Below, in pieces: positions 1-35,480 of a stretch of 35,480 nt of DNA (its first letter is position 1; each line of letters begins with the position of its first letter). The DNA lies in IMG/VR virus record IMGVR_UViG_3300012272_000008, positions 1 through 35,480 of that record; one strand, 5' to 3'. This DNA is from a virus. A model generated the notes under the pieces. It made no database searches. It was not told the DNA's origin and worked only from the letters and a program-made list of their open reading frames with translations. A program made the translations under genes and the position numbers.

Positions 1-576
1 ACGGGTATTTCTGGTGTTGGTCGTACAGCCTCAGGTATCTCTATGTTGATGTCTGCTGCTAACGGCGGTATCCGTACCGTGGTCCAGAACTTCGACGACT
101 ACCTGCTTGGTCCTCTCGGTAAAGCTCTCTTCTCCTTCAACATGCAGTTTGACTTTGACCCAGAGATTCAGGGTGATCTTGAGGTTAAAGCTGCTGGTAC
201 TTCTTCACTCATGGCTAACGAAGTACGTAGCCAGCGTTTGATGCAGTTGCTTGGTCTTGTACAGAACCCTGTGCTTGCACCTTTTGCTAAGTTGGATTAC
301 ATCATCCGTGAGATTGCTAAGTCTCTCGATCTTGATCCTGATAAAGTAACAAACTCTATGCAACGTGCGGCTGTACAGGCTGAGATGCTTAAGACGTTCC
401 AAGCAGCCAACCCACAAGCAGCACCACAGGCTCCACAAGGGGGTCCTGGTGGCCCTGAGGGGTCTGCCCCTATGGACCCTACCGGAGCTGGTGGGGGTAA
501 CGTTGGTACAGGCGCTGTGCCAGCCCCAGGTACCCCTGGGTTCTCAGGCAACACAGGGGAGGGTGCTGAACAATGA
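1..576 (+). CDS. Portal protein, C-terminal part (truncated by window start)
   Basis: The frame is open from base 1, so the window starts inside the gene; 191 residues are visible. The first residues (GISGVGRTASGISMLM) and the following helix-rich stretch resemble the C-terminal region of podovirus portal (head-tail connector) proteins, which form the dodecameric ring for DNA packaging and ejection. The last ~50 residues are a low-complexity Ala/Gln/Pro/Gly tail. The position directly ahead of scaffold and major capsid genes agrees with a portal. The stop overlaps the next start (ATGA). The identification rests on the C-terminal part and gene order only. Confidence 0.75.
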   Translation, partial: TGISGVGRTASGISMLMSAANGGIRTVVQNFDDYLLGPLGKALFSFNMQFDFDPEIQGDLEVKAAGTSSLMANEVRSQRLMQLLGLVQNPVLAPFAKLDYIIREIAKSLDLDPDKVTNSMQRAAVQAEMLKTFQAANPQAAPQAPQGGPGGPEGSAPMDPTGAGGGNVGTGAVPAPGTPGFSGNTGEGAEQ

Positions 577-761
577 ACCTAAAACCTTTTGTTAACGACA
601 AGTTACTGTATGATGATTTTCTAAGAGAGCTTGATTCCCGTATTAGACAGACTCAAAGTAAGTTGGAAAAGTCTACTCTTATTGAGGATGTCTACAGGGC
701 ACAAGGGGCGATAGATGCCTTACGTAGGTTGAAGCAACTAAGGGAGCAAGTCAATGGATGA
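573..761 (+). CDS. Small hypothetical protein after portal
   Basis: A 62-residue, charged, mostly helical protein of unknown function. It starts in an ATGA overlap with the portal stop and ends 8 nt inside the next gene, so it is co-translated with the head genes. It has no cysteine pairs, membrane segment or signal peptide. The R/K/E/Q-rich sequence with regularly spaced leucines suggests a short coiled coil. Tight packing between coupled genes is the main reason to accept it as real. Confidence 0.65.
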   Translation: MNLKPFVNDKLLYDDFLRELDSRIRQTQSKLEKSTLIEDVYRAQGAIDALRRLKQLREQVNG

Positions 762-3288
762 AGATAAAAACTTGGTTAGCCCTAGAATCCAAAACAGAAA
801 CAGAGGACGGGTAGAGCAGGGACCAAACACCAGTGGCCCCACCCTAAAGGGGGCTGCTAAATTTATTGCTGAGATGACACCTATCCTCGGTGACGCTATG
901 GCTGCAAAAGAGGTCTACGAAGAGACACAAAAAGAAGACCCAAACTGGTGGCTTGTTGGGGCTTTAGGCGGAGCTACTGTCGTGGGTCTTATTCCTGGAG
1001 TGGGTGATGCAGCTTCTAAACTTATTAGTAAAGGAGCACGGGAAGCAGTAGAGAGATTTAAACGTGTAGAGGTAGACCCTAATGCCCTAGGTTCTCTCGG
1101 AGGTAACATCCGTATTCGCCCAGAAACGAGTGGACTAGAAGCGTGGGGGGAGGGTTCTTTTTTTAAAATAGGAGATGAACAGACACCTTTGTACCATGGT
1201 ATGTCTGGTACTCTAAGAGGAGACACCAGAAACTTTGAAGGAGTTAACCTTTCTCCTTCTAGCACAGGAGACTATGGAGCTGGGGTGTACCTTACAGACT
1301 CCTCTAAAGATGCCTCTGATTATGCTATGAGTTTAAACAGAGGGTTTACTGACCCTTCGGATGCGAAGATGGGCGGCCAAGTGTTTCCTGTATACACAAA
1401 TGTAGCTGAGGTTTTCACAGATGAGGCACTGTTAGACGACGTTGTGCGAAGCAAAGTTATGTCATCCCTTAGTGAGGTTCCTACAGAGAGCATGACTCCT
1501 CACTTAACAGAGGTACTAGAAAGTTTAGAAGAAGGTCGAAACGTAAGTGTAAGTGACCTGTTCAAAGATAGCCAAGGGAAAAACACGGGGTGGGGACAAA
1601 ACGTCCTAAGACCGATTCTTGAAGAAGAGGGTTTTCAAGGGATACAATCCTTCTCCCCATCAAAAGGTATTAACGAAGTGGTTATTTTTAATCCTGACAC
1701 AATTAAGTCTACTATGCAAGGTCCTGCTGGGACTTACAGCTCTGCTTCACCAGACATATCTTTTTCTAACGGAGGTCTTGTGTCTAGCCCTGAAGGCTAC
1801 GCAGAAGGAGGTCTAGTCTCTAAGAATGCTATGAGTGATTACTTCTTAGCTTCTGCTGGTAAGATGACTGAGGTAGAGTTTGTGGGTAAGCACAAGATGA
1901 GTACGCTCGAGTTTGAGAGACAGTTTGCAGAGGATAACAGTGTAGACATCTCCGGTACTGAGAAGCTAGCAGAGGTCAACACAACACCTAAAGGAATTAA
2001 AGTGGACTATAGTAAAAACCCTAAGACTATGGCTGCAGGTGGTCCTGTAGAACGTGACCCTGTTAGTGGAAACGAAGTACCCCCTGGCTCTACACCTGAG
2101 AATGTAAGAGATGATATCCCTGCGATGTTGTCTGAAGGTGAGTATGTTATTCCTGCTGATGTCCTAAAGTTCTTTGGGGTGAACTTCTTTGAGAAGCTTC
2201 GTACTAAGGCTAAGCAGGGTATGCTGGACATGGAGCAAGATGGGCGTGTAGGGGGTGAACCTGTAGATGACACCATGGAGACACAAGGACCCCTCGTAAC
2301 AGAGGAACTCCCTATGATGGCTGAGGGTGGTCTTGTAAACCAACCGACGTTTAACCCTGCCTCTTGGAATACTCCTGGTCTAGCGGATCAGCTTATGCGT
2401 TCTTCTGCTTACACCTACAAGGAATACTTTGGTCCCGGTGGAACTAGTCAGATGATTCTCTTTATAAACGGTGAGCCTGCTCAGGCTATCCCAGCTGGTT
2501 TCTCTGAGACACCTTTAGTAGTTCAAAATGCAGTTAGTAACACCGGTAGCAGTCGTGAAAGAAATACTCCTGGAGATGCTAGGGGTACTAGAGGAATCAG
2601 TGCTGGTTCAGGAGAAGGGCCGGGTGCCTTTGGTAATCCCCTTGGTACCCTAGACTTTACAGACACTGAGTCTGTTTCGACATGGGCTGAAGACAAACTA
2701 AAGGACAGATTTGCTAACCGAGGTATAACGGCAGTAGGTGGTCTCCTAGGTGGGGCTGCTAGGGCAGCTGTAGGGATGCGTGACATTGCTGAAGTGAGTG
2801 CTGCTGCTCGGTACTACTCACAGATTGGTGACCAAGAGTCTTCTGATCGTTTGATGGCTATGGCTGACGAAGCACGAGGAAACTTCGGTCTTGCGGGTAG
2901 GCTTTCAAAAGACATATCTGACGGCGAGGGTATCTTCGAGAATTATATGGAGTCACTCAACGTAAACGCAAGGCGAACTACGGGTCAAAGGACAGCTCCT
3001 TACACCAACAGCCAAGGAGTAGGAACCTTTTCTAGGTCTAATCCTGTTTACGACGTTAAGGCTGGTGGTGACAGTGGAAGACCTTCTCAAGGGGACACAG
3101 TTCAATTTGATATGGGGAGCAGCAGTGAGGACGCTGGTCAGCGAAACGACCGTATAGCCAGAAACAATAGGGCAGCAGATGCAGCAGGAGTTACAGCTAA
3201 CGCCCCGACCACATCAGCAAGACCACGGGCACGGCCACAAGGACGTAACAAAGGTGGTCTTGTAAGTAAACGAACAAACAAGAAGTAA
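754..3288 (+). CDS. Large virion-type protein with ADP-ribosyltransferase-like (ART-PolyVal-type) domain
   Basis: 844 residues. The N-terminus has a Gly-rich hydrophobic stretch (about 65-90, ending GLIPGVGDA). Residues ~145-315 look like the ADP-ribosyltransferase domain of phage polyvalent proteins: LYHGMSG (H148), GAGVYLTDS followed by ASDYA (Y179), and NEVVIFNPDTIKS (E308) give an H-Y-E order with plausible spacing. Residues ~453-500 hold the DIPAMLSEGEYVIPADV block that recurs in marine phage structural proteins. GGLV-type motifs recur four times, the last near the C-terminus after an Arg/Pro-rich run. The gene starts 8 nt inside its upstream neighbour behind an AGGGAG ribosome site. Lying between portal and scaffold it is probably a virion protein, perhaps ejected; ADP-ribosylation of a host target is inferred, not shown. 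Confidence 0.6.
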   Translation: MDEDKNLVSPRIQNRNRGRVEQGPNTSGPTLKGAAKFIAEMTPILGDAMAAKEVYEETQKEDPNWWLVGALGGATVVGLIPGVGDAASKLISKGAREAVERFKRVEVDPNALGSLGGNIRIRPETSGLEAWGEGSFFKIGDEQTPLYHGMSGTLRGDTRNFEGVNLSPSSTGDYGAGVYLTDSSKDASDYAMSLNRGFTDPSDAKMGGQVFPVYTNVAEVFTDEALLDDVVRSKVMSSLSEVPTESMTPHLTEVLESLEEGRNVSVSDLFKDSQGKNTGWGQNVLRPILEEEGFQGIQSFSPSKGINEVVIFNPDTIKSTMQGPAGTYSSASPDISFSNGGLVSSPEGYAEGGLVSKNAMSDYFLASAGKMTEVEFVGKHKMSTLEFERQFAEDNSVDISGTEKLAEVNTTPKGIKVDYSKNPKTMAAGGPVERDPVSGNEVPPGSTPENVRDDIPAMLSEGEYVIPADVLKFFGVNFFEKLRTKAKQGMLDMEQDGRVGGEPVDDTMETQGPLVTEELPMMAEGGLVNQPTFNPASWNTPGLADQLMRSSAYTYKEYFGPGGTSQMILFINGEPAQAIPAGFSETPLVVQNAVSNTGSSRERNTPGDARGTRGISAGSGEGPGAFGNPLGTLDFTDTESVSTWAEDKLKDRFANRGITAVGGLLGGAARAAVGMRDIAEVSAAARYYSQIGDQESSDRLMAMADEARGNFGLAGRLSKDISDGEGIFENYMESLNVNARRTTGQRTAPYTNSQGVGTFSRSNPVYDVKAGGDSGRPSQGDTVQFDMGSSSEDAGQRNDRIARNNRAADAAGVTANAPTTSARPRARPQGRNKGGLVSKRTNKK

Positions 3289-3310
3289 ACTACAACAACT
3301 TAATGGCAAC

Positions 3311-3323
3311 CCGCTATAAGCGG
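3311..3323 (+). other. Short perfect inverted repeat before the scaffold gene
   Basis: CCGCT-ATA-AGCGG is a perfect 5-bp stem with a 3-nt loop in the 55-nt gap between the ART-domain gene and the scaffold gene. No U-run follows, so it is not a standard terminator; it could be an RNA processing or stability element. The rest of the gap holds only the GGAGA ribosome site of the scaffold gene. Confidence 0.35.
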
Positions 3324-3343
3324 CCCCAACTGGAGAACTACAA

Positions 3344-4237
3344 ATGGCTAACGAAATGGTACGCGAGCAAGCTAAGTCCGTAATGATTAACCCTCGGTAT
3401 GACAACCGAAGCAATCGTAAACGTATGGAAGCTGACGAGAAAGAACTTGAAGAACTCATGAAGTCCGAAGGTAAAGAAGACAGTACTGAGGAAGAAGTTA
3501 TTGAGGAAGGGGCAGAAACCCCCGAGGTAAAAGTAGAGGACACCAAAGAGGAGACTAAACTCTCTAAAGAGGAATCTACCTTCAAGAAGCGTTATGGTGA
3601 TCTACGTCGTTACCAACAGGAACAAGAAGCTAAACACAAAGCTGAACTCAATGCTCTAAAGGAAGGTGGTGCTAAAGGTATTGCTCCTCCTAAGTCAGAC
3701 GAAGACATTGAAGCTTGGGCCTCAAAGTATCCTGACATTGCTGGTATCGTTGAGACTATTGCCCAGCGTAAAGCTAAGGAAATGTTTGAGCAGACTGACT
3801 CTCGGTTTAAAGAACTTGATGACCTCAACTACGAGACTAAACGTAGTAAGGCAGAGATTGAAATACGTAAGGCTCACTCTGACTTCGATACCCTGAAGGA
3901 AGCTGACTCTTTCCATGACTGGGTTGATGAGCAATCAGACTGGATTAAGAACGCACTGTATGACAACCAAGACGACTCCAAGGCTGTCATCCGTGTGATC
4001 GACTTATACAAGATGGATAACAACCTTACGCCCGCTGCTAAGAAGCAGAACGCCAAGGATGCTGCCTTAGATGTACAGTCTAAAGGAACGACACCTAAGA
4101 TTGATGCTGAAGGAACCGGTAAGAAGTTCTCTGAGTCTCAAGTTTACCGTGAGTCAGACAAGTGGTACGCTAAGAATGAACAAGCAATCATGGAAGCGAT
4201 GGCTACAGGAAACTTTAAGTACGATATGTCAAAGTAA
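3344..4237 (+). CDS. Scaffolding protein
   Basis: 297 residues, very rich in Glu, Lys and Asp, with an acidic region at about 30-85 and long predicted helices, no cysteine-rich or enzymatic motif. This composition, the size and the position immediately before the major capsid gene match podovirus scaffolding proteins, which direct procapsid assembly and leave the shell before DNA packaging. The start follows a GGAGA ribosome site 8 nt upstream. The assignment is by context and composition, since scaffold sequences diverge quickly. Confidence 0.7.
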   Translation: MANEMVREQAKSVMINPRYDNRSNRKRMEADEKELEELMKSEGKEDSTEEEVIEEGAETPEVKVEDTKEETKLSKEESTFKKRYGDLRRYQQEQEAKHKAELNALKEGGAKGIAPPKSDEDIEAWASKYPDIAGIVETIAQRKAKEMFEQTDSRFKELDDLNYETKRSKAEIEIRKAHSDFDTLKEADSFHDWVDEQSDWIKNALYDNQDDSKAVIRVIDLYKMDNNLTPAAKKQNAKDAALDVQSKGTTPKIDAEGTGKKFSESQVYRESDKWYAKNEQAIMEAMATGNFKYDMSK

Positions 4238-4240
4238 CTG

Positions 4241-4268
4241 TTGACATTTAAACGAGTTAGAGTATAAC
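4241..4268 (+). promoter_or_regulatory. Sigma70-like promoter for the capsid gene
   Basis: TTGACA at 4241-4246, a 16-nt spacer, then TATAAC at 4263-4268. The -35 is a perfect consensus and the -10 differs at one base. It lies just after the scaffold stop in a 237-nt untranslated region before the capsid start, where extra transcription would raise capsid output. The predicted start falls at about 4274-4276. Confidence 0.7.
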
Positions 4269-4271
4269 TAA

Positions 4272-4320
4272 GGGTATCGAGAATGAAGCCCAGGTAACTG
4301 ACACCTTCACCTTGATACCC
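4272..4320 (+). promoter_or_regulatory. 5'-end stem-loop in the capsid mRNA leader
   Basis: GGGTATCGAG (4272-4281) pairs with CTTGATACCC (4311-4320), ten base pairs with one G-U; a GAAG/CTTC helix can form inside. No U-run follows. It sits at the predicted 5' end of the transcript from the promoter at 4241-4268, so an mRNA-stabilising leader hairpin or RNase III site is more likely than a terminator. The remaining leader to 4474 shows no convincing coding frame. Confidence 0.5.
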
Positions 4321-4474
4321 GACATTCGTAACACTATAAGCTTAAACGTGAGTAGAAGAACTACCTGATAAAGTAAGAGCCTTGATCCTCCTTAGCGGGA
4401 AGTGACACACCTCTGAAAACGTCAGCCTCTTGGAAAACAGACAGCTATTCAAGCCTAACACAAAGGATAATGAT

Positions 4475-5548
4475 ATGGCTTTTCCATCAACAGGCGGGCA
4501 TGGTAATCTTCCCAACGGGAACTTTAGCTCCGTAATTTACTCAAAGAAAGTACAACTTGCATTCCGTAAGGCTACAGTAGTTGGAGACGTAACCAACTCT
4601 GACTACTTCGGTGAGATCGCTGCTCAAGGCGATACGGTTCGTATCATCAAAGAGCCAGAGATTTCTGTAAGTGAGTACAAGCGCGGCACACAGGTTGCTG
4701 CTCAAGACCTCGACGACGAGGACTTCTCTCTGGTCATCGACAAGGCTAACTATTTTGCCTTCAAGTGTGACGACATTGAGACTGCTCACTCCCACGTTAA
4801 CTTCATGGACTTGGCTACTAACCGTGCGGCTTACCGCTTGGCTGATAACCACGACCAAGAAGTCTTGGGCTACCTCTCCGGTTACGCTCAGTCTGCTAAC
4901 CACGTCAACGCTGACGAAGTAAACACCACTGTAAACGGTACCAAAGCTGTTTCTACCGCTGGTACAGACGAACTTTTGGCTTCGATGAAGCTGACTAAGG
5001 GTTCTTTTGGCAACATCACAACTGCTTCTGCTGGTGATCACTCCATCCCTGTAGCTGCTCGTTTGCCTGGTGCTACTGCTCTGCCTACTGCAACTGCTTC
5101 TCCTGTTATGGTTATCAACCGCATGGGTCGCTTGCTGGACCAACAGAACGTTGAAAAAGGTGGACGTTGGTTGGTCATCGACCCAGTCATGATGGAAGTA
5201 CTGATGGACGAAGATTCTCGTTTCCTCAATGCTGACTTCGGTGACTCCGGTGCTCTTCGTAACGGTCTCGTTCTGAGCAACTGGAATGGCTTCCGAGTCT
5301 ACGTCTCTAACAACCTGCCTAATGTAGGCACTGGTCCTGGTACTGTTGGTACTACTAACCAGAACGCCAACTACGGTGTGATTGTTGCCGGACATGACTC
5401 TGCTGTCGCTACTGCTGAGCAGATCAACAAGACAGAGACTTACCGTGACCAAGACAGCTTTGCTGACATTGTCCGTGGTATGCACCTCTATGGTCGTAAA
5501 ATCTTGCGCCCAGAAGCTCTTGTGAATGCCAAGTACAACATCGCATAG
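4475..5548 (+). CDS. Major capsid protein
   Basis: 357 residues starting MAFPSTGGHGNLPNG. The start at 4475 is preferred over an in-frame ATG at 4430 because AAAGGA lies correctly spaced in front of it and typical capsid sequence starts there. The pattern of an N-terminal arm, YFGEIAAQGDTVRI, DDIETAHSHVNFMD and WLVIDPVMMEVL is that of podovirus HK97-fold capsid proteins. It follows the scaffold gene and has its own promoter. The protein forms the icosahedral shell. Confidence 0.88.
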   Translation: MAFPSTGGHGNLPNGNFSSVIYSKKVQLAFRKATVVGDVTNSDYFGEIAAQGDTVRIIKEPEISVSEYKRGTQVAAQDLDDEDFSLVIDKANYFAFKCDDIETAHSHVNFMDLATNRAAYRLADNHDQEVLGYLSGYAQSANHVNADEVNTTVNGTKAVSTAGTDELLASMKLTKGSFGNITTASAGDHSIPVAARLPGATALPTATASPVMVINRMGRLLDQQNVEKGGRWLVIDPVMMEVLMDEDSRFLNADFGDSGALRNGLVLSNWNGFRVYVSNNLPNVGTGPGTVGTTNQNANYGVIVAGHDSAVATAEQINKTETYRDQDSFADIVRGMHLYGRKILRPEALVNAKYNIA

Positions 5549-5566
5549 GTAAGTCTCTGAAAACAA

Positions 5567-5616
5567 TGAGTAATTTCATTACTCGATAGAGTAAAGATTA
5601 CCTCTCTTTATGAGAG
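5567..5616 (+). other. Two hairpins after the capsid gene
   Basis: GAGTAAT-TTC-ATTACTC (5568-5584) is a perfect 7-bp stem, and CTCTC-TTTAT-GAGAG (5602-5616) a 5-bp stem. Neither is followed by a run of T. They occupy the 90-nt gap before the next gene and may act as mRNA 3'-end stabilisers or partial attenuators that set the capsid to downstream ratio. Confidence 0.4.
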
Positions 5617-5638
5617 TCAACAATAAAGGAACTAACTT

Positions 5639-6127
5639 ATGGCTACCGTAACAACTCTAGCTAAGGCAGTCGGGGGCAAGGGTAACCCCTCCCGCAAGCC
5701 TTACCTTGTAGAGGTTGAGATTGACCTTGCTGCTGCTGCTACCGCTAAGGGTTCTGCCCTTGCTGCGGGTGACATCATCCAGGCTATCACTGTTTCTCCT
5801 GGTAACGCTGTACTCTTCGCGGGTACAGAAATTAAGACTGCTCCAGCCGGGGGTACCGCTGGTACTTTTGATCTGGGTATCACTGGTGGTAATGTAGACG
5901 CCTTTGTCGATGGGGGTGCTATTACTGGTGCTGCTGTTGGCGCATACTCCGTTATGGCTAACACTGCTGTCCCTGTCGTCTTTGGCGCTGGAGACACTAT
6001 AGACATGCTGCTAATTGGTACTACTCCAGATACGTCTGGTATTATCCGTGTGTATGCCATGTTGATGGATGTTACTGCTACGGGTATCAAAGGTGCTAGT
6101 GAAGTAGACCGCGACACTCTCGCTTAA
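5639..6127 (+). CDS. Probable head decoration/minor capsid protein
   Basis: 162 residues, rich in Ala, Gly, Thr and Val with a beta-strand pattern, no catalytic motif. It starts after an AAAGGA ribosome site. A small beta-rich protein directly after the capsid gene, with a terminator behind it, is typical of an abundant capsid-associated protein such as a decoration or head-fibre protein. No specific family is recognised, so the function is inferred from position and composition. Confidence 0.55.
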   Translation: MATVTTLAKAVGGKGNPSRKPYLVEVEIDLAAAATAKGSALAAGDIIQAITVSPGNAVLFAGTEIKTAPAGGTAGTFDLGITGGNVDAFVDGGAITGAAVGAYSVMANTAVPVVFGAGDTIDMLLIGTTPDTSGIIRVYAMLMDVTATGIKGASEVDRDTLA

Positions 6128-6137
6128 GAACTACCTG

Positions 6138-6175
6138 ACTGTCCCTGTGTAACCACGGGGGCAGTTTAACTTTTA
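6138..6175 (+). terminator. Rho-independent terminator after the capsid/decoration unit
   Basis: CTGTCCCTGTG (6139-6149) pairs with CACGGGGGCAG (6154-6164): eleven pairs including two G-U, with loop TAAC. The run TTTAACTTTT follows directly. This is the best terminator on the + strand and would end the high-level capsid transcript before the tail genes. Confidence 0.8.
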
Positions 6176-6205
6176 TAGTGCCCTCCCATAGAAAGAAATA
6201 AACAC

Positions 6206-6589
6206 ATGTCAAGCTTTACAAACTACCTTGAGGACGCTGTTCTAAACTACGTCTTCCGTAATACAGGCACACCTACTTCGACAACTGTACACTTAGCTTT
6301 GTTTACCGCTACACCTTCGGACGCTGGAGGAGGTACCGAGGTATCTGGTAATGGTTACTCACGTCAGGCTGTAGCCTTTAGTGCTTCATCTGGTGGGTCG
6401 ATTACTAATACAAGTGCAGAAACCTTTACTGCCTCTGGTGGTAGCTTCGGTACTGTTGTTGCTATTGGTATCTTTGATGCGGCGACAGGCGGTAACATGC
6501 TCGCCTGGGACGGTATCACTTCGGCTGTCGTCGCTAATGGAGACACGATCACATTCCCAATTGGTGGTGTAGATATTTCACTAACCTAA
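6206..6589 (+). CDS. Small virion-type protein, beta-rich
   Basis: 127 residues. The start (SSFTNYLEDAVLNYVF) followed by TTVHLALFTATPSD, and a Gly/Ser/Thr-rich beta-strand remainder, resemble a widespread small phage protein seen among structural genes with no settled function. Its ribosome site is weak (AGAAAGAAATAAACAC before ATG), so expression after the terminator may be low. It could be a minor tail or decoration protein. Confidence 0.5.
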   Translation: MSSFTNYLEDAVLNYVFRNTGTPTSTTVHLALFTATPSDAGGGTEVSGNGYSRQAVAFSASSGGSITNTSAETFTASGGSFGTVVAIGIFDAATGGNMLAWDGITSAVVANGDTITFPIGGVDISLT

Positions 6590-6599
6590 GGTACTCAAA

Positions 6600-7238
6600 A
6601 TGGCTAGAGGTGTATACGGGCTAGGAAGATACGGTCAAGATACTTACGATGTTATTCGGACTTTCAACAGGTCAAGTAGCATTTCAAGTGTTTCTTCTGT
6701 ACAAGCCCTGCCCTTTGTAACTCAGAATAGAGTTGCGTCTATCTCTAGCCAGTCCTCTGTCACTGCCTCTGCGGTAAGAACACTAAACAGGTCTGCCTCT
6801 GTCGCTGGTTCGTCCAACGTTACAGCCCTGTTCATTAAAGAGCTTCTTAGGGCCGTAAGTATCGTAAGTGCTTCCAGCTTCTCAACCTCTGCGGCGCGTA
6901 CTCTTAGGAGAAAGGTGGGGATAGATAGCGAATCTACTCTCTCAACCTCTGCGGCGCGTATTTTACGTAGAGACGTCAGTGTTCTTAGTTCTTCAACCGT
7001 AGCTGTCTCTGGTGTACGAACACTACGAAGAGAGATAGATACAGAAAGTATCTCGACAGTAGGAGCCTCTTATGTTATAATTAGTATGACTGGGAAAAAC
7101 CTAGGAACAGTTGTCTACGTAGACGAAGAAAACCGGCAGGCACTGGTCACTGCTGAACCTAACGAAGTCACTCGTAGTGTAAGGGTAGACCAAGAGAATA
7201 GAAGTGCAATGGTATCCACAAGAAGGAACGCAGCGTGA
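6600..7238 (+). CDS. Repeat protein with seven ~20-residue units
   Basis: 212 residues. After a short N-terminus (MARGVYGLGRYGQDTY), residues 23-162 consist of seven successive 20-residue units, each beginning with a basic or Arg-rich pair, then alternating Ser/Val, then a pattern like STSAARTL. The C-terminus carries two shorter units with the pattern VDEENRQALV and VDQENRSAMV. The alternation fits a beta-solenoid or stacked beta-hairpin fibre. The adjacent small virion genes suggest a virion surface or head-tail fibre protein; the function is not known. It ends in a GTGA overlap with the next gene. Confidence 0.55.
   Translation: MARGVYGLGRYGQDTYDVIRTFNRSSSISSVSSVQALPFVTQNRVASISSQSSVTASAVRTLNRSASVAGSSNVTALFIKELLRAVSIVSASSFSTSAARTLRRKVGIDSESTLSTSAARILRRDVSVLSSSTVAVSGVRTLRREIDTESISTVGASYVIISMTGKNLGTVVYVDEENRQALVTAEPNEVTRSVRVDQENRSAMVSTRRNAA
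6666..7085 (+). repeat. Seven 60-bp coding repeats
   Basis: The period is 60 bp in frame. Most units are diverged at DNA level, but CTCAACCTCTGCGGCGCGTA occurs exactly at 6881-6900 and again at 6941-6960, one period apart, showing recent duplication or gene conversion of neighbouring units. Confidence 0.75.
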
Positions 7239-7555
7239 GTTTAAAATGGCCCCCTAAGGACCCTGACGCAAGGCTAGACTACTCAGTAGACTGGTCTCGT
7301 TTCCTTGGAAGTGATACGATCTCAGCAGTAGCTTGGTTTATCAAGGATGCAGCTGGAGTTAAGACCAGTGTAGTAGCAGGGACTACTGTAAATGGGTTGA
7401 CCTTCGAGGGTGGTTCTAACTCCAATACAGTGGCACGAGGTGTTTTCTCAGGGGGAGCTAACAACTCCTCTTATGTAGTTACTTGCCGGATAACATTTGG
7501 GACTAGCAGTTTGATAAGTGAACGTAAGATTAACTTTCCAATTAGGGAGCAGTAG
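7235..7555 (+). CDS. Small conserved-type phage protein (GTG start)
   Basis: 106 residues starting MSLKWPPKDPDARLDY, then a beta-rich, Ig-like strand pattern. The start is GTG at 7235, inside a GTGA overlap with the previous stop and behind AAGGA. Proteins with this WPxKDPD-type start occur among phage tail genes next to tail tubular A. The likely role is a small structural or adaptor protein; the exact function is unknown. Confidence 0.55.
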   Translation: MSLKWPPKDPDARLDYSVDWSRFLGSDTISAVAWFIKDAAGVKTSVVAGTTVNGLTFEGGSNSNTVARGVFSGGANNSSYVVTCRITFGTSSLISERKINFPIREQ

Positions 7556-8272
7556 ATGGCCTACAACTACCTTGGTCTTGTTAATGATGTGCTTGGCCGT
7601 TTTAATGAAACTCCTCTTACAGCAACCACTCTTGCCTCTGCAACCGGGGTCTACTCTGTTGTTAAAGAGGGAGTAAACAGTGCTATTCGTACTGTAAACC
7701 AGCAAGAATTTAACTGGCCGTTTAACTTTATCGAAGAAGAACAAACTTTATCCCCTGGGGTTATGCGTTATCCCTACCCAACTAATGCTAAGTCTGTTGA
7801 CTTTAATGTCTTTCGTATTAAACGTAACAACACCTTTGGTAACCCAACAGTACACCTAGGTCAAATGGACTACGAACAGTACCTCCATAAGCACATCGAC
7901 GATGAATACAACACAGTAGACACTAGTATCAGAAGTGTACCACGTAAAGTAATCCGAACACCTAACCAGGAGTTTGTTCTTTACCCCTCTCCTGATGAAG
8001 CGTACGATGTTGTCTTCGAGTACTACGCACTGCCAGTAGACCTTATTCTCTTTAGTGACGTACCTTCTCTGCCCCCTGCGTTCCGTCACATTATCACTGA
8101 GGGTGCTTCTCTTTACGTATACAACTTCCAATCAGATACCGAGAGTCAAGACAGAGCTTCCGCTAAGTTTGCTAACCAGATTGAGCAGATGCGTAAGGTG
8201 TACATTAACCGTTACGAAGATGTACGTGACACAAGAATAGAAACAAGACGAGCAGCTACAGGGAACTTTTAA
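7556..8272 (+). CDS. Tail tubular protein A
   Basis: 238 residues. The start (YLGLVNDVLGRFNETPLT), the central YPYPTNAKSV-type strand region and the C-terminal helix match the adaptor protein of short-tailed phages (T7 gp11 type), which forms the ring joining portal to nozzle. The ribosome site is GGGAG. The stop is shared with the next start (TAATG), so A and B tubular proteins are coupled. Confidence 0.82.
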   Translation: MAYNYLGLVNDVLGRFNETPLTATTLASATGVYSVVKEGVNSAIRTVNQQEFNWPFNFIEEEQTLSPGVMRYPYPTNAKSVDFNVFRIKRNNTFGNPTVHLGQMDYEQYLHKHIDDEYNTVDTSIRSVPRKVIRTPNQEFVLYPSPDEAYDVVFEYYALPVDLILFSDVPSLPPAFRHIITEGASLYVYNFQSDTESQDRASAKFANQIEQMRKVYINRYEDVRDTRIETRRAATGNF

Positions 8273-10236
8273 TGCCAATTCGCTGGGAAACATTTCCTGT
8301 TGAACTCTCTGGGGGCCTTGTCTCTAACCTATCGAGGTTACAGCAAGGTCTAAAGATGCCTGGGTCAGCACGTCTCTTACAGAACTTTGAGCCGTCTACT
8401 CAGGGTGGTTACCGTCGTATCAATGGCTTCACTAAGTATGACGCTAACCCTGTGCCTGCGTACGGTTCTGTGGTAGCTCAAGGCTCTGGTCAAACTGGTA
8501 CTTCGTTCTTAGTAGCAGACGCACATGAGTCCCCTTCTAAAGGTGACACATTCACTGTAGCAGGAGTTACAGGGACGTACACGGTTACAGCTGTGTCTTT
8601 TAGTTCTGCCAACAAGTCAGCTACTTTAACAATCACACCTGCACTAGACTCTAGCCCTGCGGATAAAGCTGTGGTTACGTTTACCCTTGGTCAGTCACGC
8701 ATTGAAGGTGTGTACTACTCAGCAGCAGATAAGGTTGCTTACGTCCTCAGGGGTGGCGCAGTATGGCGTAGTGGTGGCTTAGGTTGGACTAAGGTAAACA
8801 CCCCAACTTATGGCTCCCCCCTTGTTTCTTCTGGTTCACAGTCAGGTACAACACTGTCTGTTGATGATGTTGTTTCAGTACCTCAAGTAGGCGACACCTT
8901 TAGTATAGACGGGGTAGAGCTTGTATACACTGTAACAGAGTTACCCACTGTTTCTTCTGGAACAGCTACCCTAACTATTGCACCTGCTCTTGCGTCCTCA
9001 CCAGCAGACAACGCCGCTGTTACATTTCTAAGTTCTTCCCACACAGGAGGAACAAGAGCAAGGTTCAAAGAGTTTAACTTTGACGGTACATTTAAGACTG
9101 CTATGGTAGACTCAACTAATAACCCAGTTGTCTTTACGAACTCTACTTATAAAAAGATACAAGGTGTTTCTGACCTTACAGGTGCTCAGTTTGTGGAGGA
9201 GTTTAAGAACCATCTCTTCTTTGCTAAAGAGGACCTAGTATCTTACAGTGCTCCTTTTGCAGAAGAAGACTTCGCGAGTGCTAACGGAGCAGGGAGTTAT
9301 AGGTTACCCTCTAGTTGCTCAGGGTTAATTACCTTTAGAGAGCAGCTAATTAACTTCTCTCAAACAGATATACGTAAACTCCTTGGTGCAAGCCAGTCTG
9401 ACTTTACACTAACCTCTGTAACAAATGACTTAGGGTGCGTAGCAGGTGATACGGTACAAGAAGTCGGTGGTGATGTAATTTTTCTAGGGCCAGACGGTAT
9501 TAGGTTTCTTGGTGCTACTGAACGTATTGGCGACTTTAACCTTTCGTCGGCATCACGCCAAATACAAAAAGACGTAGTGTCCTACATCGAAACCTCTGCT
9601 GAGTACACCTCAACTGTTATTAGAGAGAAGAACCAGTACCGTATCTTTAAGTATAAACGAAACTTAAGTAAAGAAAACTCTGTAAGCTACATAGGTGTTC
9701 AGTTCCTAGACCAGAACTCACAGAGTATAAACTGGGGAACCTCTCAGGGTATTAAAGCTTACAGGTCTTCGTCTACATACGTAGCGGATGCAGAGGTTTC
9801 TTTGTTTAGTAACGACGATGAACACGTATACCTTTTAGAGTCTGGGAGTACATTTGATGGTGAACCTATTGTAAGTTTTTACTACACACCCTTTATGGCT
9901 GTATCTGATCCTGCTATTCGTAAGACAGCCTATAAGGTGGACACATACTTTGACCCTGAGGGTTCTGTGTCTGGTACTCTCACTTTGAGGTACGACTTTA
10001 ATAAACCAGGAAAGATACAACCTGTATCACTCCCGTTAGTAGGTGGGGGGTTTTTCTCAAAGTACGGTGCAGCTATATACGGTGTAGACACTTACGGTGG
10101 TAACCCTGACACCTCTGTAAAAAAGGGAGTAGTGGGTTCTTTTTTTACAGTAAGTTTACAGTACGAGTTTGAAGGTGGACCTCCTTTTGTACTAGACACA
10201 GCAATACTTGAATACTCAAATGAAGACAGGAAATAA
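8272..10236 (+). CDS. Tail tubular protein B (nozzle)
   Basis: 654 residues. The N-terminus (WETFPVELSGGLVSNLSRL, then RRINGFTKYD) and the VRGGAVWR/AFVEE-type central region resemble the nozzle protein of T7-like tails (gp12 type). Residues ~65-145 and ~180-260 are two copies of one domain: each has GTSF/GTTL, GDTF, a YTVT strand and a TLTI-PALxSSPADxAxVTF end, pointing to an internal duplication that inserts two similar beta domains. Its gene follows tubular protein A directly. Confidence 0.8.
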   Translation: MPIRWETFPVELSGGLVSNLSRLQQGLKMPGSARLLQNFEPSTQGGYRRINGFTKYDANPVPAYGSVVAQGSGQTGTSFLVADAHESPSKGDTFTVAGVTGTYTVTAVSFSSANKSATLTITPALDSSPADKAVVTFTLGQSRIEGVYYSAADKVAYVLRGGAVWRSGGLGWTKVNTPTYGSPLVSSGSQSGTTLSVDDVVSVPQVGDTFSIDGVELVYTVTELPTVSSGTATLTIAPALASSPADNAAVTFLSSSHTGGTRARFKEFNFDGTFKTAMVDSTNNPVVFTNSTYKKIQGVSDLTGAQFVEEFKNHLFFAKEDLVSYSAPFAEEDFASANGAGSYRLPSSCSGLITFREQLINFSQTDIRKLLGASQSDFTLTSVTNDLGCVAGDTVQEVGGDVIFLGPDGIRFLGATERIGDFNLSSASRQIQKDVVSYIETSAEYTSTVIREKNQYRIFKYKRNLSKENSVSYIGVQFLDQNSQSINWGTSQGIKAYRSSSTYVADAEVSLFSNDDEHVYLLESGSTFDGEPIVSFYYTPFMAVSDPAIRKTAYKVDTYFDPEGSVSGTLTLRYDFNKPGKIQPVSLPLVGGGFFSKYGAAIYGVDTYGGNPDTSVKKGVVGSFFTVSLQYEFEGGPPFVLDTAILEYSNEDRK

Positions 10237-10237
10237 A

Positions 10238-13102
10238 ATGGGAACTGGTTACGTTAGAAACGACACAACAAATAACATTGCGAACGGAGGTGTCATCAAT
10301 GCCACTGACCTAGACGGTGAGTTCGATGCTATCCTCGCTGCTTTTGTAGCTTCGACAGGACACACACACAATGGTACTCCGTCAGAAGGTGGAGCTATTA
10401 CTGTGTTTGGTCCTGTTCAAGACTTTGTAGGGGGGCCAAGTGACTTTTCCCCTAAGACTGACAGCACGTATGACCTAGGTAAAACAGCAGTACGCTGGAG
10501 GACAGCTTATGTTGACGACCTCAATATTACAACAAACATTGTGGTTGGTGGGACAGTTGACGGAAGGGACGTAGCTGCTGACGGCTCTAAGCTTGACCTA
10601 GTTGAAGCCTCTGCTGATGTCACAGACACAGCTAACGTAGCTGCTGCTGGTGCTCTTATGGACTCAGAAGTAGACGTAGACATCAAGACTCTTACTCTCC
10701 CTCCTAACACAACTATTAGTTCCTTTGGTAAAACTCTCGTAGGCGATGCAGACGCGGAAGAGATGCGAACTACGCTGAACCTGCAATCCCTTCGAAGCGA
10801 AGGTCTTTCGAGTCTTAACTTAGGCCTCTACGGTAGCGGTGATCGACCGTCATTCATAGACTTTCATTCATACGGTGAGGCTCTGTCGGGTGCTTTTGGC
10901 GCGCGTTTAGGGCGTGCTCCCGGTACAAACGGGGATTTATTCCTATCAAACGTAGGTGCGGGGCACGTAAGAGTAAATACCAGCGGTAGTTTTCTGGTAA
11001 ATGGTGATTTTTCTGGAGCACCTTACGCCAGTAGAGCTGCTGCACTTACAGCTATTCCAGAACTACCCTCTACCGTACAGCATATCTCTTGGGTTACACC
11101 TCAGGGTGAGTTGATTGGTGTGCGCCGTGTAGCTTCATCTACACTAATCCCCGACATGTCTGGGTGGGAACCTGATACACAGCAAAATGCGTTTTTCGAA
11201 CATTGGGGTCTAGAACCTCGACGTATAGAAAAACATGAGTTTAGATTTTCACCCCCTGCCACAGTCGGTACTATCATGGCGTCACAGCCTGACACTGCGG
11301 CCCAGCTAAACCACATCTTTACTAGGTTTACCGGGAGTATCAACCTCACCGGATTTCTGCGAATTGACAGCAGTATCACCATTGGTAGTAGCGTGCAGAT
11401 TGTGCCCTTGGCAGGGCAGCGTCGAAATTGCGGTTTTGCAATCCTGTCCAACTTTGACATGTCAACCGATCACTGCATTTACACACAACCTGCGGAACCG
11501 GGCGCTACCCTCGGTGGCTTTACTATTTACATGGACCAACCTTCTTCCCCGGACAGTCGCGATGATCTAATCCGCTATCCGTGGGCGCTACAATACGGAG
11601 ACAACGCGCGAGGCACCCTTAGACAACTGCGAATTGTTGGGGCAATCAATGGTATCGACGCGCGGGACTCCTCTAGGATTTCTAATCCAGGCGGCACAGT
11701 CTTTGAAGACAACGAACTGTGTTGTTTTGGAGAAAGCCTATTTATCGACGGGGCGTTTGACTTTGTAACGGTTAGAGGCAACCGCTCGTGGTCGTTTGAG
11801 ATCACTGGTTTTCCTAATTTGCGTTCTATTTTTGAAGATGGACGCACTGTAGGTTTCCGTGGGGAAAAAGTTGATGGGCTAAACGCTAGTGGAATCATGA
11901 ACCACAAGACTCGTATGGTTCTCGGACGCGAACAACAACTAGAACTGAGATGCACTGGTGACGTAGGGTGGTTGTCTCGGGGTGAGACCCTGACCCAAGC
12001 AACCAGTGGCGCAACAGGTGTCTTAGTGGACGTGATAGCGGGGCCAAGAACGGTTCTTCGCCTAAGAGGTACTACAGGTACATTCAATACAACTGACACT
12101 ATCACAGGATCAGTGTCTGGAGCATTGGGGGCTAACTCCGTTCTGACGGCTGTAACTGCTCGCAATAATATACCTTCCACTGACATTACATACCAAGTAG
12201 CACTAGCGTCGATGGATGCACCGGGATCGTATCTGGAATTGCGCGGCGGGAAATCGACGATACTCGGGTTTTATTCCAGCAAGATAGAGGGAGAAAGCCA
12301 GCCAACTATTCTGGTAGCTGGGGGCGATCATACAATGTATGGTGCTGATATTCGATCCAGTACACCAGACGCGATTTTGTTCTTGAATGGAGTCTTGCGT
12401 CTTAACGGAGGTAGACTACAAAGTGAATTAGTTACAGGATCGTTTGCTACTGTCGGTGCTGGGCAACTCACTATTAACGCGGCAACGTTTCTATGGCCTA
12501 CTACAGGTACCCGTTCTGACCCGTTCATTCGTCAGTTAACAGGAGGGCAGCTTTCGGTTACAAATTGCGATACAGGGCAAATGACAACAGCGGGTGTTGC
12601 GATCAGTTACCAGTCGGATCACATATTTAACAACTGTGTAAACAACCGCATGGTTCCACACTCCATTGGGTTTAACCCCGCATGGACGTTGGGGCGCTAC
12701 GAAAGCGAAGGCGCTCGGAGTGTAAACCGTCGGTCATTTGTTGGTGCCAGTATTACCTCGTTAAATGTTGATTCTATAAACGGCTCGTCTTTTGTAGCTT
12801 TAGGTTCAGCCCCAGTTTACGGTGTCAGAGCATGGGGTAACTTTAACGGTGTTGATGGCACAGCAAGAGCGTTTGGTAACCTAGCTATATCCCGAAGTGC
12901 AATTGGTAACTTTACATTCACGATGGCAACCGCCATGCCTGATGCAAATTATTCGGTTAACGTTTCGTCCAGCGCAAGTACAGGTCTCCCGGTATTTGGT
13001 ACAACAATTATATCAACTACTCAATTCGTTATTGCCGTTAGGAATTCTGACACCGGAGCAGTAGTAAACCCAGAGAACATTTTTGTACAGGTGGTACGCT
13101 AA
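10238..13102 (+). CDS. Tail fibre/spike, receptor-binding candidate
   Basis: 954 residues. The start at 10238 is chosen because AGGAA lies five bases upstream and typical fibre N-terminal sequence (GTGYVRNDTTNNIANGGVIN) begins there; an in-frame ATG at 10208 overlaps the previous gene. The N-terminal ~130 residues, including a DGRDVAADGSKLD segment, would attach to the tail. The middle is beta-rich and consistent with a beta-helix spike. The last ~90 residues form a separate beta domain. From about 10,890 to 12,740 the DNA is richer in CGCG/GCGC than its neighbours, suggesting an exchanged receptor-binding module. Confidence 0.72.
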   Translation: MGTGYVRNDTTNNIANGGVINATDLDGEFDAILAAFVASTGHTHNGTPSEGGAITVFGPVQDFVGGPSDFSPKTDSTYDLGKTAVRWRTAYVDDLNITTNIVVGGTVDGRDVAADGSKLDLVEASADVTDTANVAAAGALMDSEVDVDIKTLTLPPNTTISSFGKTLVGDADAEEMRTTLNLQSLRSEGLSSLNLGLYGSGDRPSFIDFHSYGEALSGAFGARLGRAPGTNGDLFLSNVGAGHVRVNTSGSFLVNGDFSGAPYASRAAALTAIPELPSTVQHISWVTPQGELIGVRRVASSTLIPDMSGWEPDTQQNAFFEHWGLEPRRIEKHEFRFSPPATVGTIMASQPDTAAQLNHIFTRFTGSINLTGFLRIDSSITIGSSVQIVPLAGQRRNCGFAILSNFDMSTDHCIYTQPAEPGATLGGFTIYMDQPSSPDSRDDLIRYPWALQYGDNARGTLRQLRIVGAINGIDARDSSRISNPGGTVFEDNELCCFGESLFIDGAFDFVTVRGNRSWSFEITGFPNLRSIFEDGRTVGFRGEKVDGLNASGIMNHKTRMVLGREQQLELRCTGDVGWLSRGETLTQATSGATGVLVDVIAGPRTVLRLRGTTGTFNTTDTITGSVSGALGANSVLTAVTARNNIPSTDITYQVALASMDAPGSYLELRGGKSTILGFYSSKIEGESQPTILVAGGDHTMYGADIRSSTPDAILFLNGVLRLNGGRLQSELVTGSFATVGAGQLTINAATFLWPTTGTRSDPFIRQLTGGQLSVTNCDTGQMTTAGVAISYQSDHIFNNCVNNRMVPHSIGFNPAWTLGRYESEGARSVNRRSFVGASITSLNVDSINGSSFVALGSAPVYGVRAWGNFNGVDGTARAFGNLAISRSAIGNFTFTMATAMPDANYSVNVSSSASTGLPVFGTTIISTTQFVIAVRNSDTGAVVNPENIFVQVVR

Positions 13103-13118
13103 TGTTAGTTAATAGCTC

Positions 13119-13147
13119 TTGTAAAGAAAGCAACAATGGACTATACT
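13119..13147 (+). promoter_or_regulatory. Possible sigma70-like promoter before the internal-protein genes
   Basis: TTGTAA (13119-13124), a 17-nt spacer, and TATACT (13142-13147) lie in the 68-nt gap after the fibre gene. The -35 matches four of six bases and the -10 five of six. It would drive the ejection-protein genes separately from the fibre. Confidence 0.4.
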
Positions 13148-13170
13148 AAGTCACAAAGAGGTTACAGCTA

Positions 13171-14451
13171 ATGTCAGTCGCAACTATTCAGGCCCAACTT
13201 AACTCCCTAACACCACAGCTTGTGACTAACCCGTCGCTACAGCCGCAGGTTGACCAGTTGATTATTGACCTGCAAACTGCTGAGCAGGAAGAAACTGCTG
13301 CTAACGCTGTAGTACGGGAGGAGGTTCAACAAGCTCAACAAGGTATGGTTGTTAAAGCTAATACCGCCCCAGGTACTCTTGCTGCACAAACCCCTGTGGC
13401 AACTACAGCTATTACCCCTGGTCAACTTATAGACACGGCTATTGGTCAAGCTCCGGTTGCACCTGTTGCTGCTACAGAAACAGTAGCTCCTGTTGATATT
13501 AAATCTGCTGAAGTACCTGAACCTCTTGTCACTAATACGATGGAAGCTGCTCTTGCTTCCGCTGAGGCAGAAGGCATCATTGATAGTGTTGAGGCTGCTA
13601 CTGCTGAACCCTCTGCCAAAGCTACAGTCCAAGGTCAGCTCACTAAACTAATGCAGGACTTTGAAGGTGGAGAGACTCCTGTGTGGGCCTCAGGGGCAAT
13701 GCGGCAAGCTATGGGTGTCATGCAGTCTCGTGGCATGGGGGCCTCCAGTATTGCTGGTGCTGCTGTCGTACAGGCCGCTATGGAGTCAGCCATTGGTATA
13801 GCTTCTCAAGATGCAAACACTACTGCACAGTTTGAGATGCAAAACCTAAACAACGAACAACAGACTACTATCTTTAAAACTCAACAGAGACTTGCTTCCT
13901 TGTTTACTGACCAAGCTGCAACCAATGCTTCCCTTCAGTTTAATGCTACAAGCAAGAATCAAACAGATCAGTTCTTCTCTAACCTCCAAGCCTCTGCTTC
14001 ACAGTTCAATGCTGCTCAGGTAAATGCTATTATGCAGTTTAACTCTGGGGAAACTAACGCAATGGAGAAGTTTAACACAACAATTACAGCTCAGAGAGAT
14101 CAGTTTAATGCTCAGAACTCTCTTGTCATTTCTCAGTCTAATGCTCAGTGGCGTCAAACAGTAGCTACTGCCAGTACTGCTGCTCAGAACATTTCTAACC
14201 TAGAGTATACAAAGAACACCAACGCTATCACTGGTGCAGCTCTTGATCAGATTTGGCAGAGGGAACGAGACCTGATGGACTTTGCTTTCAAAGGTTCTGA
14301 AAGTCAGCTGGACCGTGCTAACTCTATCATGCTTGCAAAACTAGGTGATAAAGGTCAGCTAGAGGCTCTAAAACTACAAGAGGAGATGGCGGATGATAGA
14401 CAGACCAGTGCTTTCTTAGGTAGCATCGCAAGCAGACTCCTATTTGGATAA
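13171..14451 (+). CDS. Internal virion protein (gp14-like position)
   Basis: 426 residues, Ala/Gln/Asn/Thr-rich and almost wholly helical with no enzymatic motif. The first ~130 residues are low-complexity Ala/Pro/Val; the centre has SRGMGASSIAGAAVVQAAME followed by long Gln/Asn helices (QFEMQNLNNEQQ, QFNAAQVNAIMQFN). Similar helical proteins occupy the place of the smallest T7 core protein, which takes part in the ejection channel. The ribosome site is GAGG; the start codon ATG shares bases with an upstream TAA. Confidence 0.6.
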   Translation: MSVATIQAQLNSLTPQLVTNPSLQPQVDQLIIDLQTAEQEETAANAVVREEVQQAQQGMVVKANTAPGTLAAQTPVATTAITPGQLIDTAIGQAPVAPVAATETVAPVDIKSAEVPEPLVTNTMEAALASAEAEGIIDSVEAATAEPSAKATVQGQLTKLMQDFEGGETPVWASGAMRQAMGVMQSRGMGASSIAGAAVVQAAMESAIGIASQDANTTAQFEMQNLNNEQQTTIFKTQQRLASLFTDQAATNASLQFNATSKNQTDQFFSNLQASASQFNAAQVNAIMQFNSGETNAMEKFNTTITAQRDQFNAQNSLVISQSNAQWRQTVATASTAAQNISNLEYTKNTNAITGAALDQIWQRERDLMDFAFKGSESQLDRANSIMLAKLGDKGQLEALKLQEEMADDRQTSAFLGSIASRLLFG

Positions 14452-14461
14452 GGAATAGAAG

Positions 14462-15277
14462 ATGATCGAGAACTCAATCAAACAGTTTCGTGCACGCAGA
14501 AACTCTAACTACAACAGAGTAGACACCGTGTCTGCCTCTAAGGAGCGTCGTGGTTTGGCTCAACGTCAAATTGCTAGGTCACAGGACGAGACTAGTCGCG
14601 CGCTCCAACGAGCAGGTAAAGCACAGGAAGCGCAGTACAACCCTGCGGAGAGGGTGAACTCATGGGCTGGGGAGATTGAAGCTTTACGTGCTGAGAGAGC
14701 AAGCAGAGAGCAAAGCACTACAGGCGCTATGGACGTGAATCCTATTGAGACTAACTCTGGTGGTCGTCGCCCTGCTACACGCTGGGACGAGAGCCAAGGT
14801 AGACCTGGTGGAGCTGGCGGACGTACAGGCGCTGAGGATTACCTTGGTCGTCCACTGTCAGACGTTGAGTGGGACCAACTGCTTCGGACTACATACTCTG
14901 AGGCGTCTAGTAACCCTAATGAGCAAGCTGCTGTCATGTCCGTTATCTTAAACAGAGTTAAGAACGGTCAGTGGGGTGATACAGTTACGAGTGTAGTACA
15001 AGCACGTAACCAGTTCCAAGCTGTCACAGGCACAGCTAACAATCCTGGTCCAAGTGACATGTATCGAACCTTTAACAACAACGGTGAAGACCTTAACACC
15101 TTTGAGTCCACCATCACTCCTCTTTTGTCTAACTATGCAGAGCAGAACTGGTTGAACTTTACAGCGGCTAACCGAGCTGCTTACGGAGAAGGAACCAACG
15201 TAGGTTTCCTTGACGACCTTACTTCGGCACAGGACTCAATGCTTATCGGGCAAACAATGTTTGGAACTATAAAATGA
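14462..15277 (+). CDS. Internal virion protein with SleB-like cell-wall hydrolase domain
   Basis: 271 residues. Residues 1-130 are basic, Gln-rich and helical. Residues ~140-215 match the Hydrolase_2/SleB pattern: LLRTTYSEASSNPNEQAAVM, VILNRVKNG, VVQARNQFQAV, with the Glu of YSEAS as the likely catalytic acid. This fold cleaves peptidoglycan glycan strands. Inside a block of ejection proteins it would open a hole in the wall at infection, as the transglycosylase of T7 gp16 does, here as a separate small protein. The ribosome site is AAGGAATAG. The stop overlaps the next start (ATGA). Confidence 0.72.
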   Translation: MIENSIKQFRARRNSNYNRVDTVSASKERRGLAQRQIARSQDETSRALQRAGKAQEAQYNPAERVNSWAGEIEALRAERASREQSTTGAMDVNPIETNSGGRRPATRWDESQGRPGGAGGRTGAEDYLGRPLSDVEWDQLLRTTYSEASSNPNEQAAVMSVILNRVKNGQWGDTVTSVVQARNQFQAVTGTANNPGPSDMYRTFNNNGEDLNTFESTITPLLSNYAEQNWLNFTAANRAAYGEGTNVGFLDDLTSAQDSMLIGQTMFGTIK

Positions 15278-15783
15278 AACAATTTGATGCACCGATCCCT
15301 GGTCAGTCTCTAACGAACGAACCTAAGAACGCACCTTGGGAGCGACCACCTGAGACTTCTAATCCAGATGAAGCTATCGTTCATCACCTCACACGTATTG
15401 GTACTCCTAAGGTTCTCAACAGTATCCTGGATGGTGTTGGACAGGGCTTACCTGTATCCATGCTTACAGAGTTAGTGCTCACAGGTGCCGTAGCCCAAGG
15501 CATCCACAGCATTGACATCTCTATGATGATTGCACCGGTTATCCAAGACTACATTGTTAACCTGCTAGAGGAAGAAGATGTAGAGTTCAAAGAGTTCTTT
15601 GAAGAAGATAACGATGACGACGTACTTAAGAGTATCGCTTTGTCTGGTGCTATTTCTGGTCTAAAGGAGAGTAAACTCAAAGGTGATGACACGGAGTCAG
15701 CTATGAAGGCTGAGCCTGAGGTTGAGATGATGGTGGAAGATAAACCTAAGCGTGGTGGCTTGATGTCACGGAAGGAAGTATAA
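15274..15783 (+). CDS. Conserved-type virion protein with FDAPIPGQSL start
   Basis: 169 residues. It begins MKQFDAPIPGQSLTNEPKNA with a WERPPE block, has a central hydrophobic helical part, and an acidic stretch (EEEDVEFKEFFEEDNDDDD-like) at ~100-115. The C-terminus is basic and carries GGLMSRK, close to the GGLVSK motif of the 844-residue protein. It is coupled on both sides (ATGA before, TAATG after). It is presumed to be an internal virion protein or an assembly chaperone for its neighbours. Confidence 0.5.
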   Translation: MKQFDAPIPGQSLTNEPKNAPWERPPETSNPDEAIVHHLTRIGTPKVLNSILDGVGQGLPVSMLTELVLTGAVAQGIHSIDISMMIAPVIQDYIVNLLEEEDVEFKEFFEEDNDDDVLKSIALSGAISGLKESKLKGDDTESAMKAEPEVEMMVEDKPKRGGLMSRKEV

Positions 15784-17852
15784 TGGGGTTTTCAGCAGCA
15801 GGGTTCTTTGGTCAGCTCAATAATGACATCACAGATCAGAAGCAATACATCCGTGCTCGTGTAGACGAGGACCGTACATACCTACGTGAGCAGGGTCTCA
15901 AACGTCAAGCTGGTATCCAAGAGCAACGTAGTGCTTACGAACGAGCAGCTACTAGTCTTATCCGCCGTGGTGCTGATGAGCGTACAGTCCTTGGTACACT
16001 GGAGATGGACCCCCAAGGGTTGATGATGGTGTACTCTGACACTAAAGATGATAACAGAATTACAGGAAACAACCTTAACGATATGATGTCTATCGCTGCT
16101 GACTACCGTAGCGAGGCCTCTATGGAGGAAATCCTTGCTTCAATCCTACCTACTGCCCAAGCTATGCCTAATGATACAGACCCAGTGACATCTCGTCGTA
16201 GGTCTATTGGTTCGTGGCTTGGACTCAACGTTGATGAAGCTCTGTCTAACGAAGTATACAACCGACAGATTGTTGGAGGTATGACTGGTGACCAGATTAT
16301 GGCTAGTCTGAACCTACCTATTCAGGCTCAAGGTTCTAACGAAGGTGGAGTGACTTACGACTTTACAGCTGCTGTTCCTGCTGAGCCTATGAGAGCTGCT
16401 GACTTCCGAGCGCACATGCAAACTGTTAACGATGATTATAACCTTGAAGGTATGATCCAGGAGTTGCAAGCTAGCAAAGTTCCTGGTTTAGAAGAAGGTG
16501 AACTACAGACTATCAACGCTCGGATTAAAGGTCTTGAAGAGGCTGATGATCTAAATGGGGTCCTACGTCTGAACGCTATTCTCGACCTAGGTATAGCTCC
16601 TGGTCCTAACACGACTATGCTTGCCGATACACTTGGGACACGACTCTTCGACCCTCTTCAAGGGTTCTCCTCTAGCTCTCTCTCAATACTCCTAGGAGCT
16701 CCAGAGGATACGTCTGACGGCGCTGTGAATGCCAGTGGTGTTCCTGGAGACCCAGTTGTTGATCCTAGTGGTGTGCCTGGAGACCCAGTTGTTGATCCTA
16801 GTGGTGTGCCTGGAGACCCAGTTGTTGATCCTAGTGGTGTGCCTGGAGACCCCGCAGGTTTACCTGATAAAGAAGTAGAAGCTCTACCCCTCGACACCCC
16901 TGCTATCCCTGTTACTGAGGGTAACATTGACCAATTTGTTGACAGCTACTTTGCTGCTCACCCAGGCTCGTTCGGCATCCATGTTTTGTTTGAAGGAGGT
17001 ACACAGCCTGTCCTAGTTACACCAGACATGGCCGTAGAGAGTGAAACACCGGACCTAGAGTTTTATAAGTCTGTCATTCCTGACCAAACAGATTTCTTTG
17101 GTAGGGTAATAACCACCACACCTTTATCAACTTACGAAGCTAAAGCTCCGGTAGAACAAGACACCCCGGTTACCTTAGGTACAGATGCTAGTGGTATGCG
17201 TCCTCGTTCAAGACCCGGCCAGGAACCTCTTGCTGTCCTTGAAGAAGCAGTAAGCAGTATGCGTCCTCGTTTAAGACCAGATCAACTGGGCCAGACAGAC
17301 CAAAGACCTGAGTCTGCTGTAGTGTCTGCTGTACTATCCGACATAGAGGAGATAAACAGTCCTGAGTTTGAGGAGGTATTCATTGCTCTTTTACGTGAAG
17401 AAGACTTAAACGTTAGAGATGAACTGATTACTTCTGCTGTAGGCACCCTTAGGACTCTAGAGACTGTACCTGAAAACATAGAGACTTTGCTTTTGCTCTT
17501 AGACACTCTTCGTCAACCAGTCAGACGTAATCCTTTAACAGGACCTGGTCGTGCTCCTACGCAGCCAACCATGTGGCAGGCACCTAACGAAGACAGGAAT
17601 GACCCTGTTAGTATACCGGCGGATAAGAACTTTGATGATGACTTCAATAGAGTAGCTCCCACAGGCCCAGGGTCTGGACTTGACGAGTTGGTAAATATAT
17701 ACTATGATACCCTCGTAAACCAAGACGCAAGGGGTGGTCCTCCAAGCCCTGCTCGTTCTCTCGAAGGTTCGGGTGTAAACCAGTTAGTTAACAGCTACTA
17801 CGACTTGCTTGTTAACGAGGACATACGACGAAACAGTTCAAATACAAGGTGA
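15783..17852 (+). CDS. Large internal virion protein with repeat linker
   Basis: 689 residues. The N-terminal ~300 residues are helical (GFFGQLNNDITDQKQYIRAR onward). A Pro/Gly linker of four SGVPGDPVVDP units follows, then two SxMRPRxRP segments, and three related motifs: NIDQFVDSYF, LDELVNIYYDTLVN and VNQLVNSYYDLLVN, the last two near the C-terminus. Gene order suggests the middle-sized ejection protein (gp15 position). The ribosome site is AAGGAAG; the start shares TAATG with the previous stop. No enzyme motif is seen. Confidence 0.55.
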   Translation: MGFSAAGFFGQLNNDITDQKQYIRARVDEDRTYLREQGLKRQAGIQEQRSAYERAATSLIRRGADERTVLGTLEMDPQGLMMVYSDTKDDNRITGNNLNDMMSIAADYRSEASMEEILASILPTAQAMPNDTDPVTSRRRSIGSWLGLNVDEALSNEVYNRQIVGGMTGDQIMASLNLPIQAQGSNEGGVTYDFTAAVPAEPMRAADFRAHMQTVNDDYNLEGMIQELQASKVPGLEEGELQTINARIKGLEEADDLNGVLRLNAILDLGIAPGPNTTMLADTLGTRLFDPLQGFSSSSLSILLGAPEDTSDGAVNASGVPGDPVVDPSGVPGDPVVDPSGVPGDPVVDPSGVPGDPAGLPDKEVEALPLDTPAIPVTEGNIDQFVDSYFAAHPGSFGIHVLFEGGTQPVLVTPDMAVESETPDLEFYKSVIPDQTDFFGRVITTTPLSTYEAKAPVEQDTPVTLGTDASGMRPRSRPGQEPLAVLEEAVSSMRPRLRPDQLGQTDQRPESAVVSAVLSDIEEINSPEFEEVFIALLREEDLNVRDELITSAVGTLRTLETVPENIETLLLLLDTLRQPVRRNPLTGPGRAPTQPTMWQAPNEDRNDPVSIPADKNFDDDFNRVAPTGPGSGLDELVNIYYDTLVNQDARGGPPSPARSLEGSGVNQLVNSYYDLLVNEDIRRNSSNTR
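16734..16859 (+). repeat. 33-bp tandem repeat in a virion gene
   Basis: Almost identical 33-bp units begin at 16734, 16767, 16800 and 16833 (the last is partial), encoding SGVPGDPVVDP. Units differ at one or two bases, so the array is young and likely to vary in copy number. It encodes a flexible Pro/Gly linker. Confidence 0.9.
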
Positions 17853-17856
17853 ATAG

Positions 17857-20800
17857 ATGTCAAGATTTAATGAGCTACGTCAACGGTCAATAGGTGTAAC
17901 CCCTGTGTCTGAGACTGTAGGTAGACCTACTACTAGCCGCTTTAGTTCTCTTCGTGACCAGTCGATGGCAGGGGCTGTTACCCCTGTCGAACCACTCACT
18001 GTATCAAACATACTAGACGAAGACAAGTTTAGTAGAGCCGCTACTTATATGGAAGACCGCTCCGGTATGACCGAAGAGGACTACTCTCGTGAGGAAATAA
18101 GAGATGCTTATGTAAACACTATGCGTAAGTTTAACTCAGGAAACTCTATAGCTGTCATCAAAGAGATGGAACACCTTTACCGGGGCGAAGGTGACGAACT
18201 TGTTAACCGGAGAGCCACTGCTGCTTCTGCCTACGAACTGTGGGACTCCTTAGGTGGTGCTTTCAATAAGAACACTACTACTGGTGAAAAGCTTGATGCC
18301 GTTGGGGACTACGCTAGGTCTCTTATCCTGGACCCTGTTAACGCTGTGTCCCTAGGTTTCGGTAGAGCAGGTGGTGCTGCCGCTACCCGTGGAGCTACTC
18401 AAGCTTTAAAGGCAGTTGCCCGAGGCGCTGGTGAGGCTGCCTCTAGTGCTGCTTTAAGCAGGGGGGCTACCCGTAAGGTAGCTTCTCAGGCTGCTACTCA
18501 AGCGCAATCCCGTGTTATGACCCGAGGCTTCCAGGAGCTAGGAACTGAGGCTGGTCAAACAGCTGGTCGTCGTCGTGCCGTGGGGGATATCCTTGGTAGC
18601 TCTGCCTTAGACTCTGCTGCTGGTGTCGCTGCTGACGCAGGTATCCAGAGTGTAGACCGTATGGTTGGCCGTCAGGAGGGCTACAACGTCACTCAGGGTG
18701 CCATCTCTGCACTTGGTGGTGTGGTAGGGGGTGGACTACAAGGTGGTCTTCTACTGACCCGTGGGTGGGGTCCTACCAACACTGCTGGTACAAACATCTT
18801 GAGAGGCGAGGAGAAATTTGAAGAAGCTCTTAAACGTGTGGACGAAGCCGAGGGTGCTGCTGCTCGTGCAGCAGAGACACAAGAAGATGAAGTTATACAA
18901 CAATCACTACGTAACTTTCTCACTCCTTTTGAGGACTTGGTTGCTGCTGGCCGTGGGGTTGATGCAGAAGGTATCTCCCCTGTTGAGTTTGCAAAGTTCT
19001 ACGGAGGACTGAAGAGTTTCTTTAACGACGCTGGTATTCCTATCGACTCTCTAAACGCTAGGCTAGGTCAGCGTAGGGCTGGGTGGTACAACGATGTTAT
19101 TAAAGATGAGAACTTTCCTTCTGAGTGGAGAGGGCAGATTGAGACTCTAGTCGATGGTGTCTTCCAGAATGCTGACGGTAAGGTTTTAGACCTTGACGAG
19201 ATTATGGCAAAAGGAGCTGAGGTAGCTAGTGTATCTGGTTCTGTCCTTGGTAGCCTTGGAGCTGCTAAGAGGTCAAGAGCCTTTATACCTGATGGTACTC
19301 CTGATGACGAAGTAGTTGCAGCAGCTGTTAGGAGCATGACGACCAGTAAAGAGCTAGACGGACCTAGTGGTTTTAAACAATGGTCCCGTAACTTCCAGAA
19401 TGGTTTTATTCGTATGCTGGTTACCCACCCAGCTACTACAAAGCTTAACGTTGTGGGTTGGGCCCATGCAAGTACGATGCAGTCTACTGTGGACATGATC
19501 AAGGGCACTCTCTACGGGGGTTACTCTGTCTTAAGGTATGCAGGTGGTGATGCCATCGGTGCTGCTGAGTATCGTCGTCTTGCTGGTAATACCTTTAAAG
19601 CTCAGGTCAACAAGTTGAGAAACCTAGTTAACCCGCAAGGCACTATGGAGGAGACTGTAGACTATCTTACCCACCGTCCGGAGGCGCAGAAGGCTATGTT
19701 TAGCTACCTGTCTGGGGGTATTGATAACGGAGACATGGTGACTAAACTTAACCGTATCATTGATGATGCTCCTGACACACGGACAGGTGTTACTAAGGCT
19801 ATGGACACTATGCAGGTTATGTACGGTGTTACTGCTCAGGATATGTTAACTAAGTCACAGGAGTTTATGTACGCCCTGGACATGAACATCCGTAATAAGT
19901 ATAATATGTCGTACAATGAGTTTATGCAACGGCCCGATATCTTCACTCTCCTTAAGGACCCACAGAAGGGTGCAAGCTACCAGGAGTTTATGGAGATTGA
20001 AGCCCTCGCTGTTGAGCAAGCTCTGGGTAACGTCTTTGCACGGAAGTACGGCAAACGTAACTCCGGTACAAACCTTGAGTTCGTAGCTAACGTTCTAGAG
20101 GAAGCCCGTAACGTTCCTGTCCTCGGTGCTCTGATCCCCTTTGGTCAGTTCTTCAACAACTCTATGGTCTTCATGGCAGATCACACAGGTATCTCTCTGG
20201 CTTTAAAATCCTACACAAAAACTAGTAAGTCAAGGATGGAGTTACTTAGCAGGGCTGCTGCTGGTTATAGTCTTATAGCTGTGGCTACACTGAAGGAGAT
20301 GGAGAACCTTGAGGATGGTCTTGCTTGGCATGAGGAACGTAACTCTGATGGTAGGATAGTCTCTCGTCTACATGACTTCCCTCTGTCTTTCTGGAAGATA
20401 ATCGGGCGCATGGGTGCGCACCTAACGCGACCTGGAGACGGGGTGATACCTGCCCCTCTTGCTACAGAGTTTCTTGCCAAGTTCACACTTCCCTCTGTTA
20501 CACGGGGACTAGGTGATGCAGCTGGCGGTGTACAGGAGTTGTTTACAGACGTAATTTCTGGCGAGGCTGAGCTTATTGATGCAGTCACTGTCTCCTTATC
20601 ATCCACTGTGGGCATGTACTCTTCAGGTGGTACTCGTTTCCTCGATCCACTCAACACCGCTTTGGCGTTCTCTGAAGGAGAGGACTACGTTGCTCCTTCC
20701 AGGAACATCGGTAACAAACATCTGAACAACGCTCTACGTTACACTGACCAGATTGTCGACAGTATAGTGGGCTTAGAAAACATCCCTGGTGTAGGTGAGG

Positions 20801-21363
20801 ACATAGCTAAAGCCTACAACACACAGAACTACGACGCTATTAACGGTAGAAACATAGGGGTTAACGCCGGTCGTATCTTTGGTTCACGAGAGGTGGTTCC
20901 TACTTCGTCTATCGGTCGCCTCTACAACGACATAGGTAAACCCCAATGGCAGGTAGACCTTCCAAGGGACAACCCTGAGATGCTGGAGATTTATGAGCAA
21001 CACCTATTCCCTCTGTTAGAGTACCACGCTGATACTGTGCTAGAGAATGGTAGGTGGGAAGCTATGGGTCTTGCTGGCAAGGAGGCGATGTTGAGAGAGA
21101 TTATGACAAGAGCTAGGAAGGACATCAAAGATTCTTTTGCAGCTGTACCTTCTGGTCCAAGAGCAGAAGCAAACCTCATCATCAACATTAACAACCTCAA
21201 GGGCTCTGGGCGTCAAGCCTTTGAACAGATGATGGATGTCTTTGAGACAAGTGAAGCAGACCTAGGGGACCTGAGTATACCTCAGCTACAACTCCTCTAC
21301 GACAGCATTAAAGATGTACAAGATGTCCACAGGGATACGCGAGACTCTGCCTTAGAGAGGTAG
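17857..21363 (+). CDS. Very large internal virion/ejection protein (gp16 position)
   Basis: 1168 residues, the last gene of the + block. The N-terminus has two copies of one short motif, SRFNELRQRSIGVTPV and SRFSSLRDQSMAGAVTPV. Residues ~170-310 are Ala/Gly/Arg-rich with small hydrophobic stretches (GGVVGGGLQGGLLLTRGWG). The rest is helical, with further hydrophobic segments near 510-560 and 760-800. Size, order and composition fit the largest ejection protein that spans the envelope with its partners. No transglycosylase motif is seen in it, in keeping with a separate wall-hydrolase gene. The ribosome site is AAGGTG. Confidence 0.6.
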   Translation: MSRFNELRQRSIGVTPVSETVGRPTTSRFSSLRDQSMAGAVTPVEPLTVSNILDEDKFSRAATYMEDRSGMTEEDYSREEIRDAYVNTMRKFNSGNSIAVIKEMEHLYRGEGDELVNRRATAASAYELWDSLGGAFNKNTTTGEKLDAVGDYARSLILDPVNAVSLGFGRAGGAAATRGATQALKAVARGAGEAASSAALSRGATRKVASQAATQAQSRVMTRGFQELGTEAGQTAGRRRAVGDILGSSALDSAAGVAADAGIQSVDRMVGRQEGYNVTQGAISALGGVVGGGLQGGLLLTRGWGPTNTAGTNILRGEEKFEEALKRVDEAEGAAARAAETQEDEVIQQSLRNFLTPFEDLVAAGRGVDAEGISPVEFAKFYGGLKSFFNDAGIPIDSLNARLGQRRAGWYNDVIKDENFPSEWRGQIETLVDGVFQNADGKVLDLDEIMAKGAEVASVSGSVLGSLGAAKRSRAFIPDGTPDDEVVAAAVRSMTTSKELDGPSGFKQWSRNFQNGFIRMLVTHPATTKLNVVGWAHASTMQSTVDMIKGTLYGGYSVLRYAGGDAIGAAEYRRLAGNTFKAQVNKLRNLVNPQGTMEETVDYLTHRPEAQKAMFSYLSGGIDNGDMVTKLNRIIDDAPDTRTGVTKAMDTMQVMYGVTAQDMLTKSQEFMYALDMNIRNKYNMSYNEFMQRPDIFTLLKDPQKGASYQEFMEIEALAVEQALGNVFARKYGKRNSGTNLEFVANVLEEARNVPVLGALIPFGQFFNNSMVFMADHTGISLALKSYTKTSKSRMELLSRAAAGYSLIAVATLKEMENLEDGLAWHEERNSDGRIVSRLHDFPLSFWKIIGRMGAHLTRPGDGVIPAPLATEFLAKFTLPSVTRGLGDAAGGVQELFTDVISGEAELIDAVTVSLSSTVGMYSSGGTRFLDPLNTALAFSEGEDYVAPSRNIGNKHLNNALRYTDQIVDSIVGLENIPGVGEDIAKAYNTQNYDAINGRNIGVNAGRIFGSREVVPTSSIGRLYNDIGKPQWQVDLPRDNPEMLEIYEQHLFPLLEYHADTVLENGRWEAMGLAGKEAMLREIMTRARKDIKDSFAAVPSGPRAEANLIININNLKGSGRQAFEQMMDVFETSEADLGDLSIPQLQLLYDSIKDVQDVHRDTRDSALER

Positions 21364-21372
21364 ACAAACAAA

Positions 21373-21398
21373 GAGGGGGAACTTTTCGGCTCCCCCTC
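21373..21398. terminator. Convergent terminator between the two gene blocks
   Basis: GAGGGGGAAC (21373-21382) pairs with GCTCCCCCTC (21389-21398): eight continuous pairs, one A-C mismatch, and a closing C-G pair around loop TTTTCG. Read on the - strand the stem is followed by TTTGTTTGTC, so it is a good terminator for the leftward block; on the + strand no T-run follows, so rightward termination would rest on the hairpin alone. It separates stops at 21363 (+) and 21403 (-). Confidence 0.75.
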
Positions 21399-21402
21399 AG
21401 TA

Positions 21403-21612
21403 CTACTCTTCAATCATGAGGTCTGCCATACGGTAGGCCTCTTTTTTTATGTCCTCTAGGGTCATCTCCCCAAAGTTCTTATCGAAGAGGATACTAGCAA
21501 ACTGTCCTGCAAAGTAGTCTCTATTGGTAAGAGCCTTCGGTCTGCCCTTGGGAGCGAGCCTCTCGGGCTTTGACGTTGTCAAGCTTTCGGAAGTAAGCTT
21601 TGCTGTAGCCAT
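21403..21612 (-). CDS. Small hypothetical protein, last leftward gene
   Basis: 69 residues from an ATG behind AAAGGA (start at 21612, chosen over an ATG 30 bases further upstream). The N-terminal half is basic and Ser/Thr-rich (KPERLAPKGRPKAL); the C-terminal half is an amphipathic acidic helix. No known family. The first 92 nt overlap the 3' end of the preceding gene in another frame, which is unusually long here. Confidence 0.55.
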   Translation of the reverse strand: MATAKLTSESLTTSKPERLAPKGRPKALTNRDYFAGQFASILFDKNFGEMTLEDIKKEAYRMADLMIEE

Positions 21613-21709
21613 GTTCGTAATTCCTTTTGTCTTCTGTCCCATCTACAAAGAGAGAGTAGTCATACTTGTTCTCTGTGAAATGCTTGATACCTAGCTTGAA
21701 TGTGTTCAC
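21521..21709 (-). CDS. Small hypothetical protein (GTG start)
   Basis: 62 residues from a GTG lying in a GTGA overlap with the previous stop, with GGAG just upstream. Aromatic- and charge-rich (HFTENKYDYSLFVDG, YSKAYFRKL) and likely soluble. No family is recognised. Its C-terminal ~30 codons overlap the following gene in another frame, so one of the two may be shorter than drawn. Confidence 0.45.
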   Translation of the reverse strand: MNTFKLGIKHFTENKYDYSLFVDGTEDKRNYEHGYSKAYFRKLDNVKAREARSQGQTEGSYQ

Positions 21710-21906
21710 GCTCCAGTTCCAATCACAATGCAACCTGAGTCATCAACGTAGTGTTGGTCACGCAGGCTAGTACTAAGGAGAAAGTTTTCTCGGCTCTCCT
21801 CACACTCAGCTACTGTAGAGAACGGCATGGGGAAGACACGGCAACCCTCGATTGCTCCAGGGTCTAGCGGCCCCATACCGCAGATTAAGATATACCCGAG
21901 TACCAT
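21706..21906 (-). CDS. Small hypothetical protein with hydrophobic start
   Basis: 66 residues. The first ~12 residues (MVLGYILICGMG) are hydrophobic and could be an inner-membrane anchor or signal-like segment; the rest is polar with three more cysteines. The start shares TAATG with the previous stop. Function unknown. Confidence 0.5.
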   Translation of the reverse strand: MVLGYILICGMGPLDPGAIEGCRVFPMPFSTVAECEESRENFLLSTSLRDQHYVDDSGCIVIGTGA

Positions 21907-22091
21907 TAGTTCATCCCTTCAAACTTACCGACGGTAGGGTCACTAACACCGTGCTCGTCCATGTCGATACCTCTAGTAAGGTGCTCGTAGATTTCATCTA
22001 TAGACCCAAGCAGGTCCTGTGCGGTTTCAAACACTTGGTTAGAACCTGCCAGTGAAGTAAAGATTTCAAACTTAATCAAGAATGTATTCAT
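21906..22091 (-). CDS. Small hypothetical protein after a promoter
   Basis: 61 residues, acidic, mostly helical (SNQVFETAQDLLGSIDEI). It starts with a good AAAGGA site and is the first gene after the promoter at 22115-22150, so it leads a small late part of the leftward block of four short genes. Function unknown. Confidence 0.55.
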   Translation of the reverse strand: MNTFLIKFEIFTSLAGSNQVFETAQDLLGSIDEIYEHLTRGIDMDEHGVSDPTVGKFEGMN

Positions 22092-22114
22092 GTTGTCGTT
22101 TCCTTTTGTTTTAC

Positions 22115-22150
22115 TACAGTAATAGTAAGCTACTCGCTACCCAGTGTCAA
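22115..22150 (-). promoter_or_regulatory. Leftward sigma70-like promoter, copy 1 of 3
   Basis: On the - strand TTGACA (22150-22145), 17 nt, TACTAT (22127-22122), then TA, 2 nt and GTA. The -35 box lies inside the last codons of the Lar-like gene. The same arrangement occurs at 25192-25227 and 31246-31281. Confidence 0.72.
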
Positions 22151-22366
22151 GGGTTTATCATCGTGGTAGAACCTGTTGTTCCACTTCTCCAGTAGGTCTG
22201 CCATAAACTCATGGCTCATTTCAAAGTCACACCCAGGACAGAGCACTGTGTAGCCAAGGACGTAGTCGTCACGTACGTCTTTAGTTTCAGCTAGTACTAC
22301 GTTGTCTATGCCGTCTGGTTGAGGCCCACAGAAGGGGCAACACTCTAGGTAGAACTCATCTTCCAT
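22130..22366 (-). CDS. Lar-like restriction-alleviation zinc ribbon protein
   Basis: 78 residues with CCPFCG (C10, C13), VLCPGC (C43, C46) and EKWNNR near residue 62. This is the layout of the Lar family (CPFCG, CxxC, A-x-x-x-W-N-x-R), short zinc-ribbon proteins in phages and prophages; the Rac prophage Lar protein reduces type I restriction. Whether this one has that activity is not known, as many Lar-like phage proteins are untested. Its start shares TGATG with the previous stop. Confidence 0.6.
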   Translation of the reverse strand: MEDEFYLECCPFCGPQPDGIDNVVLAETKDVRDDYVLGYTVLCPGCDFEMSHEFMADLLEKWNNRFYHDDKPLTLGSE

Positions 22367-22581
22367 CAGACTTCCTCACGGTACTTTGGGTGTGTTACAG
22401 CAGACTCCAGCATCTGTATTGCAATCTCACGGTCGTAGTACTGTGAGGACGAAACACGGGGAACCTCAATAAGTATTCCGCTTGGGATGTGTATCACACG
22501 TATAACCGTATCCACACCACCAATACCCATTCCTATCCTCTGGTCAATAACACGGGTATGTATCTCCTCAGGTTTAAACAT
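22366..22581 (-). CDS. Release factor-like (RF-1 domain) small protein lacking GGQ
   Basis: 71 residues. IRVIHIPSGILIEV (27-40), SSSQYYDREIAIQML (44-58) align by eye with the class I release factor/ArfB core (AVRITHxPTGIVV, RSQHxNRxxAxxxL). The catalytic GGQ loop is missing: IGMGIGGVD leads straight into the strand, as if the QHVN segment were deleted. Peptidyl-tRNA hydrolysis is therefore unlikely; ribosome binding or another use of the fold is inferred. The start shares TAATG with the phoH stop and has GGAAGG upstream. Confidence 0.45.
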   Translation of the reverse strand: MFKPEEIHTRVIDQRIGMGIGGVDTVIRVIHIPSGILIEVPRVSSSQYYDREIAIQMLESAVTHPKYREEV

Positions 22582-23279
22582 TATACACCTTCCTTGATAA
22601 ACGTTTCTACCCACATCTTAGTCATGTTACTCCGCACGATATCACCAACACTGAACTCAATGATGGGGATAGGCATGTCGTACTTGTTGATAAGAGCAAG
22701 TACCTTAGTAAGCCCATCGCCCTCCCTAAGGTCAGACTGCATGATGTCACCGTTGAGCACCAGCTTGGAGCCTTCACCTACACGGGTGAGTAACATCTTA
22801 AGTTCATGGAAGGTAATGTTCTGGGCTTCGTCACAGATGATAAAGGCATTCTCAAAGGAACGGCCACGCATCAAGGCCATAGGTGCAACCTCTAGGTTGC
22901 CGTTCTTCATGCCTGTGTCAACTGTACCTTTCCCTAGGTGCTTGTCCAGTACATCTAAGACTGGCAGAGCCCAAGGCTCACACTTCTCCCTAAGGTCGCC
23001 AGGCAGGAACCCAAGCTTTTCACCCACAGCTACGTGAGGACGTGTGATGACTATCTTGTTGATCTGCTTAGAATGGTAGAGAGAGGCAGCAATGGATGAC
23101 ACAACAAAGGTCTTACCTGTACCACTAGGCCCGAAGACTACCACTTGGTCTGCCGCTAGGAGAGCCTTGATGTATTCTCCTTGCTTCTCAGTCTTAGGTA
23201 GGATACTAATGGTCTTCTTGTTTGCGTCATGTTTAGTTACAACACGAGTAGTCTTTGGCTTTGCTTTTTGCTGTGCCAT
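22581..23279 (-). CDS. phoH: PhoH-like ATPase
   Basis: 232 residues. Walker A is GPSGTGKT (50-57), Walker B IICDEAQN (D150, E151), with ITRPHVAVGEKLGFLPGD and LVLNGDIMQSD typical of PhoH. These P-loop ATPases are related to superfamily 1 helicases and are very common in marine phages; RNA metabolism or phosphate-stress roles have been proposed but not settled. The start at 23279 shares TAATG with the previous stop and has AAAGGAG upstream; 12 in-frame codons further upstream overlap the previous gene and are less likely. Confidence 0.9.
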   Translation of the reverse strand: MAQQKAKPKTTRVVTKHDANKKTISILPKTEKQGEYIKALLAADQVVVFGPSGTGKTFVVSSIAASLYHSKQINKIVITRPHVAVGEKLGFLPGDLREKCEPWALPVLDVLDKHLGKGTVDTGMKNGNLEVAPMALMRGRSFENAFIICDEAQNITFHELKMLLTRVGEGSKLVLNGDIMQSDLREGDGLTKVLALINKYDMPIPIIEFSVGDIVRSNMTKMWVETFIKEGV

Positions 23280-23515
23280 TACTTGTAAATCTCCTTTAGT
23301 GTTTCGTTGGCCCACTCTAGGTACTGTTGTGCCTTAGCCATGTCCTCTGTGGGGTTACCTTTGTACATCGCTCGGTGGTTGTACTTAATGAGGTTGCCAC
23401 GGCAGTATGCTACGAATCCCTCCGGACCAAGGACTTGCTTGATATAGGTAATACACTCGATGCCGTCCCCTTGGTTGTAGTGAGAAGGTTTACTTACTGG
23501 GTTGTACTTACTCAT
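23279..23515 (-). CDS. DUF3310 family protein
   Basis: 78 residues: KPSHYNQGDGIECITYI (9-25), GNLIKYNHR (40-48), then DMAKAQQYLEWA. This is the DUF3310 pattern. T7 gp1.7, a nucleotide kinase, carries a related domain, so a nucleotide-metabolism role beside ThyX and PhoH is plausible but unproven. It starts in an ATGA overlap. Confidence 0.8.
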   Translation of the reverse strand: MSKYNPVSKPSHYNQGDGIECITYIKQVLGPEGFVAYCRGNLIKYNHRAMYKGNPTEDMAKAQQYLEWANETLKEIYK

Positions 23516-23673
23516 TGTGTAAACTCCTTCTTGCTTTTCAATAAGAACCCTATAGGTTCCTTCTTAGTCTCTAGCCTAAAGTACTCTCCGTCACTTCGTA
23601 AAACTTTAGTTTCCCTAACGTCATCAGATTCAAACACTGTGACAGACTTAGGTTCGTAGGCATACCAGCTCAT
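23512..23673 (-). CDS. Small hypothetical protein between ThyX and DUF3310
   Basis: 53 residues from an ATG in an ATGA overlap with the thyX stop, behind GGGGGAG. It reads as one or two small beta sheets (SWYAYEPKSVTVFES, GEYFRLETKKEPIGF). The stop again overlaps the next start (ATGA). No family recognised; coupling on both sides supports it as a real gene. Confidence 0.6.
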   Translation of the reverse strand: MSWYAYEPKSVTVFESDDVRETKVLRSDGEYFRLETKKEPIGFLLKSKKEFTQ

Positions 23674-24518
23674 TGCGTAAGACTCCCCCAGCTTACAGGG
23701 AACAATGGTTCGACAATAGCCTTGATCTGCTCCGCTACCTGTGCTGTCTCTGCTTGGCTGTCGCCCCATGAACGAGTGTTGTACAACGATGCCCAAGCAT
23801 AGAGATTACCTGACCATACAAACTCTGTGTACATTGACTGAGGGAGGACCATACGGGCTTGCTCAGGGGCTACCATCTTTAATAACAGCATTTCGTACAT
23901 TTCTTTACATAAGCCATACCCGTCTTCTGGTGTAAAGTAAGGGCCGTCTTCTAACTCAAGAATCCCTTCGACAACGCCAGAAGACCCCTGCTTCTTGTCA
24001 GCACTACGTCCTCGCCATACCTCAGGAGTATAGAACTCTGGGTCACTGTCTACGTAACGACGAGACACTTCAGACCAAGGATTAAACCCTGCTGTGTGTT
24101 TCTGCAGTTGACGAGCAACAAAGAGTGGAACCTTGAAGTGTAACTTGATCTGACCACCGTTAGCGAATGGTACCCAGTGACAAGGCATACGCTTAACGTG
24201 GTTGAGCAGTTTACGCAGTTCTCTGTCTAACTCCCTGCACTCTCCTTTTGTAACAGGGTAACACGCAAAGTCATCAAAGCTCTGCCGTTCCCCGCAGGTT
24301 GTGATCTCCTCGACAAGCTCCTCCCAGTCCTTAGTGGTACAACCACGAGCTAGGAACTTGATGAGGTGTGTGTCTCTCTTGCCTAGCTTTGGGTCGGTAA
24401 GATCAACACCAGCATCATTCTGGTTATATTCCCAGTCACTTTCGCTAGAGAAGCTTACTCGTGCTGCGTTAACACAGGCCAAATCACTGCCCATATGCTC
24501 AAGGTATTTAACTTCCAT
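23670..24518 (-). CDS. thyX: Flavin-dependent thymidylate synthase ThyX
   Basis: 282 residues. Makes dTMP from dUMP with FAD, NADPH and methylene-tetrahydrofolate. Family features: CVNAARVSFSS near the N-terminus, FVARQLQKHTAGFNPWSEVSRRY (134-155) at the ThyX motif, and the C-terminal GDSQAETAQVAEQIKAIVEP helix. The cellular RHRxxS signature is replaced by KHTxGF, which I judge a phage variant because the SEVSRRY part is kept. The start lies 11 nt inside the preceding HNH gene, with no strong independent ribosome site. A 20-codon remnant resembling its N-terminus lies upstream of the HNH gene (24985-25047). Confidence 0.9.
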   Translation of the reverse strand: MEVKYLEHMGSDLACVNAARVSFSSESDWEYNQNDAGVDLTDPKLGKRDTHLIKFLARGCTTKDWEELVEEITTCGERQSFDDFACYPVTKGECRELDRELRKLLNHVKRMPCHWVPFANGGQIKLHFKVPLFVARQLQKHTAGFNPWSEVSRRYVDSDPEFYTPEVWRGRSADKKQGSSGVVEGILELEDGPYFTPEDGYGLCKEMYEMLLLKMVAPEQARMVLPQSMYTEFVWSGNLYAWASLYNTRSWGDSQAETAQVAEQIKAIVEPLFPVSWGSLTQ

Positions 24519-24963
24519 CTCTTACGTCCTTCATCCAGGTTAACATTCTTTCATGTACTTCTATTGAGCTATTGCTTTTAATACGGTTAGCCTTGCGGGA
24601 TAGCCAATTTACATTGCCCTGTACATACCCTAGTTCAGGTAGATACCTGTCTAGTTCTGCCGCAAGCTCATCTTTTCTGTCTGTGTACAGGCTTAAAGGG
24701 AGGTCTAGAACAGGGCACCTGCCTGTCCAGATACTCTCAAGGTATTCTGATGTTAAGTCAAAAGGAACGTCTAGACTTCCCGCCCTTGTTTTAGCCCTCG
24801 TACACCTGTGTTTAAAGGGTTTAGTTGTTCTGTGGCTTTCGTACCTTGCTCTTTGTGCGTCAGCAGCGCACACTTTACAGTACGGGCGTAACCTACCAGA
24901 CCTATCGTTTCTAGCGGGGAACTCTTCTTTTGGTTTATCTACCTTGCAACCCTGACAAATCAT
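24508..24963 (-). CDS. HNH-type endonuclease, probable free-standing homing gene
   Basis: 151 residues. An N-terminal zinc finger (C3, C6, C29, C32) and a basic linker lead to a C-terminal block ELDRYLPELGYVQGNVNWLS then ANRIKS, typical of phage HNH/colicin-like nucleases (DR-x-x-P-x-x-GY-x-x-GN-V-W-S-x-x-ANxIK). It has its own AAGGAG site. It lies between nrdJ and thyX, two favourite homing targets, overlaps the thyX start by 11 nt, and separates thyX from an upstream remnant of its own 5' end. Confidence 0.78.
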   Translation of the reverse strand: MICQGCKVDKPKEEFPARNDRSGRLRPYCKVCAADAQRARYESHRTTKPFKHRCTRAKTRAGSLDVPFDLTSEYLESIWTGRCPVLDLPLSLYTDRKDELAAELDRYLPELGYVQGNVNWLSRKANRIKSNSSIEVHERMLTWMKDVRDGS

Positions 24964-24984
24964 ATTACTTCTCCTTCTGATGGT

Positions 24985-25047
24985 CTAGTTATAACATAGA
25001 CTACCTAGTAAGTCAGACCCCATGTGATCCTTGTAAGTTACTTTCAT
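24985..25047 (-). pseudogene. Remnant of the thyX 5' end, cut off by the HNH gene
   Basis: A 20-codon frame, MKVTYKDHMGSDLLGSLCYN, preceded by GAGGA at good spacing. Its first 13 residues match the ThyX start (MEVKYLEHMGSDL) at 9 positions, while the DNA is clearly diverged. It lies on the nrdJ side of the HNH gene, where the thyX start would be without the insertion. The peptide probably has no function; the ribosome site may still serve as a leader. Could a chance resemblance explain it? Unlikely, because HMGSDL is identical and in register. Confidence 0.75.
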
Positions 25048-25087
25048 CGTGTATTCCTCGATGTAGTTTCAATTAGGCGAGCAGTTT

Positions 25088-25210
25088 TTACACATGCTCA
25101 GGTGTCACACCTTGGTTTAAACACTCGTCAAAGGAGACAGAGCAAGGCGTTAGCCTAGTGATCTCCTCCGGGTTATTCCAGAGGCTAGGTATACCGTAAT
25201 AGTAAAGTAC
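25088..25210 (-). other. 40-codon open stretch without a start codon in the nrdJ-thyX spacer
   Basis: Between an in-frame TAA and TAA the - strand reads VLYYYGIPSLWNNPEEITRL then TPCSVSFDECLNQGVTPEHV. The composition looks protein-like, but there is no ATG, GTG or TTG near its start, and the promoter -10 (25199-25204) lies inside it. It may be the tail of a lost small gene or chance. The remaining spacer to 25047 holds a small inverted repeat AGGTG-TGA-CACCT and nothing else I recognise. Confidence 0.3.
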
Positions 25211-25227
25211 TTAGAGGGCTACGTCAA
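25192..25227 (-). promoter_or_regulatory. Leftward sigma70-like promoter, copy 2 of 3
   Basis: On the - strand TTGACG (25227-25222), 17 nt, TACTAT (25204-25199), then TA, 2 nt and GTA. The -35 box includes the last codons and stop of nrdJ (GAC TTG ACG TAG). It would drive thyX, phoH and their neighbours, through the HNH insertion. Confidence 0.7.
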
Positions 25228-27120
25228 GTCCACAATCTCGCATGTGCCGCCAGAACATGCAAAAGTACTGGAACCTTTGGTAGTGTCTTCCAGTTCGTAG
25301 TCTGTTAGCTTAGTCCAGTCGATAGACTTAGGCATGAGAGCTAATGCTTCCTCGTAGGTTGCCTTGTCAATCTCCTGGTATGGAGCTTGCTGGTATGTGT
25401 GATCAGAGTGAGGTAAGAAGGATACACCTGACATCTCATCAAAGTGTTTGTACACAAAGGCACCTACTTCCATCCACTCCTCATCACGAACAGTGACAGT
25501 GATAGAGGGTTTGTGCTCACACCAGTGACGTTGGTAAGCAAGCCATGTCTCCATCTGTTCTACGGCAGTGAGGTCATCACGAGTGACGCACTTGTTAGGA
25601 GACTTAACAGGGAAGCTAAAGACTGACGTAGTGTCAGGCTTCATAACACAGGGTTCCATTGGGATACCTGCATCAGCCATGAACTGTGTCAGAGGGTCTT
25701 TGTTATCGCCTCGGACGGTACGGATATAATACTCGCTGTGGCGAGGATGGATACCTGAAGCACTATCCACAAGCTGAGATACCGTGCCCGATGGTTTGAC
25801 GCAGGTGATCGCAGTACTTTGAGGAACACCCAGGATAACAGACCATTCAGCGTTAGTAGTAACAGCGACACTACGAAGATGCTCAAGAGTCTTCTCCAGT
25901 CCTTTGTTCTTCAGGGTCATCAACGGGTTGTCCATGATCCCTGTTAGCGATACACCAAGCAGTCGTTCTTCCTTGGTGTTAGCCTCCCACTCAGCACCCA
26001 AGTAGGGGAAGCTAGTGTAGGTAGACTGGACAGTACCAAGGATAGTAGCTAGACGTACCTTACGTTCGATGTCGTCAATGCTATCTGTTGCACGAATGAC
26101 ACACTCCGTCAGATTGCAAAATTGTCGTGGGCGAAGGATAATCTCAGAGCAAGGGTTGGTACCAAACTCCCAGTTAGGGTCACGTCGTCCATTCTTAGCT
26201 GCCTGAGCCTTACTAGCCACACGGTTAAATACACCACGCTCACCAGACTTACTCTCGATTAGGGAAGACCACTCACGAATGTATGTCTCCATGTCAGGCT
26301 TCTCAGTGTAGCACACAGAGTTGTTAGCCAGAGCACGGTGACCTGAGGTCTCCCACCAGCTACCTGACTTAGCGTGACGCATACGGTCATCAGACAGGTT
26401 AGACAGAGAGATCATTGCAGAGCGACGAACACCCCCGACTACTACCACTTCACCAATCTTACACATGATGTCGTGACACTCAATAGAGGAGAGCTTACGG
26501 CCTTGTGCCCCCTTGAATACAGCAGTGACAAAGTTGAAGAGCTCAACCAAAGGAGCAGGTCCAGAGGCACGACCACCAAAGGTCTTAAGCTTAGCACCAG
26601 CAGGGCGTACGTTGGATACATCCCAGGTGGGTAGAACACCTTCGTACAGAGCCTTGATAACTTTACGGAGAGCTTTGGCCCAGCCTTCCTTACTGTCAGC
26701 CACAACGATAGTCGCTGAGCTCTGAGTAAACTCACTAGGTACAGTAGGAAGCTTGGAGACATACTGTCGTTCAACTGAGAACCCTACACCTGTGCCACAG
26801 AGGAGGATAAACATAGCCTTGTCGAAGTCTGTTGGCTTCTCTACTGGTGTATACGCGCAGTTATACAGACAGGTGTTGTCACGCTCCATAGCACCACCTG
26901 CTGTCATCAAACCACGCATACTGGGCATCACTTCGAGAGACAGGATAGCCTGCTCTAGTTGATGTGTTGTTGGATGATCAAACCCATCTGGAATTACGTT
27001 AGTAATGTAACGGGATACTGTCTCTCCCCATGTCTCTCGTCGTTGTTTATCTTCTAGCCACCGACTGTAGCGAGATGTGGCAATGAATGTTTGATAATCT
27101 GTTGGTAGGTAGTTACTCAT
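25219..27120 (-). CDS. nrdJ: Class II (adenosylcobalamin-dependent) ribonucleotide reductase
   Basis: 633 residues. Reduces ribonucleotides to deoxyribonucleotides using a B12 radical. Active-site loop NPCSEI (322-327; C324, E326) and CNL (C335) are in place, an N-terminal cysteine pair lies at C84/C88, and the C-terminus ends with ACSGGTCEI (C622, C627), the swinging redox pair of the monomeric class II type. There is no N-terminal ATP cone. No separate small subunit gene is present, as expected for class II. Start ATG follows the preceding stop by a few bases. B12 dependence fits phages of marine Roseobacter-type hosts. Confidence 0.93.
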   Translation of the reverse strand: MSNYLPTDYQTFIATSRYSRWLEDKQRRETWGETVSRYITNVIPDGFDHPTTHQLEQAILSLEVMPSMRGLMTAGGAMERDNTCLYNCAYTPVEKPTDFDKAMFILLCGTGVGFSVERQYVSKLPTVPSEFTQSSATIVVADSKEGWAKALRKVIKALYEGVLPTWDVSNVRPAGAKLKTFGGRASGPAPLVELFNFVTAVFKGAQGRKLSSIECHDIMCKIGEVVVVGGVRRSAMISLSNLSDDRMRHAKSGSWWETSGHRALANNSVCYTEKPDMETYIREWSSLIESKSGERGVFNRVASKAQAAKNGRRDPNWEFGTNPCSEIILRPRQFCNLTECVIRATDSIDDIERKVRLATILGTVQSTYTSFPYLGAEWEANTKEERLLGVSLTGIMDNPLMTLKNKGLEKTLEHLRSVAVTTNAEWSVILGVPQSTAITCVKPSGTVSQLVDSASGIHPRHSEYYIRTVRGDNKDPLTQFMADAGIPMEPCVMKPDTTSVFSFPVKSPNKCVTRDDLTAVEQMETWLAYQRHWCEHKPSITVTVRDEEWMEVGAFVYKHFDEMSGVSFLPHSDHTYQQAPYQEIDKATYEEALALMPKSIDWTKLTDYELEDTTKGSSTFACSGGTCEIVDLT

Positions 27121-27123
27121 ATA

Positions 27124-27330
27124 CTATACTTCCTTTTCGTCTAGTTTATCTAGAAACTGTTTGTAATCTTTTGTTGACAGCATGTACTCCAGGACTACTA
27201 ATACTGCTAGACACTCCTTAGTCTCCTCGAAGTAGTGTGCTAGTCGGTAGATATCTTTTAATCCCTCCACTGTGATAGCGTCTAGTGCATCTATGTCAAT
27301 ACTAACCTTAGACATATCCTCAGTTCTCAT
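27124..27330 (-). CDS. Small hypothetical protein before nrdJ
   Basis: 68 residues, acidic and helical (IDIDALDAITVEGLKDIYRL). The start at 27330 is in an ATGA overlap with the MazG stop and has AGGGGA upstream; a second ATG 15 bases on has no spaced ribosome site. No known family. It ends 3 nt before nrdJ. Confidence 0.6.
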   Translation of the reverse strand: MRTEDMSKVSIDIDALDAITVEGLKDIYRLAHYFEETKECLAVLVVLEYMLSTKDYKQFLDKLDEKEV

Positions 27331-27698
27331 ACTAAGTCCCCTAGGTATACTCGAGGATACTCTGGGTTCTTAATAATCTTACCATCTTCTCTACGTAAGA
27401 TCGTACCGTCAGGCTGATACATACGTCCCATGTTATTCTTGTGTACTAGGGCTACTGCTTCATCTAACTTGTAACCCATCTCCCGAGCACGAGCATAACA
27501 AACGTACACCAAGTCAGAGAGTTCTTTTAGTTCTGCCTTAGGGTTGTGGTCCCTTACGTTTACTTCGTCCCGCCACTCTCCATACTCCTCTTGAATAGCA
27601 GTAGCATAACGTCCCTTGAGTATCGGTTGGTTAGCAGCAGTAGCATACTCTTCAACCATGTCGGCAATGGTGGGGGGTAGGAATGTCATCTGTGTCAT
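27327..27698 (-). CDS. MazG-like nucleotide pyrophosphohydrolase
   Basis: 123 residues from ATG at 27698, behind CAGGAG and in an ATGA overlap. EEYGE (37-41) and ELSD (59-62) form the metal-binding ExxE...ExxD pair of the MazG/phosphoribosyl-ATP pyrophosphohydrolase fold, followed by a helix AVALVHKNNMGRM. Such all-helical enzymes hydrolyse NTPs or dNTPs to monophosphates; phage MazG proteins have been linked to nucleotide recycling. The place just upstream of nrdJ supports a dNTP-pool role. Confidence 0.78.
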   Translation of the reverse strand: MTQMTFLPPTIADMVEEYATAANQPILKGRYATAIQEEYGEWRDEVNVRDHNPKAELKELSDLVYVCYARAREMGYKLDEAVALVHKNNMGRMYQPDGTILRREDGKIIKNPEYPRVYLGDLV

Positions 27699-27934
27699 GT
27701 TGTTTCTCCTGTGATTTTGTGTACAAGTTTCCATACAGAGGATAACCTGTTGTGTCCTTTGACTGCACCCCTAGTCTCTGACGGGGGGATACCTAGGTGT
27801 GCTGCTCCAAACTCTGTGTTGGTAAAAGTGTAGTCAGATGTATCCTCTAGGTTGGAAACATTGTGTGCAACAGACTCTGCTACGAGTATCCTGCTCTTTT
27901 TACTTCCAACGTATACTTCAACCCATAGGCTCAA
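27695..27934 (-). CDS. Small conserved-type hypothetical protein
   Basis: 79 residues. It opens LWVEVYVGSKKSRILVAE, a beta-sheet pattern, followed by DYTFTNTEFG and a C-terminal helix ending WKLVHKITGETT. Phages carry many such short proteins near MazG-like genes, without known function. Both ends overlap neighbours as ATGA. Confidence 0.6.
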   Translation of the reverse strand: MSLWVEVYVGSKKSRILVAESVAHNVSNLEDTSDYTFTNTEFGAAHLGIPPSETRGAVKGHNRLSSVWKLVHKITGETT

Positions 27935-28092
27935 GTCTTCTCCAGTTCGATGTAGGTTAACTTGATGTCATCAATCTCGTAGAACGCTGTCTTGATGGTG
28001 TCCATCAGCACCTCTAGGGTAGACTGTTCGTCACACTCTAGGAAGTTAGCATCAGGATCAATCGTTAGATTTAGGTTTACTTCAATGTTCAT
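27931..28092 (-). CDS. Small acidic hypothetical protein
   Basis: 53 residues from the ATG at 28092 in an ATGA overlap with the metallophosphoesterase stop. Acidic, with alternating beta strands (NIEVNLNLTIDPDANF) and a helix. The ribosome site is weak, so it likely depends on coupled translation. No family recognised. Confidence 0.6.
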   Translation of the reverse strand: MNIEVNLNLTIDPDANFLECDEQSTLEVLMDTIKTAFYEIDDIKLTYIELEKT

Positions 28093-28868
28093 GAGTACTC
28101 TTTCTTTAAAGCTTTCATCGAGACCCACTGTGGGTCATACATACCGTCTTCTACTTCCCGCTTAACCATGACACCTTTAGCCCACATACTGTTCGACTGA
28201 CCAGCCCAGGATTCTTCTTTCCCTTTGTAGCAGCCGACGACAGAAGCAATAATCCCCGAAGAACGAACACCATCCTTAAAGTACATAGACCTAAGGTGAC
28301 TATGACCACAGGTAGAAGAAACATTTCTAGCCTGGAGGAGTCCATAAGCGTGGTGAATACCAGACAAAGCACGGCCAGAGTTACCAGAAGCAAAGTAGTG
28401 AGCGTAGTCCACACCATCGTAATTAGCGATAGCGGGGGCAGAGTTTGCGTACCGGTGGTACTCGTTGAAGTACTTGTCTGTTTGAAGATGGCTAAAGGAA
28501 ATCCCGTACTTTGATCCCTCAAGACGTGGGTCAGAGGAGAGAGCCGTTTCGATTCGATGCTCATGGTTTCCCTCAAAGCCAATCCATGTGGGTTTCCCTT
28601 TGCGGTGGTAGCGGTATTGGTGTCGGAGTCTTTCTTGGGAGTCGTTGTAGACATCAATATCCGCCTCGTAATTCTGGGCTATAATAGCCGTGGGTTTTCC
28701 TTTGTCATACATGTTTAAACTGCGCATGTCTGCACCGTCACCTAAGTCGATAACCATGTCAGGCTTGAGGTCGTAGATAAACTTACCCAACCAATCAAAG
28801 CGTTCGTTACTTGCACTAGGGTCAGCATGTGCGCAGCTGAATACAAGCGTGACTTTACTTTTACTCAT
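28089..28868 (-). CDS. Calcineurin-like metallophosphoesterase
   Basis: 259 residues. Motifs in order: FSCAHAD (10-16), DLGDGAD (41-47), GNHEHR (100-105) and CGHSH (187-191), the layout of calcineurin-type phosphoesterases. The first metal ligand motif, normally DxH, reads CAH here, so the Asp is replaced by Cys while His14 is kept. Such phage enzymes may act on DNA ends, nucleotides or 2',3'-cyclic phosphates; the substrate cannot be told. It overlaps the upstream nuclease gene by 8 nt, suggesting a link to DNA processing. Confidence 0.8.
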   Translation of the reverse strand: MSKSKVTLVFSCAHADPSASNERFDWLGKFIYDLKPDMVIDLGDGADMRSLNMYDKGKPTAIIAQNYEADIDVYNDSQERLRHQYRYHRKGKPTWIGFEGNHEHRIETALSSDPRLEGSKYGISFSHLQTDKYFNEYHRYANSAPAIANYDGVDYAHYFASGNSGRALSGIHHAYGLLQARNVSSTCGHSHLRSMYFKDGVRSSGIIASVVGCYKGKEESWAGQSNSMWAKGVMVKREVEDGMYDPQWVSMKALKKEYS

Positions 28869-29235
28869 CGTGTTCTCCTACTATGCGCCATCCCTCTAGG
28901 GACAGGTAGTAGTCCAGAGATACAACAGCGAGTGGTTTCTTTCTATCTCCTCGGATAACAAGGAGTGGTTCGTATGAACCAGAGGCTTTCTCTGCCTGTT
29001 CGTAAGGACCGTAGACCGCAAACTTAGCGTAGCTCTTACACTCGATGCTAACTGGCATGTACTTACGGGCAGCAGGGGAAAGCTGTACGTCTTCTCCTCC
29101 TTGCCCCATACCAGTAGACTTAACGTCATCCTCTACTATACCCCGAGGAGTAAGCAGAGCTATGAGCTTATCTCGTACAAGCTTTTGAAGTTTTCGTCCC
29201 TTGGCCTTGGCACTAGACGTTGTTATTCTAGTCAT
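28861..29235 (-). CDS. Small PD-(D/E)XK nuclease, Holliday-junction resolvase-like
   Basis: 124 residues from the ATG at 29235, in an overlap with the previous stop. A basic helix (KAKGRKLQKLVRDKLIALL) is followed by GGEDVQLSPAARKYMPVSIE and CKSYAKF: the D of GGEDVQL and the E-C-K of SIECKS form the PD-(D/E)XK core. Size and order fit small resolvases or the T7 endonuclease I role of cutting branched DNA before packaging. The exact family is uncertain. Confidence 0.65.
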   Translation of the reverse strand: MTRITTSSAKAKGRKLQKLVRDKLIALLTPRGIVEDDVKSTGMGQGGEDVQLSPAARKYMPVSIECKSYAKFAVYGPYEQAEKASGSYEPLLVIRGDRKKPLAVVSLDYYLSLEGWRIVGEHDE

Positions 29236-29449
29236 ACGTATCTCCCCAGCTAACTCCTTCACAAGCGCACTCAGAAAGTTCGTGAGCAGAGCAAATACAG
29301 GTTGGAGTAAAAGACTCACCATCGTAGTAAAAACCTCTAGACCCACCGGATGTACTGTGCATAACAATTAGCTCTTGCTTACTGTCGTCTACAGTTATAG
29401 AAGCCCATCCGTACCTAGGGTCTTGGTCGTACTGGTACTCTACTTTCAT
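29228..29449 (-). CDS. Small Cys-containing hypothetical protein
   Basis: 73 residues from an ATG that shares TGATG with the previous stop and has AAGGAG upstream. The N-terminal half is beta-rich (KVEYQYDQDPRYGWASITVD); the C-terminal part has four cysteines close together (TCICSAHELSECACEG), which may bind zinc. Function unknown. Confidence 0.6.
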   Translation of the reverse strand: MKVEYQYDQDPRYGWASITVDDSKQELIVMHSTSGGSRGFYYDGESFTPTCICSAHELSECACEGVSWGDTYD

Positions 29450-30321
29450 CACCAAATCTCCTTGTCAATCTCTGGCACCTGTGGTTCTTTACCTACGTAA
29501 GTAAGGTGTGATGGCCCACCTGAGTACATGAAAGTACGTAGACCAGGGTAGCACTTCTTCTTACGGAAGCAGTAAGTACACAGCGTTGACAACTTCATAT
29601 TAGGTGAAGTCTTTGACTGTGGGATAGGTGCAGCAACGTCAGGGATGGGTGGCATAGGGCCACGTACCATGTCCTTCTTGTGCTGTACCTCTGCCTCCTT
29701 GTGAGGTAGACGAGTAGTGAAGTCGTGTACGTCGAGACACAACTCGAAGCGGTTCTTCTTGATGACAAGAAAAGCTGCCTTGTTCTTCTCGGTAACCAGT
29801 GGATCGTCTTGACCAGCGTAGAGGTAGGAGCTGAGCTGACTGCAGTAACCGAAGGGATCGTTAGAGGCTAGGTCTCCGCGCTTAAACTTCTCGAAGGAGA
29901 AGTCACTAGCAGACTTAACGTCAACAAGCCACCCGTCAATAACACAGTCACGGTGACCCTTGATACCGTTAACGTAGAGAACATCTTGCTCTCCTTGTAC
30001 GTCGTGGCCTGCTGCCTTAGCAAGGGCAATCACTAGGGCTTCCAGTAGATCACCATAGAAGAACGTACCCTTGAGTTCAGCGTTGATTACTTCCTGTTGG
30101 TCAGGCTCGTTTACCTTGGACCACAGCTGGCGTTCGCAGGGTTTGCCGATACCGGAGAGACTAAGGGTATCCCTAGGCTTCTCCGGTACACCACCGAAAC
30201 GTTCACTAGCTACCTCAGAGATTGTATCTGCAAGGTACTTAGTGATCGTCTCGTCCCACCCCCCTTCCCCGTCAACCACCTTCATGATATCAGGGATAAG
30301 TGTTGAGATATCTTTAGACAT
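29449..30321 (-). CDS. Cas4/RecB-like PD-(D/E)XK exonuclease with Fe-S cysteines
   Basis: 290 residues from the ATG at 30321 (overlap with previous stop). The nuclease core is GHRDCVIDGWLVDVKS (122-137; D125, D134, K136), with the RecB-type QxxxY as QLSSY (162-166). Four cysteines, C62 (PCERQLW) and C248, C251, C257 (CTYCFRKKKC), are placed as in Cas4/AddB proteins that hold a 4Fe-4S cluster. It probably replaces the T7 gp6 exonuclease in host DNA breakdown or recombination, next to the ssDNA-binding protein. There is no CRISPR array in the window. Confidence 0.8.
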   Translation of the reverse strand: MSKDISTLIPDIMKVVDGEGGWDETITKYLADTISEVASERFGGVPEKPRDTLSLSGIGKPCERQLWSKVNEPDQQEVINAELKGTFFYGDLLEALVIALAKAAGHDVQGEQDVLYVNGIKGHRDCVIDGWLVDVKSASDFSFEKFKRGDLASNDPFGYCSQLSSYLYAGQDDPLVTEKNKAAFLVIKKNRFELCLDVHDFTTRLPHKEAEVQHKKDMVRGPMPPIPDVAAPIPQSKTSPNMKLSTLCTYCFRKKKCYPGLRTFMYSGGPSHLTYVGKEPQVPEIDKEIW

Positions 30322-30580
30322 CCTCAGTGACCACCTCTGCGTCTTCAACTTGGTTAGCCACAGTAGTGAGCCACGCAGGGTTAATATCACGGGTAGACAA
30401 TCGCTCTAGCTCCGCAGGCTTAAGCATGAAGGACAAGGTCTCATTGAGGGAGTCATAGAAGGGGATGTGAGCAGGGTCGTTACCTGCCTCGATATCCTCC
30501 AGTACCGTGATAAGGCGTAGTGTTACAGTGGTGTCTAGTTGCATCATCATCTGTGCTGCATAGCTTGGTTTATTAGTCAT
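30314..30580 (-). CDS. Small helical hypothetical protein
   Basis: 88 residues, helical and acidic near the C-terminus (VEDAEVVTEDV). Its start shares TAATG with the previous stop; its stop overlaps the exonuclease start by 8 nt. Coupling to the exonuclease hints at a shared function, but no family is recognised. Confidence 0.6.
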   Translation of the reverse strand: MTNKPSYAAQMMMQLDTTVTLRLITVLEDIEAGNDPAHIPFYDSLNETLSFMLKPAELERLSTRDINPAWLTTVANQVEDAEVVTEDV

Positions 30581-30768
30581 TAGTATGGTTCCCTAATTGT
30601 GTATGAGTTGAGGTTACGAATGACATCCATTGAGACACCGTTAACCTGTGTGTTGATAGCAAACTCAGAGCCTACCTGTTGGTCAGGGTTCTGGAGTTGG
30701 ACTTGGAAGACAGCGTTTAACGCCGCCCCCATTAGTTCTGGACCGCAGTCTAGGATTATTTTCTCCAT
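30580..30768 (-). CDS. Small hypothetical protein after the ssDNA-binding protein
   Basis: 62 residues. The start shares TAATG with the ssDNA-binding gene stop; the stop shares TAATG with the next gene. It opens MEKIILDCGPELMGAALNAV and appears alpha/beta. No known family. Strict coupling suggests a stoichiometric partner of its neighbours. Confidence 0.6.
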   Translation of the reverse strand: MEKIILDCGPELMGAALNAVFQVQLQNPDQQVGSEFAINTQVNGVSMDVIRNLNSYTIREPY

Positions 30769-31214
30769 TAGAACGGCAGCTTGGCAACACCAGAGTCACC
30801 TTCCATAGGTGGTAACTCGATGTGTTCAATAACTCGAACACCTTCCATGCGAGTACCTTTACCAAGCTTAGTGTCGTACACTGTGTATGCAATCTCAAGT
30901 GTAGAACCGTTGCCAATCAAGGTACCGTCCCATGCTTGCTTGTCTGCATCAACAACCTGAGGTGGACCACCAAAGGCAGGGATAGTGGGGTGAGTATGCT
31001 TACGTTTGAACTTGATGGACATACCTTCATCGGTAGTTTTAGGTGTAGTACGAGCACCAGTAGATACGAAACTATCAAGCTCTTCCTTGTCAACGATGAG
31101 GTCTACAACGTAGGCACCCCCTGGTCCGTGGAAGTCTTCGTTCTTGTCTTTGTTATGAGCGAATACTTTTGCCCACATTGCTGTGCCTGTGATGTATTGA
31201 GTAGTGGATGCCAT
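30768..31214 (-). CDS. Single-stranded DNA-binding protein (gp2.5-like)
   Basis: 148 residues. TGTAMWAKVFAHNKDKNEDF and GPGGAYVVDLIVDKEELD at the N-terminus and the acidic C-terminal part before KLPF fit phage T7 gp2.5-type OB-fold proteins of marine podoviruses. It would coat single strands at the fork and recruit polymerase and helicase. The ribosome site is AAGGAT. It is the first gene after a promoter (31246-31281), as expected for a protein needed in large amounts. Confidence 0.78.
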   Translation of the reverse strand: MASTTQYITGTAMWAKVFAHNKDKNEDFHGPGGAYVVDLIVDKEELDSFVSTGARTTPKTTDEGMSIKFKRKHTHPTIPAFGGPPQVVDADKQAWDGTLIGNGSTLEIAYTVYDTKLGKGTRMEGVRVIEHIELPPMEGDSGVAKLPF

Positions 31215-31245
31215 GTGTTAATCCTTATAGCTATCTTTGTTTCCA

Positions 31246-31281
31246 TACGTTAATAGTAAGTTAGTCTTGGGGTTGTGTCAA
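31246..31281 (-). promoter_or_regulatory. Leftward sigma70-like promoter, copy 3 of 3
   Basis: On the - strand TTGACA (31281-31276), 17 nt, TACTAT (31258-31253), then TA, 2 nt and GTA. The -35 box lies within the last codons of the 56-residue GTG-start gene. It drives the ssDNA-binding protein, exonuclease and following genes. Confidence 0.72.
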
Positions 31282-31431
31282 GTATAAAGCTTTGCATTCT
31301 GATAAAACCCTACTAGCTCTGAGGTATTCCTTGTGTAGCTCTTCGTAGCCCTCAAAGTAGGGGACATCAATAGCGTCATAAGCTTTGTCCCAGTCTAGCC
31401 TAGCTTTTTGTAGTCTATCCTCGTGTGTCAC
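31261..31431 (-). CDS. Small hypothetical protein, GTG start (56 residues)
   Basis: A complete frame starting GTG at 31431 behind AAGGAG: MTHEDRLQKARLDWDKAYDA, then IDVPYFEGYEELHKEYLRAS and RVLSECKALYLTQPQD. It is strongly helical and charged, fills the gap between RNA ligase and the ssDNA-binding gene, and uses the same leader sequence as the RNA ligase gene. The promoter -35 for the next gene lies in its last codons. No known family, but start signal and composition support a real gene. Confidence 0.65.
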   Translation of the reverse strand: MTHEDRLQKARLDWDKAYDAIDVPYFEGYEELHKEYLRASRVLSECKALYLTQPQD

Positions 31432-31433
31432 CT

Positions 31434-31450
31434 TGTTCTCCTTAGTGTGT
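31434..31450 (-). repeat. 17-nt direct repeat, copy after the RNA ligase gene
   Basis: ACACACTAAGGAGAACA on the - strand, identical to 32001-32017. Here it begins at the last base of the RNA ligase stop and carries the ribosome site of the 56-residue gene. Confidence 0.85.
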
Positions 31451-31998
31451 TAAGAGTTCCATTTGCCCTTACGGTTTGCAAAGGTATCCTTCATGTAGGT
31501 GCGTGTGTCATGAAAGTAAACGATAACTCCTTCTGGGATGTAACCTGCAGAACCAGCACAAGACCAAAGGGTACTCATGCAGTCCTCTATAATCTCCTTA
31601 GAGTACACACCTTGGTACAAGATACCAACCTGTTGGACACACTCAGGTAGAGACTCGTGTGGTCTGAATGTGTTGAACAAGTAGAACGTCTTGTTCTCCA
31701 ACATATGAGGATTCTTCTGGATACCAGGACCAGCCCACTCACCATAGTGATACCCGTCACCAAGGCTCTCTAGTCCCTCCTTGTTCTGCATAACCCAGGA
31801 GGCAAACCCCATGTTATCATCACCAGGTTTAATCAAACGGTTACGTGATTGAATACCTACAAGTTCTCCGTCTTGCACAATAACACAAGCGTTTGTACCG
31901 TCAATCTTTTCAGTAATAGTGATGATGTTACCTTTGTCCCTCGGTATCTTAGGCCAAGACTTAAATTCTACACCGCTATCTTCATAGTTAAATTCCAT
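31450..31998 (-). CDS. RNA ligase, Rnl2-like, compact
   Basis: 182 residues. Nucleotidyltransferase motifs: I, EKIDGTN with K31 as the likely AMP-accepting lysine; Ia, SRNR (51-54); III, TFYLFNTF (104-111); IV, EGVIVYF (156-162); V, YMKDTF with K170. These fit the T4 Rnl2 family, which seals nicked RNA. At 182 residues it ends just after motif V and lacks the C-terminal domain of T4 Rnl2, so it is a catalytic-core-only version. A role in repairing cleaved tRNA is inferred. The start has AAGGAG in a leader that is repeated after the gene. Confidence 0.82.
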   Translation of the reverse strand: MEFNYEDSGVEFKSWPKIPRDKGNIITITEKIDGTNACVIVQDGELVGIQSRNRLIKPGDDNMGFASWVMQNKEGLESLGDGYHYGEWAGPGIQKNPHMLENKTFYLFNTFRPHESLPECVQQVGILYQGVYSKEIIEDCMSTLWSCAGSAGYIPEGVIVYFHDTRTYMKDTFANRKGKWNS

Positions 31999-32000
31999 TG

Positions 32001-32017
32001 TGTTCTCCTTAGTGTGT
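32001..32017 (-). repeat. 17-nt direct repeat, copy before the RNA ligase gene
   Basis: ACACACTAAGGAGAACA on the - strand, identical to 31434-31450. It contains the stop of the endonuclease VII-like gene and the ribosome site of the RNA ligase gene, so the RNA ligase gene is framed by two identical leaders. Confidence 0.85.
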
Positions 32018-32425
32018 GTGTTTCTCTAGGTAGTCTATAGCTTTCTGCAGTCCTTCAACTGTGTCTCCAAGGCTGCCAATACTCTTGTTACACATACGAC
32101 ATAACAAACCTCTTACTTCTTTAGTAGAGTGACAGTGATCAACGCAGAGGTAGGTCTCTTTATTAGGCTCACCACAACATCCGCATAGTCCTTCCTGTTT
32201 TTTGTACATCCTATCGTAGTCCTCAAGGGTGATGCCATACTTAGTTTTTAACCATGACTTTCTCTGTTGTGTTACAAAGCTGGGGTTTGCCTTGTTCTTA
32301 GCTACGTGACACACTTTACAGTCTGTGGCGTAACCATCCTTAGCAGATTTTTTCCTAAAGAAGAAGTCAAAGGTTGCTGGTTTATACTTCTTACAATGCT
32401 TACACCGTTTATCAGTGGGTTTCAA
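32009..32425 (-). CDS. Endonuclease VII-like HNH nuclease (TTG start)
   Basis: 138 residues. Zinc cysteines at C8, C11, C36, C39 and around C84, C109, C112; core VDHCHSTKEVRGLLC (95-109; D96, H97, H99), MCNKSIGSL, and the YGITLEDYDRMYKKQEG helix in front match the endonuclease VII family. T4 gp49 of this family resolves branched DNA; small stand-alone versions are often mobile. The TTG start at 32425 overlaps the polymerase stop by 14 nt and has GGGAGG well placed. It adjoins the intron-bearing polymerase gene, so either role is possible. Confidence 0.8.
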   Translation of the reverse strand: MKPTDKRCKHCKKYKPATFDFFFRKKSAKDGYATDCKVCHVAKNKANPSFVTQQRKSWLKTKYGITLEDYDRMYKKQEGLCGCCGEPNKETYLCVDHCHSTKEVRGLLCRMCNKSIGSLGDTVEGLQKAIDYLEKHTH

Positions 32426-32893
32426 GCCAAGACCTCCCTATACGTGTCTCACCAGACATGGGGCAAAACAATCCGAGTTCTTCTCCTGTAGCTACAAGAG
32501 ATTTACACTGCAGGTAACCTACTCTTTCTGCCTCTTCATACGTCCCACAAACTTCTGTTTGAAATTCATCGTGAACAAGATTGACTTGCTTGAAGTTCAA
32601 GCCATCCTCTGTGCACCACTTGTCCCATAGCCAGTTGGCTCTCTTCATGATTACAGCCTCTCCATTCTGCAGATAACCTGCTAACATTAAGTACTCTGAG
32701 GGACAGATAACTTTTCTACCGTCGAAACCTTCAAAGAAACCTCGGGCTGCATCCCTACGGATAAGTCCTGATTTAAGTTTCCCAAGTCCCTTGGTACGGT
32801 CAACGAAAGAATCCACCGCCCCCTTCGCCTGTCGTGTTGTACAGCCCAAGATTCTAGCGACCTTGCCGTTTCCTGCTCCGAGTAGCCAAGCAT
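32412..32893 (-). CDS. DNA polymerase (family A), exon 2
   Basis: Second exon of the polymerase; codes for the last ~160 residues: AWLLGAGNGKVARILG (rest of motif B/O-helix region), then VNLVHDEFQTEV (motif C with the catalytic D-E) and the end RIGRSWLETH. The split codon TAT (Tyr) is made of T33190 plus A32893-T32892. Read without splicing, this part has only a weak start (MNKND inside the intron end). Joined exons give 638 residues, usual for a T7-type polymerase, and no frameshift is needed. Confidence 0.88.
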
Positions 32894-33189
32894 CGTTTTT
32901 ATTCAACTGAGTTCGTTAAGCTCAGCCCGTTCTCTTATGAACTGCTACACGTCGCCGCATAGACTAGACTATATCATCATCCTGCTTACAGCAGGAGCCT
33001 CGCGCTTCCACCCACTTGGGTGTACTCTACTAACTTCCATCTTTCGATGTGCTTTCGATAGTCGTTGCACCTTCTAAGTAATCAATAGCTTTTTGTTTAC
33101 TTAGCTTGGCTCAGGATTACCTACTAGAGGCCTCCCCTGAGTTCACGAGGTTTTAATCGAAGGGTTACCCCTAAGTTATCCTAGCTTTA
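32894..33189 (-). mobile_element. Group I intron in the DNA polymerase gene (296 nt, no internal ORF)
   Basis: Exon 1 ends TTATCT and pairs with GGATAA (33181-33176) inside the intron, giving P1 with the terminal U-G pair; the intron ends in G at 32894. Core elements on the - strand: AATCCTGAGCCAAGC (Q-like, 33118-33104), GTGCAACGACTA (R-like, 33070-33059) and GATATAGTC (S-like, 32975-32967); GACTA pairs with TAGTC as P7, and CCTGC-TGTAA-GCAGG just before S fits P8. AAAGC near the 5' end can pair with GCTT of exon 2 (P10). Splicing restores AKTFIYAWLLGAG, matching T7 AKTFIYGFLYGAG. An extra hairpin after R suggests subgroup IA. Confidence 0.9.
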
Positions 33190-34624
33190 AGATAAAAGTT
33201 TTGGCGTGGTCCCGAGTAAGGTGCTCAAGTCCGAGTGCTGCACGGTTAACGTTGTGGATATCTGTTCCATCTTCTTTCCTCCCTTCAGTGATAGCCTTAA
33301 CGTACTCGTCGTTCTTTAGGTAGTGAGCTAGGATACGTAGCTGGATAGACTCAGCGTCTGTACCTACTAGCCAGTTGCCTTCGTCCACTGTAAACATAGC
33401 ACGTAGTTGACCGTCGAACCTCTCCTTAACAAGGTCAACAGCAGTGACTACTTCCCCCTGAAATGGTGAGGAGATATTAGCTAGGTTAGGAGACGAGTGG
33501 GACATACGGTGGGTCCATGCCCCGATATGCCAGAAGTTAGTGCGGATACGTCCGTCCCTCTCACACTCCCTGATACGCTCCTCTAGTGGCTTTAGTCTAC
33601 CGTTGAGGCACAACCACTCAGCAAGGTCACGAGCACCCTGAGGGGCTGTGCTTGGGAGTGTCTCAAGGTTCTCATCGCTTACCGTCCAGCCGTAGTGTTC
33701 GAACTCTTCCTTCTTAGCGTCATACGTCTCCTGAGTAAGGACTTTCTTACCCCACTTGTCACCTACTGCACCCCGTTGAGAGAACTTATAGTGTGCCTTA
33801 GACTTCTCAGTAGGGCTCCACCCTGCATCCCAGAGTTTATCGATACGATCCAGGTGTGACCCAGGGTTAAACGATACCCAATCGAAACACACCAGCTCAT
33901 CACCGTCGATCACAGTCTTAGGGAAGTTATCCATAGCGTTAGCTGTGGTAGCGTAGAGCTCACCGTCTGCCTTAGTACGGTACTGGATACGGTGAACCTC
34001 CTTAAGCTCAGGTGGGAAAGCACGTTGCATCCCTGCGCTAAGTTCGTCAAGTCTGTCTTGTATCTGAGGTAGGACTTCGTTAGCTAACTGAAGGTTGAAC
34101 TTGAAACCATTGTCGTGCATCTTCTTACACAACATAGCCATCCGGTGCTCAGTCTCCATAGACATAGCCCAAGCAGGGTCGTCGATATACTTCTTGTACT
34201 TATTGTATATCTTTGTGCCTAGGTCTACGTCATCCTTACAGTAGGACAACATCTCTGGTGTGTACTTCTCCCAGTCATTGAAGACTGTCTTAGGCTGCCC
34301 AAGGGAGATACCGATCTCATCTAGTCCGTGACCGTTGTACCCCATGTAGTTAACAAGGCGGGACACAACAAAAGTATCACAGATTTTAAAGGGATCAATC
34401 ACGGTGGACCCGAGTAGTTTGTTTATCACGGGACCATCATAGCTTATACCGTTGTGGAATACCCAGCGGTCTACTGTCTTTGCGTAGTCAATGAAGGTTT
34501 CATACCCTGAGTTGAAGTCCCACGTTTTGTAGGACTTAGCTCCAAGTTCTTTATTGACCACACACCACAGGTTGTCAGGGTCTAGCCCATCTGTTTCGCA
34601 ATCCGAGACTACTACTAGGGTCAT
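33190..34624 (-). CDS. DNA polymerase (family A), exon 1
   Basis: First exon, 478 whole codons plus one base. The N-terminal 3'-5' exonuclease shows Exo I VVSDCETDGL (D8, E10), Exo II VFHNGISYDGP and Exo III YCKDDVD. The polymerase part shows MSHSSPNLANISS, motif A GTDAESIQLRILAHYL, and the start of motif B RDHAKTFI before the intron. This is the T7 gp5 type replicative polymerase. The start has AAAGGAG. Unspliced reading would end after four intron codons (LKLG, stop 33176), lacking motifs B and C. An HNH gene lies on each side of the polymerase region. Confidence 0.93.
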
Positions 34625-34627
34625 GTC

Positions 34628-34783
34628 CTACTCCTTTACAAAACCTATTTCTTGTTTACACGTGGTGGGGTTCCAGTAAACAGTCATCGTTGAGAGGTCG
34701 CCCACTTTATACCCAAAGCATTTTACTTTACGAATGTTTAGGTAGGCGGTTAAGCTGGGTGGTTTCTGTGGGTAGTTGTCCAT
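34628..34783 (-). CDS. Small hypothetical protein before DNA polymerase
   Basis: 51 residues from an ATG sharing TAATG with the HNH-AP2 stop, behind AGAAGGAG: MDNYPQKPPSLTAYLNIRKV, then KCFGYKVGDLSTMTVYW and a short end. It ends 3 nt before the polymerase start and its last codons hold the polymerase ribosome site. No family recognised. Without the HNH-AP2 gene it would follow the helicase gene directly in the same TAATG arrangement. Confidence 0.6.
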   Translation of the reverse strand: MDNYPQKPPSLTAYLNIRKVKCFGYKVGDLSTMTVYWNPTTCKQEIGFVKE

Positions 34784-35313
34784 TAGAACTCCTTCTCTGA
34801 TAGCATGTTTAAAGCCTCTTTGTTAAACCCCAGTTCTAAGGCGGCTTCGTTATACCTTAGAGCTGCTTTTTTATCGCTGTCGTAGGCACCTAAGTATAGG
34901 AGTTTACCTTCATACCTTACCTGGGCTATCCACTTAGACATACTTTTATGATAAGAAACTCCTCGGTACTTCGAGTACCCTCCTCTGGGCTTGCAGTAAG
35001 ACCTTTGGTTTAAACCCGGCGACACCACTCTTAGATTTTCTACTCTGTTGTCATCCTTTACACCGTTTATGTGATCAATCTGGTCACTTGGCCATTCGCT
35101 GTACCTCAAGTACCACACTACTCTGTGTGTGTAAAACTGCGTACCTTTAATCTTAACAGACCTGTAACCCTTTCTATACGTACCTGCTTCAGAACCTACA
35201 GTTGCGTTGTGCACTGGGGATACTTTCCAGTAAAGCTTGCCATCCTCCTCTAACCTAAAGTTTTTAATCATCAGCAAGAGTTGTTTTTCCGAAGGTACAC
35301 TTTCTTTACACAT
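34783..35313 (-). CDS. HNH endonuclease with AP2 DNA-binding domain, probable homing gene
   Basis: 176 residues. HNH core: THRVVWYLRYSEWPSDQIDH (62-81) with INGVKDDNRVENLR; AP2 domain ~113-160: YRGVSYHKSMSKWIAQVRY, LYLGAYDSDKKAALRYNEAA. This pairing is typical of phage homing endonucleases. It lies between helicase and polymerase genes. Its last six residues, LSEKEF, equal the helicase end, in different codons, and lie beyond the usual AP2 end (LN). The start has AAAGGA, encoded by the end of the helicase gene. Confidence 0.85.
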   Translation of the reverse strand: MCKESVPSEKQLLLMIKNFRLEEDGKLYWKVSPVHNATVGSEAGTYRKGYRSVKIKGTQFYTHRVVWYLRYSEWPSDQIDHINGVKDDNRVENLRVVSPGLNQRSYCKPRGGYSKYRGVSYHKSMSKWIAQVRYEGKLLYLGAYDSDKKAALRYNEAALELGFNKEALNMLSEKEF

Positions 35314-35314
35314 T

Positions 35315-35480
35315 CTAAAATTCCTTTTCTGAAAGTGTGAAAGATTCGGGGTGAAATTCTAGCATACCTCCGAAGCCTGTTGGCCCGACGGGTCGGTTCT
35401 TATCTACAAGAAGCTGTGTTGTGTTCTTAGTCTCCTCATCAGCGGCAAGCTTATCACGGCTTAACTTGATGACAACACTG
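35315..35480 (-). CDS. Replicative helicase (gp4 type), C-terminal end (cut by window)
   Basis: Only the last 54 codons are in the window, open to the end: SVVIKLSRDKLAADEE, then QLLVDKNRPVGPTGFGGMLEF and the end TLSEKEF. The NxxLxVxKNRxxGxTG pattern near the C-terminus is that of DnaB/gp4-type hexameric helicases, fitting the position before the polymerase. Primase content cannot be judged. The stop is followed, one base later, by the HNH-AP2 start. Confidence 0.7.
   Translation of the reverse strand, partial: SVVIKLSRDKLAADEETKNTTQLLVDKNRPVGPTGFGGMLEFHPESFTLSEKEF

Follow-up and report, generated by a model that had tools for sequence, protein, structure and literature searches.

A putative start-swapping homing element with an HNH endonuclease gene at the 5' end of phage thyX

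Exchange of gene ends by mobile endonuclease genes has been known in fungal mitochondria. Mobile open reading frames (ORFs) swap the 3' end of atp6 in Allomyces macrogynus, and those of atp6, atp9, cox2, and nad3 in Glomus sp. (PMC3630166). In the Glomus hybrids, the native end is 91-98% identical to that of the sister species, and the inserted end is 64-81% identical (PMC3630166). In phages, the free-standing enzymes SegF, SegG, and MobE of T4 perform intronless homing; their genes are located between other genes, and their cut sites are hundreds to thousands of bp away (PMC2988022). In the cases of Aeh1 mobE/nrdA and T4 mobA/gene 60, the nuclease gene lies within a coding sequence, and two polypeptides are left (PMC2988022). 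Another arrangement is the collaborative homing of F-CphI at psbA, where the target in its own genome is protected by a group I intron (PMC6083498). There is also an artificial counterpart, the synthetic home-and-rescue drive HomeR, which is applied to an essential gene and uses a re-coded end of 22-27 residues as the rescue (PMC7968924). Here, an HNH gene at the 5' end of a viral thyX is compared with these systems.

The window analyzed here is the whole 35,480-nucleotide stretch of the IMG/VR virus record IMGVR_UViG_3300012272_000008. On its minus strand, on which all features of this locus are encoded, nrdJ is followed by a spacer, a 20-codon frame, an HNH gene, and thyX. The gene preceding thyX, nrdJ (25219..27120), encodes a class II ribonucleotide reductase. 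Beyond the spacer, the stranded ribosome site of the native thyX, GAGGAA (25048..25062), is found at the same place as AAGGAA before the thyX gene of L086, an IMG/VR viral contig that is a sister of the window and has no HNH gene at thyX. The 20-codon open frame (24985..25047), MKVTYKDHMGSDLLGSLCYN and a stop, is composed of a stranded native thyX start (hereafter, the stub) and seven chance codons. Only its first 38 or so bases (25010..25047), corresponding to codons 1-12 and part of codon 13, MKVTYKDHMGSD-L, are derived from thyX, and its last seven codons, LGSLCYN, are sequence of the inserted element read by accident. The left end of the element (24964..25009) contains a weak promoter-like pair, CTGACT-17-TATAAC (9/12), the -35 half of which overlaps the end of the stub, and the ribosome site of the HNH gene, AAGGAG (24971-24976). 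The HNH gene (24508..24963) encodes a 151-aa HNH (beta-beta-alpha-Me) endonuclease of the PHROG 3322 family (phrog_3322, E 1.6e-28). The 5' end of thyX overlaps the 3' end of this gene. The intact thyX (23670..24518) encodes a flavin-dependent thymidylate synthase of 282 aa (PF02511, E 2.3e-29), which starts with MEVKYLEHMGSDLACVN. Codons 1-16 of this gene (24471..24518) are an imported start overlapping the HNH stop, and the AAGGA ribosome site for this new start (24527..24531) lies inside the HNH codons for ..WMKD... A first-pass annotation of the window had assigned the arrangement to 24508-25047, which is correct for the stub plus the HNH gene; the imported start extends to about 24471.

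The same annotation had reported that nine of 13 residues agree between the frame and the start of the working ThyX. This was confirmed, and another codon is used for six of the seven identical residues that have degenerate codons. Chance likeness of the frame to a thyX start was ruled out by shuffling and by the match to L086: a thyX-start profile gave 38.9 bits to the frame, whereas no more than 11.4 bits were reached when the upstream region was shuffled 200 times. A group I intron or an intein around the HNH gene was also rejected, since Rfam detected no group I intron at the thyX locus of the window (its sole match is a polA intron at 32945-33199) and the working ThyX is read from one continuous gene that needs no splicing. 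A split gene of the T4 type was rejected as well, since ThyX is intact in one chain as judged from PF02511. As for polA of the window, its group I intron (RF00028, 83.8 bits, - strand) interrupts the gene after AKTFI, and a free-standing EndoVII-type HNH ORF (32009-32425, - strand) comes after the last polA exon, a layout that resembles collaborative homing. An ORF with HNH_3 and AP2 domains upstream of polA (34783-35313, - strand) is likely a further homing endonuclease gene.

L086 provides an empty site for comparison. The genes before nrdJ share 95.9% DNA identity between L086 and the window, and their thyX products share 84% protein identity. In L086, thyX begins with MKVTYKDHMGSDL directly after the nrdJ spacer, which leads into ATGAAAGTAACTTACAAGGACCACATGGGGTCTGACTTGGAAGTAGTAAACGCAGC (MKVTYKDHMGSDLEVVNAA). 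In a blastn alignment of 98 nt, part of which is spacer, the stub region of the window is 87.8% identical to the same place of L086 (E 8e-27), and the frame differs from the L086 thyX start at only one of 38 bases before the match breaks. The working head of the window thyX differs from L086 at 19 of 48 bases, against two of the next 39 (Fisher p=1e-4), and the window gene rejoins L086 at codon 17. Thus, the check proposed in the first-pass annotation, a comparison with HNH-less relatives, came out as it had predicted: the L086 thyX begins with codons that agree with the remnant DNA rather than with the working start. In KZY1, a more distant phage relative without the HNH gene, the thyX start MKVTYKDHMGTDL is also found right after nrdJ. 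The nrdJ gene itself differs between the window and L086 (no DNA match); its flanking genes match at 82-96%.

Two further comparisons come from Streptomyces phages. By tblastn with the HNH protein as the sole query, matches were found directly before thyX in Targaryen (53%) and Belfort (47%), which represent two subfamilies of Stanwilliamsviridae. Stranded starts are present upstream in both phages, LTKIDVLDQGYVRLVDHMGSDL-G and a stop in Targaryen and VTERVNVLDKGYVRYIKHMGDDL-V and a stop in Belfort. The HNH gene is absent at the same place from Warpy and Jay2Jay, sisters of Targaryen, and from SparkleGoddess and Comrade, sisters of Belfort, as it is from L086. Between Targaryen and Warpy, two of 66 bases differ in the stub, 21 of 69 in the head, and 16 of 600 in the body of thyX (p=3e-13, head vs body). 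Sixteen of the 23 head codons are changed with one amino-acid change, and the sequences rejoin sharply at codon 24. Between Belfort and SparkleGoddess, the differences are 3/69 in the stub, 25/66 in the head, and 1/600 in the body (p=2e-26, head vs body), and identity returns exactly after the Leu of HMGTDL. In these two phages, the thyX bodies are 97-99.8% identical to those of the sisters, and the new starts are 62-70% identical. Together with L086, the Targaryen/Warpy and Belfort/SparkleGoddess pairs support the original suggestion that an HNH gene entered at the 5' end of thyX and left the old start stranded. Both Targaryen and Belfort have one extra small gene between the stub and the HNH gene, gene 25 (L002:2258-2450) and gene 10 (L003:2228-2449), respectively, and each begins at the break point of the stranded start. 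A search for relatives of Targaryen gene 25 found none. The sole relative of Belfort gene 10 is in Emma1919, where it begins at the native thyX start codon and precedes a LAGLIDADG gene. Between small gene 10 and the HNH gene, Belfort also has a second thyX-start-like piece, MVQFLDGFSYMGNDLY and a stop (L003:2422-2472), which is perhaps the stranded start of the donor captured with the donor gene, or a trace of serial insertion.

The location of this HNH gene is recurrent. Two IMG/VR scans with HNH profiles, performed without conditioning on thyX, yielded 35 strong relatives (E 1e-20 or better). Of these, 26 are located directly 5' of thyX, usually overlapping it, two just 3' of thyX (L022 and L023), and three in DNA polymerase genes; the downstream genes were confirmed as thyX by PF02511. 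A later scan starting from thyX added L129/L130 and L148. Stranded starts were found in at least 11 lineages (the window, Targaryen, Belfort, L011, L012, L032, L034, L035, L037, L038, and L148), which span Zobellviridae-like and Streptomyces phages. In all 11, the break of the stub is no more than a few codons from the HMGSDL motif; in L034, it slightly precedes the motif. Even L037, the thyX start of which is unusual (QIIVQ-NPD-PPTGSDL), has a stub of the same unusual type. The first-pass annotation had named an independent conserved 20-codon leader peptide as an observation that would speak against its interpretation. However, at all 11 stub loci, the peptide is a thyX start as far as the break, and beyond it the loci have unrelated residues in differing numbers. 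In L012, the stub and the HNH gene form one continuous frame, so that the nuclease is now initiated from the old thyX start. No stub was found at the thyX-5' HNH genes of L013, L014-20/42-45, L021, L033, L040/41, and L129/130. In these lineages, useless DNA may have been lost, or some of the insertions may be of another kind. From the break onward, several copies of the element have a promoter-like pair; next come the ribosome site and gene of the HNH enzyme, and last the new thyX start. The promoter-like pair at the element start is TTGACA-17-TATAAT in L035 (12/12), scores 10/12 in L032, L034, and Targaryen, and only 9/12 in the window.

The insertion point, the stranded native start, the imported start, the intact ThyX, the optional presence of the HNH gene, and its recurrence can be read directly from these sequences. 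We consider it highly likely that they represent a start-swapping homing element, that is, an HNH unit that inserts in thyX and supplies an altered start, keeping ThyX whole. The unit opens with a left end that often contains a promoter; a ribosome site and the HNH gene follow, and the unit closes with a foreign thyX 5' end of 16-23 codons, which is joined in register to the resident thyX. The protein is kept and the DNA is altered. In the proposed mechanism, co-infection would expose a thyX without the element to the HNH enzyme, which would cut it near the HMGSDL codons. Donor-templated repair would then use the old start as the left arm and the thyX body as the right arm, by which the HNH gene and the new start would be copied in together. 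The new start would restore ThyX, making splicing unneeded, and, if it is without the cut site, the carrier would be spared self-cutting. Such an element could be compared to a mobile intron that, in place of splicing, brings a spare and altered first exon. The initial idea was that the HNH gene had brought, or forced, a recoded copy of the start. A new start is indeed present, and it was probably imported with the nuclease from another thyX lineage rather than recoded in place. Since the histories of head and body differ sharply, the nuclease gene most likely carries the foreign head along when it passes from phage to phage.

Other explanations can be given for the same loci. Phage genomes are mosaic, and the HNH gene and the foreign start may have arrived by ordinary phage recombination, the enzyme not being the driver. 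The copy resembles the thyX start of any divergent relative, and the new start of Targaryen is 93.4% identical over 121 nt to those of Paradiddles and NootNoot, which have no HNH gene there. However, such passive hybrids are hard to reconcile with 11 lineages of Zobellviridae-like and Streptomyces phages sharing, exactly or nearly, the position of the break. In addition, the left side retains the start of the recipient itself, as in intron homing, and no unit lacks the HNH gene, which overlaps or abuts the new start. We therefore regard passive recombination as unlikely. Recoding in place, in which the inserted element made a second copy of the resident start, which then changed under selection for nuclease resistance, would agree with the 16 changed codons for one amino-acid change in Targaryen and with the conversion of the ATG of HMG into a Cys or Gln codon at some loci. 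It seems improbable, however, because the contrast between nearly identical bodies and strongly diverged heads in Targaryen and Belfort requires import, not mutation since the split from the sisters, and because starts of the Paradiddles type match the Targaryen copy at 93%.

It is also conceivable that the 20-codon frame is a functional leader or upstream frame regulating the HNH gene or thyX, and that its likeness to ThyX is secondary. The frame indeed has a start codon preceded by a ribosome site, and the stub of L012 initiates the nuclease. Nevertheless, wherever an empty sister is available (three loci), the DNA of the stub before the break is that of the thyX start of its own lineage, and L086, Warpy, and SparkleGoddess largely refute this explanation. 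Neither the sequence nor the length after the break is shared, and several lineages with an HNH gene 5' of thyX are stubless. A leader peptide is thus very hard to credit.

Paradiddles (L135) and NootNoot (L141) deserve separate consideration, since they have a recoded thyX start and neither a stub nor an HNH gene of the PHROG 3322 family beside thyX. Between Paradiddles and Liandry, 18 of 600 bases differ in the thyX body and 18 of 69 in the head; 14 of the 23 head codons are changed without any amino-acid change. The border of head and body in Paradiddles is at the same codon as that in Targaryen, and several Liandry genes just before thyX are missing in Paradiddles. Under the start-swapping reading, the start of Paradiddles and NootNoot would be a cured, presumably resistant allele. 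For these two phages only, the start may instead be of a donor type that never carried the HNH gene, a less probable alternative that we nevertheless take seriously. The absence of both the thyX-adjacent HNH gene and the stub would fit a donor type, but thyX beyond codon 23 is Liandry-type (97%), and the border codon shared with Targaryen and the loss of genes just before thyX also argue against it.

Codon usage of the new starts bears on the question of resistance. In all stub/copy pairs taken together, 116 of 157 residues agree, and 82 of 108 identical degenerate residues differ in codon. In contrast, the stubs differ in codon from their empty sisters at only 1/10, 2/21, and 0/16 of such residues. 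The copies differ from the empty type at most codons around HMGSDL. Any distant thyX start would show a similarly high synonymous divergence, and the codon differences need not reflect selection for resistance. The Met codon of HMGSD (ATG) has no synonym, so that synonymous recoding is impossible at this position. Here, Met in the stub corresponds to Cys in the copy in L032 and L148, and to Gln in L035. Cys occurs at this position in four of 19 HNH-linked thyX loci and in two of 119 HNH-less ones (p=0.003, with shared ancestry uncorrected). These replacements are suggestive of escape from the nuclease. One of the two HNH-less Cys loci, L121, has an EndoVII-type ORF of another family directly upstream of 1007, which overlaps the HCGSDL-type thyX.

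The AF2 model of the HNH protein (pLDDT 94.8) has HNH nucleases as its closest solved folds in VIA-align, namely PacI (Z 7.0), Gme HNH (5.7), Hpy99I (4.6), and EndoVII (3.5-3.6), together with Cas9 HNH domains. All Z values are below 8 and give support at the fold level only, and at this level the protein is predicted to have the beta-beta-alpha-Me fold. No Pfam family matches the HNH protein of the window, whereas PHROG 3322 does, and a PDB sequence search with the HNH profile gave nothing useful. The family shares the motif LDR..P..GY..GNV..S..AN..K, and D105, R106, P109, G112, Y113, G116, N117, V118, S122, N126, and K129 are among its invariant residues. The canonical HNH histidines are not evident, and Arg is found in place of the usual first His. 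A scan of bacterial genomes found only three weak relatives. In the gene tree, HNH genes cluster by location, with weak deep support.

Other nuclease genes are found at the same place. LAGLIDADG genes lie directly 5' of thyX in Gilson (L081), Emma1919 (L140), and Braelyn (L078), and also in L080 and L079. Gilson and MeganTheeKilla belong to the same species, and their near-identity stops at the thyX start codon and returns about five codons in; the break spans a small gene and the LAGLIDADG gene. In Gilson, the small gene now begins at the native thyX ATG, and the new beginning of ThyX is MKVLDKG; Emma1919 is alike. In Braelyn, a foreign thyX head extends to about codon 31. Thus, start-swapping at thyX is apparently found in more than one nuclease family. 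An EndoVII-type nuclease gene 5' of thyX in Daubenski was examined as a further candidate and rejected, since its thyX keeps the ordinary LTKIDVLDQGYVRLVDHMGSDL start and no swap is evident. On the basis of these genome comparisons, we lean towards the broader proposal that natural home-and-rescue drives are widespread in phages. At least two unrelated nuclease families (HNH and LAGLIDADG, perhaps also EndoVII) would invade the thyX start, strand the native start, and supply a cut-resistant one. They would sometimes capture a cargo gene, leave resistant nuclease-free alleles, and change the amino acid where a codon lacks a synonym.

The thyX element works like the fungal mobile-ORF hybrids. 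In both, an endonuclease ORF brings a foreign and mostly synonymously diverged gene end, and the native end is stranded and remains closest to the sisters. However, the fungal cases involve the 3' or C-terminal end of organellar genes and LAGLIDADG or GIY-YIG enzymes, whereas the thyX cases involve the 5' or N-terminal end of a phage gene and HNH enzymes (apparently LAGLIDADG enzymes too). Unlike in the fungal 3' cases, swapping of the thyX 5' end means that the initiation signals are swapped too. Because the fungal group is defined by exchange of 3' ends, the thyX element is not a member of it. Like SegF, SegG, and MobE of T4, the thyX HNH gene is an optional nuclease gene beside a conserved gene of nucleotide metabolism and is absent from close relatives. 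Unlike them, the thyX unit is embedded in its target gene, where the cut presumably occurs, and takes the place of the gene start. It also differs from the split genes of Aeh1 and T4 in that ThyX remains in one piece, with its lost end provided by the element. Protection of the target is provided by an intron in the case of F-CphI, and would be provided, if at all, by the altered gene start in the case of thyX. HomeR is engineered, CRISPR-based, directed to a 3' end, and used in insects, and its likeness to the thyX element is one of working principle, not of descent. A literature search found no precedent for swapping of 5' ends, for end-swapping in phages, or for end-swapping at thyX, which is weak evidence since most subscription papers were outside its coverage. 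Within the literature searched, 3'-end swapping in fungi is known, and the 5' end, the phage hosts, and thyX as the target are apparently new.

The empty-site sisters show that a selfish nuclease gene can reside inside a gene without an intron or an intein, by means of a spare gene end. The principle of engineered home-and-rescue drives would thus have a natural counterpart, including candidate nuclease-free alleles that keep the recoded start. The Targaryen/Warpy and Belfort/SparkleGoddess pairs offer a concrete system in which drive, rescue, and resistance could be tested. Finally, the N-terminus of phage ThyX can have a history separate from that of the remaining gene, with consequences for both phylogenetic trees and the annotation of start sites.
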